DNA of 64,000 nucleotides from Flavobacteriales bacterium. GTDB taxonomy: Bacteria > Bacteroidota > Bacteroidia > Flavobacteriales > ECT2AJA-044. The stretch lies in assembly GCA_021296215.1 (NCBI GenBank), contig JAGWBA010000002.1, positions 1 to 64,000 on the forward strand. Reading direction: 5' to 3'. The notes beneath the pieces are model-generated. The model was not told where the DNA came from. It searched no databases and saw only the letters and a program-made list of their open reading frames with translations. Of this stretch, positions 1 through 64,000 are shown one piece after another (within the stretch, counting starts at the first letter, position 1; each line of letters begins with the position of its first letter). The position numbers were made by a program, and so were the translations under genes.

Positions 1-142
1 TTTCTTTCATCGGAAAAAAGCCCCGCAGGGATTTGAAAAAAAATATCGGATTTCGCTTGGTTTATACATAGGAATCTGGGTCCCCCTTCCGGCCACAGGC
101 CAAAAGAAACAATACGATCGATATGGCGGCCCACTTATTCAC
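1..142 (-). CDS. Partial lipoprotein gene, coupled to the beta-helix gene; possible SO2930-type cytochrome
   Basis: A GTG at 140-142 overlaps the TGA stop of the upstream beta-helix gene (GTGA), which suggests translational coupling. The first 26 codons give a lipoprotein signal: Asn-Lys, a hydrophobic run, then LLAC as lipobox, followed by GRKGDPDS. The frame then hits TAA at 62-64, and the other two frames stay open to the window edge, so an indel is likely in this stretch too. In Bacteroidota the beta-helix family is commonly followed by an SO2930-type diheme cytochrome c, which would be a lipoprotein of this kind; that identity is inference from context because no heme motif lies inside the window. 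Confidence 0.35.
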
Positions 143-1388
143 GGACAGGCAAAGGCTGATTTATCGTGGCTTATCGATTCGAACCCATTACCGGCATCCA
201 TATCCGCGAATCGGGTTTCGATGTTTTCTTCGAGGCAAATGCGGTATTCGGAATTTTGCAAAGCCTGCCGATCATTAATTCCCGGAGGTAGGACCCCGTC
301 GTACACGATATCGGGTGTTTCAACTCCGAATTTCCATAAGAACAGCCGCCCAAAATCGTGACTGAGTGCGGGGAACAAATGGTCGTTTCGAAGTTCGTTA
401 TTCACCATTCGAACCCCCGTGGATAAGGGTTGTAGCGCGAATCTTCTTCGTATTTGCGATTGATCATCTGTGCGCTTCCAGCATTTGAATCCTCATTGTC
501 GTTATCACCTGTAAGCTCACTAACCAACGCATAGCTGATGATCGCCGCACCGACGGTTTTGTTCCCCGTGATCGTATTATCATGCACGTGAACATCTTCC
601 GTTGCCAAGAACATAAATCCGGTTCCAGGAGGAACCGCCGCGACGATATTTCTTTTCGGCGCAAAGTTTTTGCGGTTGTTGTTAATGACTTCGTTGTCCC
701 ATGCTTCGATGTCTTTACCGTATTGAGTGAGTCCAGGCAGATCAAAGATCAGAATTCCGCCCGTGTTGTCGTAGGCTTTATTATTGTGGATCTTAACCCA
801 GCGGGAGTTCTCTGACTCGATTCCGGCCACGTTTTGGTACGCGATATTGTAGCGAATGATCACCGAATCGGACTGCCCTACATACATACCGGCATCACTG
901 GCACCCATCGCTTCGCACTCCTCAATAAGAACGTGCTTGCACTGGACCGGATAAAAACCATATGCGCCGTTATTTTCGTCGATGGCGCCTGTCCAGGCCA
1001 CCTTTACTCGACGAAAGGTGGTTTGATCTGTATCCATGACTTTGATATTGTCTCCAGCCGCATCTTCAATGGTAAAATCCTCGAGGGTGATGTTGGTTCC
1101 ATTAACGATCTTAAGTCCCTCAGCCCCTTCCGATTGTTCTGCGAAACTCAGTACTGATTGATCTATCCCAGCCCCTCTCACCGTTACGTGATCGACCCCG
1201 TCGAGAATTAAGGAGCGATCGAAGTGAAAGTGTCCGGCGGGGATTTCGATCACCGCACTATCCTTCGCCATCAAGAACTCCAATTCGAGACTTTCCGCAT
1301 CCCCTGTGAATTGGCGGCTAGGGTCGTATGAGTCGGTACAGGAATAAAGAGTGGCTACTGACAGGATCAACCACAGTAGTTTACGCAT
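139..1388 (-). pseudogene. Parallel beta-helix repeat lipoprotein, frameshifted
   Basis: Secreted right-handed beta-helix (pectate-lyase-like fold) protein of the type found beside SO2930 cytochromes. The start at 1388 gives a lipoprotein signal with Cys at residue 17 (LYSC). Residues about 60-290 carry repeated beta-helix rungs rich in Asn and Val/Ile (for example VKIHNNKAYDN, VHVHDNTITGN). The frame ends at 402 after NPYPRGFEW. The missing C-terminus, including PDIVYDG and ADMDAGNGFESIS, continues at 139-408 in another frame. Restoring one G in the G5 tract (414-418 on the plus strand) reads NPYPRGVRMVNNE and joins both halves. It may be a sequencing indel rather than a true pseudogene. Function of the family is not established. 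Confidence 0.75.
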
Positions 1389-1424
1389 AGAGATAGGGTT
1401 GGGTACAAATTAAAATATTCTTTC

Positions 1425-1766
1425 CTAGTTCTGCCTGCCCAACAGTCGAAAACTAAAATTATCGCGACGCTCTAGCATAAGGTCGAACACGATGGTTGTG
1501 TTTTCTTGAGAACGTTCGGTACAAAACCGGTCGTCGAAGCCTTGACCGCGCAAGTACTCCTCGTGCACCTCGCGAACACCGCGTGCGCGCAGTGCCGAGA
1601 GAATTCGGTAATTTCGGCTCAGGTGTACCTGAACGGTTCTTTTCTGGGCACTGCGCGCACGCCGTGAATCATTGTGGTAAGCATTTCGGCAATGATCATC
1701 ACAAAACCTTTTGTCCACACGGCCCGATAAGGGCTCGTTACAGTTTTTACAATTCAATTGTTCCAT
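1425..1766 (-). CDS. Small zinc-ribbon protein of Bacteroidota, unknown function
   Basis: A 113-residue protein beginning MEQLNCKNC. The N-terminal 35 residues contain CxxC (residues 6-9) and a second CxxxC pair in the sequence RFCDDHCRNAYHND, giving a likely zinc site. The rest is basic and helical. This resembles a widespread Bacteroidota family of short zinc-finger proteins with the pattern GRxDKxFCxxxCRN; no function is established for it. It stands alone between the beta-helix and patatin-like genes on the same strand. Confidence 0.7.
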   Translation of the reverse strand: MEQLNCKNCNEPLSGRVDKRFCDDHCRNAYHNDSRRARSAQKRTVQVHLSRNYRILSALRARGVREVHEEYLRGQGFDDRFCTERSQENTTIVFDLMLERRDNFSFRLLGRQN

Positions 1767-1862
1767 ACTGCAATTTGAAACCTCCTAGGGACACAAAAAG
1801 AGCCAAGGGCCAGTATGGGAGTACAATGAATAAATAAGTCCGATAGTGACTTAATAACGTGC

Positions 1863-3108
1863 TTAGGTGATCAAAGACCTGCGAACTTCTTTATACGCAT
1901 CCCAATTAAATTGCTCCAAGAAGGCAATAGCCCCACGAGCCCCTGCTAGGAATAGCTCTCGCTTTTCAGAGTCGCTCATGTTGAAGTTCAGCCAATGAAA
2001 CTTTTGATCTACGTCTAGCCTACAGATCAGGTGGCTATAGTCTTCGTTTCGCAATAAAAAATCGAGGTCGTGGATTTGCCTCATGGTACTGACCATAGCT
2101 CCTAAGAACGGAAATAGCTCCTTAGTATTCCCGAAAGCCTGACGGTACTGGGAAAGCCTCACCCCAAAGGTAGGTCGGCGCGGAACTGAGTTTTTTCGGT
2201 GGAATACATTTATCGGGAAGTTGCTCAGCATACCGCCATCAACCATTTCGACTTGTTTAGGAATTGGGCCTTTGTAGCGCGCATGTTCCCACCAAAGCTC
2301 TTCGGCCGCAACCCCTTGTGGGATTTCAGCAAACCGAACCGGTTCAAAAAAGAAAGGTACCGACATACTCGCCCGAACCCAGCGTGCCGGACTTTCCCGT
2401 TCTGGGTCGTGAACATAGAGTCCGCTCATTGCGGGAAACTGAACCTTGGTCTTAGTGGTTACGTCGGAGGCGATAACGACCCATCGAGGATTAGATTGAA
2501 TGGGCCTGAATTGCGTTCGCGGAACCCGGCGGGATTTACCCTTTTCTCGGTCAAGTCTTTAGTGGTCCTGATATTCTGCTTTTCGAGAATTTTCTCGAGC
2601 CATTTATTGAAAACTACTCCTGGGTTCATTCCAAGTTTCGTGCGCAGCAGTCCGAGGATCATTAAACCTTGAAAGATCAGGCGTCGTTTAGCTCGGCCGT
2701 CCTTTCCTTCAATCAGATATTGAATGGTCTTTTTTATTTTGGGGTTTCCGTCGACGAAGTCGAAAAGGTTTTGTTGCGAAAGCGCTTCAAGGGCCACTAC
2801 ACTCTTGGGATCTTCGAGTTTTCCAATACTGGCCATCATGAGCGTATTGATAGCATCGGCCGATGTCCCGGTCAGGTCGTAAAACCGTATTCCGGCTTCT
2901 TCCATGATATGAGTGTAGCCCAGAAGTGCGATTCCTAGCACCCCTCCCCCCCCTCTTGAACTAGATCGGCATATTGGTATCCGGCATCGTCGACCACATA
3001 GGAATAGATTCGATTCGGATCGGCTTTGATGGCACGCGCTTTTTCGATGAGCTCTCGAACTGGTGGGTGGTTCAGAAAGAAATCTGCTGAAATGGAGGTA
3101 TCTGGCAT
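1863..3108 (-). pseudogene. Patatin-like phospholipase, broken by two frameshifts
   Basis: Three frames make one protein of about 415 residues. The start at 3106-3108 opens MPDTSISADFFLNHPP and ends early at the G8 tract (plus-strand C8, 2946-2953). One extra G there restores QEGGGGVLGIALLG, the patatin oxyanion-hole glycine loop. The second piece (2459-2941) holds the nucleophile region GTSADAIN. A second indel lies between about 2430 and 2530; the other frame reads VVIASDVTTKTKVQFPAMSG and runs to 1863, with the catalytic-Asp motif VDGGMLSNFP. The nucleophile elbow reads GTSAD where the family has GxSxG. It would act as a lipid acyl hydrolase if intact. Both indels could be sequencing errors. 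Confidence 0.75.
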
Positions 3109-3152
3109 AATGGAGAGATTATTCCTTGAAAATAGGAAAAAACCTCTATTCC

Positions 3153-3488
3153 TTATACTATGCGCGTACCGTTTTCTGCCCAGTGATCAACATTAAGCAA
3201 TGCTACGCCTGAGTCGGTAATAGCCCCAAGTACGAGAACGTCACTCAGGACAGGACCAATTTGTTTAGGAGCGAAATTGACCACTGCAGCTATTTTTCGG
3301 CCCGCGAGGGCCTTAATATCATAGCGATCCGTGATCTGCGCACTGGAGCGTTTAATGCCCAGCGGTCCAAAATCAATTTTAAGCTTGTAGGCGGGTTTTC
3401 GCGCTTCGGGAAAGGGTTCGGCCTCTATGATGGTACCGACACGGATATCAACTTTTTCGAAGTCGTTCCAATCAATCGACTGGCTCAA
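3153..3488 (-). CDS. csaA: CsaA, tRNA-binding-domain chaperone-like protein
   Basis: A 111-residue protein that is a single EMAP-II/tRNA-binding OB fold along its whole length. FEKVDIRVGTI near the N-terminus, FPEARKPAYKL and VVNFAPKQIGP are typical CsaA sequences. CsaA proteins are proposed export-related chaperones and bind tRNA. The start is a TTG at 3486-3488 overlapping the TGA stop of the upstream membrane protein gene (TTGA); no ATG lies in a suitable position, and the length fits the family. Cotranscription with the beta-barrel gene is likely. Confidence 0.9.
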   Translation of the reverse strand: MSQSIDWNDFEKVDIRVGTIIEAEPFPEARKPAYKLKIDFGPLGIKRSSAQITDRYDIKALAGRKIAAVVNFAPKQIGPVLSDVLVLGAITDSGVALLNVDHWAENGTRIV

Positions 3489-4066
3489 AACACGACCCCT
3501 ATTTCGAGTGACAACATTCGGTTCTCGGCGTCACCTTCAACAAACATGGTATTGATTCCTTGATCGTAGGTGACATCAAGGGTAAGGAACCACAGATCGA
3601 TTCCCATTCCCGCTTGCCACGACCAAATATTGTTATTGAAGTCTTCGATGTTCCAGGCTTCCGGGTCAATGGGGTCCGATTCTAACTTGACCACACGCGT
3701 CCAAGCAGGTCCACCATTGATGCGCAATTTGAAGAGATCGCCATGAACGAGGTTCACACCCAGGCGCGCGGGCACTTGGATGGATTGAACGTCGAGGGTG
3801 AAATTCGCTGGACCAAGTGTGTCGGAGCCGAGAACGACAAGATCGCTCGACCAGCGCTTCCAATAGACGCCTGGGTAGAAATAGGCCCTATTTCCGAATC
3901 GGAAAGACACCCCAAGGTCCGTTCCCACACGTGCCTCACTCTTGTCGATGATTTCATCAGTGGTGAGTCGGGATAGAGTGAGGCCAGCCTGCGGCTGGAT
4001 TTTCACCTGGGCCACTCCGGGTAAAGCCAGGAGGAACAAGAGAAATAATAGCGCTATTTTCTTCAT
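3485..4066 (-). CDS. Outer-membrane beta-barrel protein, PorT-like fold
   Basis: A 193-residue protein with a clear signal peptide (MKKIALLFLLFLLALPGVA, cleaved before QVKIQPQ). The rest alternates amphipathic strands such as LGVSFRFGNRAYFYPGVYW and WSWQAGMGIDLWFLTLDVTYDQG, and it ends in a strand with terminal Phe, as expected of a Bam-inserted barrel. It resembles the small OMP_b-brl_2/PorT-like group common in Bacteroidota; assignment to PorT itself is not supported. The csaA start overlaps its stop. An instance of the dispersed GCCTGCGGC palindrome lies inside this gene at 3984-3998, encoding QPQAG. Confidence 0.75.
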   Translation of the reverse strand: MKKIALLFLLFLLALPGVAQVKIQPQAGLTLSRLTTDEIIDKSEARVGTDLGVSFRFGNRAYFYPGVYWKRWSSDLVVLGSDTLGPANFTLDVQSIQVPARLGVNLVHGDLFKLRINGGPAWTRVVKLESDPIDPEAWNIEDFNNNIWSWQAGMGIDLWFLTLDVTYDQGINTMFVEGDAENRMLSLEIGVVF

Positions 4067-4081
4067 AGACAGTGGTCTAGA

Positions 4082-4648
4082 TTATATTAAGACCGGTTTT
4101 CGCTTCCAAAGTTCGCGTAATTCTGGAGGAATATCGATCAACTCGTCGCCGAACTCGTCGAGCTCTTTCAAGGTCGCTACCGATAAATTTGAAACGAGTT
4201 CGTCGGCTGCATGTTCTCCCAAACAGTATGGAAATACTGAAAAGACCATATAGGGGCCTTGGCAATGAGCCATGATCTGATACTCGTGCATTTGATCGAC
4301 CGGTGTACCATTTACAACGCAATGATCGAGCCAAAAGCGATAATCCAAATCGAATTTCCGGATCATTTTGGCCCGATGCTCAACGGGGCGCACACGTTCC
4401 AGAAAGAAGCGTTCCATGTACTGCATGGAATCACTACTTATTCCGCCTCTCGATTTTTCAATGCAATCAAAGCAGATGGTGTATTCATAAATAGTGTCTC
4501 CGGGTTTCAGAGCCTTTTCAATCATATACTCACGATTCGACTCGAGTAATTCGGCATGGCAACGCGAACACTTATCGAATGGTGCTTCTTCCTCGAAGGG
4601 ATAAAACAATCGAGGGACAGGTATATATGGGAAATCCGAGCGGATCAT
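4082..4648 (-). CDS. Conserved hypothetical protein with two CxxC pairs
   Basis: A 188-residue soluble protein that I do not recognise. Residues 27-30 (CSRC) and about 59-62 (CFDC) form two CxxC knuckles, which suggests a zinc or other metal site in the N-terminal third. The remainder is acidic and helical, with additional Cys and His residues (DHCVVNG, MAHCQG, FPYCLG). There is no signal peptide or membrane segment. It lies between the beta-barrel gene and the interrupted diheme cytochrome, all on the minus strand with short gaps. Confidence 0.6.
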   Translation of the reverse strand: MIRSDFPYIPVPRLFYPFEEEAPFDKCSRCHAELLESNREYMIEKALKPGDTIYEYTICFDCIEKSRGGISSDSMQYMERFFLERVRPVEHRAKMIRKFDLDYRFWLDHCVVNGTPVDQMHEYQIMAHCQGPYMVFSVFPYCLGEHAADELVSNLSVATLKELDEFGDELIDIPPELRELWKRKPVLI

Positions 4649-4666
4649 TTCCCTAAGATAAAAGAA

Positions 4667-5309
4667 TTACTCTGACGCCATCGCGGTGTATCGCTGCACC
4701 TCATTTTCGATGGGGTCCAAACTCTTCAGATATTTGAAAATAGCGCGTAGATCATCTTCACTCATACCGGCATACATGGACCAAGGCATGGGTGTTTGAA
4801 AATCCTTCGAAAAGTCGATTCGCTCCAAATCTTGCCTATCGAAAGCCTTGAAGCACTGAACGAACTCGTCTACGGTCCAGTCTCCGATGCCCGTTTCATC
4901 TGGTGTAATATTCGATGAACGAGTGATTCCTGCGGGTAAATTAAACTCCATTCCGCCCACGAAACCCATTCCTTCGATGAATTGACCTTTGATAGATGGC
5001 GTGTGACAATCGTAGCAACCGGCGGCATTGGTCATGTATTCGCCGTAGGTAAGCTCATCGGTCGTAGAAGGTAATCTGGTTGGTTCACCATCGTGTGGAA
5101 GTGTACGCATAATCAGGTTCATGGGAAAATCGGCCTTGGAGGCCGGTATTTCAGAAGGGATGGCCTCTAGACTTCTCACATAGGCGATGATGGAATAAAT
5201 GTCTTCCTGGTCCATTTTACCATAGTGTTCCCAAGGCATTATGGGAAAAAGCGGGGATCCATCGCGACTAACTCGAGCCGTAATAGCACGGTATAATTCA
5301 CCATCGGTC
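4667..5309 (-). pseudogene. Diheme cytochrome c, 3' part, separated from its 5' part by an IS element
   Basis: The open frame covers 4667-5239, but the coding sequence in the same frame extends back to the insertion junction: DGELYRAITARVSRDG followed by SPLFPIMPWEHYG. It holds the second heme motif, CYDCH, and later a methionine-containing segment (TPMPWSMYAG) that may supply the axial ligand. Joined to the 5' part after removing the element and one copy of the duplicated GACC, the frame is exact: NITPAGVGNWT then DGELYR. The joined protein is about 320 residues with two CxxCH motifs, like electron-carrier subunits of periplasmic dehydrogenases. Confidence 0.85.
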
Positions 5310-5388
5310 TGAAGACTTACCCTTTTTCACACAGTGTTAAAATTAACAAAATGCTTTTCAAAAGAGCTAGCCCCTTTGAAAAAATCGT

Positions 5389-6226
5389 TTAAAATTTCCT
5401 TGGGGCTCTTCCCGCCCAATGATTTTGGGGATGGTTCTCATTGTAATCTTCCCTGAATAGTTGGGACTGTGTTCGTACTTCCTCTAGGTTCCTGAACAGA
5501 TATGTCGTTCTACATATCCATTTTGTGACGGATTGCCCGGTTGGATATAGTTGATCCCAATGCCCTTGATCTCACAGAACCGGACAAAGATTCTCGACAG
5601 GAACTCAGGACCGTTATCTACCCGTACTTCCAATGGTCTCCCATAGATCTCTATAGCCTGTTTCAAATGGGAGACGACACGTATGGCCGGCATGGAGAAG
5701 TCGGGGGTAGTGCAAAGCGCCTGACGGTTATAGTCATCAATGATATTGAACACTCTGAAGCTGCGCCCGCTCATCAGACTGTCGGACATGAAATCCATAC
5801 TCCGGACTTCCCTTGGCCCAGAGGGCTGCCTCAGGGGACTCTTTATTTTTTGCGACTCTTCCTGCGCATTGTAAGCCCGAGCAACCTGTATATCCTCAAG
5901 ACCCTTTTCCTGTTCCATATAAAGCCCTGTTTGCGTATGCGGTGATAATAGTAGTCAAAACCACGATTGGGCTTGATCTCGCTCATCTCAATGAGCTTGT
6001 CAATGACCTCTGTGTCATCTTTACGCGACTTGTAATACCACATAGACCGACTCAAACTCACTATCTCACAAGCTCTGGTTACACTCAGACCTTCTTCCTT
6101 GACAACAGCTTGAGCAAGCTCTTTGCGCTCACAGGGCTCTAGGGCTTTTTTTTCGACGATATCCTTTAAAATCCTGTGATCTAAACTAAGGTCAGCATAC
6201 ATCTGCTTTAAACGACGGTTCTCTTT
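5389..6226 (-). pseudogene. Transposase remnant (OrfB, DDE integrase domain) of the IS3-family element
   Basis: Reads as the end of OrfA/start of OrfB (KENRRLKQMYADLS) through HTH_21 to an rve integrase core. Three pieces in different frames are needed. 5843-6226 ends RRKSRKK at an A6 tract. 5484-5918 carries the catalytic region with MDFMSD, VRVDNGPEF and NGYVER. The tail TYLFRNLEEVRTQSQ to RKF ends at 5389, after loss of roughly ten codons behind YVER. The D-D-E residues appear present, but frameshifts and the deletion mean no active enzyme is made. The OrfA helix-turn-helix is absent because the sequence is replaced at 6227 by a second terminus. Confidence 0.85.
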
Positions 6227-6250
6227 GTATGAAAAACAGGGAGGCCTTCA
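6227..6250 (-). repeat. Internal duplicate of the IS terminus
   Basis: These 24 bases match the right terminus at 6410-6433 at 23 of 24 positions; the difference is G for A at the 17th base. The copy directly abuts mid-orfA sequence. The element therefore carries two tandem ends 183 bp apart, with 44-codon open frame between them. Confidence 0.85.
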
Positions 6251-6382
6251 AAATGACCCATTCGAAATGACTTTAATCAGGGAGACAAAGAATTTCGACA
6301 CTTTCACTAAAGAAAGCCCCATCAGAGAATCCACCACATTTTCAAACCATCCTAACTGTTCAATTATCCATCTTTTCATCAT
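6248..6382 (-). CDS. Possible 44-residue ORF between the two IS ends
   Basis: An ATG at 6380-6382 opens a 44-codon frame beginning MMKRWIIEQLGWFE; it ends at a TGA formed by the internal IS terminus. The sequence is hydrophobic toward the C-terminus (VKVSKFFVSLIKVIS), so an amphipathic or membrane-associated peptide is conceivable. I do not recognise it, and it does not look like an IS3 OrfA. It may be chance, or the 5' end of a gene captured between the termini. Confidence 0.25.
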   Translation of the reverse strand: MMKRWIIEQLGWFENVVDSLMGLSLVKVSKFFVSLIKVISNGSF

Positions 6383-6433
6383 AATTTAAAATTAGTTGAT
6401 TTTTAAATTGTATGAAAAACAGGGAAGCCTTCA

Positions 6434-6772
6434 GGTCCAGTTTCCGACTCCCGCTGGAGTGATATTCCTAGAATAGAAGTTTCCGGGAAACCCCGTCTCG
6501 GGGCCAAATCGTTCTCCTCCTAATCCTTCCGATCCGGGCACGGGCGGACCGGTCATTAAGTTCCAGTCGCGTGTTCCATGACAATCCATACACAGTGAGA
6601 CATGATGTGCTAGGTACTCACCTCGTTCAAGGCGTTCATAGGTGATCTCAACAGTGATGTCCGGTGCATCTGATACCCTTGGAAAGGAAGTTCTGAGAAA
6701 GGTATAACCTCCAATGATCACGAGTACTAGAACCACGACGATTCCGATAAGTAGTTTTTTGAGCAGTTTCAT
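6434..6772 (-). pseudogene. Diheme cytochrome c, 5' part, cut by the IS element
   Basis: The start at 6772 gives MKLLKKLLIGIVVVLVLVII, an uncleaved N-terminal anchor or signal, followed by a periplasmic domain with the first heme motif CMDCH (LAHHVSLCMDCHG). The frame runs to NITPAGVGNWT and is stopped by the TGA that begins the IS terminus. The protein would be a membrane-anchored periplasmic electron carrier. Truncation leaves only one heme site. The gene is divergent from ssb, and the 173-bp spacer holds an 18-bp perfect palindrome. Confidence 0.85.
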
Positions 6773-6867
6773 AGGTTCGGGGTTTAGCGATGCATGAAGA
6801 TAACAAAATCTCCTTATGTCCTGAATTTGAGATGCTTATAAGAGTATATTCCCATTAGCTGTTTATT

Positions 6868-6885
6868 AAACGTTTATAAACGTTT
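6868..6885. promoter_or_regulatory. 18-bp perfect palindrome between cytochrome c and ssb
   Basis: AAACGTTTATAAACGTTT is exactly self-complementary and consists of two AAACGTTT palindromes joined by AT. It sits 61 bp before the ssb start and 96 bp before the divergent cytochrome start. Its position and symmetry suggest an operator for a dimeric regulator; nothing in the window identifies the protein. Confidence 0.45.
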
Positions 6886-6945
6886 CTCAACCGAATAGAA
6901 CAGATTCTTTGCTGCACCTTGCCTTTCGAACTAAAATAGAACAGC

Positions 6946-7293
6946 ATGTCAAGTATTCGAAACCGGGTGCAGCTCATTGGAAATCTAGGTGCTGACCCTG
7001 AAATCAAAGAAATGGAAAGCGGTCGTAAAATGGCCAAATTCTCAGTCGCCACGAATGAGATCTATCGGAATCAAGCCGGGGATCTAGTCACTGAAACTCA
7101 ATGGCATCGCTTGATCGCCTGGGGGCGGACAGCCGAAATTGCCGAAGAGTACCTCAAAAAAGGCAGTGAGGTCGCCGTTGATGGCAAGATCCAGACCCGA
7201 AGCTATGAGACCGAAGAGGGTGAGCAACGCTACGCCACAGAAATCGTAATTAACGAACTGGTCATGACCGGTCCGAAGAAAAAGGCCGGGTAA
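6946..7293 (+). CDS. ssb: Single-stranded DNA-binding protein
   Basis: A 115-residue SSB with one OB fold over nearly the whole length: NRVQLIGNLGADPEIK, WHRLIAWGRTAEIAEEYLKKG, VDGKIQTRSYE and the final strand ATEIVINELVMTG. It binds single-stranded DNA as a tetramer in replication and repair. The usual acidic C-terminal tip (DDxPF type) that recruits partner proteins is missing; the protein stops at GPKKKAG. Bacteroidota often carry a long and a short SSB, so this may be the auxiliary copy. The reading starts at ATG 6946. Confidence 0.93.
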   Translation: MSSIRNRVQLIGNLGADPEIKEMESGRKMAKFSVATNEIYRNQAGDLVTETQWHRLIAWGRTAEIAEEYLKKGSEVAVDGKIQTRSYETEEGEQRYATEIVINELVMTGPKKKAG

Positions 7294-7317
7294 GAAGCAG
7301 AGTTCCATGAGGACGGA

Positions 7318-7387
7318 GAAAGGGGGCTTCGCTTTACGGAAGTTAAACCGCGCCGTACTGACGAGCCGAGCTGCGAAGACCCCTTTC
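7318..7387. terminator. Long inverted repeat between convergent ssb and VPS10 genes
   Basis: GAAAGGGGGCTTCGC at 7318-7332 pairs with GCGAAGACCCCTTTC at 7373-7387 (14 of 15 positions), followed by a T-rich stretch reading toward the plus strand. It lies in the 99-bp gap between two converging genes, so a bidirectional transcription terminator is the likely role. The 40-base loop is long for a simple terminator. Confidence 0.5.
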
Positions 7388-7392
7388 TTCTT

Positions 7393-10300
7393 TTATTCTA
7401 TTACCCACATATCGCTTTCGCTGATAAGCAAGGCCGGAAGCCGCGCATCGAGAATTGCCTTGTTAAGAGCGGCAACTTCGTTTTCGAAGAGATCGTAGAA
7501 AATCGTCAAGAACTTATCTACCTCCATAGTCAACTCGTTTGCCACGGCTCTCGCTTGATTCGTTGGCGGATAATTCCCGATTTGAGTGATCGCTCCAACG
7601 TGGCCTAACTTATTCGTCAGTTTGATCGGGTAATTCAACATGTCCTGATTGCTGGATAGTTTTACCTGATAAAGTGTTTCTTCCACTTCGGAAAGACCTT
7701 CTTTGAGCTCATTTAACCGAACCGAAATAGAGGAGTCCTCCTCTCCTGTTCTCGCCTCAACTGCAGCGATTTGCTCTTTGAGTGTTCTAATATTCCGGAT
7801 CGCGACATGCGCCTCGCTCACTTTCCTGTTGATTTGCCAGCAAAACGCAAATTGCTCCACCAAAGCCTCATCACTGACCTCAGATCGAGGATCCGACAAG
7901 AGTGAAAAACATTCTTCAAAGCGCTCTCCATTCAAGTCCATCACGACTTTATAACTACCCGGAGGTGCCATTGGGCCATCCATTCCCGCAAACCACATCC
8001 ACATACCTTCGAATTCCTCGACATCTGGATACCTCATATTCCAAATGAACCTCTGCCAGCCCGAGTTTTTACTGAGTTTATCCTGATCTTCTTCCGGGTG
8101 TGAACTGAAAGTCTTGATGACTTCTCCATCTTCCTCGACAAAGGTTAAAGTGAGGGTGTCCTCCTCCGAAAGTTCAGGAACGTAATAATCAACGAAAACA
8201 CCTCCCGGTCTGTTCTTGCCCGAGGTTTTATTACCCCCGCCGTATCCCGACAACCTATAGGCATCAGACGGAGACAACAACATTGGAGCTTCAACCCCTT
8301 TACAATCATCATACAACGGGGAAATATCGTCGAGAATCCAGAAGCTCCTGCCTTGAGTGGCCGCAATAAGATCGTTCTCTTTAACTGCTAGATCGGTAAT
8401 GGGCACAATGGGCAAATTGAGCTTTAGCGAGTCCCAATCGCCACCATCATTCGTTGAGCACCATACTGTTCTTTCAGTACCGGCGAATAGCAATCCGGGC
8501 TTTGCCGGTGCACAGCGAATCACTCGAGTAAAATCATCGCTAGGCAAATCTTCCGAAAGGAGAGCCCATTGTTTTCCGTAGTTGCTAACCTTGTAAAGCA
8601 TAGGCCGGTAGTCGCCTAGCTTGTACCTCGTAACCGCTACATACACTACACCATCTTCCCAAGGACTTACTTCAAGGCTATTGATCATGCTCCATTCAGG
8701 CAGCTTGTTCGTGGTAACATTTTCCCATTGCACTCCATTATCTCTGCTCACGTGAAGCAATCCATCGTCAGAACCCGCCCAAATCAGTCCGGGCTCTCGG
8801 GCCGATTCCGTAGCGGCGAAAATGGTACAATAGTATTCTACTCCGGTATTGTCCTGAGTGATCGGCCCGCCTGAACTGACCATTCGAGCGCTGTCGTTCC
8901 GAGTGAGATCAGGACTGATTACCTCCCAGGATTGGCCGCCGTCAGTAGACCTGTGAACATGGTTCGACGTAGCGTAGAGTACGTTGGGGTCATGAGGAGA
9001 AATGAACACCGGAAAATTCCATTGGAACCGATACTTCATCGATTCAACTCCAGCCCCAAGCGGGTTGTCGGGCCATATATTGATTATGCGACTTTGATCG
9101 TTGGCATGGTTATACCTCGTTAAAAAGCCCCCATAGCTACCACCGTAAACGACTTCATTATTTCGTGGATCCGCGGCCAAATGGGCACTTTCACCACCAG
9201 CGGATTCCTCCCAATCTCGTTCTCCGATATTCCCACCATCTTTTCTGCTCAAGATCCGAATTGTGCTGTTGTCCTGCTGAGCTCCGTAGACTCTGTAAGG
9301 AAAATGTTCATCGGTTACCACTCTGTAGAATTGCGCGGTGGGCTGATTGTGATACGTGCTCCAGTTATCCCCGGCATCAAGAGTTACCTGTGCTCCTCCA
9401 TCGTCAGCAATGACCATTCGATTCGGATCATTTGGGTTGATCCATAAATCGTGATGATCACCATGTGGTGCGCAGGAAGACCTGAAGGTCTTTCCTCCAT
9501 CTTTGGAGTGATGATAGCTGACATTCATGATATAGATTTGGTCAGCATCGGTCGGATGCGTATAAATTCGTGAATAATACCATGCACGCTGTCTAAGCGA
9601 ACGGTCCGAATTGGTGCGCCGCCATGATTTCCCACCATCATCACTTCTGAGCACTCCACCCTCGGGCGCTTCAACGATAGCGTACACGCGCTCAGGACGC
9701 GAAGGAGATGCGGCAACGCCAATAATGCCCAGCGGACCATTCGCAAAACCCGGATTGTCCGATAGCTTTTGCCAGGAATCTCCCCCATCGGTACTCTTCC
9801 AAAGGTCACTTCCGGGTCCGCCCGATATCAAAGAATACGGTGTTCTCCGAACATGCCAGGTACTGGCATAAAGCACTCTTGGATTAGTCGGATCCATGTA
9901 GAGATCAACAGCTCCGGCATCTTCGTTTGCAAAGAGCACCTTTTCCCACGTCTCTCCACCGTCTTTGGAACGATAAACCCCTCTATCCGGGGTACGCTTG
10001 AATAGATCGCCCAACACCGCCGCATATACCAGATTTGGATCTTTGGGGTGAATCCGAATTCGAGGAATATGGCATGAATTCGGGAGTCCAACGTGCTTCC
10101 AAGACTTACCGGCATCGGTTGATTTATAGACACCATAACCGTACGATACATTTCCACGAACGGTCACCTCTCCACCTCCGACATACATGACATTGGGGTC
10201 CCAATCGGATACCGCAATGGATCCTATGGATCCACCAAAATATCCGTCGGAGATATTGAACCAGGTTTGACCGGCATCGTCGGACTGCCATACTCCACCA

Positions 10301-10500
10301 CCTGTACTTCCAAAGTAGAATCGATTGGGATCACTGGGATGCCCAACAACTGCGGCACTTCGACCACCGCGAAATGGCCCGATATTTCTCCACTCGAGTT
10401 CCGGGAAGTCATTGTGCTCGGGAGGATTAGGAATTTGAGCGTACGTGGCCTTCGTGCCGCAGGCACAAATCAATGCTAAGAGTAAATATTTGATCTTCAT
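7393..10500 (-). CDS. VPS10/sortilin-like Asp-box repeat secreted protein
   Basis: A 1,035-residue secreted protein with a signal peptide (MKIKYLLLALICACGTKATYA). Residues about 35-750 form one or two beta-propellers with many Asp-box repeats, for example SDDAGQTWF, STDAGKSW, SKDGGETW, STDGGDSW and SDDGGKSW. This is the VPS10 domain-containing group common in Bacteroidota and often annotated as glycosyl hydrolase, although sialidase-type catalytic residues are not evident. The last 250 residues form a separate domain ending in a helical region. There is no T9SS sorting domain at the C-terminus. The reading is intact, unlike the related gene at 16.1-19.2 kb. Substrate unknown. Confidence 0.85.
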   Translation of the reverse strand: MKIKYLLLALICACGTKATYAQIPNPPEHNDFPELEWRNIGPFRGGRSAAVVGHPSDPNRFYFGSTGGGVWQSDDAGQTWFNISDGYFGGSIGSIAVSDWDPNVMYVGGGEVTVRGNVSYGYGVYKSTDAGKSWKHVGLPNSCHIPRIRIHPKDPNLVYAAVLGDLFKRTPDRGVYRSKDGGETWEKVLFANEDAGAVDLYMDPTNPRVLYASTWHVRRTPYSLISGGPGSDLWKSTDGGDSWQKLSDNPGFANGPLGIIGVAASPSRPERVYAIVEAPEGGVLRSDDGGKSWRRTNSDRSLRQRAWYYSRIYTHPTDADQIYIMNVSYHHSKDGGKTFRSSCAPHGDHHDLWINPNDPNRMVIADDGGAQVTLDAGDNWSTYHNQPTAQFYRVVTDEHFPYRVYGAQQDNSTIRILSRKDGGNIGERDWEESAGGESAHLAADPRNNEVVYGGSYGGFLTRYNHANDQSRIINIWPDNPLGAGVESMKYRFQWNFPVFISPHDPNVLYATSNHVHRSTDGGQSWEVISPDLTRNDSARMVSSGGPITQDNTGVEYYCTIFAATESAREPGLIWAGSDDGLLHVSRDNGVQWENVTTNKLPEWSMINSLEVSPWEDGVVYVAVTRYKLGDYRPMLYKVSNYGKQWALLSEDLPSDDFTRVIRCAPAKPGLLFAGTERTVWCSTNDGGDWDSLKLNLPIVPITDLAVKENDLIAATQGRSFWILDDISPLYDDCKGVEAPMLLSPSDAYRLSGYGGGNKTSGKNRPGGVFVDYYVPELSEEDTLTLTFVEEDGEVIKTFSSHPEEDQDKLSKNSGWQRFIWNMRYPDVEEFEGMWMWFAGMDGPMAPPGSYKVVMDLNGERFEECFSLLSDPRSEVSDEALVEQFAFCWQINRKVSEAHVAIRNIRTLKEQIAAVEARTGEEDSSISVRLNELKEGLSEVEETLYQVKLSSNQDMLNYPIKLTNKLGHVGAITQIGNYPPTNQARAVANELTMEVDKFLTIFYDLFENEVAALNKAILDARLPALLISESDMWVIE

Positions 10501-10509
10501 AGTGTCGGA

Positions 10510-11085
10510 TTAGGAGTTGAAGCGGTACGATTGAACAATGTATTCGGCTATTTGGCCCGACCAGTCCTTCATGTTGGTTATCTCGACATATCGATTGATC
10601 TTATCAATTCCACCGATGTTCTTGGCGGTTTTGAGGACTTCGGTCGTCGGCTCATCACCCAAAGCCAAACCGATCCATATGGAACCGCGTTTCGGCAAGA
10701 TCACCGCGAATTGTTTGGCTCCCAGCACCGAGACGTAGCCTTTGCATACGCCTAGTTTCACGGGCTGATCAATGGTATTCACGATCGTTTCGGAAAGATC
10801 ATCGTAGAGCTTACGGCTTTCCGAGGTCTTATACTGCTCCTGTAAAAGGGCCTCGGGATTACCGTAAACTAATTTACCATCGTTAAAATAGATTTGTGTC
10901 AATACAAAGGCTTCGCCGTGCTTGACTCCGTGTTCTTGCTTGAGGAACCGAACGAAATCCATCTTCTTTTCGAGTCCGGCTGCAGCACAGATCGCCATCC
11001 AATCTTCAAGCGTTTTGCCGTACCTTTCGGGCAATTGCTCGATTATGATGGCTTCCATTTCACCGGGGGTTTGGGGTGCGGGCAT
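10510..11085 (-). CDS. DUF4287-DUF5655 domain protein
   Basis: A 191-residue soluble protein. The N-terminal 75 residues (PGEMEAIIIEQLPERYGKTLEDWM to KQEHGVKHGEA) match the DUF4287 pattern. Residues about 90-185 match DUF5655 (KLYDDLSETI, KGYVSVLGAKQFAVILPKRGSIWIGLALG, YVEITNM). This two-domain arrangement is common in bacteria, and its function is not known. It lies 9 bp before the VPS10 start on the same strand and starts only 16 bp from the divergent membrane-protein gene. Confidence 0.85.
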   Translation of the reverse strand: MPAPQTPGEMEAIIIEQLPERYGKTLEDWMAICAAAGLEKKMDFVRFLKQEHGVKHGEAFVLTQIYFNDGKLVYGNPEALLQEQYKTSESRKLYDDLSETIVNTIDQPVKLGVCKGYVSVLGAKQFAVILPKRGSIWIGLALGDEPTTEVLKTAKNIGGIDKINRYVEITNMKDWSGQIAEYIVQSYRFNS

Positions 11086-11101
11086 AGGGCAATGAGTTCG
11101 A

Positions 11102-12145
11102 GTGAATTGGCAAAATAGGAATTATTTCGACGGAAGATTAGCCGTAAATCGACTGACGGCGTTTTGGGCATTGACCGAAACGGGGCTGGGTGGATTCTTG
11201 CATGCTTTTAGGCTTCCGTTTACGGGATTATTCGTAGGAGGATTGGCCATTCTCTGGATGGCGTTGATCGCCCGCTTTACCGTTAAACCGGCTAAGACCA
11301 TACTAACATCAGGCGCTCTGGTACTCGTTCTAAAAGAAGTATTATCGCCACAGAGCCCTCCCACGGCGTATTTCGCGGTCGGAATCCAAATCCTACTGGG
11401 TGCCCTATTCTTCCTTGGCAAGAGGTGGCTCGGCCCAAAAACCCTGGTTTTGACCGTACTAACCGTTTTACTTTCTGCGATTCAAAAGGTGATCATTCTG
11501 ACCCTTCTGTTCGGAAATACGCTATGGCAATCGATCGATGTTCTCGGAGCACAGATCACCGCGCAAATGAGCGGTCTCTTACCCAAAATAAGCGCATCAT
11601 CGTGGCTCATTGGACTATTCTTTGGTTTTTACGCCCTTGGAGGTTTGCTTATCGGGATGCTAAACAGTGCCTTGGTAGAACACGATTTCACCTATCGACG
11701 GCCACCGCAAACCTTGACCGATACCACCTCTAGCAACAAGAAGAGTAAAATCCGGATAAGTCCAATAGTGTGGTTCGCGTTGGCTGCTTTGTTGATCGTG
11801 GCAGCGCAGGGCTATTTCTTAAACTCCTGGGCCCTCGCGTTTAGCAGTCTGGCCAGAGCACTACTCATCACGGCTTTGTGGTTCGCCGTTTTACTTCCTA
11901 TTCTGCGCCTCTCGGCGCGAAGGAGAAGTTCGGATTGGCAGGAGCGCTATAGAGATACCCTTTCGAGTATCCGTCAATTCATTCCGATACTGCGCGCGCT
12001 GCTTACCGAAGCGCGAAAGGTCGCCAAAGCGGCTCCCAATAGGAAATTGCGTACTTTTTTTACCGTATGGCTCGAATACGCCTTGAGTTATGATATCGAA
12101 CATCATTCTGCTGACGGGACCGATTATCAGCGGCAAAACGACTAA
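11102..12145 (+). CDS. Polytopic membrane protein, unknown; partner of a downstream P-loop NTPase
   Basis: A 347-residue protein with about eight hydrophobic segments. Examples are FTGLFVGGLAILWMALIA, TLVLTVLTVLLSAIQKVIIL, SSWLIGLFFGFYALGGLLIG, IVWFALAALLIVAAQG and ALLITALWFAVLLPILRL. A basic C-terminal tail follows. The motif LSPQSPPTAYFAVGIQ after the second segment may be a family signature. The start is the GTG at 11102; no upstream ATG exists and the next ATG is well into the first membrane segment. Its 3' end overlaps the NTPase gene by 56 bp, which argues for coupled expression. A role in small-molecule transport is possible but not shown. Confidence 0.65.
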   Translation: MNWQNRNYFDGRLAVNRLTAFWALTETGLGGFLHAFRLPFTGLFVGGLAILWMALIARFTVKPAKTILTSGALVLVLKEVLSPQSPPTAYFAVGIQILLGALFFLGKRWLGPKTLVLTVLTVLLSAIQKVIILTLLFGNTLWQSIDVLGAQITAQMSGLLPKISASSWLIGLFFGFYALGGLLIGMLNSALVEHDFTYRRPPQTLTDTTSSNKKSKIRISPIVWFALAALLIVAAQGYFLNSWALAFSSLARALLITALWFAVLLPILRLSARRRSSDWQERYRDTLSSIRQFIPILRALLTEARKVAKAAPNRKLRTFFTVWLEYALSYDIEHHSADGTDYQRQND

Positions 12146-12587
12146 GCTGGGAGAGGTTTTGGCCCTACGGACCGATGTACGGGGATTCCTAACTCCTGAC
12201 TTAGACCGTGGACGCGAGGTACACATCCTGCCGCAAGGCAGTAAAGAACCCGTAGCGATGCAAGCCGTTGAACCCGGCAACGACACCCTATCGGTTGGGC
12301 GGTATCATTTTTACACAGCGGCCTTTGATTCCATGAAGAGAGAGTTGCTATCCATGGCCAAAGAACCGGCGCTTTGGAATGTAATTGACGAACTCGGAAA
12401 GCTCGAACTGCGTGATAAAGGATTATGCCCCGAGATCGAAGAGGTCATCGACAAATGGAAAAAGCCCGGAAAGGCCGGGCATTTACTGATAGTCGTTCGG
12501 GACGAGTTACTTGAATCTGCCGTGGCGAAATTCGGACTCGACCAGGCGACAGTAATTCAAAAAGACGATGTTGAGCTTTTGTTTTAA
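12090..12587 (+). CDS. THEP1-like P-loop nucleoside-triphosphatase
   Basis: A 165-residue protein with Walker A GPIISGKTT at residues 10-18 and Walker B NVIDELGKLELRDKG near residue 105, the IDExGxxE pattern of the THEP1/nucleoside-triphosphatase family. Such enzymes hydrolyse NTPs; the physiological role is uncertain. The reading frame starts inside the 3' end of the upstream membrane protein gene (56-bp overlap, different frame), and it converges tail to tail with the next gene with a 4-bp stop overlap. Confidence 0.75.
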   Translation: MISNIILLTGPIISGKTTKLGEVLALRTDVRGFLTPDLDRGREVHILPQGSKEPVAMQAVEPGNDTLSVGRYHFYTAAFDSMKRELLSMAKEPALWNVIDELGKLELRDKGLCPEIEEVIDKWKKPGKAGHLLIVVRDELLESAVAKFGLDQATVIQKDDVELLF

Positions 12588-12961
12588 ATGCTCACTACAC
12601 CCGCATCGATGTTGTTCTGCTTTAAGATTCGACGCGTGAATTGCATGCTTCCGTGCGGCACGAACACCTTGAATTGAGAGTTTTTAATGTGAGCCATTGT
12701 GGCCAACAACTTCCACTTACTTACCAATTCATCCTTTTTGTCGGTTTTTTGAGCGATCTCAAAATAGTACTTGCTGCCGTTGCGGCGCGCAGTAACATCC
12801 GGAATGAGCTCACTTTCGTCGTTTTGCTGAATGAATTTTGTCGGTGTCTCGTAATCTGGATGATCGGCCTTGATATTCTCGTATCCGCGATTTTCGAGAT
12901 GTGTTACGATCGATTCCAGCAACTCTTTTACCGTTTCTGGGTTTTCGATGGTTTGGATCAT
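12584..12961 (-). CDS. Conserved hypothetical protein, possible PD-(D/E)xK-like fold
   Basis: A 125-residue protein with no signal or membrane segment. The centre reads IPDVTARRNGSKYYFEIAQK, which fits the D-x(n)-ExxK layout of a PD-(D/E)xK nuclease-like core (Asp in PDV, Glu in FEIAQK). Flanking helices carry TDKKDELVSKWKLLATMA. Many Bacteroidota have a similarly sized protein of unknown function. Nuclease activity is inference; the family may be a degenerate, non-catalytic member. Confidence 0.55.
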   Translation of the reverse strand: MIQTIENPETVKELLESIVTHLENRGYENIKADHPDYETPTKFIQQNDESELIPDVTARRNGSKYYFEIAQKTDKKDELVSKWKLLATMAHIKNSQFKVFVPHGSMQFTRRILKQNNIDAGVVSI

Positions 12962-13047
12962 ATAGAATTGGGTATTGAGTGCTACGAATCTGTTAAGATA
13001 AGATTAATTCTCTAAATGGCAAGATTCGCCCGTTTTAGCGACCTTTG

Positions 13048-14228
13048 ATGCCCCAAAGAAAGGGCATGTACGAGATTTCATTAAACGCAAGGCTAACACT
13101 ACTGATATCCGGTACACTAACAGTCATGGCTGGTGCTACCGAGGCTCCGTCGCTGCCTTTGATCGCGGAGACCTACGCCCACTTACCTAACATCGACATA
13201 CTTACTAAACTAGTCCTCACCCTACCAGCACTTGTCATCGCAGTTTCAGGCCCGTTCATTGGACGATTGATCGATCGTTTTGGAAGGGTACGGTTCCTGA
13301 TCATTGGTTTCACGGCCTACGGTCTCAGTGGCGTTTCGGCATTCTTTTTAACGAACCTTTACAGTATTATCGTCGGGCGTGCGATACTCGGAATGGCAGT
13401 TGCCATTATCATGACTGTTACAAACACGCTCATCGGAGATTTGTTTCATCTCGACATCCGCAGCAAATTTCTCGGACTTCAAGGGGTTTTCATGGCCATG
13501 GGAGGCTTCGTTTTCGTTGGAACGAGTGGCTTTTTGGCAGACTTGAATTGGGGTATCCGTTTCTGATCTATCTACTCGCGCTAACCGTAATTCCCTTGGC
13601 CCTGACCTCCTTACCCGAACCCAATAAGAACGAACGCGAAGCCCCGACCAATAAATATCGACCAACGGCCAGGCAATACATGATCTTTGGATTGGCCTTT
13701 ATCGGAATGCTGCTCTTTTACATGGTTCCTGTACAAATTCCATTTCTTCTACGCGAAATGGGTGTCGAACGAAACGCACTTTCGGGCGTTGCCATTGCCA
13801 CCACTACCCTCTTCGGTGTCTTTACAAGCAGTCGATATTCCAAGATCCTACAGCGGCTCACCTTCGCTCAGATCTATGTTTTCATCTTCACTTTTGGGGG
13901 CATCGGGTATGGTTTGGCGGCAATTACCGAATCTTACGCCCTTCTGATCGCCGCCATGGCTATCACAGGATTAGCTTTCGGAACACTTATGCCAAACACC
14001 AACATGTGGCTCATTTCGGAAAGCAAACCATTTAACCGAGGACGCATCATCGGGATCCTCACATTATCGTTCTTTTCGGGGCAGTTCTTTAGCCCAATCG
14101 TGTTAAGGCCTATCGCCCTCTCGGGCCGATTATCAACTGCGTTCGGTGTAGCAGCTGTATTCATGTTTGTTTTGGCCGCCGTTTTGCAACTGACCTACGT
14201 AAGAAAAACCCCAACTGATCTTTTTTAG
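13048..14228 (+). pseudogene. MFS transporter, single frameshift
   Basis: The two frames 13048-13566 and 13548-14228 make one twelve-helix major facilitator of about 390 residues. The first piece has the cytoplasmic loop signature GPFIGRLIDRFGRVRFL between helices 2 and 3 and ends GFLADLNWGIRF. Adding one G to the G4 run at 13550-13553 restores NWGYPFLIYLLALTVIPLAL and continues through helices 6-12. It looks like a drug- or metabolite-exporting MFS protein; substrate unknown. The start is ATG 13048 (a TTG lies one codon before), with ATG 13066 as an alternative. It converges on the aldehyde dehydrogenase gene with overlapping stops. Confidence 0.8.
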
Positions 14229-15577
14229 TGGTTGATGAACACGGTTTTGGTATTGACGAAGGCTAGTATTCCTTCTTTCGATAGTTCCCGTCCATAACCC
14301 GATGATTTCACTCCTCCAAAAGGTAGTCGGGGATCGCTTTTCACCATTTCATTGATGAAAACATCTCCTTCTTCTAACTTAGGGATGATCGACCCAGCCC
14401 AAGCCATGTTTTGTGTGCAGAGAGTAATCCCAAGTCCAAAAGTGCAGTGTCTGGCTTTACGAATCATCTCTTCTTCATCCTTAAATACAGAAATGGCAGC
14501 AACCGGGCCAAAAGTCTCTTCGCTCCACAAACTCGTTCCTTCTTCTACTCCAGATACGATCGTGGACTCCAAGTAGGCCTGACTTCTTCCACCTCCAACT
14601 CTAAACTGGCCCCGGCGTGCAAAGAGCGCCTCACTTGGTCTTCGAGCTCTTCGGCAAGATCGACCCTCGCCAAAGGTTCTATTTGACACGATTCGGACAT
14701 TGGGTCCCCGGATTTGAGTGACTTGAAAGCCGATTTGAGCCGTTCAGTAAATTCCTCGATCCTGTTTTCGTGAATCAGAAATCGATTAGCCAATACAGCT
14801 TTGTCCGCTGTTCAGAATGCGCGCATTCACCGCAATATCCATAACACCGTCTAGATTCGCATCTTCACATACGATAAACGGATTACTCCCTCCCAACTCC
14901 ATCAGCGATGGTTTCAGGTACTTTCCAGCTAATGCGGCAACAGCAGATCCGGCTGCTTCAGAACCGGTTAGTGAAACTCCCTTACACCTGGGGGCACTTA
15001 ATACCTCATCAACACGACTGCCCGGAATGATCAATGACGTGAATGCGCCCTGTTCAAACCCGGCCGATTCAAAAAGCTCCTGGATGGCAAATGAGCAACC
15101 GCTGACATTACTCGCATGCTTCAATAGGGCCGTATTTCCGGCCATCAGGGTGGGCCCAGCAAATCGAAATACCTGCCAAAGAGGAAAGTTCCACGGCATT
15201 ACCGCTAAGATCACGCCGAGTGGTTCGTAGCGCACAAAACTCTCCGATGCATCGGTCTTGACTTCTCTGTCCCCCAAGAACTCCTTCACGTTTTCAGCGT
15301 AATACCGGCATACCCACGCACATTTATTTACTTCAGCCACAGACTGTAAAATGGGTTTGCCCATTTCTCTTGTCATGAACTCTGCCAAACCACTACTGCG
15401 CTCTTCCAGGAGTTCAGCCAATCGAAGCATTGCTTTGGCGCGTTCTTCAAACGACAATAGCCTGTAACGTTCAAAGGCCTTACTTGCTCTTTCCATCGCG
15501 TCCTGAACTTCTTCCTTAGAATGCGTCTCATAGGTGCCAAGTATCGTCAGGTTATATGGATTAATGCTCTTCGGCAT
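14225..15577 (-). pseudogene. NAD(P)-dependent aldehyde (succinate-semialdehyde-type) dehydrogenase, two frameshifts
   Basis: Three frames give one ALDH of about 450 residues. 14786-15577 carries the N-terminal cofactor domain with MPWNFPLWQVFR, the Rossmann segment SLTGSEAAG, the general-base segment LMELGGSNPFIV and the nucleophile motif NSGQSCIG. The frame breaks beside 14790 and resumes as ANRFLIHENRIEEF (14545-14790). It shifts again near 14585-14605 into GGGRSQAYLESTIVSGV and runs to 14225 with PFGGVKSSGYGRE. The size and N-terminus resemble Bacteroidota succinate-semialdehyde dehydrogenases. The start ATG at 15577 overlaps the lipocalin stop (TAATG), so translation is coupled. Confidence 0.8.
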
Positions 15578-16098
15578 TACTTCGGGCACGGGTGTTCAGT
15601 AAATAATAGCTTGCTGGTGTCGTATCCCAAAGACTCGGCTTTTGCCTTTAATTCGGACACTATCGACTCGGAAAGTTGTGGATTACGACTCAATATCCAG
15701 AGGTACTTTCGATCTTTAGCACCGACCATCGCATACTGGTACCCCTCATCCAGGGCAATTACATTGTAGTCTCCCTTGAAAGGCCAAAAGAACTGAACCT
15801 TGAGCGACGCGTTGTTCGATCCTTCAACGGGGAACGCCTTACCTTTCGCATTCACTTTTTTATTCTTGGTGGTGTTCCAACATTCGTTCAGGACGGAGAT
15901 ATAGCCTTCTTTAACTTCGTACTGCGCCGTTGTGCATGTACAATTCTTTTGAAACGTATTGGGCAACCTTGCAATTTCGTACCAAAGCCCGGCATATCGC
16001 TTAACATCGACCTTGTCGACAGTGGCCAATGGTTCCGAAGAACCACAACCAAATAGGGCAAATGCCATACTGGTCAAAACAATTAATGTCTTCCTCAT
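15577..16098 (-). CDS. blc: Bacterial lipocalin (Blc-type lipoprotein)
   Basis: A 173-residue lipoprotein with lipobox Cys at residue 18 (ALFGC). The mature part is one lipocalin domain with the family motif KRYAGLWYEIARLPNTFQ near residue 34 and later LKVQFFWPFKGDYNVIALDE, YAMVGAKDRKYLWILSR. The family holds fatty acids or lysophospholipids in a beta-barrel at the outer membrane. ATG 16098 overlaps the stop of the VPS10 gene (ATGA), and its own stop overlaps the aldehyde dehydrogenase start, placing it in a tight operon. Confidence 0.92.
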   Translation of the reverse strand: MRKTLIVLTSMAFALFGCGSSEPLATVDKVDVKRYAGLWYEIARLPNTFQKNCTCTTAQYEVKEGYISVLNECWNTTKNKKVNAKGKAFPVEGSNNASLKVQFFWPFKGDYNVIALDEGYQYAMVGAKDRKYLWILSRNPQLSESIVSELKAKAESLGYDTSKLLFTEHPCPK

Positions 16099-19000
16099 TT
16101 CACCGGTTCAACGGCTTCCACGGGCTTGAAGTTCACTCCACTCGCCCATTCGAAGACGGGTTTCCATTCGGCATTCAACCAATCATTGAAATCGTCCCGC
16201 GTTTTTCCAACGTGGTTCTCAGCTCTCCGTATGGCTTTATAAGCCGCAGCATCCGGTCTTCCTTGGGTGGTTTCAATAAGCCCCCAAGCGTCGTACATGA
16301 TATCTTCGAGATCTTCCGGCGGATCCACAGATTCTTCGCGATCGTCTTCGTATTGAACCCATTGTTGCATAAAATTTAAACTGTCCTTCGCTGAATTCAA
16401 GCTCGTTTTCAAACTATCCAGTTCGTCGCTGAGTGCAGTGTCTTTATTCGCGCTGATCTCATCTTCAAAGTGCCCAATGAGCTTTTCGACATCAGTCATT
16501 CGATCGTTGAGCTCAACCAACACACCGAACAGATCAAGGTATTCATCAACTACTTCTGCGTGTACCGTGTAGTCTTCCATGGAATAACTCAATCGAGGGT
16601 CCGCCTCAACGGTAATTCTCGCCGAATCGGTCCAGTCGTCATAACCAACAACGAGCACGTAATCGCCGGGCAATACCTGCGAGGTACCCGGTTCATTGGG
16701 TTTCGTGGGCTTCGGCCTTCTCAAAGAGCGAACACCTTTTCGATCCCCGAACCAATAGTCTCTATTGAACCCGAATTCCCCGGGCGTCCAGTACAGAGTG
16801 CGAACCTGCTCGGAATTATCATTAAAGATCCTAACTGTCACCGTATCCGGTTTATCAACAGTATCGTTAAGTATGTAAGATATCCGCCCTAATTCATAGC
16901 GATTCTGTCCCATGTAATGCGCATCCGCCGCGAATCGCGTGCCTGCTGCCTCAAGAAATTCCGCGTGGTAGAATGTCGGTGCGTCGAATACCCGTAGCGA
17001 GGTCTCTAACAACTCTTCTCCTTAGGAAGCTAACGCCCTCAACGGGCGGATGTCATCAACCACGTACGCTGCACGTCCAAAGGTGCCAAGTACCAAGTCC
17101 CCTTCCCGCTCCTGCAGTGTAATGTCAGCCACTTGAACATTTGGAATGTCGTGTGTCCAATGGTGCCATTTCTTTCCACTATTCAAACTGAAATACAATC
17201 CGTTTTCGGACCCCAACCACATAAGCTTCGGTTCAACAGGATCTTGATAAAAACTCATAACGTACCCGCCTTATTAACTTCGAGATCGACCATGGACTTC
17301 CAGGACTTCCCATAATTCGTGGTCACGTACAGGTACGGCTTCCAATCGTTCCGACGATAATCGTTAACCACCAAGTAGGCGGTTCCAGGGTCGTAGCGAC
17401 TCGCTTTTATTTGAGGCATCCAGGCTCCTTCTTTTAGTCCGGGAATATTGCTTTCAACTGACCTCCAAGATTCTCCTCCATCCTGAGTAATATGAACCCT
17501 GCCATCATCGGTTGAAACCCAGATCAAATCCTTCTTCAAAGTACTGGGCTCTATGGCCAAGATGCAAGTGTGGTTCTCAGCTCCCGTAACATCGTAGGTC
17601 AAGCCACCGCTTTCACCGTACTTCTGTTTTTCGGGGTCGTTGGAGGTTAAATCTGGCGAAATGACTTCCCAATTCGCACCTTTCGAAGTGCTTTTATGAA
17701 CGAATTGACTCCCGAAATAAACCGTTGATGGTTCAAAAGGGTCAACGGCTATTGCCGCATTCCAATGAAATCGCAATTGAATGGAGTTGTCATCCGTCGG
17801 GCGGATACTCCGTGTTTCTCCTGACTCAGTATCGACATGACCCACGTAGCCCTCCTGACTCATGGCGTATACATACCGGTTATCGGTTGGTTCAGGCACA
17901 ACATCGAATCCATCACCGAAATACAGCTCTTGCCAATAAGCATTTCTGATCCCTCCCGATTTCCAGACATAGGCAGGCCCTTTCCACGATCCGTTATCCT
18001 GCATGCCGCCATATACGTTATATGGAACATCCTTATCGACGTTGATGTGATAATATTGGGCCAAAGGAAGATTTTCAACGAATCGCCATGAGTTACCACC
18101 ATCTCGTGTAATGGCCATACCTCCATCATTTCCATTGATCATGAATTTCGGGTCGTCGGGGTGAATGTACCAGGCGGGATGATCGGGATGTACACCTGCT
18201 CCCCGGTAAGGGAGTATCACATCAAAGTTCTTACCGCTGTCTTCCGATTTCGTGACTACGCTGTACAAATTGAAAATCCTGTTCTCGTTGGAGGGATCCA
18301 CGTACAGGTCGGCATAGTAGAAGGGCCTATTTCCGATGTTCTTTTCGCTGACCAGCCTCCGGGTAAACCCCCCGTCATTGCTCCTGTACAGGCCGTTCGT
18401 TTCTGCCTCGACCAAGGCGTATACCACCTGTGGCTTTCCGGGAGCGATCGCCAGTCCGATACGACCAAGCTCACCTTTCGGTAGTCCGTTTTCATTGGTC
18501 CGTTCCTCCCAAGTTTTTCCGCCGTCGTAGGTCACGTGCAGACCACTGCCGGCTCCACCCGATTTGAAGAACCACGGCCATCTCTTGAATTGCCACAATG
18601 CGACGACTAGTTTATTGGGGTTCGTTGGGTCCATGACCATGTCGGCGACGCCGGTTGAATCATTCACATATAAGATTCGATCCCATGACTCGCCTCCGTC
18701 GATGGTTTTATATATCCCGCGTTCATTCGACTCACCCCATGCCCGGCCCTGCACACCGACATATACCACATCTTCATTTCGCGGGTCAATAATAATCCGG
18801 TGGATATTCCTCGCATTGGGCAGTCCCATGAATTGCCAGTTTTTTCCGCCATCCATGGATTTAAAGAGTCCTCGGCCGGAGCTTTGTGAATTTCTGGGAT
18901 TTCCTTCACCGGTTCCTACCCATACGACTTCTTGATTCGAGGGCGCTATCGCTACTGCCCCAATACTCAAGGATGCTTGATCGTCGAAGATCGGATTCCG

Positions 19001-19216
19001 GTCTACTCCTCCACTGGTCGATTTCCAGAGTCCGCCCGAGGCAGTTCCTATATAGATCGTACTCGGGTCGTTACGAACGACATCAATAGTCGTAACACGA
19101 CCGCTCATACCGGGCGGACCTATACTCCGGACGCTCATGTTTTCGAGTTGATCCGTCAGTGACGTATCCTTCGATTGCGCACAAAGTAGCATTCCGCCCG
19201 CGAGGGCGATACTCAA
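16095..19216 (-). pseudogene. Second VPS10/Asp-box protein, frameshift plus nonsense codon
   Basis: Related to the intact 7.4-10.5 kb protein. The first piece (17255-19216, 653 codons) has signal-like SIALAGGMLLCAQ and Asp-box repeats (SMDGGKNW, TIDGGESW, TYDGGKTW, TRDGGNSW). It ends at a G3 tract near 17,266, where one more G would restore AGYVMSFYQDPVEP. The frame then runs to ALAS and meets TAA at 17022-17024. The same frame continues directly as GEELLETSLRVFDAPTFYHA to 16095, so this second break is a true in-frame stop, not an indel. The annotated start is TTG 19216; no ATG is available upstream, so the start is uncertain. Loss of the C-terminal 310 residues is likely. Confidence 0.8.
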
Positions 19217-19240
19217 TAAAATATGTTTCGTACTAAACGT

Positions 19241-21154
19241 TTAATTCTTGTCGGCGATCTTGAACTCCGTACGTCGGTTTAGAGCGCGACCATCGGGGTT
19301 GTCAGAGCCATCTTCCTTGCGGTTCGGAGCAACGGGCATGGATTCTCCATATCCCATAGCTTCGAGTCGCTCAAGACTGATGCCATTGGCGATCAGGTAA
19401 TCGACCACGGCTTGCGCACGTCGCTGTGACAACTTTTGGTTGTACGCGTCGGTACCGATGGCATCGGTATGACCACCGATCTCGATCCGAATGGCCGGAT
19501 AGGCATTCAAAATGTTGATCAAGCTATCGAGTGTTATGTTCGACTCTGGACGAAGTGTCGCCTTATCGAAGTCAAAGTACACATTGGCTAGTTTGAACGC
19601 CCATGGATAGATCAAAAGGTCGTCGTTCGTTAAGGTCGTGGTTGCTTCATAATCCGAAACATCACCAGATCGAACACTCGTACTATCGGCACTGAAGAAT
19701 GGTTTACTTGAATAGACGAGGTAGGATTGATTTAATCCAACTTCGAATTCATAATGCCCTTCTTCGTCGGTGTACATCGATTGAAGCGTATCTCCGGATA
19801 TACTGTCCACCAGGAAGACTTCCGCGCTATCAATAGCAGCGAGTGTATTCTTTTCCAGCATCTTACCGTCTACGAATAAATGGAATCGCTCGTACTCGAA
19901 TAATTCCAGGCAGCATCCCGCCTCACGATCGGTAGAGAGGTAGAAATGATCTTCATGGTGACCCTTGGTAAAGTAGGCGTCGTCTGCCGTTGAGTTGATT
20001 GGAAAACCGAGGTTTTGAACATCTGATCCTTGGAGATTTGCAATGAAAATATCGAGACCTCCATAGCCCGGATGACCGTCTGATGAGAAGTAGAGCTTAG
20101 CATCGGATACATAGGGAGTCACTTCGTCTTTAGAGGTGTTGATGCTACCTCCTACCGATTGAGGTGCTCCTGAAGTGCTTCCGTCATCGCTCAACGATAC
20201 CTTGTATATATCCATTCCACCAGCTCCGCCCGCTCTATCCGAAGCAAAGTACAACGTGCTTCCATCTGATGTTACGAATGGGTATAGATCGCGGGATTCT
20301 TCGGTTGTAATTCCTTCAAGAATGGTTATTTCCTCATCATCGACGTTCATGAAGGCTATTTTATATAGCTTTTTGTCGTCGAGCGTAGACCACGTATTGA
20401 AGTAGTAGCGTTTTTTGGCGTTGGAATAAGAAACACCGGCATATTGCTGTTTTTCTTTTTCATCGCTCAACACGGCTACCGCACCGGAGTCTGATGTCGT
20501 TTGTATGGTTTGGAGGTAAACATTGAACTTTTTGCTCAAATCTCGAGTCGTGGTGAACATAAATTGACCGTCATCGAGCATTGTGGCACCGTAATTTGAA
20601 GATCCGCCTTCGTTCACTCCGGGTTCACTCACCTTACTGATCTTGACGAATTCAGGGTGTTCTTTTCCTTCGATGGCCAGTTCTACACTTGCCAATTGAA
20701 ATTCAGCATCGGCAGAGCTCGAGAAGGAAGAATCCTCCAACACCCTTTCGAACTGCGTCTTGGCCGAGTCTAGTGATTCTTGTGCTCTGAGGCATACGCC
20801 GTAGCAGAATCTGTTCTCAGGAGTGTCACCTCCGTCCAATTCAAAGGCCATCTCGTAATATGCGGCCGCGTTATTGTAATCGAAATGAAAGCGGTACGAT
20901 GTCGCTGCTTGATTAGTCGCGTACAGCTTTTGAACCTTGCTGAGCTTCCCTCCTAAGGCGATGGTATTCTGATAGGGGTATCGAACAGGTAATAATGACT
21001 TGTCACCAGTAGCCGCTGCAGAATAGAATTGGGCGGCAATATCATAGTCTTTGTCTTCAAAGGCGTCATCTCCGTAATCGATATAGGCCGACTGACCCAT
21101 AGACGTCATGCCCACCGCGAAAACGAGAATCGTAAAGAGTATAACTTTTTTCAT
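19241..21154 (-). CDS. PorE-like OmpA-family protein of the T9SS
   Basis: 638 residues from ATG 21154 (MKKVILFTILVFAVGMTSMG signal; in-frame upstream codons are outside it). The order of domains is TPR-like helices to about residue 150, WD40/PD40-type propeller repeats (DLYPFVTSDGSTLYFASDRA), a carboxypeptidase-regulatory-like sandwich near 430-500, and a C-terminal OmpA peptidoglycan-binding domain (VYFDFDKATL, GHTDAIGTDAYNQKLSQRRA). That is the layout of PorE, which links the T9SS to the cell wall. It sits 9 bp after the PorP/SprF gene, matching the class B adhesin-SprF-PorE series seen in flavobacteria. Confidence 0.88.
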   Translation of the reverse strand: MKKVILFTILVFAVGMTSMGQSAYIDYGDDAFEDKDYDIAAQFYSAAATGDKSLLPVRYPYQNTIALGGKLSKVQKLYATNQAATSYRFHFDYNNAAAYYEMAFELDGGDTPENRFCYGVCLRAQESLDSAKTQFERVLEDSSFSSSADAEFQLASVELAIEGKEHPEFVKISKVSEPGVNEGGSSNYGATMLDDGQFMFTTTRDLSKKFNVYLQTIQTTSDSGAVAVLSDEKEKQQYAGVSYSNAKKRYYFNTWSTLDDKKLYKIAFMNVDDEEITILEGITTEESRDLYPFVTSDGSTLYFASDRAGGAGGMDIYKVSLSDDGSTSGAPQSVGGSINTSKDEVTPYVSDAKLYFSSDGHPGYGGLDIFIANLQGSDVQNLGFPINSTADDAYFTKGHHEDHFYLSTDREAGCCLELFEYERFHLFVDGKMLEKNTLAAIDSAEVFLVDSISGDTLQSMYTDEEGHYEFEVGLNQSYLVYSSKPFFSADSTSVRSGDVSDYEATTTLTNDDLLIYPWAFKLANVYFDFDKATLRPESNITLDSLINILNAYPAIRIEIGGHTDAIGTDAYNQKLSQRRAQAVVDYLIANGISLERLEAMGYGESMPVAPNRKEDGSDNPDGRALNRRTEFKIADKN

Positions 21155-21162
21155 AGGACAGA

Positions 21163-22143
21163 TTATAATCGTGGGCAAACAGGTTTAGCATCGATCTCAG
21201 AGCCCGGAAGAATGTAGGTGATCGTAAGCTCGAATGATCGTTTGTTTTTATTGATGTCATTGATATCACCAACAGCCAAGTCGTAGCTCGCTCCAACAGA
21301 GAAACTCTTCCAATCAAATCCGATGTATGGAATAATGGACTCGTCCAAACGGTGCGCAAGTCCTGCGGCTAAAGCAAAATCAGGAGTAAACGCAAAGTGA
21401 CCATTTACACCGACCATGTTACTGTTGGCCGGACCTTGGTACAACACTTGAACATGAGGATTCAAGCTAAATCGCTCACCCAACTGAAATCGAGCCCCAA
21501 AATGGGTATAGATCTTCAAGGGCAATCTATCTTCCGCCGTACCGAGGGAAGCGTCGGGTTGTAGGTAGTTGAGCACTGCTACACCGGCAAATGGCGCGAT
21601 CTTTTGGCCGGGCTTACCCATAAACCAAAGTGCACCTAGGTGCATGTTCAGTACAGTGTTGGAATTATCGTCGAGATTTTCCCCAGCGGAATTCCCAGGA
21701 TCGAATCCGGTTCCCGGAATATACTGAGAGCCGAAAGTTGCTTCTGTTAGGTCGATTTGGTGGCTCATGATGCCAATTTGGGCTCCACCAACCAGGTGGT
21801 GCCCTCCTTCGTTCTCTCCGATTATGTCATAACTCACTCCGGCCATGGCGTCTAATCGCTCATAACCTACAACTCCGGCCGTTTGCCGCACCAAATGTCC
21901 GCTGAGCCCCCACTTGCTCCCTAATCTGCCATCGACTCCTAATCCAAAGGTTTCGTAAGCATCGGGGATTTGAGACCATTGATCGCGGTAGACAGCACCG
22001 ACTCGTAGCCGACCGGCAAACTGACCAGCTAGTGCCGGATTAGTGATCAAGGGAGTATTGTAATACTGAGAAAAATGCGGATCCTGAGCCGATACCCGCA
22101 GTGCAAGACCCAGAATGGTAAGTACGAGTAAAGATCTTTTCAT
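21163..22143 (-). CDS. PorP/SprF family T9SS membrane protein
   Basis: 326 residues with signal MKRSLLVLTILGLALRVSA followed by the family hallmark DPHFSQYYNTPLITNPALAG. The rest is an outer-membrane beta-barrel (YRDQWSQIPDAYETFGLG, GGHHLVGGAQIGIMSHQI). SprF-type proteins are needed to secrete or anchor class B T9SS substrates such as SprB. The gene follows the class B sorting-domain protein by 10 bp, so the encoded pair probably works together. Confidence 0.92.
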   Translation of the reverse strand: MKRSLLVLTILGLALRVSAQDPHFSQYYNTPLITNPALAGQFAGRLRVGAVYRDQWSQIPDAYETFGLGVDGRLGSKWGLSGHLVRQTAGVVGYERLDAMAGVSYDIIGENEGGHHLVGGAQIGIMSHQIDLTEATFGSQYIPGTGFDPGNSAGENLDDNSNTVLNMHLGALWFMGKPGQKIAPFAGVAVLNYLQPDASLGTAEDRLPLKIYTHFGARFQLGERFSLNPHVQVLYQGPANSNMVGVNGHFAFTPDFALAAGLAHRLDESIIPYIGFDWKSFSVGASYDLAVGDINDINKNKRSFELTITYILPGSEIDAKPVCPRL

Positions 22144-22153
22144 GGGTTCGGTT

Positions 22154-24019
22154 TTAGCGGATCAGTGTAACGGTTCCTTGCTCCTGATAAACATTTTCCA
22201 GAGCATCGGTCAATGAAGCCTGGAATATATATACCCCGCCGGGTTGTTGCACTCCTTTCCAGGTTCCATCCCAACCTTCGCTGATGTCGGAGGTTCGGAA
22301 TACTTCATCACCATACTGATTGAAAATGATGAATTCTTGTAGCTCAACATATTCACCGTAGACATAAAGAACATCATTGTTGTTATCACCGTTCGGGGTA
22401 AAACTATTTGGCATAAATATTTCGGGTACTTCGAAAACCTCAACAACGGCATATAAGGAGAAGGTCGCAGTACATCCGTCTGAGGTCGTCACTGTCAAGG
22501 TCACATTATAAAATCCCGCGTTTGAGTAGGTGTGCATGGCGTTCTCGGTTGAAGCGCCCGATCCATCTCCAAAATCCCAGGTCCAGGATACGACGTTTCC
22601 ACTGCTGTTCGCTTCAAAAAGGTACGTATCGACCGAGCTTCCGGGATATGCACTATCCTGAGCCGTAGCCGTTGGTGACGCGCTAGGCAAATCGTAGACA
22701 TTTACCGTAGTGCTGACGGTAGTGCTGTCGCATTCCGGGTAGAGATAATTAAAGATGGTAAAACTAATAGTACTGTCAGAGCTAGGTGTAAACGTAAAAC
22801 TGCTCTTGTTCATCACTTGTCCGTTTACTATAACTCGGTGGATACTTGGGAAATATCCACTCAAAACAACCGTGACATGACCACCAGAGCACACGTCATA
22901 TGTAGGGGGCACAGAAATATTCAAAGGACCACAATCGATGGTCGCGCATGTCTTGTCTCCAGATTCCTTTCCGGGAGGACATCCATTGGTTCCGTCCAAG
23001 GCTCTTACCCTGAGCATTTGCTGCGTGTTTTGAGCCAAGCCGCTCACTATATGGCTTGTGGGCGGAGTATTGGCCGCAATCCATGTTGCTCCCCCATCGA
23101 GACTCACCTCATAACCAGTTGCACCTGCAACCGGGTCCCATGTAAAGGTGACCGAGTTCGGTGAAAGGTCCGCACATATATGGTTGTTGGGAGACAGTAA
23201 TTGTTGATAAACGGTTATATCCACCGGAACACGACCTTCGTCATCACAGGCTATGCTATTCAATTCGATGTCTGCGTACACCACCATTGATGTTTGAGGG
23301 TTAAACGTTACGCTTGACCCTATACCGATCAACGTTCCACCCACTGAATCGGTCCACCACTGCACCTCGAAGCCGGGGACATTACTAGAGCCTGTTAAAG
23401 TAACTGACTGATTGTAACAAACCGAAAAGCTCGTGGTATTCACCGTGGGCGTTATGACACCATCTACGTTGATCACGACCACTTCCGCTCGGATGGGGTT
23501 CACACAGTTTCCAATACTGGTTTGCGCAAAAAAACTGGTCGCCCCAAGGGGAATAGAAGGCAATGTATACGTCATCCCTGAAGCGAGTAAATTACCCCCA
23601 GAAGCAGCGTCGTACCAAGTAATCTGTCCTACGTTGTGCTTGATGGTGGCACTCATGGCCACTACATCACCAGAACATGCATAAATGGTGTCCATCGAGG
23701 CTCCTACTGTTGGTACGTTTGCCACTGTGGTCTGAACGGAAGTACGCGCACTGGCGATTCCATTCAATTCTGCCTGAACGTAAAACACCGTTCCTACGCT
23801 CAATGGCGCAGTAACGAATGTCGCTCCGGTACTTAGTTGATTCCCAGCCGTAGGTGCATCCCACCAACTAAAGGTGACGCCTACCTGCGGGCTCGCAGCA
23901 GTGAGTGTAGCGCTTGTTCCAATACAAACCGTTTGGGGAGATGCAGTTGGAGGTTGGGTTTGCGCAAAAGTAATCGCGACGATGAATATCGCCGCTAGAG
24001 AGAATAGTGCTTTTTTCAT
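22154..24019 (-). CDS. Secreted surface protein with gliding-motility class B T9SS sorting domain
   Basis: 621 residues: signal peptide MKKALFSLAAIFIVAITFA, then several Ig-like segments with repeated SxxxWWDAPTAGN/TWYDAASGGN patterns to about residue 270, a fibronectin-III-like segment (VTFTWDPVAGATGYEVSLDGG), a PKD domain near 455-525 (SWTWDFGDGSGASTENAMH) and the C-terminal class B domain (PNSFTPNGDNNNDVLYVYG to YQEQGTVTLIR). The C-terminal domain directs export through the T9SS. At 621 residues it is much smaller than SprB. A role in adhesion or gliding is inferred. Confidence 0.92.
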   Translation of the reverse strand: MKKALFSLAAIFIVAITFAQTQPPTASPQTVCIGTSATLTAASPQVGVTFSWWDAPTAGNQLSTGATFVTAPLSVGTVFYVQAELNGIASARTSVQTTVANVPTVGASMDTIYACSGDVVAMSATIKHNVGQITWYDAASGGNLLASGMTYTLPSIPLGATSFFAQTSIGNCVNPIRAEVVVINVDGVITPTVNTTSFSVCYNQSVTLTGSSNVPGFEVQWWTDSVGGTLIGIGSSVTFNPQTSMVVYADIELNSIACDDEGRVPVDITVYQQLLSPNNHICADLSPNSVTFTWDPVAGATGYEVSLDGGATWIAANTPPTSHIVSGLAQNTQQMLRVRALDGTNGCPPGKESGDKTCATIDCGPLNISVPPTYDVCSGGHVTVVLSGYFPSIHRVIVNGQVMNKSSFTFTPSSDSTISFTIFNYLYPECDSTTVSTTVNVYDLPSASPTATAQDSAYPGSSVDTYLFEANSSGNVVSWTWDFGDGSGASTENAMHTYSNAGFYNVTLTVTTSDGCTATFSLYAVVEVFEVPEIFMPNSFTPNGDNNNDVLYVYGEYVELQEFIIFNQYGDEVFRTSDISEGWDGTWKGVQQPGGVYIFQASLTDALENVYQEQGTVTLIR

Positions 24020-24045
24020 ACTCCTTCAGTTAGCAGTGCCTTATT

Positions 24046-24053
24046 CAAAGATA
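24046..24053 (-). promoter_or_regulatory. Possible promoter -7 box for the T9SS operon
   Basis: Reads TATCTTTG on the minus strand, an exact match to the Bacteroidota TAnnTTTG element, 27 bp before the start at 24019. No clear TTG at the usual distance is seen, so the call rests on one box. Confidence 0.35.
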
Positions 24054-24081
24054 GAAATCTTTCCTCAGCACCCCACAGGGT

Positions 24082-24128
24082 ATAAAAGAAAATAGGAGCT
24101 CATCCAAAAAACTAGATTAGCTCCTATT
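24082..24128 (-). terminator. Intrinsic terminator after the DUF4252 operon
   Basis: AATAGGAGCT at 24091-24100 pairs perfectly with AGCTCCTATT at 24119-24128 across an 18-base loop. On the minus strand the stem is followed by TTCTTTTAT. It lies downstream of the DUF4252 gene ending at 24297 and before the T9SS operon start. The rest of the 277-bp gap shows nothing I can assign. Confidence 0.6.
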
Positions 24129-24296
24129 CATTAGGTTTCAGCACCGTAGCGTCTGATGTTCCTCTTGAGATAACTTCAGTTCATACCACTGTCATTTCTC
24201 GAGATTAAATATACGTTTTTTCTTAAACCCTTGATGTCGAGAGGGTTCGTACTTATTAACAAGATTTGAACATCGGTTATCCACAATTGTGAAGAA

Positions 24297-24851
24297 CTAT
24301 GATCCTATTAATCCTTTTAGTTGCTCGTTCTCCATCATTGAACGGTAATCGATTTTTCGAATGAGTTGAGCGAGTTTATCGGGCTCTATTTCTCCTGTTA
24401 AACGCGCTAACATAAAAGAATCGCTTTGTTCCATAAGTGCGATCACTTCATTAAGGCGGTTCGAATTACCTTGTTTTACTTTAAGGCTAAAGCGCATTTT
24501 ACCGTCATTCATCATGAAAATGTCTTCGTAACGCTCCGGACTCAGGCAGGTGTGTAATTCAGTCAAGTACTCTTCGAATAACTCCGGAGCTTCTTCGAAC
24601 CTTTCGTATCGAAGAACTACAAGGTTATTCAGCTTATTGAGTGCTTCTGCACTCTCCGGATCAACCTCGGCATTCTCCTGGATTTGAATGATGTCTGCTG
24701 GCACCGTGAAGCTTGCGAAGCCTTCTCGATTCTCATGATCGACAATGTACCGTTGTACACTCGGATTGGTAGAACAAGCGCCAAAGGCCATGGTCGAAAC
24801 AACGACCATGGCCACTAGGCGAAAAAACTTATTGATTCGATCAGTCTTCAT
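24297..24851 (-). CDS. DUF4252 lipoprotein
   Basis: 184 residues from ATG 24851 (MKTDRINKFFRL); the signal ends with lipobox AFGAC, giving a lipoprotein. The body (QENAEVDPESAEALNKLNNLVVLRYE, SLKVKQGNSNRLNEVIALMEQSDSFMLARLTGEIEPDKL) matches the DUF4252 pattern of a two-layer domain ending in an xxGxIDxxxL type strand-helix. It overlaps the preceding DUF4252 gene by 11 bp. This pair belongs to an operon led by an ECF sigma factor, suggesting an envelope stress or sensing role that remains unproven. Confidence 0.8.
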   Translation of the reverse strand: MKTDRINKFFRLVAMVVVSTMAFGACSTNPSVQRYIVDHENREGFASFTVPADIIQIQENAEVDPESAEALNKLNNLVVLRYERFEEAPELFEEYLTELHTCLSPERYEDIFMMNDGKMRFSLKVKQGNSNRLNEVIALMEQSDSFMLARLTGEIEPDKLAQLIRKIDYRSMMENEQLKGLIGS

Positions 24852-25377
24852 CGTCATGATCTTCCAATTCCTGTAGGTTCTCAAGCCCATCGATGTTCAT
24901 TTTACTCGACATTCGAGCAAGCTGATTGAGATCGATATTACCGGTGATGGAGATCACAACGGTTTCATGATCGTCATTCACGAGCATTAAAAACTCGCTT
25001 ACCATCTTCCCTTCTTCCTGGATCAACATCAGAACGGTTTGATCCCCGTCCTTGACGACCATCAGTTCTTTGTACTGCTTGATCGGCAACGTGCTGCTCG
25101 CATCTTTGTAGAAATCCTGAGCGCGTCGAGGATGTAGTGAATCCGAATCCACGGTCAGAATCTTCATCCTTTCGATCGATGAGGCCATTTCAGTGAATTC
25201 CTTCATTTCCTCATCCGTGTCTAGATCTGCAAAAAGCTGAAACATATACTGGGTAATGTGAATGCTCGTATAGCCATCCTTTCCGGAGTACTTTTCGAAC
25301 AGTTTGTCGGAGGCGGTTTGACCGAATACCATCGGGGCCATAAATAGAGCCACCGCCACAATCATTGCTTTCTTCAT
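24841..25377 (-). CDS. DUF4252 secreted protein
   Basis: 178 residues from ATG 25377, preceded in frame by a TTG at 25386. Signal peptide MKKAMIVAVALFMAPMVFG, cleaved before QTASDKLF. The mature part (MFQLFADLDTDEEMKEFTEMASSIERMKILT, VLMLIQEEGKMVSEFLMLVNDDHETVVISITGNIDLNQL) is a typical DUF4252 domain, and an acidic tail ends LEDHDDED. Unlike its downstream paralogue it has no lipobox, so one partner should be periplasmic and the other membrane-anchored. Confidence 0.85.
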   Translation of the reverse strand: MKKAMIVAVALFMAPMVFGQTASDKLFEKYSGKDGYTSIHITQYMFQLFADLDTDEEMKEFTEMASSIERMKILTVDSDSLHPRRAQDFYKDASSTLPIKQYKELMVVKDGDQTVLMLIQEEGKMVSEFLMLVNDDHETVVISITGNIDLNQLARMSSKMNIDGLENLQELEDHDDED

Positions 25378-25411
25378 TATATTCAAGTGTTTATGTTACG
25401 TGTTAAATCAA

Positions 25412-25939
25412 TTATTTGGATAATTCTTTCTTTACCTGGTCGATCTTTTTAAGATGATCCACCTCTTCAGGAGCACTCAAGGCTTCTAAATACCTAAATG
25501 CTGATCTACTACCTTCCAAGTGATCTTCTAAAAGAGCCAAGGACTTTCTAGTTTCTTTTACTGCCTTTTCTGCGGGCTCCCAGTCATTGGCGCGCATCAT
25601 TCCCGAAGGCTGATCCTTCACGGGTTCCGTTGCCGGCCACATTACCACGCTCAACATTAGGGTCAATGAAGCGGCAATTCCTCCCATCCAATAAAGCCCT
25701 CTCCTATTCCTGATCCGTTCATCAGCTCTGATCAAATTGTTGAATTCCTTTTCGAAGTCATCCGACAACTGAACTTCAGCAGCTAATTCACTAGTCCCCA
25801 AGATGTAATCCCGTTCCGGATACCATTCTTCGGGTAGATCAGGACTTCTCATAGCCTCCCGAAGCTCCTGCTCCTCGCGAAGCGAAAGATCACCGGCGTA
25901 ATACCGTTCCAATCTTTTCGCTATATCATTCCAGTCCAT
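25412..25939 (-). CDS. Single-pass protein, probable anti-sigma factor
   Basis: 175 residues. A cytoplasmic N-terminal 80 residues (MDWNDIAKRLERYYAGDLS, LREEQELREAMRSPDLPEEW) precede one membrane segment (LYWMGGIAASLTLMLSVVMW, about 83-102) and a periplasmic helical tail. Size, topology and a 14-bp overlap with the ECF sigma gene upstream fit an anti-sigma factor. A zinc-binding HxxxCxxC motif is absent, so it would be a non-ZAS type. Function inferred from context. Confidence 0.65.
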   Translation of the reverse strand: MDWNDIAKRLERYYAGDLSLREEQELREAMRSPDLPEEWYPERDYILGTSELAAEVQLSDDFEKEFNNLIRADERIRNRRGLYWMGGIAASLTLMLSVVMWPATEPVKDQPSGMMRANDWEPAEKAVKETRKSLALLEDHLEGSRSAFRYLEALSAPEEVDHLKKIDQVKKELSK

Positions 25940-26432
25940 ATGCGTTTGTCTTTAGCAATCCCTCTCTCAGTTTTTTTCGGGCCCTGGAGAGATTGACCCG
26001 TATGGTGTTGATCTCGAGACCCGTTACTTCCGCAATCTCTTCGTATTCATACTGCTCTACGTCCCTGAGCATTACGATCTGACGCTGCTGCTCTGTTAAG
26101 TCCTCCATCAGGTCCAAAACCTTTCTCGCAGCATCCCTGATCTCTGCTTTTTTGTCCGGCAGATCCGCGTCATCCTCAACGACAATCTTCAACTCTGCGG
26201 TCTGATTCGCTTTTAACCTCAAGCGATCCAAACAATGGTTCTTGGTCATGGTCATTGCGACCGCTTCAACATTCCGATACGTGAATAACTTCTTCTTGTT
26301 TTTCCACAACTTCAATAAGATTTCCTGTGTGGCGTCCTCGGCATCTTCCGAAACCTTCAGCAAGGAATAGGAAAACCGATAGATCTTATCGCGTAGGGGG
26401 TAAACCTCAGTATAAAACGTATTCGCGCTCAT
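25926..26432 (-). CDS. ECF-type RNA polymerase sigma-70 factor
   Basis: 168 residues with sigma region 2 (VYPLRDKIYRFSYSLLKVSEDAEDATQEILLKLWKN in the first 45 residues) and region 4 (LTEQQRQIVMLRDVEQYEYEEIAEVTG then LEINTIRVNLSRARKKLRE). It directs transcription of a small regulon, probably including its own operon. It leads four genes (sigma, anti-sigma-like, two DUF4252 proteins) that overlap or abut. The 110-bp spacer to the divergent elbB gene must hold both promoters. Confidence 0.9.
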   Translation of the reverse strand: MSANTFYTEVYPLRDKIYRFSYSLLKVSEDAEDATQEILLKLWKNKKKLFTYRNVEAVAMTMTKNHCLDRLRLKANQTAELKIVVEDDADLPDKKAEIRDAARKVLDLMEDLTEQQRQIVMLRDVEQYEYEEIAEVTGLEINTIRVNLSRARKKLREGLLKTNAYGLE

Positions 26433-26542
26433 AAAACCTTAAGACGTTCCGGAAGAGTTTTCATTACAACATTATTCTCCTTTCGAACAAATTAGTCCAA
26501 ATCACACTATTTTCTATCTTCACAGCAATACAAAATACGACT

Positions 26543-27235
26543 ATGAGAATTGGTGTTCTTCTTTCAGGAAGTGGCGTGTACGACGGCTCTGAGATTCATG
26601 AAGCTGTTTTTACCTTGTTATCTATCGACGAGCGCGGAGCTCAGTATCAGCTTTTCGCACCTAATAAAGACCAGCTGCAAGTAATCGATCATCTTACTGG
26701 AAACGAGATGAGCGAATCGCGAAACGTACTCACCGAAGCAGCGCGAATTGCACGTGGCGCCATCGAAGATATTTCCGGTGTTCACATGAAGGATCTCGAT
26801 GCCTTGGTTATTCCGGGCGGATTCGGAGTTGCGAAAAACTTGAACACCTGGGCCCTGAGTGGACCTGAGTCGGAGATTGACCCTGAAGTAAAACGCATCG
26901 TTCTCGAAGCCGTTGATGGAAAAAAGCCAATCGCCGCTTTGTGTATGGGTCCCACCGTTGTCGCCAAAGCCCTCCAAGGCACTGGTCACCACGCGACTCT
27001 AACAGTCGGAACTACAGAAGCCTCGTCTCCATACGATATCAAAGGAATCTCTGAGGGTTTAGCTGCAGTAGGCGCCAAACCCGTCATGAAAACCGTTCAT
27101 CAGATCGCCGTCGATAACAACCTCAAACTCGTAACCGCACCGTGTTACATGATGGATGCCCGCATTTCAGAAATTCGCGACAATATCGATGAGGCCATCG
27201 ACAAGCTTTTCGAATTCTTCCCAATGACGAAATGA
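26543..27235 (+). CDS. elbB: ElbB-type glyoxalase/DJ-1 family protein
   Basis: 230 residues of the DJ-1/PfpI fold. MRIGVLLSGSGVYDGSEIHE at the start, PGGFG near residue 91 and the nucleophile elbow AALCMGP with Cys134 are characteristic of ElbB (isoprenoid biosynthesis glyoxalase). E. coli ElbB has glyoxalase activity; its tie to isoprenoid synthesis rests on an old genetic link. The stop overlaps the alkB start (ATGA), an unusual partner. Confidence 0.92.
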   Translation: MRIGVLLSGSGVYDGSEIHEAVFTLLSIDERGAQYQLFAPNKDQLQVIDHLTGNEMSESRNVLTEAARIARGAIEDISGVHMKDLDALVIPGGFGVAKNLNTWALSGPESEIDPEVKRIVLEAVDGKKPIAALCMGPTVVAKALQGTGHHATLTVGTTEASSPYDIKGISEGLAAVGAKPVMKTVHQIAVDNNLKLVTAPCYMMDARISEIRDNIDEAIDKLFEFFPMTK

Positions 27236-28251
27236 TCGTGCCCTCGAAAGCGAAATACCTCTTTTTTCTGGTCATTCCGTTTTCGGCCTACCTTTCCCTT
27301 TTCGGCTCCGGAGTTGCCACCTACTATTGCGTACTCGTTGCATTTGGCGTGCTGCCCATTATCGAGCTACTGCTTCCGCCCGACCCATTCAACTGGGATG
27401 AATCCACCATGATGAACAGGCGAAAGGACCTACTCTTCGATCTGTGGCTCTACCTAAATCTGCCCCTTCAATTTGGAGCTGTGCTGGTCTTCCTTACCCA
27501 AATAGACGACCCGACGTTACATTGGTGGGAAGTGCTGGGCAAGATCACAGCATTGGGGATCATGTGTGGAGTCAACGGCATCAACGTCGCACACGAACTC
27601 GGTCATCGGCGCGAAAAACACCATCAAGTAATGGCCCAAGCCCTTCTCATGACAAGTCTCTACATGCACTTCTTCATCGAGCACAATCGCGGACACCACC
27701 TGCATGTTAGCACACCGCAAGACCCCTCTTCGGCTCGATATCGCGAGTCTCTTTACGCTTTCTGGATCCGTTCTACCACGCAAACCGTAAGCTCGGCGCG
27801 GCGACTTGACCCTAAGCAAATGGTGGTCTTCCAAGTGATTCAAATCGCTTGGGTGTTATTGATTTTAGCCCTAGCGGGCAGATTCGCAACTCTGGCCTAC
27901 TTAGGGGCCGCCGTGCTTGGTTTCCTCCTACTCGAATCGGTCAACTACATAGAACACTATGGCCTTAGTCGTAAAATGGTTTCTCCTGATCGCTACGAAA
28001 AAGCCAAACCTGAACACAGTTGGAACTCCGACCACCCATTGGGTCGATTGATCCTCTTTGAACTATCTCGACATAGCGACCACCATTACCAACCGCAGCA
28101 CCCGTACCAAATACTTCGACACCACGATCATTCACCCCAATTACCCACAGGCTATCCCGGTATGATACTCCTCGCGACGATCCCGCCACTGTATTTTAGC
28201 ATCATGGATGCTCAAATGAAAAAATATGACCTTCTGCCCAAAACATCATGA
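27232..28251 (+). CDS. alkB: AlkB-type membrane alkane 1-monooxygenase
   Basis: 339 residues with about six membrane helices and all the histidine boxes of the non-heme di-iron fatty-acid-desaturase-like family: HELGHR at 121, HNRGHH at 151, NYIEHYG near 239 and RHSDHHYQPQHPYQ from 280. AlkB hydroxylates the terminal carbon of medium or long n-alkanes using rubredoxin as electron donor. No rubredoxin or alkane-related gene is nearby, so the true substrate could be another alkyl chain. It is translationally coupled to elbB. Confidence 0.92.
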   Translation: MIVPSKAKYLFFLVIPFSAYLSLFGSGVATYYCVLVAFGVLPIIELLLPPDPFNWDESTMMNRRKDLLFDLWLYLNLPLQFGAVLVFLTQIDDPTLHWWEVLGKITALGIMCGVNGINVAHELGHRREKHHQVMAQALLMTSLYMHFFIEHNRGHHLHVSTPQDPSSARYRESLYAFWIRSTTQTVSSARRLDPKQMVVFQVIQIAWVLLILALAGRFATLAYLGAAVLGFLLLESVNYIEHYGLSRKMVSPDRYEKAKPEHSWNSDHPLGRLILFELSRHSDHHYQPQHPYQILRHHDHSPQLPTGYPGMILLATIPPLYFSIMDAQMKKYDLLPKTS

Positions 28252-28277
28252 ACCTTGAAGGGGATTTTACGTCTCTT

Positions 28278-28322
28278 TAATAGAAATAATATTGCCTATT
28301 AATAGTAATACTATTATTTTTG
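28278..28322 (+). promoter_or_regulatory. Promoter with four TAATAG half-sites ahead of the secretion trio
   Basis: TTG at 28292-28294 and TATTTTTG at 28315-28322, spaced by 20 bases, fit the Bacteroidota -33/-7 promoter. Between and around them lie TAATAG (28278), CTATTA (28296), TAATAG (28300) and CTATTA (28311). The last two form a perfect palindrome with 8-bp arms and a 1-base centre (28300-28316), and the middle two form a 10-bp palindrome. A repressor bound here would block RNA polymerase. No regulator gene is adjacent. Confidence 0.6.
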
Positions 28323-28340
28323 CACCGTAATTAACGATTT

Positions 28341-30071
28341 ATGGTGTCAAAACACATATTCCCCGTGACCCGATTTTTTCGCTTGCTCGCAAACGATCGA
28401 AAGGATTTGTTCTACGTTTACACCTTCGCCATAATCAGCGGGGTGGTCAACCTTTCCCTTCCTCTCGGAATTCAGGCGATCATTGGGCTTATCATGGCCG
28501 GTAGGGTAAGTAACAGTTGGATCTTGTTAGTCGCGATCGTACTCATCGGTATCCTAGCCACAGGGATACTTCAAATTCTCCAAGTACAGATCATAGAACT
28601 TATTCAGCAAAGGATATTCTCGAGAAGCGCATTCGAATTCGCCTACAGAATCCCTCGTATTAAAACGGAGTCGGTAATGTACCGCCATGCCCCTGAATTG
28701 GTAAATCGCTTTTTTGATACGCTTACCGTTCAAAAGGGTCTTCCGAAGATCCTTATCGACTTCGTTACGGCGGTACTCCAAATCCTCTTTGGGCTCATCC
28801 TGCTGTCCTTCTATCACCCGTTCTTCGTTCTATATGGAATCATCCTACTCCTGCTCCTATTCGTGATATTCTATTTCACGTCTCCAAAAGGTTTGAGAAC
28901 GAGCATAGAAGAATCGAACTATAAGTACGAAGTCGCCCATTGGCTCGAAGAGTTGGCCCGAACAATGAACACGTTCAAATTGGCAGGTCAGTCGACCCTT
29001 CCACATGGTAAAGCAGATACTTTGGTCGCGAAGTACTTGAAAGCCCGTAAATCGCACTTTCGAGTCGTGCTCTTTCAGTTCAGTAATGTAGTAGCTTTTA
29101 AGTTCTTGGTTACAGGCGGACTGCTTATTCTGGGCGGATTATTGGTGATCAATCGCGAACTAAATATCGGCCAATTCGTCGCTGCCGAAATCATTATCAT
29201 CCTTATTATCAATTCGGTAGAAAAGATCATCAATAACATAGAAACGATCTACGACGTATTGACCGGTCTCGAAAAGATCGGCGTAGTCACGGACCTGCCA
29301 CTGGAAAAAGACGATGGGCTTTGTGCAGACGATCTGCCTGGTGTTGGCCCCATGACTTTGCGTTCCGAGGGTTTAAGTTATCGATTTCCCAATGAGCAGA
29401 GATATGCTTTAAAGGACATATCCGTAGAAGTAGCCGCCGGTTCAAGTGTAGCAGTCGTTGGACCTAGCGGAAGTGGTAAGTCGACACTCATGGCCGCAAT
29501 GGCCGGATTATTCGATCAGGTTGAAGGACAAATCAGTTATGAGGAAATCCCCCTGAAGAATTGGGACCTCGAAAGCTTGAGGTTCATGATCGGCGACAAC
29601 CTCATACAGGAAGACCTTTTCCAAGGCTCTCTACTCGACAACCTCACCTTGGGTCGTGATATATCATTCCCAAAGGTTCAAGAAGCTGTAAGAGCCGTTA
29701 AACTGACTTCGTGGATCGAATCCCTCTCGAACGGTTACGACACAGAGCTCCAACCCCTAGGGAAACTGCTTTCAAGAGCGGTAATGCAGAAGATCTTACT
29801 TGCCCGAGCGATCATTCACGACCCTCGGCTCCTGTTGCTTGAGGACTTTGGGCGACTTAAGATCAAAGAATGGGTCGATCACATGCCTTCATTCCTAACC
29901 GACAAAGCTCGTCCATGGACCATGATCGTGTCTACAAGCGATCCTGAAATGGTAAAGCTATGTGACGTGATTTGGTATATGGAAAATGGTAGAATCGTAG
30001 ACACCTGTACGTGGGAAGAAGCGAAAACAAGAACCTGGTTCAAGGACGAATTCCCGAATACGCCATGTTAA
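28341..30071 (+). CDS. Type-I-secretion-like ABC transporter (permease-ATPase fusion)
   Basis: 576 residues: six-helix exporter domain to about residue 310, then an ATPase domain with Walker A GPSGSGKST at 374-382, Q-loop IQEDLF near 422 and Walker B LLLLEDF near 498. The signature loop is degenerate: where LSGGQ is expected it reads LLSRAVMQKILLARA. There is no peptidase C39 domain. Exporters of this type pair with an HlyD adaptor and TolC, both encoded next. Its stop overlaps the HlyD start by 7 bp. Substrate unknown. Confidence 0.9.
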   Translation: MVSKHIFPVTRFFRLLANDRKDLFYVYTFAIISGVVNLSLPLGIQAIIGLIMAGRVSNSWILLVAIVLIGILATGILQILQVQIIELIQQRIFSRSAFEFAYRIPRIKTESVMYRHAPELVNRFFDTLTVQKGLPKILIDFVTAVLQILFGLILLSFYHPFFVLYGIILLLLLFVIFYFTSPKGLRTSIEESNYKYEVAHWLEELARTMNTFKLAGQSTLPHGKADTLVAKYLKARKSHFRVVLFQFSNVVAFKFLVTGGLLILGGLLVINRELNIGQFVAAEIIIILIINSVEKIINNIETIYDVLTGLEKIGVVTDLPLEKDDGLCADDLPGVGPMTLRSEGLSYRFPNEQRYALKDISVEVAAGSSVAVVGPSGSGKSTLMAAMAGLFDQVEGQISYEEIPLKNWDLESLRFMIGDNLIQEDLFQGSLLDNLTLGRDISFPKVQEAVRAVKLTSWIESLSNGYDTELQPLGKLLSRAVMQKILLARAIIHDPRLLLLEDFGRLKIKEWVDHMPSFLTDKARPWTMIVSTSDPEMVKLCDVIWYMENGRIVDTCTWEEAKTRTWFKDEFPNTPC

Positions 30072-31396
30072 ACATCAGTCCAAATTCAATCCGCGGAAAG
30101 GTCAACGAAAATAAGTATTTATCGTTCCGCATCACGAGTAGCTCAAAGGCCATTCGAGTCTTTACCAATTGGCTTTTAAGTTTCATGGGGATCGTTTTCA
30201 TCATGCTTTTCATGCCTTGGACACAAAACGTTCGCGGTACGGGAAGGGTGACGAGCTTGTATCCGCAACAGAGGATCCAAACACTTCAGAGCACGATTGA
30301 TGGTCGATTCGAAAAATGGTATGTAACGGAAGGCGACACCGTTCGCAAAGGCGATACCCTAGTGCATATCAGTGAGATCAAAGACGCTTATTTCGATCCG
30401 GAACTGCTCACGCGTACTCAAGAACAGCTCACCGCTAAAGAGCAGAGTGCCGAAGCTTATAAAGAAAAGATCCTTGCACAAGAAGAGCAAATCGATCAAC
30501 TTATCCGATCTCGAGACCTGAAGCTTAAGCAGCTTCGACTAAAGGTCCAATCGGACAGCCTCAAAGCCGATGCGGCAAACATTGCGGCAAACCTCGCCAA
30601 AATTCAATACAGTCGGGCCGATACCCTTTTTGAACAAGGTTTGGTATCGAGGTTCGAAAGAGAAAAGCGCTGGCAAAAATTGCAAGAGATGAACTCCTAT
30701 GCTCTTGCTGCGAACAACGATTATGCGAATCAGCAAACCGAACTGGCCACTACTCGAGCTGAGTATGGCGAAAAGATCGCAAAGACTCGAAGTGAGTTGT
30801 TCTCTGCCCAAAGCGGGCTTCAGGAGGTCGAGTCGCAAATCGCCAAACTGAGAAATCAACTAGAGAATTACCGGATTCGGCGTTCCTTCTATTTCGTTCG
30901 AGCTCCTCAAGACGCTTTCGTCACTAAAGCTCTTAAAACGGGTATTGGAGAGAACATCAAAGAAGGGACACCTATCGTGGAGTTAATGCCTTTGGACTAT
31001 CAACTTGCAGTTGAAATGTATATCCGCCCAGTAGACCTGCCATTGATTCGACCGGGACAAAAAGCTCGAGTAGAATTCGATGGATGGCCTGCGATTGTTT
31101 TCAGTGGTTGGCCTAACACGTCTTTTGGAACCTTTGCCGCCGAGGTATTTGCAGTGGACAACAGTCTTTCGGCAAATGGCCGGTACCGCATTTTACTTAG
31201 AGCCGATTCCAGTGAAGAACCCTGGCCGGCTCCACTTCGATTCGGGGCCGGAGCCAACAGTATCCTGTTGCTCAACGACGTTCCCGTTTGGTACGAAATT
31301 TGGCGACAGCTCAACGGATTCCCGCCGGAGTACTACAAGAACGAAACACCTTTGGACAAAGAGAGCAAAGGGATCATGAATGGTGGAAAAAAATGA
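30065..31396 (+). CDS. HlyD-family membrane fusion adaptor
   Basis: 443 residues from ATG 30065 (MLNISPNSIRG), chosen over an upstream in-frame ATG because it follows the ABC stop closely. One N-terminal membrane segment (LLSFMGIVFIMLFMPW) is followed by lipoyl halves (RIQTLQSTIDGRFEKWYVTEGDTVRKGDTL and PQDAFVTKALKTGIGENIKEGTPIVEL) flanking a long coiled coil (about residues 130-275). It bridges the ABC protein and TolC. Its stop overlaps the TolC-family start (ATGA). Confidence 0.92.
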   Translation: MLNISPNSIRGKVNENKYLSFRITSSSKAIRVFTNWLLSFMGIVFIMLFMPWTQNVRGTGRVTSLYPQQRIQTLQSTIDGRFEKWYVTEGDTVRKGDTLVHISEIKDAYFDPELLTRTQEQLTAKEQSAEAYKEKILAQEEQIDQLIRSRDLKLKQLRLKVQSDSLKADAANIAANLAKIQYSRADTLFEQGLVSRFEREKRWQKLQEMNSYALAANNDYANQQTELATTRAEYGEKIAKTRSELFSAQSGLQEVESQIAKLRNQLENYRIRRSFYFVRAPQDAFVTKALKTGIGENIKEGTPIVELMPLDYQLAVEMYIRPVDLPLIRPGQKARVEFDGWPAIVFSGWPNTSFGTFAAEVFAVDNSLSANGRYRILLRADSSEEPWPAPLRFGAGANSILLLNDVPVWYEIWRQLNGFPPEYYKNETPLDKESKGIMNGGKK

Positions 31397-32793
31397 AAAA
31401 ACTCGCGCTCTTACTCTGGATGGTCGTGAGTCTGAACTCTTCGGCTCAGGACACCATACTACCTGCCGAAACCTATTTGGGATGGGTGGGTAAATACCAC
31501 CCATTCGTTGCCCAAAGCGACCGAGTTAGAATGATCGCAGAAGCAGAGGTACCACAAATGCGCGGCTTCTTTGATCCTGTATTGAGCGGATCAGTTCGCA
31601 ACAAGGACTTTGATCAAAAGGAATACTACTTCATGGCAGGCGGTCAATTGACCGTCCCAACTCGGTTAGGGCCTCAGTTCGAGGTGGGATATGATCAAAA
31701 CCGAGGGGAATTCCTCAATCCACAGAATGATCTTCCGGAACCCGGACTTTGGTACCTCGGTATAGAAGTACCGCTACTGCAAGGCCTGATAACGGATGAG
31801 GAGAGAACGGCAGTAAGAATGGCAGAGGCGGGTCAGGAAGTAACCGATCAAGAGATCAGGGATCAAATCAACGATCTTTTTTACAGAGCCCAGGAAGCCT
31901 ACTGGAATTGGTCGGCAAGCTACGCTGTTTGGAGAACCCGCCAAAATGCCGAACTAACCGCTTATCAGCGGTATCAGAATACGGTAAAGGGTTTTGAAGA
32001 AGGTTTTTATCCGGCCATCGACACCCTTGAGGCATCTATTCAATGGCAAAATCGAAGACTTTTGCGTCAAGAGGCCCTGAAGGAATACGTCCATGCTCAG
32101 CTCAAGGCAAGCACGTTCATTTGGGATAGTTTGGGGAACTCCCTGATTCTGGCCGATTCGATCAGACCTCGTCCATTGGCCGACTTTCAATACGTTTTAT
32201 CGCCCCAAGAACTGGCATTATCCATCGATAGCTTGCAGTCGGATCATCCAAAGTGGCTTGCATTCGAAAGCCAGCTCGATCTCTTGAGGTTCGATCAACG
32301 GCTTAAATCGCAAAAGATCCTACCCAAGGCAAACTTGCGGTACGACTTATTACAAGACGACTCATCCTTGGGGAGTGAGGGGCCCGACCGGAATTTCAGC
32401 AACCACTACTGGAGCTTAAAAGTAGAACTCCCGCTGTTCTTGCGTGACGAGCGTTTCGCGCTGCAGCAAGCGCGTTTTAAAGTTGAGCAAACTGACCTTA
32501 AACAGGGAGAAACATGGGTAAAAACAAGCAATTATTGGAAGGCCCTGCGCAATGAGCTTCTTATCCTAACGGAACAGGCCGATCAATACGAAACTACGGT
32601 TTCAGGGTACCTTCAATTACTCAATGCTGAGATCACCCTATTTTTTAGCGGTGAAAGCAGTTTATTTGTAGTAAACTCAAGAGAACTGAAGTGGCTCGAA
32701 GGGATGGAAAAGCTGATTGAATTACGCCAAAAGTTTCGCACGAAACGTGCGCTGTGGTATTATCAGGGAGGACTTACTCCACTTCAGCCATAA
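31393..32793 (+). CDS. TolC-family outer membrane channel protein
   Basis: 467 residues from ATG 31393, whose signal MKKLALLLWMVVSLNSSAQ immediately follows; an upstream in-frame start would bury it. The mature protein has two TolC repeats with long helices (IRDQINDLFYRAQEAYWNW, LLRFDQRLKSQKILPKANLRYD) and strands such as GGQLTVPTRLGPQFEVGYD. It supplies the outer-membrane exit of the three-gene exporter. A 57-bp gap follows before the next gene. Confidence 0.88.
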   Translation: MKKLALLLWMVVSLNSSAQDTILPAETYLGWVGKYHPFVAQSDRVRMIAEAEVPQMRGFFDPVLSGSVRNKDFDQKEYYFMAGGQLTVPTRLGPQFEVGYDQNRGEFLNPQNDLPEPGLWYLGIEVPLLQGLITDEERTAVRMAEAGQEVTDQEIRDQINDLFYRAQEAYWNWSASYAVWRTRQNAELTAYQRYQNTVKGFEEGFYPAIDTLEASIQWQNRRLLRQEALKEYVHAQLKASTFIWDSLGNSLILADSIRPRPLADFQYVLSPQELALSIDSLQSDHPKWLAFESQLDLLRFDQRLKSQKILPKANLRYDLLQDDSSLGSEGPDRNFSNHYWSLKVELPLFLRDERFALQQARFKVEQTDLKQGETWVKTSNYWKALRNELLILTEQADQYETTVSGYLQLLNAEITLFFSGESSLFVVNSRELKWLEGMEKLIELRQKFRTKRALWYYQGGLTPLQP

Positions 32794-32850
32794 TAGGTCA
32801 TCCAGGTCGTTGAGAATTCTTAATTTTACGATCCCAACAGACCTTTTGCT

Positions 32851-33402
32851 ATGTCAAAACAACGATTTGTACTTTTATTGATCCTCATTGGCGCCTTGAG
32901 TCGTCTAATCCCTCACCCCGCGAACTTCACTGCCCTTGGTGCGATTGCTCTCTTTGCCGGCGCAAAAATTGGCAAACAATACCTCGACTTTTTGATTCCG
33001 GTCGCCGCCTTGTGGTTGAGCGACTTATTGGTCAATAACATTCTATACGCTGCTTATTACGATAGCTTCATCTTCTTCACTGAAGGCTTTATGTACATGG
33101 CTATTTCCATGGTTTTGTCGGTCATGGTGGGTAGATTGGTACTCTCGAAAATGACAACATGTCGATTATTGTCTGGAACTCTCATTTCATCTGTTCTGTT
33201 TTTCGTTATCACGAATTTTGGAGTTTGGATGGCTACGACACCCGGCTATCCTCAGAGCTTCCAGGGACTCATGCTTTGTTACGAGGCCGCTATTCCTTTC
33301 TTCAGGAATGAATTCCTCGGCACATTGGTTTATTCAGGTGTATTCTTTGGTTTGTACGAGTGGGTCTTCCGCAGCTCACTTCTTCCTGCAAAAAGCAGAT
33401 GA
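32851..33402 (+). CDS. DUF6580 integral membrane protein
   Basis: 183 residues with about five hydrophobic segments. LLILIGALSRLIPHPANFTALGAIALFAGA at the N-terminus, FLIPVAALWLSDLLVNN and the tail RNEFLGTLVYSGVFFGLYEW are typical of the DUF6580 family, which is compared with ECF transporter substrate-binding (S) components. Substrate unknown. Its stop overlaps the FAD oxidoreductase start (ATGA), and the pair converges with the cobalamin operon. Confidence 0.8.
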   Translation: MSKQRFVLLLILIGALSRLIPHPANFTALGAIALFAGAKIGKQYLDFLIPVAALWLSDLLVNNILYAAYYDSFIFFTEGFMYMAISMVLSVMVGRLVLSKMTTCRLLSGTLISSVLFFVITNFGVWMATTPGYPQSFQGLMLCYEAAIPFFRNEFLGTLVYSGVFFGLYEWVFRSSLLPAKSR

Positions 33403-34523
33403 ACCCCTTTTCCTACTGGGAAAAGAGGGAAATAGAATCCCCTTCCGAATTGCTGATCGTAGGTTCCGGAATAGTTGGGTTGTGCTCTGCATTATCGTAT
33501 CGTGAACTCTACCCCCGTGCGCGAATCAGGATCGTTGAACGAGGGCTATTCCCCAACGGCGCAAGCACTAAAAACGCAGGTTTCGCCTGTTTAGGGTGTC
33601 CAACCGAACTTATCGCAGATCTACGATCACGCCCCAGGGCCGAAGTGATAGAGACCTTGGCCATGAGGTTTAAGGGTCTTCAAAGGTTATTCTCCTGGGT
33701 TGATAAGGACCTCATTAGGTACGAAAATTGCGGCGGATTTGAACTTTTTACCGAGAATGACCAAGAGTCCTGGATCGAAGTAAAGGAGCGTATAGCTGAA
33801 CTCAACGACCTCTATTACACCGCAACGAATGCCCAGAATGCTTTGGAACTGGAACCTATAAACCAAAGTTTTAAAGGAGTTATTGGTACGGCGCAACTTC
33901 GTTTGGAAGGGGCGTTGAACCCCTGGTCGATGGTACAGGGTCTGCTTCGAAAGACGACTGCTCTGCACATAGACGTTTGGAATGGTGTAGAGGTCAAGAA
34001 CCTCTCGGATAACGAATCCGGTGTTGAAGTTGAAACGAATATCGGGACGTTGAGAACAGATCGCCTATTGCTTTGCACCAATGGTTTAACCAATGCTTTG
34101 ATCAAGGGCCTCGACCTTCGTCCGGCCAGGGCCCAGGTTCTGGTGGCGCGCACCGATAAACCCATCGGGTTTAAAGGCACCTACCACATGAACGAAGGAT
34201 ACTACTACTTCAGACATCTCGACGATCGTCGCGTTTTACTAGGCGGTGGAAGACAGCTCGATATCCTTGGGGAGACCACTACAGATATGAACACTACTAA
34301 ATTGATCCAGAGCAATTTAGAGGATTTACTTAAAGTCGTAATTTTACCTGAGGCAAACTTTGAGATCGAGAATAGATGGGCTGGGATCATGGCAATTGGC
34401 GAGGGCAAACGACCTCTTATCGGTCGCGCATCGGGTCGAGTTAGGTACGCGGTTCGCATGGGCGGGATGGGTGTCGCTATTGGTGCTGAAGTTGCCCATC
34501 GAGCCGCGAGGCTCTGGTTATAA
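33399..34523 (+). CDS. FAD-dependent oxidoreductase (DAO family)
   Basis: 374 residues from ATG 33399 (MNPFSYWEKREIE), the start that overlaps the upstream stop; a longer in-frame reading starting at 33360 is less likely. The dinucleotide-binding site SELLIVGSGIVGLCSALSYRE lies near residue 16, ENRWAGIMAIGEGKRPLIG and VRMGGMGVAIGAEVAHRAA near the C-terminus complete the FAD site. It resembles glycine/D-amino acid oxidase-like enzymes of the Bacteroidota; substrate not known. Confidence 0.88.
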   Translation: MNPFSYWEKREIESPSELLIVGSGIVGLCSALSYRELYPRARIRIVERGLFPNGASTKNAGFACLGCPTELIADLRSRPRAEVIETLAMRFKGLQRLFSWVDKDLIRYENCGGFELFTENDQESWIEVKERIAELNDLYYTATNAQNALELEPINQSFKGVIGTAQLRLEGALNPWSMVQGLLRKTTALHIDVWNGVEVKNLSDNESGVEVETNIGTLRTDRLLLCTNGLTNALIKGLDLRPARAQVLVARTDKPIGFKGTYHMNEGYYYFRHLDDRRVLLGGGRQLDILGETTTDMNTTKLIQSNLEDLLKVVILPEANFEIENRWAGIMAIGEGKRPLIGRASGRVRYAVRMGGMGVAIGAEVAHRAARLWL

Positions 34524-34525
34524 AA

Positions 34526-35563
34526 TCAATGCCCCGGTCTCAAAAGAATCTTCGGAATAAAGCCCACACGAGCGGTATCGACCGGATCGAAGAACGGGTC
34601 GAGGTGGTGAAGCCGGCCGCGAGTAGCAAAATCGAGTACATCGGTATAATACCAATCGCCCAGCAATGGATCGCGATATATGGTTCCCACGTTCGCAGCG
34701 CCCGTTGAGCACATGGCATTTGGTTGAAAGATCCAATCGTTCCGCCTGAACTTGTATATCTCGGCATTCGACCAAAAGTAAAAGGCGTCTTCATTTGTTA
34801 CGAAATGCAGGTGCGACGCATCTCTTGGGCCAAAATCGTGAGTTCGCATGACAAACCCGTTAGAGGCGTTGATCTCGACCAAATCAGAACCTATGCTCGC
34901 ATGTGTTAGGGCATACATACGGCCTGCGGCCAGAAGCAGGTCGCTAACGCCTCCGGGTAGATCTATTTGGTGGCGCAGGGAATCGCCCCGCAGATCAAAG
35001 CCCAAAAGATCGCCATTTACTTGATCTTCGACCCATAAGATAGAATCGACGAGCACCATACGCTCGGTCCAGCCGGGGGTTTCCCATTTATCGAGCACCT
35101 CACCTGTTTCGGTATTGATCACCCAAAGGTGGGAATCAAAGAGTTGTGAAACGAAGATTCGGTCGTCTTTACGCACCATATATCTCGGCGATCCGAGGTT
35201 TTGGAAATCGCGCCGCAGGCGCATCGTAGCGGGGTTAACGACGGCAATACGCGACGAGTTATTGACTACGAGGTACAGGTCGTTTTCATCTTCGTAGACT
35301 GATTGAAGCACATCGCCGAGGGGAAGGTCGTTCGTGGTTTCAAAAATTTCGGAAGCCGAAGTTTTATCGAAGGGTTGGTAGTAGCTGAGCGAGGCGTTTC
35401 CAAAATTGAATGTTCCTTCATTTCCTATGAGGACACCGTCATCGAAAGCAAAGACGCCACTCCCCTCTTCTATAGTGCTCTGGGGGCCTATTTCCTCGTT
35501 TTGACATCCCGTTAATACAAGGACAATGAATATGGCCCTTATTATTGTACGTTTAGTCGCCAT
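34526..35563 (-). CDS. BtuG-like beta-propeller lipoprotein, DUF5074-like
   Basis: 345 residues with lipobox Cys at residue 20 (VLTGCQN). Repeated blade-like segments follow: IAVVNPATMRLRRDFQNLGSPRYMV, LWVINTETGEVLDKW, LLGFDLRGDSLRHQIDLP, LVEINASNGFVMRTHDFG, giving a YncE-type seven-bladed propeller. In Bacteroides BtuG is such a surface lipoprotein, with very tight cobalamin binding beside BtuB. The gene overlaps the receptor gene by 22 bp and lies downstream of the cobalamin riboswitch, which supports a cobalamin-binding role, though residues cannot be mapped here. Confidence 0.75.
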   Translation of the reverse strand: MATKRTIIRAIFIVLVLTGCQNEEIGPQSTIEEGSGVFAFDDGVLIGNEGTFNFGNASLSYYQPFDKTSASEIFETTNDLPLGDVLQSVYEDENDLYLVVNNSSRIAVVNPATMRLRRDFQNLGSPRYMVRKDDRIFVSQLFDSHLWVINTETGEVLDKWETPGWTERMVLVDSILWVEDQVNGDLLGFDLRGDSLRHQIDLPGGVSDLLLAAGRMYALTHASIGSDLVEINASNGFVMRTHDFGPRDASHLHFVTNEDAFYFWSNAEIYKFRRNDWIFQPNAMCSTGAANVGTIYRDPLLGDWYYTDVLDFATRGRLHHLDPFFDPVDTARVGFIPKILLRPGH

Positions 35564-37401
35564 TGGGCTCCGATTTGAAAGGTTCGGCCCGGCATCGGGC
35601 GCAGTGGAATGGTTTGATAGTGAACATCGGTGACGTTAGCGCTTTGAACGAAAGCCGCTACTTGATGCTTGCCCCAGTACCATTTGTACGAACATCGCAA
35701 GTCCGCCGTTTGGTACCAAGGCATGTAGAATTCGTTTTCTCGGTCGGTATAAACGGATCCTTGGAAAACGAAGTTTAGTGAGAACGTGAATTTCCTCAAT
35801 GAATAACTGCTGTGAAGGCGAGCTTGATGAAGTGGGATAAAGATCAACTGATGGCCCTGCTGATCGCGACTTTGGGTGTAGGAATAGCTCGTACCCACGT
35901 TCAATTTACCGGCAAATATTGGCATGGTTCCCGATAAGTCAACTTCAGCACCGAGAATTTCGACCAGATCGATATTCGTGGCGCGCCAAGTGAGGTCAGA
36001 TTGAGGCAGCCAAAGGATGTAGTTTTCGACATGATTGGTAAATCCTGTAATTCGACTTTCCATAGTGGCTGCAACGATGTTGAACTCAAGCTCCTGGCTG
36101 ATTTCGTTTTGAAAGCTTTTCTCCGGGCTCAAATTCAATTGACCGTCGACTCCCCAGAATAGATCGTTCAGGGTTGGGTATCTTACTTGAGTCGCTGTTC
36201 GGAATCGAGTCCCCCATTGCTTTTTCGCTCCGTATGTCGCCTTGATACCCAACTGGTATTGAAAAGGTGCCCAATCGCCTTGAATGCGCTCCTGTTTAGC
36301 GTGAAACTCACCCCGTAGGTACTCCCATCGTCTATTCACCGATAATGCGGCTGCGTAGCGAGATCTTTTAGATTCGCCGTTTGGGTACGCTTCGACATCG
36401 CCTTGTTCCTGTATGTATTGCAACAGGGTCTCTACCTCAGTCAAACTATCGAGGGAGAATTGGGTTCTCCATTGACCCTGCCATGTTTGAGCTACCGATT
36501 CATCCTCGTCGAAATTGATGGCCCAGCTCGAGAAGCCCGCTCTGACTTGCGATTCCATTGATTCTCCCGAGGATGTCCATTCGGCTTGGACTCGTTGTTG
36601 CACGTCGTTTTGGGTAGATTGATCCATAGCGCTAGTGTTCGGATATATCGACATGAGCCCCGGAATTTGCCTATTGCTCTGCTGCAGCCACAGTCGAGCC
36701 ATGACGGTATTGTTAGAGTTCAGACGTACACCGGCTTCCTGAATCCACTGATTTTGATTCACCTCGGCGTGTTCGTTGACGAATGTTGGGCTATCGGTTA
36801 GTCGTGGGTTGGTGTACTCAAAATCATTCAGAGAATAATCCCACAGAAGTTTTGTACGCCAAAATATGGCTCCATTAGAAGCCGACAGATCAAATTCAGT
36901 GTGATTGGTTTTGTAGCTGCCCAAAACCTGTAGTAGTCTTAGCTGAAAATGCTCGGAGGATCGCGGTTCATTACTGAGGTTGAGCGCACCACCAAAAGAG
37001 GACACTCCTGACGGAAGTGACGCACCACCGTATATGAAGTCAATTTGATCGAATGCTGAGGGGCTTACCAAGTTCAGGTCGAACAGTCCGAGCATAGGGC
37101 TATTGACCGACATTCCATTCCACAAGACTTCCGTGTGTTGTGCTCCTGTACCTCGCACCGAAAACGTAGCTACGGCAGACGGGCCATAGGATTTTACATA
37201 TATCGGAAGCTCCGCTGAAATGGATTCAGAGAGCCTAAAGTATCCGACCTGCATGGACGAATCGAGTTGCAGGTTCAAGGCCCCTTCGGACCCTTGAACC
37301 TGAACGGCCCAAAGATCCACATCGGAAAGCATGGTGGTGTCCATCTGGCCGTAGGCCAAAATCGACATAAAGAATAAGATCGCTGTGTAAAATCGGCGCA
37401 T
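35542..37401 (-). CDS. btuB: TonB-dependent receptor, BtuB-sized, probable cobalamin transporter
   Basis: 619 residues with signal MRRFYTAILFFMSILAYG. The plug domain is recognised by LPIYVKSYGPSAVATFSVRG, TGAQHTEVLWNGMSVNSPM and IYGGASLPSGVSSFGGALNLS. The remaining 480 residues form a barrel ending in a terminal strand (TFQIGAQWRLNVQ). Size equals E. coli BtuB rather than the much longer SusC type, and no carboxypeptidase-like N-terminal domain is present. Cobalamin specificity is inferred from the upstream riboswitch. It follows the T9SS-sorted gene by one base. Confidence 0.85.
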   Translation of the reverse strand: MRRFYTAILFFMSILAYGQMDTTMLSDVDLWAVQVQGSEGALNLQLDSSMQVGYFRLSESISAELPIYVKSYGPSAVATFSVRGTGAQHTEVLWNGMSVNSPMLGLFDLNLVSPSAFDQIDFIYGGASLPSGVSSFGGALNLSNEPRSSEHFQLRLLQVLGSYKTNHTEFDLSASNGAIFWRTKLLWDYSLNDFEYTNPRLTDSPTFVNEHAEVNQNQWIQEAGVRLNSNNTVMARLWLQQSNRQIPGLMSIYPNTSAMDQSTQNDVQQRVQAEWTSSGESMESQVRAGFSSWAINFDEDESVAQTWQGQWRTQFSLDSLTEVETLLQYIQEQGDVEAYPNGESKRSRYAAALSVNRRWEYLRGEFHAKQERIQGDWAPFQYQLGIKATYGAKKQWGTRFRTATQVRYPTLNDLFWGVDGQLNLSPEKSFQNEISQELEFNIVAATMESRITGFTNHVENYILWLPQSDLTWRATNIDLVEILGAEVDLSGTMPIFAGKLNVGTSYSYTQSRDQQGHQLIFIPLHQARLHSSYSLRKFTFSLNFVFQGSVYTDRENEFYMPWYQTADLRCSYKWYWGKHQVAAFVQSANVTDVHYQTIPLRPMPGRTFQIGAQWRLNVQ

Positions 37402-37402
37402 A

Positions 37403-38110
37403 TTACTTGATCACGCGGCGCACGGTCCGGTTTCCGGATTCCGACTGGGCCACGATCAAATATGCGCCAGAAGGCCAACTTGAGGTTGGAACGCGATGGT
37501 CGATAGCTTCTTCACGGTTGATGATCACCTGTCCGGCCCCGTTGTACACCTCAAGTGAAATTCTCTCATCACCTTTGATGTTGAGGTTCTCGATCACCGG
37601 AACGGGGTACACGGACAATTGAAGATCGCTGCGCTCCATCAAAGAAGCTACTGGAGGTGCCGCCGTTACCGGAGCCGATGGTTCGATAGCCGGATCGAAA
37701 TCCATGTAACTACAACCGAACCAGGTACCCGCAGGTACGTCGGCACCGATACCTAGGTTCGAGGTCCAAGAGGTGGGATTTCCAGACCAAGTTCCCCAGT
37801 AATCGGGTTGACCACCAAGTCCTTGTTGGGTGCCGTAAACGACATCATTCAAGAACCCCGTGGTAATACTAACACTAAAGCCCGGATAATCATTAGCAAC
37901 TGCCTCAAGTAATCCTTCCCCATCGATTGAACCATCGAAAAGCACACCCCATGCGACGGATCCGGAGCCATCCAAAAAGTCGATGACAAGACCGGCCGTA
38001 TCGCTTCCAGCACCGGCAAAGAATTGAAGGTCAGATAACTCAGTAACTTGTGCGTTCACGTAAGTGGCCAGGCCGCACAAAAGCCCGGCAGATAGTAATT
38101 TAAAGCGCAT
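37403..38110 (-). CDS. Secreted T9SS class A-sorted protein, riboswitch-controlled, unknown function
   Basis: 235 residues. Signal MRFKLLSAGLLCGLATYVNA; an unknown domain (residues 20-150) with LSDLQFFAGAGSDTAGLVID, AWGVLFDGSIDGEGLLEAV and TWFGCSYMDFDPAIEPSAP; then a class A T9SS C-terminal domain (QLSVYPVPVIENLNIKG to NRTVRRVIK, about residues 165-235). It is the first gene after the cobalamin riboswitch. It could bind corrinoid at the cell surface and hand it to the receptor, but that is inference: I do not recognise the N-terminal domain. The start at 38110 follows the riboswitch by about 45 bases. Confidence 0.8.
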   Translation of the reverse strand: MRFKLLSAGLLCGLATYVNAQVTELSDLQFFAGAGSDTAGLVIDFLDGSGSVAWGVLFDGSIDGEGLLEAVANDYPGFSVSITTGFLNDVVYGTQQGLGGQPDYWGTWSGNPTSWTSNLGIGADVPAGTWFGCSYMDFDPAIEPSAPVTAAPPVASLMERSDLQLSVYPVPVIENLNIKGDERISLEVYNGAGQVIINREEAIDHRVPTSSWPSGAYLIVAQSESGNRTVRRVIK

Positions 38111-38154
38111 ACTTTATCCCGAAGTAAGGTTAAACAATCAGTAAAGACTTAGGC

Positions 38155-38285
38155 AGGTCTTCTGACTTACTCCCAGTTTCGGGCCTTCCCACACGATCAG
38201 TGCAGTGGCGAGGATCGAAACGCTTGGCGAAGCTTACAGCTGCGGGAACAGTTCCGGAGTTACACCGGATTCCCTATTAATCTCA
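38155..38285 (-). promoter_or_regulatory. Cobalamin riboswitch (B12 element)
   Basis: Read on the minus strand it contains AATAGGGAATCCGGTG, the core CCCGCAGCTGTAAGC, the B12 box GCCACTG, TGGGAAGGC and the 3' segment GTCAGAAGACCTGCC, in the order and spacing of the cobalamin riboswitch. It lies in the leader of the T9SS-sorted gene, btuB-like receptor and BtuG-like lipoprotein, so adenosyl- or methylcobalamin should repress the operon. The ends are approximate. Confidence 0.95.
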
Positions 38286-38334
38286 AATGCAAAAAGTAAT
38301 TGAGAACCCAAGACGGGATAAAGGTAGGCAATTT

Positions 38335-39053
38335 TTATTTGTTGGGGGGTATTACGGTGATCTTGAAGCCATAGTTCAAGAACCGCATTTTTGTGAGTCC
38401 CTCGAAGTTTTCCGCATCAAAAGAAACGGTGGATTTTTGGTTCATGCCCGTATAATCAGTGTAGAGGGATAGGAAAACGAAATCCTCGATAAGGTTGAAT
38501 TGGAGATCGAGTCCGAAATTATAGCCGAATGCCACATTGTTGTCGAAGTTCACAACCTCTTTAAGGACTTCATCGCCCATATCATCAAATACGGTGATCG
38601 TGAAGGCAGGTGTATCCGTGAAGACGATTCCCCCCCCACGCATAAAGATTAATGGAGATCTTGTTACTGGCATCGATCCGAAAATCAGGGCCAATCGTGG
38701 TCAATAATGGACTGTAGCGACTGTCGGAAATACGTGTTTCAAGCCCAAGGTCCTCGGTAAAGTCCTGCGCCATGGTCTCAGTGTCCATGTTATTCCACGA
38801 ATAAGTACTGTGTGAACGATACCCCCAATGCGACTGATTTTTAAAAGGGGTGGGTGTAGGAGTCAAAAACGATACCCCAACCGCTCTCGGCGTACCCGCC
38901 GTTCTCGACATTGGCCTCACCAAAATCGCCCAAGGGCATTGAAATAAAAGCTCCAATGGAAGATTGACTTTGAGCAAAAAGGAAGGTGGCCAAAAGGGCT
39001 CCGCTAAAAGTGAGTATTAATTTCTTAATGACCGTGTTTTGCGGAATATACAA
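38335..39053 (-). pseudogene. Outer-membrane beta-barrel protein, two frameshifts
   Basis: Three frames make a barrel of about 240 residues. The first piece (38841-39053) has a signal (ILTFSGALLATFLFA, cleaved before QSQSSIG) and ends VFDSYTHPF. An indel at the T4/A5 tract near 38,837 switches to KNQSHWGYRSHSTYSWNNMD. The C8 tract at 38630-38637 then shifts to GGGIVFTDTPAFTITVFDD, which runs to 38335 and ends in KITVIPPNK. The annotated start would be TTG 39053; the true start may differ. The gene precedes the riboswitch on the same strand with no overlap. Both breaks may be sequencing indels. Confidence 0.65.
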
Positions 39054-39059
39054 AATGAA

Positions 39060-39920
39060 TCAACGTGGAAAGGTCTTCAAAGCCTGATTATACGCCGTTT
39101 CGAATGCTAGGGAATTTAGTCCGTGCTGCAGTTTATTTTCCGTGGCAAAGGAAAGCAGCTTCTCTGTAGGCATGTTTCCGATCAAGTCATCCGTGGCCAT
39201 AGGGCAACCCCCAAAACCTTTAATTGCACCATCGAAACGTCTACATCCGGCATCCCATGCCGCCTTTACTTTCGGGTGCCAGTCGTTCGGTATCGTATGC
39301 AAGTGGGCTCCAAACTGGATCTCTGGCAATGCGGGAATCAAATGGCTGAATAGTTGCGTGATCACTTCCGGGGTCGCTGAGCCAATGGTGTCGCTAAGCG
39401 CCAAGGTACTCACTCCCATTTGTTCGAGTCGTTCGGACCACATGATGACTAGTTCAGGCGACCAGTGTTCTCCATATGGATTGCCGAATCCCATGGACAA
39501 ATAGACCACTAGCCTTTTCTTGTGTCGAAATGCGATGTCCTGAATTTCTTCGACGATATGAAGAGACTCTTCAATGGTTCTGTTGGTGTTGCGTTTCTGA
39601 AATTCCTCACTCACACTGAATGGATAGCCCAGGTATTCGATCTCGGCAAAGCTTGCAGCGTCGTTAGCTCCGCGGACATTAGCTACGATCGCCAGTAGTT
39701 TGGAGTTGGTGTTATCGAGGTCGAGTTTATTCAGTACTTCAGCGGTATCGGCCATTTGCGGAATGGCTTTCGGGCTCACGAAAGAGCCAAAATCCACGAT
39801 CGGAAAGCCAACTTTAAGGATCGCGTTGATGAAGTCAACCTTTTTGTTGGTCGGAATAAACTCTTTGATGCCTTGCATGGCATCGCGGGGACAGTCGATA
39901 ATCGTGATTTGTTCGCTCAT
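39060..39920 (-). CDS. mvaB: Hydroxymethylglutaryl-CoA lyase
   Basis: 286 residues of the HMGL-like TIM barrel. [20 protein letters not shown] at the N-terminus, [28 protein letters not shown] and the signature GGCP in [19 protein letters not shown] identify the lyase that splits HMG-CoA into acetoacetate and acetyl-CoA, using a divalent metal held by Asp and His residues ([11 protein letters not shown]). The stop lies 6 bp from the beta-barrel gene; its ATG overlaps the pyrD stop (ATGA). Confidence 0.9.
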
Positions 39921-40951
39921 AGGGATGGCACCAGTTCTTTGTTGATTCGCTTGATCATGGCGGGCCCTTCATAAATGAAGCCCGTATATACTTGGACCAA
40001 GGACGCGCCGGCGTTGAGCTTAGCTTTTACGTCCTCTGCCGTGTACACCCCTCCTACTCCTATGATCGGGACGGAACCGCCACTCTTATGACTCAAATAA
40101 CGAATAACCTCGGTCGAGCGTTCACGAACGGGTACCCCTGAAAGTCCGCCCGCACCTATAGCCTCAAGTTCTTTTTTCGACCGCTTAAGGCCACTTCGGT
40201 CAATAGTGGTATTGGTCGCAATTACGCCATCGATCTTAGAATCGCGCACTATTTCTACGATATCGTCGAGTTGGGCATTGGTCAGATCCGGAGCGATCTT
40301 CAGCAGTATCGGTTTTCGCGAGTCCTTTTGAGTATTCAACTCCTGTAAGCGGTTCAAAAGTGCCGTCAAGGGTTCTTTATCTTGCAACTCGCGCAATCCG
40401 GGCGTATTCGGAGAACTGACGTTGACCACGAAATAGTCCACATACGGAAATAGAGCTTCGAAGCACTTTTCGTAATCCTGCGTGGCCTCTTCGTTAGGAG
40501 TAAATTTGTTTTTACCGATGTTTCCGCCCACGATCAAGTTTCCCCGATCGACCTTTAGTCGTTTAATAGCCTCTACTACTCCCCCATTGTTAAATCCCAT
40601 GCGGTTGATCAAGGCCTGATCCTCCGGCAATCGGAACATTCTCGGCTGTGGGTTCCCGGGTTGTGCTACTGGGGTCAAGGTTCCGATCTCGATGAACCCG
40701 AAACCGTAATTGGCCAGTTCTTTGAACAGTTTGGCGTCTTTATCGAATCCGGCCGCGAGTCCGACCGGGTTAGGAAATTTGATACCAAATACCTCGCGCT
40801 CCAGTTTTGGGTTTTTCACTTGGAACAGGGCTCTGTTTATTGCTCCGACTCCTGGAATGCGGTGAATGAGCTTTATGAGTCCAAAAGTAAAGTGATGAGC
40901 ACGCTCGGGCTGTAGGCGAAAAAGCAGCGGTCGTATAAGGGCTTTGTACAT
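39917..40951 (-). CDS. pyrD: Dihydroorotate dehydrogenase (quinone), class 2
   Basis: 344 residues. The membrane-associating N-terminal helices ([21 protein letters not shown]) mark class 2, quinone-linked DHODH; then [55 protein letters not shown] and [14 protein letters not shown] form the FMN site with the catalytic Ser in NVSSPNTPG. It oxidises dihydroorotate in pyrimidine synthesis. A 189-bp spacer with a heptamer repeat array lies before the divergent TIGR03643 gene. Confidence 0.95.
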
Positions 40952-41029
40952 AGCTGCAAAGTTACTTAATGGGAATTATTAAGCCTTATTAATTCTTAGT
41001 TCCTAGAAATAGTTGAGTGGTTGATAAAA

Positions 41030-41099
41030 GGTTATTGGTTAATGGTAATTGGCAATTGATCACAGTTCACCGTTCGTGGTTCATAGTTCACAGCTCGTG
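41030..41099. repeat. Ten tandem degenerate heptamers
   Basis: The 70 bases split into ten consecutive 7-base units, each beginning with G: GGTTATT, GGTTAAT, GGTAATT, GGCAATT, GATCACA, GTTCACC, GTTCGTG, GTTCATA, GTTCACA, GCTCGTG. The phase is unbroken. The first four resemble each other, as do the last five. The array sits between pyrD and the TIGR03643 gene and has no open frame. Confidence 0.6.
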
Positions 41100-41140
41100 T
41101 CATCCCGCGAACAACACTAAAAGACCTATGTTTTACTGAA

Positions 41141-41389
41141 ATGGAACGGGAGTTTACTGACCGTGAGGTCGATCGGATAATGGAGATGGCCCGGGAGGAC
41201 CGTACGCCTTTTGAAGCCATCGAATTTCAGTTCGGAATCAAAGAGAATGAGGTTCGGGAGCTCATGCGACGCGAGATGAAAACGAGTTCCTTCAAAATGT
41301 GGCGAAAGAGGGTTAAAGGCCACAAAGCCAAACATTCCCTACTTCGGCCTTTCAATGCAGGTCGCTTTAAATCGAAGAATCAGAAGTAA
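41141..41389 (+). CDS. TIGR03643/DUF2805 family small protein
   Basis: 82 residues, basic. REFTDREVDRIMEMAREDRTPFEAIEFQFGIKENEV followed by RELMRREMKTSSFKMWRKRVKGHKAKH is the signature of the TIGR03643 family, a short protein with a helix-turn-helix-like front half and a basic tail. The function is unknown; some members are annotated near DNA-photolyase or cell-wall genes. It runs 18 bp ahead of smpB on the same strand. Confidence 0.88.
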   Translation: MEREFTDREVDRIMEMAREDRTPFEAIEFQFGIKENEVRELMRREMKTSSFKMWRKRVKGHKAKHSLLRPFNAGRFKSKNQK

Positions 41390-41407
41390 GCCTTACCTTT
41401 GGCGCTC

Positions 41408-41860
41408 ATGTCGAAAGAAGGTATCAATATCGTTAACCGAAGAGCGCGTTTCGAGTACGAGCTGATCGATGAGTACACGGCCGGAATCAAGCTCCAGGGT
41501 ACTGAGATCAAGAGTATACGTAATGGAAAAGCTTCGTTGGGCGAAGCTTATGGCATGTTCATTCTCGATGAGTTGTGGATTCGCGACATGCACATCGCCG
41601 AATACAAGTACGGTTCCTATGCCAATCACGAGCCGAAGCGCCCTCGAAAACTGCTTTTAAATCGGCACGAGCTCAAGAAGATCCAAAAGCGATTGGCGGA
41701 AAAGGGTCTGACCGTTGTACCTACTCGTTTATTCATCGATGACAATGGGCGAGCCAAGTTAGGAATCGCCGTAGGTCGAGGAAAAAAGAAATTCGACAAG
41801 CGAGAGTCCATCAAACGACGTGAAGACAACCGCAAGATGGATAGAGCTATGAAGCGCTAA
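41408..41860 (+). CDS. smpB: SmpB, tmRNA-binding protein
   Basis: 150 residues from ATG 41408; the TTG nine bases upstream would add MAL before a methionine. The OB-fold core NRRARFEYELIDEYTAGIKLQGTEIKSIRNGKASL and the basic tail VGRGKKKFDKRESIKRREDNRKMDRAMKR are diagnostic. SmpB delivers tmRNA to stalled ribosomes in trans-translation; ssrA is not in the window. The gene is followed by a small GCCGCAGGC palindrome in the short gap to pcm. Confidence 0.95.
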   Translation: MSKEGINIVNRRARFEYELIDEYTAGIKLQGTEIKSIRNGKASLGEAYGMFILDELWIRDMHIAEYKYGSYANHEPKRPRKLLLNRHELKKIQKRLAEKGLTVVPTRLFIDDNGRAKLGIAVGRGKKKFDKRESIKRREDNRKMDRAMKR

Positions 41861-41871
41861 AGTTGCCAATC

Positions 41872-41884
41872 GTGCCGCAGGCAC
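41872..41884. repeat. Mini-palindrome GTGCCGCAGGCAC
   Basis: One intergenic instance of a dispersed GCCTGCGGC-core palindrome. Arms of five bases (GTGCC/GGCAC) surround a three-base centre. It lies between convergent smpB and pcm, so it could also serve as a short terminator hairpin, but similar copies occur within genes. Confidence 0.55.
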
Positions 41885-41889
41885 ACCCC

Positions 41890-42528
41890 CTATTCTTTAT
41901 CGCGAAGCATTGGAACGAACTTGAAACTCCCGTACTCGATGGTTTCGAAGTCGTTTTCGCCCGATCTGATGACGGCGGTCATGACCTGCTTCTCGAAGCC
42001 TACTGGGATCACCAACATACCTCCGACCTTCAATTGCTGTTTCAAGGCTTGGGGAACCTCGGGAGCACCGGCGGTGACGAGGATCTTATCGAAAGGCGCG
42101 TAAACGGGCAATCCCTTGTAGCCGTCTCCGTAAAAAGTTTTCGGGTTGTAATGTAGATTTCGGAACAGGACACGCGTTTTGTTGTACAGTTCGATCTGAC
42201 GTTCGATCGTATAGAGCTTTGCTCCCATTTCGATGAGCACACAACTTTGATAGCCCGAACCCGTGCCGATCTCCAGCACTTTCTCACCTGGCTGAACCCC
42301 TAAGAGCTCACTCTGGAAGGCTACGGTGTACGGCTGGGAAATAGTTTGCCCTGCTCCTATCGGAAAAGCTTTGTCCTCATAGGCGTGTTCTAAAAATCCC
42401 GTATCAAAAAAAAGGTGACGCGGCACTTTTTGCATTGCGTCGAGCACACGCTGGTCGTGAATATCCTTCACTGCTATCTGACGTACGAGTTTAGCGCGTA
42501 ATCCTTGATGTCGCGGAGTATCTTGCAT
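41890..42528 (-). CDS. pcm: Protein-L-isoaspartate O-methyltransferase
   Basis: 212 residues from ATG 42528 (MQDTPRHQGLRAKL); a longer in-frame reading begins at 42567 but lacks family similarity there. LDAMQKVPRHLFF, the SAM loop VLEIGTGSGYQ near residue 86, ERQIELY and FDKILVTAGAPEVPQALKQQLK match PCMT, which repairs isoaspartyl residues in damaged proteins. It faces the divergent Gfo/Idh oxidoreductase with a 49-bp gap. Confidence 0.93.
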   Translation of the reverse strand: MQDTPRHQGLRAKLVRQIAVKDIHDQRVLDAMQKVPRHLFFDTGFLEHAYEDKAFPIGAGQTISQPYTVAFQSELLGVQPGEKVLEIGTGSGYQSCVLIEMGAKLYTIERQIELYNKTRVLFRNLHYNPKTFYGDGYKGLPVYAPFDKILVTAGAPEVPQALKQQLKVGGMLVIPVGFEKQVMTAVIRSGENDFETIEYGSFKFVPMLRDKE

Positions 42529-42577
42529 CCGTTCTATTCCCCCGAAATTGGTTACTTTTGGCCTCAAATCTACGGAT

Positions 42578-43567
42578 ATGAAGTTGAAAGCGGGTGTTTT
42601 GGGAGCCGGACATTTGGGAAAGATTCACATAAAGTTGCTCATCCAAAGTGAGGAGTACGAATTGGTAGGATTTTACGACCCGAACCCGGAGAACAGCGCT
42701 GTGGTAAGCGAGGAGTATGGAATTCAATCTTACGACTCTATTGAAGTGCTCATCGACGCCGTAGACGTGGTGGACATTGTAACCCCTACGCTTTCGCACT
42801 ACGATTGCGCCGTTCAGGCCTTGCGAAAGTCTAAGCACGTTTTTATCGAAAAGCCCATTACCAACACGGTTGCCGAAGCCGAAGAGCTTATCCGCCTCGC
42901 AAAAGAAGCGAGTGTTAAGGCGCAGGTTGGACACGTTGAGCGGTTTAACCCCGCCTTTACCACGGCTCGACCGTTCATCAATCAGCCCATGTTCATCGAA
43001 ACCCACCGTTTGGCGCAGTTCAATCCACGAGGAACAGATGTTCCCGTGGTGCTGGACCTTATGATCCACGATCTCGATATCGTTCTGAGCATCGTCAACA
43101 GCACCGTTAAGCGCGTTTCGGCGAGCGGCGTCAGCGTGGTTAGCGAGAGTCCGGATATCGCCAATGCACGAGTCGAGTTCGATAACGGCTGCGTAGCTAA
43201 CCTCACTAGCAGTCGCATATCGATGAAGAATATGCGGAAAACCCGAATTTTTCAGCGCGACGCCTACATTTCGGTTGATTTCCTGACCAAGGAGACGGAG
43301 ATCGTTCGCATGAAAAACGTCAAAGGCGAGCTCGAGGATTACGCCATGGTGCTCGACCTAGAAAACGGCAATCAAAAGCAGATCTATTTCGAAAAGCCCG
43401 AAGTACCGAGCAACAACGCCATTCTCGACGAACTAAATTCACTTGCCCACTCGATTCGGAACAACACCGAAACCGCTGTGACGTTAGAAGATGGACACGC
43501 GGCCCTGAAACTGGCAACGGGCATCATATCTAAATTCAACGACCAACTCAAGCCGATTAGCGAGTGA
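42578..43567 (+). CDS. Gfo/Idh/MocA-family oxidoreductase
   Basis: 329 residues from ATG 42578 (MKLKAGVLGAGHLGK), with the NAD(P) fingerprint GAGHLG near residue 8 and the conserved EKPITNTVAEAEELI segment; VGHVERFNPAF and DLMIHDLDIVLSIV mark the substrate domain. It reduces or oxidises a sugar-derived substrate. It leads a probable operon with a lipoprotein and a sugar transferase, suggesting surface polysaccharide work. TACTTTTG at 42553-42560 matches the -7 promoter element, 17 bp before the start. Confidence 0.88.
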   Translation: MKLKAGVLGAGHLGKIHIKLLIQSEEYELVGFYDPNPENSAVVSEEYGIQSYDSIEVLIDAVDVVDIVTPTLSHYDCAVQALRKSKHVFIEKPITNTVAEAEELIRLAKEASVKAQVGHVERFNPAFTTARPFINQPMFIETHRLAQFNPRGTDVPVVLDLMIHDLDIVLSIVNSTVKRVSASGVSVVSESPDIANARVEFDNGCVANLTSSRISMKNMRKTRIFQRDAYISVDFLTKETEIVRMKNVKGELEDYAMVLDLENGNQKQIYFEKPEVPSNNAILDELNSLAHSIRNNTETAVTLEDGHAALKLATGIISKFNDQLKPISE

Positions 43568-44430
43568 AACGCTTTTTTATCTTCTTAGTGGCGGCCTCAA
43601 CGGCCGGATGTGGACTTTCCGAACCCCCGGAGCAGATCCCGGGCTACGTTCAAATCGAGGACATTTCAGTAACGACGAATTCCGGAGAAGGAAGTAACAG
43701 CGACAATATCAGCGACTGTTGGGTGTACGTAGAGGATCCCGAGCTCGGTTTCGTGCTCCAAGGAGTCTATGAAATGCCCGCGAGCTTTCCGATCATCGGC
43801 GAGGGAAATACCCCAGTTCGTATTCAGGGAGGAGTTCGTATTTCGGGGCTGAGCTCGGCCCGACAATTATACCCATTCTACAGACCGTATTTGGATACGG
43901 TGAAATTAACACCAAACGGTAACGCCAAGATCGAACCCGTCGTGGACTATTACCCCGGAGTGGTCTTCGATTGGATGGAAGATGCCGAAGATCCAGGCCT
44001 GAGCATGGAAGCTACAGAAAGCTCCGACACTACCCTTCTGCGTATTACCGGATCTGAGGCCTTTGAAGGAAACGCCTCCTTGGCCTATTACGTAGACACG
44101 GCAAACCCGTTGTTCTTTGGGGTAACGGTAGACGAATTCGTTTTACCCAAAGGCGGACGGCCTGTTTTCCTCGAAGTGGATTACAAGTGCAACTACGAAT
44201 GGATCATAGGACTTCTAGGCAATACCCCTAACGGCGTTACGGACTTTATTGCGTTGACGATCAGACCGAAGGAAGAGTGGAACAAACTCTACATTCAGTT
44301 GACCAACCAAGTCAGCGCAGCAGGTAATTTGGATGCTACCTCGTTCAAGATTTACTTTGCCTCGCTTCTGAATCCCGATCTTCAGGACGAGGGATATGTA
44401 TATATCGACAACATCAAGCTGGTTTATTGA
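43564..44430 (+). CDS. Hypothetical lipoprotein
   Basis: 288 residues. The GTG start at 43564 overlaps the stop of the upstream oxidoreductase (GTGA). Signal MKRFFIFLVAASTAGCGLS has lipobox Cys at residue 16. The body is beta-rich (GYVQIEDISVTT, IQGGVRISGLSSARQLYPFYRPY, GYVYIDNIKLVY); nothing identifies a known family, although similar proteins occur next to glycan genes in Bacteroidota. Its stop overlaps the next gene (TGATG). Confidence 0.65.
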   Translation: MKRFFIFLVAASTAGCGLSEPPEQIPGYVQIEDISVTTNSGEGSNSDNISDCWVYVEDPELGFVLQGVYEMPASFPIIGEGNTPVRIQGGVRISGLSSARQLYPFYRPYLDTVKLTPNGNAKIEPVVDYYPGVVFDWMEDAEDPGLSMEATESSDTTLLRITGSEAFEGNASLAYYVDTANPLFFGVTVDEFVLPKGGRPVFLEVDYKCNYEWIIGLLGNTPNGVTDFIALTIRPKEEWNKLYIQLTNQVSAAGNLDATSFKIYFASLLNPDLQDEGYVYIDNIKLVY

Positions 44431-45845
44431 TGAATAGACGTCTACACGTCCTTAAATACCTTGCATTCGACATCGTAGCAGCCGGTGCTGCGTGGGCGTT
44501 GTTTTACGCATACCGAAAAACGGTCATTGAATCTGCCAAGTTTGGAATCAAAGTACCCCTCGACTACGATACGAAGTTCTATTGGAGTCTCGTGGCCATC
44601 GTGATCTTCTGGATCACGATGTACTGGTCATCGGGCTATTATCGCGATATCTACAGAAAGTCTCGCGTTCAGGAATTGGGTCAAACCATTTTCCATTCGC
44701 TACTGAGTACGGTCATCATTTTCTTCGTCTTAATTCTGGATGACACCATCGTCAGCTACAAAAGTTACTACAGCTCCTTTTTCACCCTTCTGGGACTACA
44801 CTTTGGCATTACCTACATACCGAGGTTTTTCTTGACCACACATACGGCCAGGCGTGTTCACAGGCGCGAGATCGGTTTCCCTACTCTATTGATCGGAAGT
44901 AACGAAAATGCCGTTGAACTCTATCAGGAGTTAGAAAGTGCCCGTAAATCGAGCGGAAACAAATTCGTGGGGTTCGTAAGTGTAAACAACAATATTGAGT
45001 TCTTGGCCTCCAATGAACTTAACCACCTTGGAACTTATCAAGAGCTTCCGGAGGTTATTGATAAATACGAGATAGAAGAAGTGATCATAGCCCTCGAATC
45101 GACCGAACACAGCCGAATCGAGGAAATTCTCAACCTCCTGGAGCCGGTGCCTGTAGTGATCAAGATCATTCCCGACACCTACGACATTCTCTCCGGAAAA
45201 GTACGCATGCAGTCGATCTTTGGAACTCCGTTGATCGAGATCCAACACGACCTCATGCCCCTGTGGCAATTCACCGTTAAACGAGGTCTCGATATTTTAC
45301 TTTCGATCGTTTTTATGTTCTTGCTGTCTCCCGTGTTTCTGTTTACCGCAGTAATGACAGCGTTAAGCTCTCCCGGTCCGATTTTGTTTCGGCAAGAACG
45401 CGTTGGACTAAATCGCAAGCCATTCAAGATCATCAAGTTTCGTTCGATGTACCAAGATGCTGAGAAGATGGGGCCTCAATTATCGAGCGAGGACGATCCG
45501 AGAATTACAAAATGGGGACGGGTCATGCGAAAGTTTCGCCTCGATGAGCTCCCCCAACTGTGGAATGTTTTGATCGGTGACATGTCGTTCGTTGGTCCAC
45601 GAGCAGAACGAAAATTCTACATCGATCAAATTGAACAAAAAGCCCCGCATTACCGTCACTTGCATAGAGTTAAACCGGGCATTACGAGCTGGGGAGTGGT
45701 GAAATACGGGTATGCTGAAAACGTGGATGAAATGGTTCAGCGGATGAAGTACGACATCATTTACATCGAGAACATGTCGCTGTTCATCGACATTAAAATA
45801 TTGATCTACACTATATTAATAGTCCTTCAGGGACGTGGAAAATAA
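44430..45845 (+). CDS. Undecaprenyl-phosphate sugar transferase (polyprenyl glycosylphosphotransferase)
   Basis: 471 residues. ATG 44430 is chosen over the TTG three bases earlier because it overlaps the upstream stop. Four to five N-terminal membrane helices (FDIVAAGAAWALFYAY, LVAIVIFWITMYWS, LLSTVIIFFVLIL), a central Rossmann-like region (LLIGSNENAVELYQELE), a re-entrant helix (VKRGLDILLSIVFMFLLSP) and the catalytic domain (PGPILFRQERVG, FRLDELPQLWNVLIGDMSFVGPR) define a WcaJ/WbaP-like phosphoglycosyltransferase that starts polysaccharide assembly. Confidence 0.92.
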   Translation: MNRRLHVLKYLAFDIVAAGAAWALFYAYRKTVIESAKFGIKVPLDYDTKFYWSLVAIVIFWITMYWSSGYYRDIYRKSRVQELGQTIFHSLLSTVIIFFVLILDDTIVSYKSYYSSFFTLLGLHFGITYIPRFFLTTHTARRVHRREIGFPTLLIGSNENAVELYQELESARKSSGNKFVGFVSVNNNIEFLASNELNHLGTYQELPEVIDKYEIEEVIIALESTEHSRIEEILNLLEPVPVVIKIIPDTYDILSGKVRMQSIFGTPLIEIQHDLMPLWQFTVKRGLDILLSIVFMFLLSPVFLFTAVMTALSSPGPILFRQERVGLNRKPFKIIKFRSMYQDAEKMGPQLSSEDDPRITKWGRVMRKFRLDELPQLWNVLIGDMSFVGPRAERKFYIDQIEQKAPHYRHLHRVKPGITSWGVVKYGYAENVDEMVQRMKYDIIYIENMSLFIDIKILIYTILIVLQGRGK

Positions 45846-45855
45846 GCACTAGACT

Positions 45856-46746
45856 ATGAAGAATATTACTGTCATCGGCGCTGGAACCATGGGGAATGGT
45901 ATTGCTCATGTTTTTGCACAAAGTGGATACGACGTACACTTGGTAGATGTGAACCAAGACGCACTTAACCGAGGGGTGGCGACCATTACCAAGAACTTGG
46001 ACCGAATGATCGCAAAGGAAAAGATCAGCGAATCGGAAAAAGAAGCGACGTTGGCTCACCTGAATGCCGTAACCGATTTAGCCGGCGGATGCCAGAATGC
46101 AGACCTAGTCGTTGAAGCTGCCACAGAAAATGTGGACCTGAAGTTGAAGATCTTTAGTCAACTCGAAGAGCTGTGTGGACCCAATACAGTATTGGCCTCT
46201 AACACTTCTTCAATTTCAATCACTAAAATCGCCGCTGCTACCAAGCGGGCCGATAAAATCATTGGAATGCACTTCATGAACCCGGTACCCATCATGAAAC
46301 TGGTTGAGGTCATTCGAGGATATGCCACAAGTGATGAAGTTACAGACCGTATCATGGAGCTTTCGCGGAACTTGGGAAAAGTGCCTGTGGAGGTAAATGA
46401 CTACCCTGGTTTCGTGGCCAATCGCATTTTGATGCCAATGATCAACGAAGCTATCATTTCATTACATGAAGGCGTTGCCGGAGTTGAGGAGATCGATACG
46501 GTGATGAAACTCGGCATGGCACATCCGATGGGGCCACTTCAGCTCGCAGATTTCATTGGACTCGACGTATGCCTTTCTATCCTGAACGTGCTATACGAAG
46601 GCCTTGGAAACCCAAAGTACGCCACCTGTCCATTACTGGTGAATATGGTTACGGCCGGAAAAATGGGAGTGAAATCAGGCGAAGGTTTCTACGATTACAG
46701 CGAAGGGCCCAAAGCCGCCAAACTGAGCGCTCAGTTCGCTAAGTAA
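45856..46746 (+). CDS. hbd: 3-hydroxybutyryl-CoA dehydrogenase
   Basis: 296 residues. NAD site ITVIGAGTMGNGIAHVFAQSG at residues 4-24, the catalytic stretch SNTSSISITKIAA, GMHFMNPVPIMKLVEVI, NDYPGFVANRILMPMINEA and the C-terminal GVKSGEGFYDYS are all diagnostic of the L-3-hydroxyacyl-CoA dehydrogenase family. It works in fatty-acid or butyrate pathways. It lies 10 bp after the sugar transferase and its tail overlaps the convergent membrane gene by 8 bp. Confidence 0.94.
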   Translation: MKNITVIGAGTMGNGIAHVFAQSGYDVHLVDVNQDALNRGVATITKNLDRMIAKEKISESEKEATLAHLNAVTDLAGGCQNADLVVEAATENVDLKLKIFSQLEELCGPNTVLASNTSSISITKIAAATKRADKIIGMHFMNPVPIMKLVEVIRGYATSDEVTDRIMELSRNLGKVPVEVNDYPGFVANRILMPMINEAIISLHEGVAGVEEIDTVMKLGMAHPMGPLQLADFIGLDVCLSILNVLYEGLGNPKYATCPLLVNMVTAGKMGVKSGEGFYDYSEGPKAAKLSAQFAK

Positions 46747-47521
46747 GAAAATCAGCTCCTTCTTCCGTGCTGCTTAGATCAGTATCCTCTTCTACGGGAG
46801 GATAACTGTAATTGTAAATGTGCAAGAAGGCCACGACGAGAAAAATGTTGAAGTAGCGCGTTACTATATTCCCGGCAGCGTAGCCGACAACGGCCGGAGT
46901 CCGAAAGAACAGCAGTCCCATTACCACTCCGGAAAATAAGGCCATCAAGAACACCGACAAGAACAATAGGAAAACGGTCCACCATTTATCGATGATCATG
47001 CGGTAGCTCGCTGTGATCGCATCGACGTATTTAAGGTCCAAGAAAAGCACGAAATACAACGACATTGACCAGCATACCGCCAAGAATAACCCGGGTAAGA
47101 TAAAGAGCAACAGAGGGACAATAAGGAGAATTCCCACTAGAAATGCTGTACCAAACAAGGGAAGCCATTTTTTACCTGCTACGCGAAATAGCTCATCGGT
47201 TTTCACCTCCTGACCGCCCCAAAAGCGAAAGATGGCCCAAGAATTCACGGCAAAAAAGGCCAGACCTATCAGAGCCGCGAAAATATTGATCCAAGCATCG
47301 AGGCGATATTCCTGAGAAACTCGACTCATTGACTCTAGATCCATGGTCATAAGCACTTCCGAAATAGCCTGCGTATAGTCAGATGTGATCCATTGAACGA
47401 AGGACAAGGGTATATAGTAAAGGGCAAAGACCGCCAGCCAAAAGGCTTTGTGTTTGGCAATCACCTCGTTGGTGTCGGCCATGATGAGGCTAAAGGATAT
47501 GCGAGAAATGCGTTGGTTCAT
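46739..47521 (-). CDS. Polytopic membrane protein, unknown
   Basis: 260 residues with five to six hydrophobic segments, for example AFWLAVFALYYIPLSFVQWI, IFAALIGLAFFAVNSWAIF, FLVGILLIVPLLLFILPGLFL and FLLFLSVFLMALFSGVVMGL. An acidic tail (VEEDTDLSSTEEGADF) ends it. The general pattern resembles the DUF4013/DUF975-like membrane proteins, but I cannot place it firmly. It converges on hbd and diverges from terC. Confidence 0.65.
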   Translation of the reverse strand: MNQRISRISFSLIMADTNEVIAKHKAFWLAVFALYYIPLSFVQWITSDYTQAISEVLMTMDLESMSRVSQEYRLDAWINIFAALIGLAFFAVNSWAIFRFWGGQEVKTDELFRVAGKKWLPLFGTAFLVGILLIVPLLLFILPGLFLAVCWSMSLYFVLFLDLKYVDAITASYRMIIDKWWTVFLLFLSVFLMALFSGVVMGLLFFRTPAVVGYAAGNIVTRYFNIFLVVAFLHIYNYSYPPVEEDTDLSSTEEGADFLT

Positions 47522-47584
47522 TACGGTATTTGATTTCAGCCGAAAATAGCGAATACCTGTAAAATTGTCGTTAATTTCGGAGCT

Positions 47585-48316
47585 ATGGATTTTAGCGTAC
47601 TCCTGACCTCCGAAGGCCTCGTTGCCCTACTCACCCTCTCCTTCCTAGAGATTGTACTCGGAATCGACAACATCATATTCATTTCGATACTAACGAACAG
47701 GCTCCCAGAAGATCGAAGACCGAAGGCACGAGCAGGAGGTATTGGTTTGGCCTTGGTGGCGCGCATTGTCATGTTGCTGGGTATCACCTGGATCATCGGG
47801 TTCACTCAACCTCTGTTCGAGGTACTCGGTCATGAGTTCACCGGGCGCGATCTGATCTTGTTTTTTGGAGGACTCTTTTTACTCGGGAAATCGACCTATG
47901 AAATTCACCACAAAATTGAAGGCGAGGAACACGGGGAATCATCGGGCCGCGAGGCCCTGAAAAAGGGCTTCGTTGGCATATTGGTTCAAATTGCCTTGCT
48001 CGATATCGTGTTCTCATTCGATTCCATTTTGACCGCGGTCGGAATGACGAAACACGTTAGTGTTATGATCGTGGCTGTGATCATTTCTCTGGTGATCATG
48101 TTGATCTTTAGTGGGGCCATCGCGAACTTCATTGAGAAGCACCCGACCTTGCAAATGCTCGCCCTGTCTTTTTTGATCTTGATCGGATTTCTGCTGATCG
48201 CCGATAGTTTCCATTACCACGTGCCCAAGGGTTACGTTTATTTCGCTGTATTCTTTTCGCTGACGGTGGAAATTTTGAATATGCGCATGCAGCGAAATCG
48301 GAAAAAGAAAAACTAA
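47585..48316 (+). CDS. terC: TerC-family integral membrane protein
   Basis: 243 residues with seven or more membrane helices. The family signatures EIVLGIDNIIFISILTNRLP near residue 21 and LLDIVFSFDSILTAVGMT near residue 137 carry the acidic residues implicated in metal transport. TerC/Alx/YkoY proteins export manganese or take part in tellurite resistance. No yybP-ykoY riboswitch is visible in the short leader (63 bp). Confidence 0.9.
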   Translation: MDFSVLLTSEGLVALLTLSFLEIVLGIDNIIFISILTNRLPEDRRPKARAGGIGLALVARIVMLLGITWIIGFTQPLFEVLGHEFTGRDLILFFGGLFLLGKSTYEIHHKIEGEEHGESSGREALKKGFVGILVQIALLDIVFSFDSILTAVGMTKHVSVMIVAVIISLVIMLIFSGAIANFIEKHPTLQMLALSFLILIGFLLIADSFHYHVPKGYVYFAVFFSLTVEILNMRMQRNRKKKN

Positions 48317-48321
48317 ATAGT

Positions 48322-49197
48322 ATGAGTGAAAAATATACGGAAGGAATGTTGCGCGACGATGCGCTCGAGGGAAAACGAATCGTTTTAACTGGCGGAGGTA
48401 CCGGCTTGGGGCGCAGTATGGCGACCTATTTTTCGAAACTCGGTGCCAAAGTGGCGATCACGAGTCGCAGAATCGAAGTGCTTCGGGAAACCGCCAAAGA
48501 AATGAGTGCAGAATCGGGTAACGAAGTGTTCCCAATTCAGTGCGACGTGCGTGATTACGAGCAGGTTGAAGCCATGCGTGACGCCGCCATTGAAGCCATG
48601 GGAGGCGTAGATGTATTGCTCAACAACGCCGCAGGTAATTTTATTTCACCTACCGAAAGACTTTCACATCGTGCCTTTGATGCGGTTATCGACATTGTCC
48701 TCAGAGGGACCAATTACTGCTCCTTGGCCTTTGGTAAACACTGGATCGAACAGAAGCAACAAGGTACTGTACTTAACATCGTTACATCCTACGCCTTTAC
48801 CGGGTCCGGATACGTTGTACCATCGGCCACGGCAAAGGCAGGTGTGTTGGCCTTGACCCGCTCCTTGGCCGTTGAATGGGCGAAGTACGGAATTCGATTC
48901 AATGCGATCGCTCCGGGTCCATTCCCGACAAAAGGCGCATGGGATCGATTGCTTCCGGGAGACTTAAAAGAAAAGCTGGACCCTGCACAACGCATTCCCT
49001 TGGGTCGAGTTGGAGAACATCAGGAATTGGCCAACTTAGCAGCTTATCTTGTTTCTGATTTCTCAGCATATATGAACGGCGAGGTCGTGACCATCGACGG
49101 AGGCGAATGGCTCAAAGGAGCCGGACAGTTCAATCAAATGGACTTGGTTCCACAAGAAATGTGGGACTTGCTCGAGGCTATGCGTAAGAAGAGTTAA
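48322..49197 (+). CDS. Short-chain dehydrogenase, 2,4-dienoyl-CoA reductase-like
   Basis: 291 residues. NADP loop VLTGGGTGLGRSMA at 22-35, and DVLLNNAAGNFISPTERLS. In place of the usual YxxxK catalytic pair it reads SATAK within VVPSATAKAGVLALTRSLAVE; this SxxxK layout is known in mitochondrial 2,4-dienoyl-CoA reductase, and NAAGNF is common to the two. Unsaturated fatty-acid degradation is therefore likely. It follows terC by 5 bp and converges on ppx. Confidence 0.85.
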   Translation: MSEKYTEGMLRDDALEGKRIVLTGGGTGLGRSMATYFSKLGAKVAITSRRIEVLRETAKEMSAESGNEVFPIQCDVRDYEQVEAMRDAAIEAMGGVDVLLNNAAGNFISPTERLSHRAFDAVIDIVLRGTNYCSLAFGKHWIEQKQQGTVLNIVTSYAFTGSGYVVPSATAKAGVLALTRSLAVEWAKYGIRFNAIAPGPFPTKGAWDRLLPGDLKEKLDPAQRIPLGRVGEHQELANLAAYLVSDFSAYMNGEVVTIDGGEWLKGAGQFNQMDLVPQEMWDLLEAMRKKS

Positions 49198-50086
49198 GGT
49201 ATCGCTCGCGGTATATGGTGCGCACAATTCCGTCGGCCAATCCGATCTTGGGCACGTGAACCCGCTTTGCATCACAGGCTTCCATGACCGTTGCAAAAAT
49301 CTTTGACGCCGGAACGATTACATCGGCCCGGTCTACGTTCAAGTCGAGTTTTAAAACTCGCTCTTCAAGCGTTAGTCCTTCAATGCTCTCAAGTGTTTCA
49401 TTCAAGTACTTGAGGTTGATCGGCTTACCAATTAGCTGGCCGGACATTTTAAAGAGCTTGTTGATGTTTCCTCCGGAACCAATGATCTCAACACTCTTGT
49501 AACCTTCGGTCTTTTCCTCGACCCATTTACTCATTTGATCCCAATGCTTTGGTTTCACCCTTTCTGTGAGTATTCGAATGGTGCCTATGTTGAATGACTT
49601 CGATGTGACTTTATCTTGACCGCTGAACAAGGTCAATTCAGTACTACCCCCTCCCACATCGACGTACAGGTACGTACGTTTGGGGTCGAGCAGTTGCTCT
49701 ATGTGGGTAGAATAAATAATATCCGCCTCTTCTTTTCCGCTGATGATGTTGATGTGAATGTCGCTTTCCTTCGCGAGCTTGGCAATGACCGAAGTCCCAT
49801 TCTCGGCCTCGCGCATAGCCGAGGTCGCACAGGCTTTATAGTCGACCACATCGTTCACCAGCATTAGATGCTTGAACGCCTTCATGGCATGGATCAAGCG
49901 CTTCGAATTGCGATTTCCAATCTTTCCTTGTGTAAATACGTCTGCACCAAGTCGAATAGGCACGCGAATGAGTGAGCTTTTCTTGAAAACGGGCCCTTCC
50001 TGCGTGTCGATCACATTGCAGATCAATAACCTAATGGCGTTGGATCCGATATCAATTCCCGCTATTCTTTTGTAATTCAAACTCAC
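49178..50086 (-). CDS. ppx: Exopolyphosphatase / Ppx-GppA phosphatase
   Basis: 302 residues of the ASKHA fold. The phosphate loops are AGIDIGSNAIRLLIC near residue 8 and VDVGGGSTELTLFSG near residue 142, with the catalytic Glu region SGKEEADIIY. It removes phosphates from polyphosphate (or from pppGpp). It is about half the length of E. coli Ppx and lacks the C-terminal HD-like domains. The ATG overlaps the ppk1 stop (ATGA), linking synthesis and degradation. Confidence 0.88.
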   Translation of the reverse strand: MSLNYKRIAGIDIGSNAIRLLICNVIDTQEGPVFKKSSLIRVPIRLGADVFTQGKIGNRNSKRLIHAMKAFKHLMLVNDVVDYKACATSAMREAENGTSVIAKLAKESDIHINIISGKEEADIIYSTHIEQLLDPKRTYLYVDVGGGSTELTLFSGQDKVTSKSFNIGTIRILTERVKPKHWDQMSKWVEEKTEGYKSVEIIGSGGNINKLFKMSGQLIGKPINLKYLNETLESIEGLTLEERVLKLDLNVDRADVIVPASKIFATVMEACDAKRVHVPKIGLADGIVRTIYRERYLNSSYA

Positions 50087-52152
50087 GAATGATCTTCTTT
50101 ATCTGCATAATACTTTTGTAGCATCACCTGCGAACGATTCCGCTCACTGGCTCCGGTACGGCGATACTTATTGTCGTAATCCTGGTCGTGCCAGCGCGAC
50201 TTCACATTGTCCATCCAGCCGATCTCTAGGTTAGAAAGTATCTCCTGACGCGCCTCGTCGTCGTAAATCGGAACGGTAACTTCGACTCTGTTATCGAGGT
50301 TACGAGTCATCAGATCCGCCGACGAAATATACACCTTCGCGGCGGCTCCCGCGCCGAAAACGTACACCCGAGCGTGCTCCAAAAATTTATCGACGATGGA
50401 AATGGCTTCACTATTCTCCGAAAGCCCGGGAATTCCGGGAATCAAAGAGCATATACCGCGAATATTCAGCTTGATCTGAACCCCGGCTTTCGAGGCCTCG
50501 TACAGTTTATCGATCATCTCTTCGTCGACCAAACCGTTCATTTTGAAGTGTAGAAGGGCCTCTCGGCCCGATGTGAACTTCTCGATCTCTTCATCGATAA
50601 GGTCGTAGATCGCCTTTCGCGTATAATGTGGCGAAACGATCAAGTGATCGTATTCCGGAATATTAAAGTTGTTCCTGAAGAACTTAAAGACTTGGTTCAC
50701 CTCCTTCGTGATGCGCTTGTCGGAGGTATATAGTGCGTAATCGCAATACAAGCGAGCGGTCTTCTCGTTAAAGTTTCCTGTCGATACGCACGTGTAGCGT
50801 GTTTTACTGCCATCGTCGTTCTTTCGATTGATCAACACGAGTTTGCTGTGGACCTTGAGTCCCGGAACACCGTAGATCACATTTACCCCCTCGTCCTGCA
50901 AGCGTTGCGTCCACTTAATATTGGCCTCTTCATCGAACCGCGCTTGCAGCTCGATCACGACCGTGACGTTTTTTCCGTTCTTTGCCGCATTTACCAAAGC
51001 ATTCAAGAACTGAGAGTTCTTGGCGGCTCGGTACAAGGTAGCCTTAATACTGGATACCTGCGGATCAATGGCCGCCTCGCGCAGCATGCGGATGAGATAC
51101 GAAAAGCTTTGATAGGGATAATGCAACAAAATGTCGCGTTCGTCCAAAATCCGTAAAAAACTCACCTCGCTGTCAAGCTCTGGCCGCTTTGCGGGCTGAT
51201 GCGATTTGTACTCCAACTGTGGACCGCCAACGTTGGGAAAGTCCATGAAGTCCTTTTTGTTATGGTATCGACCTCCCGGGATCAAACTATCGCTTTCGGC
51301 ATCCGCTTCCAGCCCATGCATCAGAAAGTCGAGCAGGTCTTGGGGCATCATTTTATCGTATACGAAGCGCACGGGCTCCGCCTTTTTCCGCGCTTTGACC
51401 GATCTGGATATCTTGTCGATGAACGATCGCGAAATGTCGTTATCAATGTCCAGTTCCGCATCCCGGGTAAGCTTAATAGTAAATGCCTCGAGCTCATCGA
51501 ACTCAAACGTCGCGAATATCCGGTGAAGGAAATGGCGAATCACATCGTCTAAGTACATAATGTACTTATCGTTACCCCTATTGGGCAACACTACGAAGCG
51601 GGGGAATACCTCGGTCGGAATCTCGATTAGTGCGTAGTCCACGCGATTGCCATTATCTTTGACCAACTTTACGGCGTGATAGATCGATTTATCGCGCAAC
51701 ATCGGAAACTCATCAACGTAGTTGAGCATGATCGGAACCAGTGCCGGACTCAACCGCTCTTCAAAATAATCGTCGATGAACTCGATCTGACGTTCGTCAA
51801 GACCCTTTTCATCCACCATGTGAATTCCTTCCGATCGCAGATCGGTCCTTATTTGGGCCAGAATATCCTCGAACATATGTTGCTGCTCTATTACCACAGC
51901 ACTGATCTCCGACAATAATGCCTTGGGAGATACGCCGGCGAGCAAATCGGCGGCTTGATTACCCAACACCGATAAACGGCGAATGGTCGCATAGCGAACG
52001 CGAAAGAATTCGTCGAGGTTGTTAGAAAATATCCCCAAAAATCTCATTCGCTCGATCAGGGGAACGGTGTCATCGGCTGCTTCCTGCAAAACACGCCCAT
52101 TAAAGAGGAGCCAACTCTTTTCGCGGTCAATGTAATGTGGTTTTTCCATCAA
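50083..52152 (-). CDS. ppk1: Polyphosphate kinase 1
   Basis: 689 residues with the four PPK1 domains. REKSWLLFNGRVLQEAADDTVPLIERMRFLGIFSNNLDEFF at the N-terminus, SSIKATLYRAAKNSQFLNAL, the catalytic His in VHSKLVLINRK, STGNFNEKTARLYCDYAL and SSADLMTRNLDNRVEVTVPI near the C-terminus are the family's key segments. It forms polyphosphate from ATP. Its ATG overlaps the sixA stop and its stop overlaps the ppx start. Confidence 0.95.
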   Translation of the reverse strand: MMEKPHYIDREKSWLLFNGRVLQEAADDTVPLIERMRFLGIFSNNLDEFFRVRYATIRRLSVLGNQAADLLAGVSPKALLSEISAVVIEQQHMFEDILAQIRTDLRSEGIHMVDEKGLDERQIEFIDDYFEERLSPALVPIMLNYVDEFPMLRDKSIYHAVKLVKDNGNRVDYALIEIPTEVFPRFVVLPNRGNDKYIMYLDDVIRHFLHRIFATFEFDELEAFTIKLTRDAELDIDNDISRSFIDKISRSVKARKKAEPVRFVYDKMMPQDLLDFLMHGLEADAESDSLIPGGRYHNKKDFMDFPNVGGPQLEYKSHQPAKRPELDSEVSFLRILDERDILLHYPYQSFSYLIRMLREAAIDPQVSSIKATLYRAAKNSQFLNALVNAAKNGKNVTVVIELQARFDEEANIKWTQRLQDEGVNVIYGVPGLKVHSKLVLINRKNDDGSKTRYTCVSTGNFNEKTARLYCDYALYTSDKRITKEVNQVFKFFRNNFNIPEYDHLIVSPHYTRKAIYDLIDEEIEKFTSGREALLHFKMNGLVDEEMIDKLYEASKAGVQIKLNIRGICSLIPGIPGLSENSEAISIVDKFLEHARVYVFGAGAAAKVYISSADLMTRNLDNRVEVTVPIYDDEARQEILSNLEIGWMDNVKSRWHDQDYDNKYRRTGASERNRSQVMLQKYYADKEDHS

Positions 52153-52652
52153 TCCTTTTTCTGCACCCGCTTCTTCGGATAATCGAAAAACATCAGGTCT
52201 GCGTTCTGATCAATTTGAGCCCATGAAGTTACATCGAATTTGAGACACGCGACCCCGGTCGTAGGCACATGATCTATGTGGTGCTCAATGCAGTGATTGA
52301 CAAAATGCGTGATGGTCGGATTATGACCAAAGATCATGACCGAAGAATATTCATTATTTATCGAAGCCACGATCTGTCGAAGGTGCTTGGTATCGGCCCC
52401 GTAGATCGACTCCTTGATGATGATATCCGAAAAGGGAATATTCATACGTTGGGCAAAGATCAAGGCCGTATGCAATGCGCGCGTGGCCGGACTAGAGATC
52501 AAGACCTCCGGCATGTCGCCCTGTTCTGCCAACCACTCTGCGGTATTGTAGGCATCGCGAACCCCGCGCCCTTTGAGCGGACGATCCACATCGGCAACCT
52601 CGGCCATTTTCCAACTGCTCTTGGCGTGACGAACAACGAAAAGCTTCTTCAT
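52149..52652 (-). CDS. sixA: SixA-type histidine phosphatase
   Basis: 167 residues from ATG 52652 (MKKLFVVRHAKSSWK); earlier in-frame codons do not carry family sequence. The RHG motif VVRHAKSSW holds the nucleophilic His and its Arg, and VMIFGHNPTITHF holds the second His. SixA removes phosphate from phosphohistidine in signal-transfer proteins. In this operon it may instead act in phosphate metabolism. The phoH stop lies one base before its start. Confidence 0.9.
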   Translation of the reverse strand: MKKLFVVRHAKSSWKMAEVADVDRPLKGRGVRDAYNTAEWLAEQGDMPEVLISSPATRALHTALIFAQRMNIPFSDIIIKESIYGADTKHLRQIVASINNEYSSVMIFGHNPTITHFVNHCIEHHIDHVPTTGVACLKFDVTSWAQIDQNADLMFFDYPKKRVQKKD

Positions 52653-52653
52653 A

Positions 52654-53994
52654 CTACAGTAGTTCATTGGCCAAATTGGCCAATTCAGAGCGCTCCCCTT
52701 TCTCTAAGGTGATGTGCGCGAATAACCTATCCCCTTTGAGTTTATCGATCAAGTACGACAACCCGTTCGACTGTGAGTCGAGGTACGGCGTATCAATCTG
52801 GTGAATGTCACCCGTAAAGATGATCTTGGTGTTCTCCCCTGCCCTGGAAATGATCGTCTTAACCTCATGTGGCGTTAAATTCTGCGATTCATCTACGATG
52901 AAGATCACGTTCGACAAGCTTCGCCCGCGGATATAGGCCAATGGAGTTACGATGATCTTTTCTTGATTCGCCATTTCGTCAATGCGCTTGTATTCTTTGT
53001 CCTGCTCATTGAACTGGTTCTTGATGAACTTTAAATTGTCCCAAAGCGGCTGCATGTACGGGTTAATCTTCGATTTGATGTCTCCCGGCAAATAGCCGAT
53101 ATCCTTGTTGCTCAACGGAACAATAGGCCTGGCCAAATAAACCTGCTTGAAATTCCTGCGCTGCTCCAAGCTTCCGGCAAGTGCTAAAAGCGTTTTTCCG
53201 GTACCGGCCACGCCTTGTAACGAAACCAGCTTGATCTCCGGATTCAGTATCGCATGCATCGCAAAGGTCTGCTCCGCGTTTCGCGGCTTAATGCCGTAGG
53301 TCATCTTCTTCTCTACACGCTCGATCGTGTGCTCAAACGGATTGTAATACGTCAGAGCAGAACTCTTGATGCTCTTGAGTATGTAGTAATGGTTGTTGAC
53401 CAACTCAAAGTGCTTTTCGGCCTTGTCGGCATCTACGGTCGGCGACTTAAACAGCGTATCGATGAATCGCTGCGGCACACCATCTACGATGGCCTTGCCC
53501 GTGTGCAGATTTTCTACATCCTTGATCTTACCCGTTTCATAATCCTCAGCGTGCATGTTCAAGGCCTTCGCCTTCAGACGCAGGTTCACGTCCTTCGTCA
53601 CCAAGATGACCTTCTTATCTTTCTCTTCGAGGGTCATGCTCAGCGCGGCATTCAGGATCTTGTGGTCCATTTTCTTACCCACGTACACCTCTTCCGCATT
53701 GATCTTGAGGTCGGGCTTGTTCATGATTACCTTGAACTGCCCGTGTTTAGGGCCATTGATTGGTGTCCACTCCTGCAAACTGTGGCTGCCCGACAGCTCG
53801 TCGATATAACGAATGAATTGACGTGCTTCGTAATTCTTCGTATCGTTGCCTCGCTTGAATTCGTCGAGCTCCTCCAACACCGTGATCGGAATGGCCACGT
53901 CGTGTTCTTCGAAATTAAGTATAGAACGGTGGTCGTGTATGATGACCGAAGTGTCTAGCACAAAGATCTTCTTCTGCTTCTTCGCCTTCGCCAT
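52654..53994 (-). CDS. phoH: PhoH-like protein with N-terminal PIN domain
   Basis: 446 residues. The N-terminal PIN nuclease-like domain (FVLDTSVIIHD, LEELDEFKRGNDTKNYEARQF, VILVTKDVNLRLKA) is followed by a RecA-like PhoH ATPase: Walker A LQGVAGTGKTLLALA near residue 258 and the VIFIVDESQN Walker B segment. PhoH2 proteins couple RNA cleavage with helicase activity and are often phosphate-starvation linked. It is the first gene of phoH-sixA-ppk1-ppx. Confidence 0.92.
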   Translation of the reverse strand: MAKAKKQKKIFVLDTSVIIHDHRSILNFEEHDVAIPITVLEELDEFKRGNDTKNYEARQFIRYIDELSGSHSLQEWTPINGPKHGQFKVIMNKPDLKINAEEVYVGKKMDHKILNAALSMTLEEKDKKVILVTKDVNLRLKAKALNMHAEDYETGKIKDVENLHTGKAIVDGVPQRFIDTLFKSPTVDADKAEKHFELVNNHYYILKSIKSSALTYYNPFEHTIERVEKKMTYGIKPRNAEQTFAMHAILNPEIKLVSLQGVAGTGKTLLALAGSLEQRRNFKQVYLARPIVPLSNKDIGYLPGDIKSKINPYMQPLWDNLKFIKNQFNEQDKEYKRIDEMANQEKIIVTPLAYIRGRSLSNVIFIVDESQNLTPHEVKTIISRAGENTKIIFTGDIHQIDTPYLDSQSNGLSYLIDKLKGDRLFAHITLEKGERSELANLANELL

Positions 53995-54082
53995 TTGAGT
54001 GTCATTTTCAGCTATAATAGGTATCTTTCATTAAGAGCAAGTTACGGGCGTTCCATTATTATAAACATTTTATTAAAAATTT

Positions 54083-54095
54083 CTGCCTGCGGCAG
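54083..54095. repeat. Mini-palindrome CTGCCTGCGGCAG
   Basis: Five-base arms (CTGCC/GGCAG) around TGC, 12 bp before the GNAT start and in the divergent phoH-GNAT spacer. It belongs to the dispersed GCCTGCGGC family described in the findings. Confidence 0.55.
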
Positions 54096-54106
54096 GATGC
54101 GCAACT

Positions 54107-54577
54107 ATGCTGATTCCATTTGGACCTGAACACTTCGCTTTCATCATCTCGTGGGTCGATTCCCCTGAGCTCATGTTTCAGTATTCGGGACCGGATTACC
54201 CCTACCCTCGGACGGAGGAAAGGTTGGCTGAGTATACCGAAACGGTTCACGATCGCGATCGATTCATGTACCGGCACGATGGTCAGGTGATTGGATATGG
54301 CGAGGTGCTGTACAACGGCGAGTTTCAACCTAGATTGGGACGGCTACTCATCGGGCCGAAGGCCCTTAGAAAAAAAGGACATGGAACTCGCATGATCCGG
54401 GAGCTCATTGATTATTGTAAGCGCCACGATCCCGGTCAACGTGTCTATTTGTACGTTTTTACCGACAACAAGAACGCTATTAGGAGTTATACAACGGTCG
54501 GATTCGTAAAATCACGGCCCGAGCCCAAGCACCTTCTGGAACTTCAGAAATCGGCCCGGCTTATGCATTTCGATTAG
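54107..54577 (+). CDS. GNAT-family N-acetyltransferase
   Basis: 156 residues with a recognisable acetyltransferase core. The acetyl-CoA loop is LLIGPKALRKKGHGTRMIRELIDY, and VYLYVFTDNKNAIRSYTTVGFV is the C-terminal strand-helix. The residues around PRTEERLAEYTETV at the N-terminus also fit GNAT. The substrate is unknown. The reading converges with the XRE regulator with overlapping stops. Confidence 0.85.
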   Translation: MLIPFGPEHFAFIISWVDSPELMFQYSGPDYPYPRTEERLAEYTETVHDRDRFMYRHDGQVIGYGEVLYNGEFQPRLGRLLIGPKALRKKGHGTRMIRELIDYCKRHDPGQRVYLYVFTDNKNAIRSYTTVGFVKSRPEPKHLLELQKSARLMHFD

Positions 54578-54774
54578 TCGTCCGACTCCAATTCAAACAA
54601 GGCCTCAACCGTACAGTCGAACACCTCGGCCATTTTCAGTGCCAAAACAGTACTCGGCACGTACTTGGCCGACTCAATGGCAATGATGGATTGCCGGCTC
54701 ACACCTATTCGATCCGCCAATTCGGCCTGGGTCATTTTTAAGCGCGCCCGTTCAAGTCGTGCATTATTCTTCAT
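54574..54774 (-). CDS. XRE-family helix-turn-helix regulator
   Basis: 66 residues, entirely a Cro/C1-type HTH: RLKMTQAELADRIGVSRQSIIAIESAKYVPSTVLALKMAEVF. The family is small, antitoxin-like or autoregulatory, and binds DNA as a dimer. It overlaps the preceding membrane gene by 11 bp, forming a two-gene unit that is probably controlled by the inverted repeat at 55239-55257. Confidence 0.9.
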   Translation of the reverse strand: MKNNARLERARLKMTQAELADRIGVSRQSIIAIESAKYVPSTVLALKMAEVFDCTVEALFELESDD

Positions 54775-55225
54775 GATCCGCCTTTTTTAACCTCCACTTG
54801 AAACGCACCACGAACAAGAGTAGCAAACTGAACATATTCACGGTCATCACCCAAAAGAACGGCATGCCGTAGACGAATACGATGGCCGCCAATAAGATTC
54901 CGTAGTTCCAATACAAGGCCCATACGAGCGACTCGAGCCGTAAGCACATGATGAACTCATCTTCGCTCCGCTCTTTCGAGAGCACCACGAATACCGTTCC
55001 GAGCAGAAGACCTATAGCTATTAGCTCATCTGCAATTACATTTTCAACTACGGTAAAGAACAATTGCTTTCCAAAGAGTTCGTCGGCCCAAATAGCGAAT
55101 ACCGGAAGCTCCGGTGCGTCGATCTCACCCTTGATCAAGCACACCAGACCGGCTACCATACTTGGGATCAATAGTACCCAACCTACTTTCTTAAAGCTGT
55201 TGGGGAATAAATAGTTAGATTTCAT
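54764..55225 (-). CDS. Small membrane protein paired with an XRE regulator
   Basis: 153 residues from ATG 55225 (MKSNYLFPNSFKKVGW); an upstream extension includes the regulatory repeat and is unlikely to be translated. Four membrane helices: WVLLIPSMVAGLVCLIKG, ELIAIGLLLGTVFVVLS, ALYWNYGILLAAIVFVYGMPFF and VMTVNMFSLLLLFVV. It ends with a basic stretch. Membrane proteins next to XRE regulators occur often in Bacteroidota; function unknown. Confidence 0.75.
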   Translation of the reverse strand: MKSNYLFPNSFKKVGWVLLIPSMVAGLVCLIKGEIDAPELPVFAIWADELFGKQLFFTVVENVIADELIAIGLLLGTVFVVLSKERSEDEFIMCLRLESLVWALYWNYGILLAAIVFVYGMPFFWVMTVNMFSLLLLFVVRFKWRLKKADHEE

Positions 55226-55238
55226 TCTTGATAAGTTT

Positions 55239-55257
55239 ACTTTACCTAATGTAAAGT
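55239..55257. promoter_or_regulatory. Inverted repeat, likely operator of the XRE/membrane-protein unit
   Basis: ACTTTAC at 55239-55245 and GTAAAGT at 55251-55257 are perfect inverted arms around CTAAT, about 14 bp before the start codon. A further half-site TTTACTTT occurs beside it. Size and position fit a dimeric HTH operator and suggest autoregulation. Confidence 0.5.
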
Positions 55258-55378
55258 TTATTTTACTTTCAAGCAAACTGGATAAACAAAAAGTCATACT
55301 AAAAGAGATTTTTCCGGAAGCTCTTTATTTACCTTTGATACTACATAGCGCGAGTTCTACCCCGTTAAGGGTAGTAAC

Positions 55379-55411
55379 AAAAAAAGCCACTCTACAATGG
55401 AGTGGTTTTTT
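55379..55411 (-). terminator. Intrinsic terminator downstream of dnaK
   Basis: CCACTC (55387-55392) and GAGTGG (55400-55405) form a stem flanked by runs of A and T, giving a bidirectional terminator about 20 bp after the dnaK stop. Another hairpin, CTACCC-CGTTAA-GGGTAG, lies at 55357-55374. Confidence 0.75.
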
Positions 55412-55431
55412 CTTATTGGTATACGAGGGAA

Positions 55432-57351
55432 TTACTTTTTCTCGTCGTCTACTTCTTCGAATTCGACATCGGTAACATCGTCAGCGGTAGATTCACCACC
55501 TGCATCTGCACCGGCACCTGCATTCGCTCCAGCGTCACCGCCGGCTTCTTGCTGTGCTTTGTACATCTCTTCAGAAGCATTCTTCCATGCCTCGTTGATC
55601 TTTTCCATAGCGGCGTCGATCGCAGCGAGGTCTTTTGATTCGTGTGCTTTCTTCAACTCCTCAAGAGCACCCTCGATAGGCGCTTTCTTGTCGTCTGATA
55701 GCTTTTCACCAAATTCCTTAAGCTGCTTTTCCGTTTGGAAGATCATGGCATCAGCGCCATTCACTTTCTCTGCGGTTTCCTTGGCTTGCTTATCGGCATC
55801 GGCATTCGCTTCTGCCTCCTTCTTCATGCGTTCGATCTCGTCGTCGCTAAGTCCGCTCGATGCCTCGATGCGGATGCTTTGCTCTTTACCGGTCGCTTTG
55901 TCTTTAGCCGATACGTTCAAGATACCGTTCGCATCGATATCGAAGGTTACTTCGATTTGAGGCACCCCGCGAGGCGCGGGTGGAATTCCATCGAGGTGGA
56001 ATCGACCGATCGATTTGTTGTCTCCGGCCATCGTGCGCTCTCCTTGCAATACGTGGATCTCCACGCTTGGCTGATTGTCGCTTGCCGTAGAGAAGGTTTC
56101 TGACTTCTTGGTCGGAATCGTGGTATTCGATTCGATCAAGCGGGTCATTACACCCCCCATGGTTTCGATACCCAAAGAAAGTGGGGTTACGTCGATCAGA
56201 AGCACGTCTTGCACGTCTCCGGTCAACACACCACCTTGAATTCCGGCACCGATCGCCACCACTTCGTCGGGATTAACTCCTTTCGATGGCTTTTTACCGA
56301 AGAAGTTCTCAACTACTTCCTGAATAGCCGGGATACGGGTCGATCCACCCACCAAGATCACTTCGTCGATCTCAGAAGTAGACAATCCGGCATCTTTCAA
56401 TGCGATCTTACAAGGTTCAAGGCTTCGTTGGATCAGCTTATCGGCTAACTGCTCAAACTTGCTTCGGCTCAAAGTACGTACCAAGTGTTTTGGTCCGCTA
56501 GCTGTGGCCGTTACGTATGGCAAGTTGATCTCCGTTTGTGACGAGCTCGACAATTCGATCTTCGCTTTTTCGGCAGCATCTTTTAAACGCTGCAACGCCA
56601 TTTTGTCGTCGCGAAGATTCATGCTCTCCTCAGCTTTGAACTCTTCGGCCAACCAGTCAATGATCACTTGGTCGAAGTCATCTCCACCCAAGTGGGTATC
56701 TCCATTGGTCGACTTCACCTCGTATACTCCGTCTCCGAGCTCGAGGATCGAGATATCGAACGTACCACCACCGAGGTCGAATACGCCGATCTTCATATCC
56801 TGATCCCTGCGGTCCAGGCCGTATGCCAATGCTGCTGCGGTTGGTTCGTTGATTATGCGTCGTACTTTAAGTCCGGCGATCTCACCGGCTTCTTTAGTAG
56901 CCTGACGCTGTGAGTCGTTGAAGTAGGCCGGTACGGTGATGACCGCTTCTGTTACTTCATTTCCAAGATAGTCCTCAGCGGTTTTCTTCATTTTTTGAAG
57001 CACCATGGCCGAGATCTCTTGCGGCGTGTATTTGCGGTCGTCGATCGCAACACGCACAGTATCGTTATCTCCCTGAACGACGTGGTAAGCTACACGCTTT
57101 GCCTCTTCCGAGACATTACTGTACTGCTCTCCCATGAATCGCTTGATGGAATAGATCGTTTTCTCCGGATTGGTGATGGCTTGCCGCTTAGCCGGATCAC
57201 CGACCTTTCGCTCTCCACCTTCCACGAAAGCAACGATAGATGGCGTTGTACGCTTTCCTTCGCTGTTCTGGATCACCACCGGCTCGTTTCCTTCCATGAC
57301 CGACACACAGGAGTTGGTCGTTCCGAGGTCAATTCCGATGATCTTACTCAT
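55432..57351 (-). CDS. dnaK: Chaperone DnaK (Hsp70)
   Basis: 639 residues. [21 protein letters not shown] begins the ATPase domain, followed by [32 protein letters not shown] and [16 protein letters not shown]. The substrate-binding domain follows, with a helical lid and a Gly/Ala-rich tail ([16 protein letters not shown]) ending [10 protein letters not shown]. It folds proteins with DnaJ and GrpE, neither present nearby. The upstream gap carries TGGTCAATGACCA at 57393-57405, a short palindrome with no known role; no CIRCE element is seen. Confidence 0.98.
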
Positions 57352-57425
57352 TATGTTGAAATTTAGATTATACCTTTATTGCTGTCGATCATTGGTCAAT
57401 GACCATGCCATCCGGGTACAAACAA

Positions 57426-57473
57426 AAAAATGTCAGTTTCGCTAGCCTGAATGAAAGCGAAACTGACATTTTT
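57426..57473 (-). terminator. Strong hairpin terminator between DUF4249-like gene and dnaK
   Basis: Perfect 18-base arms: 57426-57443 pairs with 57456-57473 (core TGTCAGTTTCGCT against AGCGAAACTGACA, with A and T runs at the ends) around a 12-base loop. It lies 24 bp after the lipoprotein stop and before dnaK on the same strand, so it should stop readthrough into the chaperone gene. Confidence 0.8.
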
Positions 57474-57496
57474 GCTGACAGTACGTCAGAATTTCG

Positions 57497-58558
57497 TCAA
57501 TCTCCCGTACAGAAGACGGTATCGATCTGGTTCGTTCCCAATACCTCGTACGACGTAAACCTAAGTTCACAGGTATGCTGACCAAGACTCAACGAGTCAT
57601 TGGTATAGTTGCGGTCGTTGTTCGGATTATTGAGGTCGCGAAGGATCTTTTCGGAATAGCGACTCTCGGTGTGAAGCGAGGTGAAGATCCCAATTCCGTT
57701 ACTCAAATTGGTGTACGGCGGACGTTCTTGCACGATGCCACCGCTCGGCTCATATACCTGACGGTACAACCCGAACTCCTCCGTGCCGGCACTCACATAA
57801 AAGGTAATGCCTCGCAAGTAACGATTCACATTCTCGTTGACCGGAATCACGGCTTTCATGGCCGTAAAGAAGTTCGGATACTGAATGTCGAAACTCATAT
57901 CCTCGCCACCATTGGTGTTCCGGCTTTCCATGTCGCTCTTGATGCGCCAAACAGCCTTCTTCATAACGGAGTCGGCCAAATTCTGACGATCGGTCTCCAG
58001 ATAATGCAACTCGGCCCACAGTTCATATATCTTTCCGTTGCGCGCGCTGTTCCACTCTACAGTGAAATCGCCGGGTCCGGCTAAATTGATCCGTTGCAAG
58101 GTCGTTGGCCGAACGATGCGGAATTCACGAACCAATCCGGTAGACGCCTCGGTAGGCGGTTCGGTTTCGCTGGTTACAACGCTCAAACGGTAATCGTGGT
58201 CGTCGTTCAAGACCATGTTGGCTCTGTAAACCACTTGATCCGGACTAGCAAAGATGCCATCTGGCTTGTTGCTTTCTACGTTGTATTCGAATTCATACTG
58301 CGTACCATCATCCAAATCGGTGAGGTATACTTCTATGGTATCGCCGTAATACAGTGAGTCAAATTGCTGTGCCATGTCCAGCGCATTCGCTTCACCCAAG
58401 AATGTACGACCGATTTTAAGCTCGTGTGCCGTATCGGCATAGTCGAGCAAACCGTACACGACCGTCTGCTCCTCATATGGAGCATTGATGTCGATGTCCG
58501 TCGTACAAGCGGTGAATAGTGCTCCGATGGCAACAAAGGAGAGGAGCTTTCTTTTCAT
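57497..58558 (-). CDS. DUF4249-like outer-surface lipoprotein
   Basis: 353 residues with lipobox ALFTAC, Cys at residue 18. Beginning TTDIDINAPYEEQTVVYGLLD and beta-rich throughout (TIEVYLTDLDDGTQYEFEY, VYRANMVLNDDHDYRLSVV), it resembles the DUF4249 family of Bacteroidota. These usually sit next to TonB-dependent receptors; none is here. A role in surface nutrient binding is only a guess. The divergent 67-bp spacer leads to the coiled-coil protein at 58626. Confidence 0.65.
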   Translation of the reverse strand: MKRKLLSFVAIGALFTACTTDIDINAPYEEQTVVYGLLDYADTAHELKIGRTFLGEANALDMAQQFDSLYYGDTIEVYLTDLDDGTQYEFEYNVESNKPDGIFASPDQVVYRANMVLNDDHDYRLSVVTSETEPPTEASTGLVREFRIVRPTTLQRINLAGPGDFTVEWNSARNGKIYELWAELHYLETDRQNLADSVMKKAVWRIKSDMESRNTNGGEDMSFDIQYPNFFTAMKAVIPVNENVNRYLRGITFYVSAGTEEFGLYRQVYEPSGGIVQERPPYTNLSNGIGIFTSLHTESRYSEKILRDLNNPNNDRNYTNDSLSLGQHTCELRFTSYEVLGTNQIDTVFCTGD

Positions 58559-58625
58559 AAGAGGCGAAGATAACTAATTTCGTACTTTTGATGTTCGCCG
58601 CCGAACCCGCATAAAATCTTCTTGA

Positions 58626-59789
58626 ATGCATAGGCACATTTGGACCTTCGCAATCGCGATACTCCTGGTCAATCCACTCGTTGGACAACAAAGAATTTAC
58701 GGCTCATTCGACGTCCCCGCCTTTGTCGAGGATTTCAACGAGACCAAAGGCTCTTTTCCGACCATCACCACCGTTGAAAATTACTACACCGTAGACGATT
58801 CCACGTATTTCATGAATCGTAATCACCCGACTCAGCCCTTCGCTGTGATGGCCAACTACCCCAATGAATTGCGCTCGTTTCACCTTTCGAGCAGCTTGAA
58901 GTTGGGACCATCGGAAACGAAGGAGCAAATGGTCGGACTCATATTCATGTCGCAGCGCGATAGTAATTCGGCATATGTATTTGAATTCAACCGGAATAAG
59001 CGCTACCGAATACGACGCATCCGCAACGGAAAGGTGACCATGATGGGTGAATCGGTCGACGGATGGGTAAAGTCCAATGCCCTACTTGGGGTCGATGAAT
59101 ACAACAAGTTGGAAGTGAAAACGGCGAACGGCGATTACGATTTTTACATTAACGGGAGCTTCGTTACCTCTTTTTACGACAACACCTTTGAGTTCGGAAA
59201 CATGGGTTTTTTCCTTGGACCGGCCACAAAGGCCCGGGCCGAGTATTTTTACGTCTACACCACTGAGCCCAGCATTGCCGAAGTAGAGAAAACCGAGAAC
59301 GAACTGCGGATTGAACAGCTCGAAAAAGAAAACGAGCGACTCAAAGCCGAATTGGCGCAAAGCCTGGACGCCAAGATCGTTGAGCTTCAGGGGGTAATAC
59401 AAGTCTTGGAGACCCAGCTGGTCACTACAAACCGCGACAATGAAGTCTTGCGTGAAGAAATAGAACAATACGAAGAGATTCGATACTTGGTCGGAAACAT
59501 CGATAAAGACCTGTTGCTGACCCTAAGCCGCAACTTGCGGGACGAAATGCGCAAGAATCAAGCGCTGACCAATGAGAACGTGCAGCTGAAAGACAGTATA
59601 GACATCCTGTTGGACGAACATGAAAAATTCAAGTTAAACGTACTGGATAAGATCGTTGACGGAACGTACAAAGTAAACGCGGAGGAGCCCATCGTGCCGC
59701 AAGGCACCGAAAAGAAAAACGCGAACGAATCGGCGACTCCGACCAAGGAGACCGAATTACCGACGCGCAAAGCCAAAAAAAGAAACTGA
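58626..59789 (+). CDS. Secreted protein with LamG-like and coiled-coil regions
   Basis: 387 residues: signal [20 protein letters not shown], then a beta-sandwich resembling a concanavalin/laminin-G fold ([57 protein letters not shown]) to about residue 210. A long coiled coil spans about 215-335 ([20 protein letters not shown]), followed by a basic tail (TRKAKKRN). The function is unknown. TACTTTTG at 58583-58590 matches the -7 promoter element. It starts an apparent operon with panB, 2 bp downstream. Confidence 0.7.
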
Positions 59790-59790
59790 C

Positions 59791-60609
59791 ATGAGTGTAC
59801 ACAGAATCGAAGCCAAGAAGGTTACGACGCAGACGCTTCAGGAAATGAAACGGGCCGGAGAAAAGATCTCCATGCTTACCGCATACGACTTTACACTCGC
59901 CAAGATCATCGATATGGCGGGAATCGACGTGATCCTCGTTGGCGATTCGGCTTCGAATGTGATGGCCGGACACGAGACTACCCTGCCCATTACGCTGGAC
60001 CAAATGATCTACCATGCGGCATCTGTGATCAGAGCGGTTGACCGTGCGCTCGTTGTGGTCGACTTGCCGTTTGGAAGCTATCAGGGAAACAGTAAGGAGG
60101 CGCTGAGCTCATCGATCCGCATCATGAAGGAGAGTGGCGCCCACGCCGTTAAAATGGAGGGTGGAGCCGAGATCGCCGAGAGTATTGAGCGGATTCTGAC
60201 GGCCGGAATTCCGGTGATGGGACACCTCGGATTAACACCTCAATCCATTTACAAATTCGGCACCTATACGGTACGGGCAAAAGAAGAGGCAGAAGCTCAG
60301 AAACTCATTGAGGATGCTAAAACGCTCGAGGAGACCGGATGCTTTGCCATTGTGCTCGAGAAGGTTCCGGCCGCGTTGGCCCAAAAGGTCGCTGAAGAGA
60401 TCAGTATTCCCGTTATCGGTATCGGTGCCGGTGGTGGTGTGGACGGACAAGTATTGGTTTTGCACGACATGCTCGGTATGACACACGAGTTTAATCCGCG
60501 ATTCTTGCGACGATATCTCGATCTGAACGAGCTCATAACCGGTGCCGTTCAGACCTACGTCGACGACGTTAAGAGCACTGACTTCCCCAACGAAAACGAA
60601 AGCTATTGA
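59791..60609 (+). CDS. panB: 3-methyl-2-oxobutanoate hydroxymethyltransferase
   Basis: 272 residues of a TIM barrel. [62 protein letters not shown] and [24 protein letters not shown] are the PanB metal and substrate segments. It makes ketopantoate for pantothenate/CoA synthesis. The stop overlaps the pseudouridine synthase start. The rest of the pathway is not in the window. Confidence 0.95.
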
Positions 60610-61295
60610 GCGCCGAGTTGGAAGTTCTTTACGAGGACAATCATTTGATCGCCGTGAACAAACGTGCGGGCGATCTTGTGCAGGGCGATGAAACCGGCGA
60701 TGAGCCGTTGCCCGAGCGGATCAAAGCCTACCTGAAGGTCAAGTACGACAAACCCGGAAATGTATTTCTCGGTGTAGTGCATCGCCTCGACAGACCCACT
60801 TCGGGAATCGTGGTCTTTGCCAGAACCAGCAAGGCTTTAGGCCGTATGAACGATTTGTTTCGTCATCGCGATACGCTCAAGGTGTATTGGGCACTGTGCG
60901 AGCGGGCACCAGCCGAACCCTTTGGGAAACTGACCGATTTCCTGGCCAAGAATGCCAAGCAAAACAAGAGCTACGTGGTGGAGGCGAATCATCCCAAGGG
61001 AAAAAAAGCAGAACTCAGCTACCGGCTACTTGGGTCATTGGAACGGTATCACCTCATTGAAATAGAGCTGCACACTGGGCGTCACCATCAAATTCGGGCT
61101 CAGTTGGCCGCCATTGGCTGCATCATAAGGGGCGACTTGAAATACGGTGCAAAACGATCGAATCCGGATGGGAGCATCTCGCTTCATGCCAGAAAGCTCG
61201 AGTTCGTGCATCCTGTGCAGAAAGAGCCCATTAGCATCACAGTGCTCTGTCCGAGTGAAAAGATCTGGCAGGAAGCCCAAAGTTTGGCGCTATGA
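60606..61295 (+). CDS. RluA-family pseudouridine synthase
   Basis: 229 residues. [19 protein letters not shown] carries the catalytic Asp in HRLDRPTSG near residue 62, and [16 protein letters not shown] completes the active site. It converts uridine in rRNA or tRNA to pseudouridine; which site cannot be told. The TTG start at 60606 overlaps the panB stop (TTGA). Its stop overlaps the rhomboid start (ATGA). No S4 domain is present. Confidence 0.92.
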
Positions 61296-61891
61296 ACATG
61301 GATTTCATCGCCGTAGTACTTGTGCTGTTCAACGTGCTCATCAGCATGAAGGGGTTCAACGATCGCATATTCTTCGAGAAGTACTTATTTCAAACGGGGA
61401 GCATCATCAACGGCAAAGAGTACATTCGAATGATTTCGAGCGGATTCCTCCACGCCGGTTGGGGGCATCTGGCATTTAACATGATTGCGCTTTGGTCGTT
61501 CGGCGGACTGGTCGAAGACTTTATAGGAACCATTCCGTTCGTGATACTCTACTTCATATCACTTGTAGTCGGCAACCTAACGTCGTTGTACTTGCATCGC
61601 GAGGAGCTTTTTTATCGCGCCGTAGGCGCATCAGGAGCCGTTAGCGGCGTCGTATTCGCCAGTATATTGCTGTATCCGCAAGGCAGTGTGATTATCTTTT
61701 TGATCCCCTTCCCTATTCCGTCGTGGCTATTTGGGATCATCTACTTAATAATCTCGATCTACGGAATGCGGGAGCAGCGCGACAATATCGGTCATGAAGC
61801 GCATTTTGGCGGAGCCATTGCCGGCCTCATCATGACGCTTTGGTTCCGCCCTTCAAGCGGAGCTGAATTCATTCAATATTTCATCGGTTGA
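61292..61891 (+). CDS. Rhomboid-family intramembrane serine protease
   Basis: 199 residues with six membrane segments. HAGWGHLAFNMIALWSFGG starts the core; the nucleophile Ser115 lies in RAVGASGAVSGVVF, and the catalytic His in GHEAHFGGAIAG. It cuts transmembrane segments of unknown substrates. Start ATG 61292 overlaps the upstream stop. Ends one base before the convergent cytochrome gene. Confidence 0.92.
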   Translation: MNMDFIAVVLVLFNVLISMKGFNDRIFFEKYLFQTGSIINGKEYIRMISSGFLHAGWGHLAFNMIALWSFGGLVEDFIGTIPFVILYFISLVVGNLTSLYLHREELFYRAVGASGAVSGVVFASILLYPQGSVIIFLIPFPIPSWLFGIIYLIISIYGMREQRDNIGHEAHFGGAIAGLIMTLWFRPSSGAEFIQYFIG

Positions 61892-63835
61892 TCAGCGTCG
61901 AATAACGCGCTCAACGGAGATTTGCCCCTGTTGATCCTCAATGTACAAGAGGTAGAGTCCGCCCGTAAACGGCAACTCCACGTAATCGCTCCAATGCAGC
62001 TGACGTTTCTCCCAAACCAAGCGCCCATCGGCGGTATAGAGTGAAACACGCCGGAAATCACGACGATCTCCCTTCAGGTAAAGCCTTCCGTCACTATTCG
62101 GATTTGGATAAACCGTATAGCCTGCGGCTCGATGTAGCCCTTCGCCGGTACTTACGTCCGGCCCCCTAAACGCTTGTGCTACGAGGCTCGGAGATTTATC
62201 CGCAGCGTTGTACATGTTCTGAAACGTATCGATGGCAGCGGAACTGTAGGTGAACATATCGGCCGGATACCTCGGAGGAACCGGCTGATACCACACGTGC
62301 ACACTCACATTCAATTCGCCCGTGTAACCGTTGATGGAAATGTGGTATTCGATCACATCGGCACCCGAACCCTCTACTCCATTCTCCCAATTGAAGTTCG
62401 GGTCGTTAAAGGCATCACCGGATATCTTGGTGGTGTCGTATGCCGCGTGTAACGTTGAGAAGCCCGCGGGCGGAATCCTATTGTCCTTCAAGGCGGTCTT
62501 GGCACGTTCGAGTACCGTGGTAACATCGTCGTTCACATCACCCATGACCTGCTCGTATATCTGCACTTGATCGGGCGAATTAATGATGCGATGGTGAGGC
62601 TCATACTCAGGATCAATACCAACCAATTCGTAAGTGGCATCCAAGGTTCCAGAATGAAAAAGTGTATCGAGTTGCTCGTTCTGGAGCAAGAACTCAACGA
62701 ACGCACGGCGCGATGGATACCCACTCGGGAATTTATGACCGGCCAAATTCTGCAGTTTCAATTCGTAAAAGACCGTATCGGCAGTTCTATCGGCCTCTTC
62801 TAGCTCAATCTCCAAAGAATGCTCACGTAACATGCGCTCCGTACGTGCAATGGTACTATCGAATTGTTCGGGCGTGGCAGTTAAACCAAGACTACTGATA
62901 TTATCTTTTAACAACCTTAACATGAACGCATTACCCCCTACAAGATGGTGAAGTCCAAAAGGCCTTCGAGGCGATAGGAAAATGTAATTCGCAGCGATCA
63001 CCACATTCTGATCGATCCGTGGAATATGGCAAGTTTGGCACTCAACCTCATTGACATTGTACGAAGAGTTCAACCATTCGTGGTAAGTCGCTTGCTCCAC
63101 GAATTGGTTTCCTGTGTAATTACCCGAAAGGTCTACCGTACTCGTGATCAAGGTATGACAGCTGGCACATACTTCAGAGTCGTTGATGTGCTCGCTCCAA
63201 ACCACGTTAAACCCGATGAAGGAGCTCATAGGATCAGCAAAAGGATTCTTATAGGGGCCATACACCGTTTTGTCCGTGGTAAAGTCTATTTGACCGCTGA
63301 AATCGAGCCCGAGGGAATCTGGCGGAAGAACCTGGTGACAAGTGCCGCAATTTACTCCGTCGAGCCCCAGAGTATCGGTTATCAAATCGCTTATGCCATA
63401 ATGTGGCTGGTTATTGAATGTGGCCGTATATCGGCCCATGGGCGCGTGACACGAGGTACACACCGATTCGAGCCCTTGCGCATGAGCCGGATTTACCAAT
63501 CCTTCATGACTTACTTTGGCTCTCCATAAAGGATTCTTGGCCGAATTGGCCATCATGGTAGAGCGCCAGTCGTCGGCAATGTTGATGTCGTTTCCGAGTG
63601 TGTCGACCAAGGCAAATCCAGTTGGGTCGTGCCCATGGCATCCTGCACAAACACCGCTAGTGGCAAAGTAGTTGTTGGTATCAATGGGTAAATCGGTCGT
63701 TTGCGCCATATATAGAGCAAGCTCCTGCGGCGTGTGGAAAGACTTCCGTTTTTCCGGCTCCACGCTTCGAGCCACGAAGAGGGTCAGAACAATGAGTCCC
63801 AAACCCATGAATATTTTCAATCGACTTCCGATCAT
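61892..63835 (-). CDS. T9SS-sorted five-heme cytochrome c
   Basis: 647 residues from ATG 63835 (MIGSRLKIFMGLGLIVLTLFVA signal-like segment); a longer in-frame start lies at 63874. Five heme motifs: CAGCH, CTSCH, CGTCH, CASCH and CQTCH within the first 320 residues. A beta-rich region follows, then a class A T9SS C-terminal domain (GYTVYPNPNSDGRLYLKGDR to GQISVERVIRR, about residues 570-647). The protein should therefore leave the periplasm for the surface or medium, an uncommon destination for a multiheme cytochrome; electron transfer there is inference. Confidence 0.88.
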   Translation of the reverse strand: MIGSRLKIFMGLGLIVLTLFVARSVEPEKRKSFHTPQELALYMAQTTDLPIDTNNYFATSGVCAGCHGHDPTGFALVDTLGNDINIADDWRSTMMANSAKNPLWRAKVSHEGLVNPAHAQGLESVCTSCHAPMGRYTATFNNQPHYGISDLITDTLGLDGVNCGTCHQVLPPDSLGLDFSGQIDFTTDKTVYGPYKNPFADPMSSFIGFNVVWSEHINDSEVCASCHTLITSTVDLSGNYTGNQFVEQATYHEWLNSSYNVNEVECQTCHIPRIDQNVVIAANYIFLSPRRPFGLHHLVGGNAFMLRLLKDNISSLGLTATPEQFDSTIARTERMLREHSLEIELEEADRTADTVFYELKLQNLAGHKFPSGYPSRRAFVEFLLQNEQLDTLFHSGTLDATYELVGIDPEYEPHHRIINSPDQVQIYEQVMGDVNDDVTTVLERAKTALKDNRIPPAGFSTLHAAYDTTKISGDAFNDPNFNWENGVEGSGADVIEYHISINGYTGELNVSVHVWYQPVPPRYPADMFTYSSAAIDTFQNMYNAADKSPSLVAQAFRGPDVSTGEGLHRAAGYTVYPNPNSDGRLYLKGDRRDFRRVSLYTADGRLVWEKRQLHWSDYVELPFTGGLYLLYIEDQQGQISVERVIRR

Positions 63836-63916
63836 CTTCTTTCTGGTCGGTGCAAATTTCCGACTAATGCGCAAAAAAGGCTAATTTTACGCTTTAAAAT
63901 TACTTAGTTTTCAGGC

Positions 63917-64000
63917 ATGAAACAGCTTTTTACTCTCCTTTTGTTCACGGGATTATTCACTAATGCGTTGGCACAAGCCGGAGGCGAGGATTGCTCCTCA
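63917..64000 (+). CDS. Secreted protein, N-terminal fragment at window edge
   Basis: ATG 63917 opens 28 codons to the end of the window, starting with a clear signal peptide MKQLFTLLLFTGLFTNALA followed by QAGGEDCSS. It is divergent from the T9SS-sorted cytochrome. The gene continues outside the window. Confidence 0.7.
   Translation, partial: MKQLFTLLLFTGLFTNALAQAGGEDCSS

Follow-up and report, generated by a model that had tools for sequence, protein, structure and literature searches.

The described systems closest to the locus analysed here are the BtuBG corrinoid transporters of gut Bacteroides and the accessory proteins that accompany them. BtuJ1 and BtuJ2 (DUF4465, IPR027828) are accessory corrinoid-binding surface proteins of riboswitch-led Bacteroidota B12 operons. 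Members of their family can carry the C-terminal targeting domain IPR026444, which we take to be the T9SS type A tail. This domain occurs in 229 of 824 DUF4465 proteins (PMC12751083), so T9SS-sorted B12 binders are already implied, and the fold of DUF4465 is an augmented beta-jellyroll (PMC13398666). BtuH, a surface accessory B12 binder found beside BtuBG, combines PKD domains with a C-terminal domain reported to be without known structural homologues (PMC8941943). BtuK (BT_1486/BT_1487) is encoded at the head of a riboswitch-led B12 operon, and BtuK1 binds cobalamin (PMC12751083). A place in such an operon is no guarantee of binding: two B. thetaiotaomicron proteins, BtuL and BtuK2, showed no cobalamin binding (PMC12751083).

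The beta-domain of animal transcobalamin, intrinsic factor and haptocorrin belongs to the transcobalamin-like clade of the SLBB superfamily (DUF4430, PF14478). Bacterial members of this clade have been proposed as B12 scavengers (Burroughs et al. 2007, PMC1796856), and B12 precursors or other ligands were suggested for them (PMC1796856). The clade was listed from low-GC Gram-positives, planctomycetes, euryarchaea and animals, Bacteroidetes not being among them (Burroughs et al., PMC1796856).

In the operon described here, ORF2 and ORF3 are homologous to BtuB and BtuG. Unlike the BtuBG operons of gut Bacteroides, it is led by a T9SS cargo protein with a transcobalamin-beta-like domain, and it lacks BtuH, BtuJ and BtuK. 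This protein, ORF1, has the leading position that BtuK has, and we propose for it an accessory, corrinoid-binding surface role like those of BtuJ and BtuH. Its N-terminal domain shares a predicted fold, an extracellular site and a B12 context with the animal beta-domain, but has no detectable sequence homology to that domain or to DUF4430.

A riboswitch-led operon encoding BtuB and BtuG homologues

The window, which is the whole 64,000-nucleotide stretch of Flavobacteriales DNA that was analysed, contains on its minus strand a cobalamin riboswitch followed by genes for a secreted protein with a T9SS tail (ORF1), a BtuB homologue (ORF2) and a BtuG lipoprotein (ORF3). The gap between ORF1 and ORF2 is 1 bp, and ORF2 and ORF3 overlap by 22 bp, in line with the tight packing read by an earlier note on this DNA. 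The same gene order was found again in a congener, in which the ORF1 domain is 75% identical (L003/L250), indicating that the arrangement is not due to chance.

The operon leader holds a cobalamin riboswitch aptamer (RF00174, 38135..38326, minus strand), which cmscan detected with 114 bits (E=8e-28; gathering threshold 31.5 bits) over model positions 1-189, the whole model. It is the sole RF00174 match in the 2.53-Mb genome, and our own riboswitch model R1 scored 147.9 bits on the same leader. The 5' end of the leader is predicted, from the window sequence alone, to pair with the bases immediately before the start codon. The earlier note had recognized the riboswitch and given 34526-38285 as the span of the locus; all of the elements are present, but the riboswitch end at 38285 falls about 40 nt short. 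A scan of the leader revealed no intrinsic terminator, and translational control by the riboswitch is therefore more likely.

ORF2 (619 aa, 35542..37401, minus strand) is a TonB-dependent receptor with a PF07715 plug. Its best PDB matches are Bacteroides BtuB structures (8p97_A, E=2e-33; 8p98_A and 8bmx_C, with E-values about 1e-33), and on the BtuB equivalog TIGR01779 it scored 57.8 bits, below the cut-off of 599.7. ORF3 (345 aa, 34526..35563, minus strand) is a BtuG-type beta-propeller surface lipoprotein. Its best PDB match is BtuG (8p97_B, E=4.4e-23), which covers residues 4-338 and thus the full length; PF16819 (DUF5074) scored 35.2 bits against a cut-off of 27.2, and a lipobox, LTGC, was read from the sequence. 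These results bear out the BtuB-sized TonB receptor and the BtuG-like propeller lipoprotein of the earlier note. MetH is present in the host genome.

ORF1 (235 aa, 37403..38110, minus strand) starts with a predicted Sec signal peptide at residues 1-20 (38051..38110, minus strand), read as MRFKLLSAGLLCGLATYVNA with cleavage before Q. It ends with a type A T9SS sorting domain at residues 167-235 (37406..37612, minus strand), for which both TIGR04183 (35.5 bits, cut-off 23) and PF18962 (32 bits, cut-off 27) exceeded their cut-offs. Such tails usually go with A-LPS surface anchoring, and some T9SS cargo is released from the cell. The host genome encodes the full SprA translocon gene (TIGR04189, 2675 bits, cut-off 200) and about 55 other T9SS tails. 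T9SS delivery of the small secreted protein of the earlier note is backed by its own tail, the SprA gene and these other tails, and the motifs AWGVLFDGS and SYMDFDP pointed out in it are both in ORF1.

Predicted fold of the ORF1 N-terminal domain

Searches of Pfam, NCBIfam and PDB sequences gave no match to the N-terminal domain of ORF1 (residues about 21-150). Residues 20-155 (37646..38053, minus strand) were modelled with AlphaFold2, giving a pLDDT of 96.6 and a pTM of 0.91, and the model was compared with the PDB by Foldseek. The top 19 matches were 17 chains of animal intrinsic factor, transcobalamin or haptocorrin and two chains of the bacterial protein 3u7z, with probabilities of 0.91-1.00, while every further match had a probability of 0.30 or less. 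The similarity is moderate (TM-scores about 0.5-0.6, with 0.62 on 5np4, an isolated cobalamin-bound beta-domain), and since the E-values were 0.03-0.2, the weight rests on the consistent identity of the matches and not on any single E-value. A remote homologue, a Bacteroides lipoprotein, aligned to the domain with an hhalign E-value of 1.5e-20 and, when modelled separately, had as its best matches 3u7z, intrinsic factor, transcobalamin and haptocorrin. The predicted models have the beta-grasp fold of the transcobalamin/intrinsic-factor beta-domain. In the ORF1 model, a helix (45-55) followed by strands at 59-64 and 67-73 is compatible, in the order of its secondary-structure elements, with the B12-contacting beta-hairpin insert that comes after the core helix in the transcobalamin-like clade. 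In an alignment of 113 domain copies, W105 was invariant and W, Y or F was strongly conserved at positions 54, 104, 108, 131 and 135; these residues are candidate contacts for B12. ORF1 lacks the large alpha-domain with which transcobalamin covers B12, and no alpha/alpha toroid partner was seen with the domain.

DUF4430 was listed for none of the 113 copies when the profile was compared with Pfam, even at E<=10, and among 297 Bacteroidota genomes a single one had a DUF4430 match above the cut-off. Alignment of the domain with one Bacteroidota DUF4430 protein gave a non-significant hhalign probability of 3%, with a short aligned stretch at a YW...GI...G motif, and a search for further DUF4430 sequences in plasmids and the PDB starting from that protein gave nothing useful. 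Sequence homology to transcobalamin/DUF4430 was dropped on these grounds, the profile searches against PDB and Pfam being empty; PDB sequence matches of the domain to HCV E2 and Kirola were set aside as chance. The likeness to transcobalamin is thus one of predicted fold and not of sequence. In the structure search the domain resembled corrinoid binders. The outcome that the earlier note had named as refuting its reading, a match to some non-corrinoid family, for instance a protease inhibitor, did not occur.

Distribution of the domain in B12 operons

We found the domain at 80 Bacteroidota loci, which were chosen on domain sequence alone. A cobalamin riboswitch heads the same-strand operon in 77 of them, and the remaining three lie on contigs that stop short of the beginning of the operon; homologues without riboswitch linkage, which the earlier note had named as refuting its reading, were not found in this survey. 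One of the carriers is a cultured species, Crocinitomix catalasitica (L052). Across the 80 loci the domain is tied exclusively to riboswitch-led B12 operons. It occurs singly, in tandem (2-3 copies) or in fusions, namely with a BtuK-like DUF5074 propeller, which is seen in many Flavobacteriales and Bacteroidales, after a BtuG-like propeller, or with an H-like domain that is probably a BtuH relative. In Bacteroides it is made as a lipoprotein adjoining BtuH or BtuB, as in genome G228, in which it follows BtuH.

The domain family is distinct from BtuG, BtuH, BtuJ/DUF4465 and BtuK. Identity with BtuJ was rejected, as the ORF1 domain has no DUF4465 match and is predicted to adopt a beta-grasp fold, different from the DUF4465 jellyroll. 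BtuH often adjoins the domain, but the ORF1 domain had no PDB sequence match to BtuH (7biz) or to the H-domain of BtuG1. The G228 lipoprotein had raised the suspicion of a BtuK; in L234, a Bacteroides operon with the gene order of B. thetaiotaomicron operon 1, both genes in the BtuK position lack the domain, encode DUF5074-type propellers and gave no match to the domain profiles.

Proposed role of ORF1 and alternative explanations

Because the domain has the predicted fold of intrinsic factor and transcobalamin and is confined to B12-uptake operons, ORF1 very likely catches B12 for the adjoining transporter. We consider it highly probable that the operon as a whole serves B12-repressed outer-membrane corrinoid uptake by BtuB and BtuG, led by a T9SS-secreted accessory whose domain binds corrinoid and hands it to BtuG. 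When cobalamin is scarce, the riboswitch would allow expression of the operon. ORF1 would be exported by Sec and then by T9SS, and its type A tail would anchor it at the cell surface. There the N-terminal domain may bind corrinoid and pass it on to BtuG, the lid of the BtuBG complex. Import into the periplasm by this complex would then serve MetH and other B12 enzymes. The earlier note had put forward ORF1 as a T9SS-delivered corrinoid-capture protein, and the riboswitch linkage, the predicted fold and the T9SS tail support this role, in which we infer binding and the hand-off to BtuG and BtuB.

Other roles for ORF1 were weighed against this one. The conserved aromatic residues, a fold whose matches are animal cobalamin-binding proteins, and the occurrence of the domain both as the sole partner of a T9SS tail and as 2-3 copies in a row, as expected for a ligand binder, make it quite unlikely that ORF1 is a non-binding accessory of BtuBG, whether as a docking or structural subunit or as a vesicle or assembly factor like BtuL, in which the beta-grasp serves protein contacts. 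Such a role would find a precedent in the non-binders BtuL and BtuK2 of the B. thetaiotaomicron B12 operons (PMC12751083), and the binding may be done by the propellers to which the domain is often joined. It is also rather improbable that the ligand is cobinamide, another cobamide or a B12-carrier complex of other organisms and not intact cobalamin. The divergence of the domain, its moderate fold match and the ligands suggested for bacterial transcobalamin-like domains (PMC1796856) would agree with this; the riboswitch class and the BtuB and BtuG partners indicate cobamides in general, and a change of ligand would leave the mechanism unaltered.

ORF1 might instead be a corrinoid shuttle released to the medium, as some T9SS cargo is. 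This too seems unlikely, as the tail is of the type usually anchored to A-LPS and Bacteroides makes the domain as a lipoprotein, so that retention on the cell looks conserved, even though BtuJ-loaded vesicles of B. thetaiotaomicron capture and deliver cobalamin (PMC12751083).

The surface capture of corrinoid by ORF1 could have a more specific form. We advance tentatively, and with some doubt, that the T9SS and lipoprotein versions constitute a Bacteroidota surface "intrinsic factor", homologous to the animal transcobalamin beta-domain. With a single domain or 2-3 in tandem, it would hold B12 between two beta-domains or press it to a propeller, where animals use an alpha/alpha toroid.

The domain represents a new, unnamed family of surface proteins that is predicted to bind corrinoid. 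For this family, which Pfam, NCBIfam and PDB sequences do not contain, the human intrinsic factor and transcobalamin fold offers a specific structural hypothesis. Should binding be confirmed, the domain would form a further class of corrinoid capture beside BtuG, BtuH, BtuJ and BtuK, B12 competition would reach beyond the lipoprotein systems of the gut to Bacteroidota equipped with T9SS, and there would be a bearing on the origin of the animal B12-carrier domain. Sister operons carry a further T9SS protein of their own, perhaps a distant BtuH (hhalign, 74.6%).

The cobalamin operon of the window

The earlier note described a tightly packed operon in which a riboswitch precedes a T9SS-tailed first gene, a BtuB-sized TonB receptor and a BtuG-like propeller lipoprotein, and this organisation was borne out on the minus strand. 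The cobalamin riboswitch (RF00174, 38326 to 38135, 114 bits), the single match to that model in the whole 2.53-Mb genome, is followed by ORF1 (38110 to 37403, 235 aa), whose product comprises a ~130-residue domain between a signal peptide and a type A T9SS tail that scores over both curated cut-offs. The closest solved structure to ORF2 (37401 to 35542, 619 aa) is Bacteroides BtuB (8p97_A, E = 2e-33), and ORF3 (35563 to 34526, 345 aa), which carries a lipobox, is closest to BtuG (8p97_B, E = 4.4e-23). ORF1 and ORF2 are 1 bp apart, and ORF2 and ORF3 overlap by 22 bp. The host genome also encodes SprA, ~55 other T9SS tails and a B12-dependent methionine synthase; therefore, the host uses B12 and is able to secrete T9SS cargo.

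A search of the window riboswitch leader revealed no terminator-like site, which makes translational control more likely. Many riboswitch matches (alignment A4; ~38319-38326 in the window) start with TAnCTTTGCC. These bases resemble TAnnTTTG, the -7 element of Bacteroidota promoters, so the 5' end of the match may belong to a promoter and not to the aptamer. Between the riboswitch and an HMGL-like gene (38335-39060, minus strand), an apparent single membrane- or barrel-protein gene is split over three frames, with a run of eight C at 38630-38637 close to a frame change. A pseudogene is one possible reading and an assembly error another; the congener locus L003 has no equivalent gene at that position.

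Predicted fold of the ORF1 N-terminal domain

The N-terminal domain of ORF1 has no Pfam or NCBIfam match and no sequence match in the PDB, and is a family without a name. We gathered homologues by the domain sequence alone from 198 genomes of the order, the class, a GTDB contig collection (41 loci), Bacteroidales and Bacteroides. A longer subfamily (alignments A3 and A6, ~185 aa) is homologous to the domain (hhalign 98.9-99.3%, E down to 1.5e-20). W105 is kept in 113/113 domain copies, and aromatic residues are conserved at positions 54, 104, 108, 131 and 135, making these residues candidates for a putative corrinoid-binding site.

The earlier note had proposed a structure-model search of this domain, and most of the best matches proved to be animal B12 carriers. 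An AlphaFold2 model built from the 113-copy alignment (pLDDT 96.6, pTM 0.91) was searched with Foldseek, without bias, against 350,542 PDB chains. The top 19 matches (probabilities 0.91-1.00) were 17 chains of intrinsic factor, transcobalamin or haptocorrin and both chains of a bacterial protein, 3u7z, which we take to be of the DUF4430 type; every later match had a probability of 0.30 or less. The TM-score was 0.62 against 5np4, a crystal structure of the transcobalamin beta-domain on its own with cyanocobalamin bound. For the longer, remote subfamily, modelled separately (pLDDT 89), the first eight matches were again 3u7z, intrinsic factor, transcobalamin and haptocorrin. Foldseek E-values were weak (0.03-0.5); the fold reading is convincing because the query was picked from B12 operons and an unbiased search led to animal B12 carriers. 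The likeness to the transcobalamin beta-domain is one of predicted fold. Sequence methods (profile against PDB and Pfam, hhalign against one Bacteroidota DUF4430 protein) detected no relation to transcobalamin, so any common descent with it would be putative.

Genomic context, architectures and proposed role

The riboswitch linkage that the earlier note wished to see surveyed held in 77 of 80 domain-bearing loci, where a same-strand cobalamin riboswitch, detected with Rfam and our own model R1, heads the operon; these loci share descent, so the count is not one of independent events. In the other three (L066, L156, L249) the contig stops short of the operon start, and no exception was seen among the 80. 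R1 also detected riboswitches in loci outside its building set. Three gene orders are typical after the riboswitch: a T9SS-tailed protein with one to three domain copies, an optional T9SS-sorted protein of a second family (H-like, alignment A7), BtuB and BtuG; BtuB, a two-copy T9SS-tailed protein, H-like and BtuG; or BtuB, BtuG, BtuH and a domain-DUF5074 protein. The window operon has the single-copy form without an H-like gene, and no H-like body was found elsewhere in its genome.

The domain occurs singly or in tandem (two or three copies) before a T9SS tail, N-terminal to a DUF5074 propeller, fused with an H-like domain in a single protein (L158, L162), or between a BtuG-like propeller and a T9SS tail (L070, L071, L151-L153, L157). 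In some Bacteroidales this last type, with a propeller-like region and one domain copy, is the first gene (L070 4936-6666, L151-L153, L157). Two genomes, G114 (L012, L248) and G039 (L013, L247), hold both the tandem T9SS form and the DUF5074 fusion, each with its own riboswitch. At L163 (4960-6870, G534:C233), a riboswitch-led domain gene changes partway through the domain to RHS-repeat-like sequence, which could reflect a chimeric assembly or a genuine rearrangement. In Bacteroides a lipoprotein form of the domain adjoins BtuH or BtuB (L146, L237). Gut Bacteroides generally lack a T9SS; therefore, the surface route varies by lineage and the link to B12 uptake is constant.

Control element, operon, tail, translocon, partner genes, predicted fold and exclusive domain context are all supported by computation. 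ORF1 would be displayed at the cell surface, where its domain would bind corrinoid and pass it on to BtuG for import through BtuB. The likely role of ORF1 is corrinoid capture by a T9SS-displayed transcobalamin-beta-like domain. The earlier proposal of a T9SS-delivered corrinoid-capture protein is supported and made specific by the tail, SprA, the predicted fold and the exclusive B12-operon context.

Relation to known B12 proteins

Sequence searches without a match ruled out that the domain is BtuG, BtuH or BtuJ/DUF4465. BtuK was also ruled out: in a Bacteroides operon whose gene order is that of B. thetaiotaomicron operon 1, the K-position proteins are of DUF5074 type and lack the domain. No domain match was found in a J2-H2-L-G2-B2-type operon of another Bacteroides (L196). 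T9SS-sorted B12 binders are already implied by 229/824 DUF4465 members (PMC12751083). A role in scavenging B12 was put forward for transcobalamin-like domains of bacteria by Burroughs et al. (2007), whose list covered low-GC Gram-positives, planctomycetes, euryarchaea and animals, with Bacteroidetes not among them (PMC1796856). In open-licence full texts we found no paper that brings these topics together.

DUF4430 scored over its cut-off in 1/297 Bacteroidota genomes. This rare protein (L255 1435-1791, G938; 118 aa) has no obvious signal peptide, and its gene adjoins a lipase-like gene with no recognisable B12 operon around it.

The H-like family is present in most sister operons (L032, L039, L043, L048, L051 and others), and the body of its proteins has no Pfam match. 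Comparison with BtuH (hhalign 74.6%, E = 2.7e-5, over 46 columns) suggests a distant relationship, and the family is a candidate further corrinoid binder.

Follow-up and report, generated by a model that had tools for sequence, protein, structure and literature searches.

A pentaheme cytochrome with a type IX secretion tail in Bacteroidota, and its predicted role in electron transfer outside the membrane

At the end of the window (the whole stretch of 64,000 nucleotides that we analysed, from a Flavobacteriales bacterium) lies a gene whose product combines five heme-binding motifs with a sorting tail of the type IX secretion system (T9SS), and the locus raises the question of what such a cytochrome would do outside the cell. 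The open reading frame occupies positions 61892..63835 on the minus strand and encodes 647 amino acids, delimited by ORF calling, profile matches and an AlphaFold model. Its ATG stands at 63835, and the frame stays open back to a TTG that lies 39 bases further upstream. Approximately residues 1-24 (63764..63835, minus strand) form a putative signal peptide, recognized by eye and as a helix (H2-24) in the model. The motifs follow on the same strand: CAGCH (residues 63-67, 63635..63649), CTSCH (126-130, 63446..63460), CGTCH (163-167, 63335..63349), CASCH (223-227, 63155..63169) and CQTCH (266-270, 63026..63040). Behind them come an Ig-like β domain (approximately residues 338-560, 62156..62824, minus strand) with a conserved GHKFPSGYP loop at residues 366-374, delineated from the models and from conservation, and a T9SS type A sorting domain (approximately residues 572-647, 61895..62122, minus strand). 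All ten cysteines of the protein sit within CxxCH motifs, and no more than one motif turned up in any of 20000 composition-preserving shuffles, which rules out that the five arose by chance.

The model of the whole protein, built with 77 sequences, has a mean pLDDT of 90.0, and a separate model limited to the core reached a pLDDT of 90.4 and a pTM of 0.91. The downstream gene (61292-61891) encodes a rhomboid (PF01694), which we considered as a processing partner by way of rhombosortase-like processing; its convergent orientation and the type A character of the tail led us to reject it.

Fold, heme ligands and tail of the pentaheme protein

A fold search with the whole model matched residues 53-559 to the Thermochromatium-type cytochrome of PDB entry 5ZE8, the low-potential penta-heme cytochrome c552 of T. 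tepidum, with Z 25.5 and an rmsd of 2.8 Å over 347 of 385 residues. The core-only model gave the same entry with Z 24.5, and every other row of that list stayed below 8. Searched against PDB sequences, the family profile returned 5ZE8 at E 7.5e-6 and 9wt8, the multiheme selenoprotein MccSep, at E 1.6e-4; H367, in the Ig loop, aligns with a His of both. The heme core is thus an already known fold, and the protein is almost certainly a member of the PHC family (T. tepidum c552/ExtKL fold). As for multiheme enzymes of the NrfA or HAO type, the match lists obtained contained no profile above its cut-off and no fold that stood out.

For conservation we used 82 full sequences, namely 80 kept from 324 matching stretches in public genomes, plus the window and a genus mate. 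Each of the five CxxCH motifs is present in 82/82, so that the possibility raised in the preliminary description, that the motifs might not be conserved, does not apply. A further 32 stretches, one of them again that of the genus mate, contributed 34 ORFs of the family. Five motifs were counted in 31 of these and six in two; the ORF at L170 shows four, its contig starting within the gene. The two with six (L172:6854-9562 and L173:5661-8336) are relatives of about 900 amino acids, without a T9SS tail, from two genomes of the same order.

Conservation also points to the distal heme ligands. H296 and H367 are kept in 64/64 rows of a wider tree set, and M95 is Met in 82/82 homologues and His in 5ZE8 and in three tail-less, lipoprotein-like copies. 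H216 and H414 are nearly always kept in three large clades and are missing from the most distant members. These five residues (M95, H216, H296, H367 and H414) are our candidates, with which all five hemes would probably be six-coordinate and one of them would be a His/Met heme. Such coordination suits an electron relay better than an enzyme with an open site. H110 and H252 were dropped as ligands: they are invariant in the 82 and absent outside the main clade.

The NCBI profile TIGR04183 matches residues 575-645 with 26.2 bits (cut-off 23), so the preliminary description's own proviso, a tail that fails the T9SS profile, is answered. PF18962, a second model of the same tail domain, stays below its cut-off (16.3 vs 27 bits), and the tail would therefore be overlooked if Pfam were used alone; this is outweighed by TIGR04183 and by the fold. 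Modelled residues 571-647 resemble solved C-terminal domains of T9SS cargo at Z 8.8-10.8 (8glk, 10.8; 8gl8, 10.6; 8glj, 9.7; 8gl6, 9.4; and 8qb1). The TIGR04183 tail was found (E <= 0.001) in 70/70 scanned homologues, tailed relatives that are 46-80% identical to the window protein. SprA is encoded in the host genome, as it is in 28/28 genomes examined overall, and the host also has a ResB-type heme-attachment gene. The architecture first described, five CxxCH motifs and a C-terminal class A domain, is thus confirmed by motif count, profile and tail fold, and surface export, proposed with it, is well supported by the conserved tail and by these two genes. Judged from sequence, the protein is very probably exported.

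Distribution and genomic neighbourhood

The core was found in 27/395 genomes drawn across Bacteroidota (E <= 1e-20), and the 324 stretches from public genomes come mostly from Saprospiraceae and Flavobacteriales assemblies. In the host order the gene is rare (3/99 relatives). The preliminary description had called such a protein unusual for marine flavobacteria, and unusual it is within the order, but elsewhere in the phylum the family is common. The MAGs behind three matches (L031, L060 and L097) bear the title Chryseobacterium gleum, possibly in error; their proteins cluster with those of other Flavobacteriales or Saprospiraceae MAGs. Some genomes carry two or three copies (G236, with L163, L164 and L165; G403, with L158 and L159), and L161 has two pentaheme genes in tandem, one of them tail-less. 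Short tail-less relatives with a lipoprotein-like start, the lipobox being assigned by eye, occur at L156:11798-13147, L157:3178-4584 and L174:6839-8161, the last of which comes after a propeller-type protein.

A search for a conserved partner, suggested in the preliminary description, proved fruitful. A divergent gene begins 82 bases from the pentaheme ATG and 43 from the upstream TTG (63918..64000, plus strand, continuing past the window end; L111:7918-11070). It encodes a protein of 1050 amino acids with FG-GAP and UnbV/ASPIC domains and a T9SS tail of its own. UnbV/ASPIC relatives were detected by profile in the flanking DNA of 23/82 loci and are directly adjacent in 18/82, the window locus included; the profile count was originally 24/82, from which we removed L102 because Pfam shows no UnbV domain there. 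Pfam confirmed the domain in 9/9 partner proteins scanned. Of the 18 adjacent genes, eight are divergent and seven convergent; the other three share the strand of the pentaheme gene, two lying downstream and one upstream. In 59/82 loci no UnbV/ASPIC gene was found in the flanking DNA examined. Genomes carry from 1 to 18 UnbV genes, and random placement would give 0.11 direct neighbours over 33 genomes, or about 0.3 scaled to 82 loci. Since the 33 were chosen to include every locus with an adjacent match, they give the background rate and should not be taken as drawn at random. Several of the 82 loci are closely related. The sole UnbV gene of each of three genomes, G014, G564 and G581, adjoins the pentaheme gene.

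Sugar-dehydrogenase-like proteins (PF07995) are adjacent or a few genes off in 4/114 loci (L092, L100, L164 and L165); the one at L092 is fused to a cytochrome c and the one at L100 has a T9SS tail. A plastocyanin-like cupredoxin with a weak T9SS tail was observed at L062:3065-3709 and in nine more loci, always as the second gene downstream and on the other strand. We treated neighbours common to 8-16 loci of similar gene order, the cupredoxin among them, as lineage synteny.

In 11 of the 27 core-bearing genomes the gene stops after the core (551-589 amino acids) and has no tail. The same-strand upstream gene belongs to a single cluster in 11/11 of these loci, and its product begins with a monoheme cytochrome c domain (PF13442), behind which about 240 residues run to a conserved aromatic C-terminus (at L148, in G409, only the second part was called because a stop interrupts the frame). 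That second part is probably an outer-membrane barrel: PF13557 matches it weakly (18.2 bits, under the cut-off of 22), and its hydrophobic, strand-like alternation is modest, being reached by 1 to 18 of 300 shuffles. A profile search of the 395 genomes for this cytochrome-barrel protein found it in 14, which are the same 11 and three weaker matches without a pentaheme core (G199, G212 and G261); by that search it is absent from the other 16 core-bearing genomes. Of these 16, all but G245 were read for a tail: fourteen have a tailed copy, and G346 has a tail-less lipoprotein-like copy only. Since G346 has neither tail nor barrel gene, a choice between the two is not the whole story.

The 11 barrel-paired genomes fall into one clade of a rapidly built 64-row tree and therefore do not represent 11 independent events. 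The tail changes at least three times on the same tree if it is defined as 60 or more residues beyond the core, which is a length rule and not a profile. G358, with a tail, and G409, with the barrel, belong to the same family (f44). SprA is found in all 28 genomes examined, tail-less ones included, so a missing secretion system cannot explain the loss or choice of a tail. Given the barrel pairing of the tail-less sister clade, both forms seem to be connected with redox processes taking place there.

Possible roles of the exported cytochrome

The genome of the host contains other multiheme genes. One is an alternative-complex-III-like hexaheme gene, and another (L191:5517-7517, minus strand) encodes a seven-heme, lipoprotein-like protein of 666 amino acids whose C-terminal stretch resembles repeats. 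On contig C21 of the same genome (G000; 42606-45328, or L190:8589-11800, minus strand) at least 34 CxxCH motifs lie within 2.7 kb, distributed, in the present assembly, among several short reading frames, and a ResB-type gene is located about 3.3 kb from this array.

The explanation to which we incline, on balance, is an exported electron relay outside the membrane, in which Bacteroidota have re-addressed the PHC fold to the cell surface. Sec would export the protein, and a ResB/CcsA-type system would load the five hemes in the periplasm, before passage through the T9SS. The type A tail would then direct the folded protein out via SprA, to be anchored or released outside. At the surface, as the gene neighbourhood suggests, it could swap electrons with other exported redox proteins, perhaps the FG-GAP/UnbV-ASPIC neighbour and, in some lineages, the sugar-dehydrogenase-like proteins. 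Such a relay requires that electrons be supplied or accepted outside the membrane, and any donor or acceptor there is hypothetical. We also propose, as a more doubtful idea, that two interchangeable outer-membrane redox modules have been built on one pentaheme core, one a barrel conduit and the other a T9SS-exported collector of electrons from co-exported propeller proteins (UnbV/ASPIC and sugar-dehydrogenase-like), with UnbV/ASPIC proteins as extracellular redox partners.

Extracellular electron transfer, to which the preliminary description had turned, is a conjecture here: the fold is that of c552/ExtKL and not of MtrC/OmcA, and no conduit joining the protein to the inner membrane was identified. 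Mineral respiration by the protein is possible. On that reading it would, as a terminal reductase, pass electrons to minerals, electrodes or other cells after receiving them via another outer-membrane conduit, and the surface tail, together with the C21 array and the hexaheme gene of the same genome, would fit such a role. A survey also finds secreted multihemes in Bacteroidota, in Saprospiraceae above all, in the part of its text available (PMC11495043). We nevertheless think a terminal reductase unlikely, as no outer-membrane conduit was identified beside the pentaheme gene, the cytochrome-barrel is absent from the host genome, and the recurrent neighbours are secreted propeller-type proteins rather than porins.

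An extracellular redox enzyme, as proposed for ExtKL and MccSep, with Y373 marking an active site beside a heme, seems to us rather unlikely. Y373 aligns with the selenocysteine (X) of 9wt8 and is kept in 81/82 homologues, but it is Ile in 7/8 tailed copies of an Ignavibacteria-like group (named by eye) and Ala in 5ZE8. The ExtKL equivalog NF040886 is matched weakly (E <= 0.001) by 57/70 scanned relatives, whereas the window protein scores 15.3 bits on it, far from the curated cut-off of 250. Selenite reduction has been suggested for ExtKL, according to the accessible portion of one report (PMC5877670); against such an activity here, the five conserved candidates for distal ligands leave no obvious open heme. 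It is very improbable, finally, that the tail is a relic or mere anchor and that the protein, like T. tepidum c552, has a periplasmic function. The closest solved relative, 5ZE8, has no such tail, and the tail-less clade occurs in SprA-bearing genomes, but the tail is retained by every scanned relative down to 46% identity, it has the fold of T9SS cargo, and the neighbouring UnbV/ASPIC protein is T9SS-tagged too.

Significance and relation to known systems

The exported pentaheme form found in many Bacteroidota, often with the gene of a second exported protein next to it, seems to have received little attention in the literature. A search of mainly open-access papers yielded no description of a T9SS-tagged multiheme cytochrome, nor of such a form together with a conserved partner that is exported too, or of its swap with a cytochrome-barrel; the available part of the survey cited above contains no match for 'T9SS' or 'type IX'. 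Should the protein leave the cell with its hemes in place, T9SS would bring multiheme electron carriers to the surface in a phylum that is seldom regarded as electroactive, and the large UnbV/ASPIC family of exported proteins would gain a first testable redox link. Through the swap of tail and barrel, genomes can be used to ask how electrons reach the outer membrane in this phylum.

Like the decahemes MtrC and OmcA of the outer membrane, the window protein mixes heme and β domains, and PF22113 matches it just above threshold (30.8 bits, cut-off 30). OmcA came up as no more than a weak fold match (E 0.018). The decaheme family model TIGR03507 is not among the listed matches of the window protein at E <= 1 and is matched weakly by 17/70 scanned relatives. 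The window protein differs from these decahemes in having five hemes, not ten, and a T9SS tail; MtrC and OmcA reach the surface by a lipoprotein route. Cyc2-type proteins, which are cytochrome-porin fusions, resemble the neighbour in the tail-less clade, with its N-terminal monoheme domain and probable outer-membrane barrel. That neighbour is distinguished from Cyc2 by a barrel region of about 240 residues and by always adjoining a pentaheme gene.

The closest likeness is to T. tepidum c552, reportedly the subject of a paper by Chen et al. in 2019. Both proteins have five hemes, an Ig-like domain and the conserved His of the Ig loop, but they are 21% identical over the aligned part, 5ZE8 lacks the tail and has His where the window protein has M95, and its source is a purple sulfur bacterium. 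Nanowire-forming cytochromes (AvECN type) were taken as those in which hemes are chained across subunits and a neighbour donates a ligand. ExtKL of Geobacter and the cytochromes of cable bacteria have been described as one pentaheme family with an Ig-like domain, for which structural homology to T. tepidum c552 is reported and, via c552, kinship to the archaeal cytochrome nanowire is suggested, in the portion of the paper available (PMC11976967). With this PHC family (NF040886; MccSep, 9wt8) the window protein shares, as far as that source goes, the five hemes, the Ig-like domain and the GH-x-x-P-x-G loop, and it differs from ExtKL and MccSep by a Tyr at the selenocysteine site of MccSep, by the T9SS tail and by different gene neighbours.
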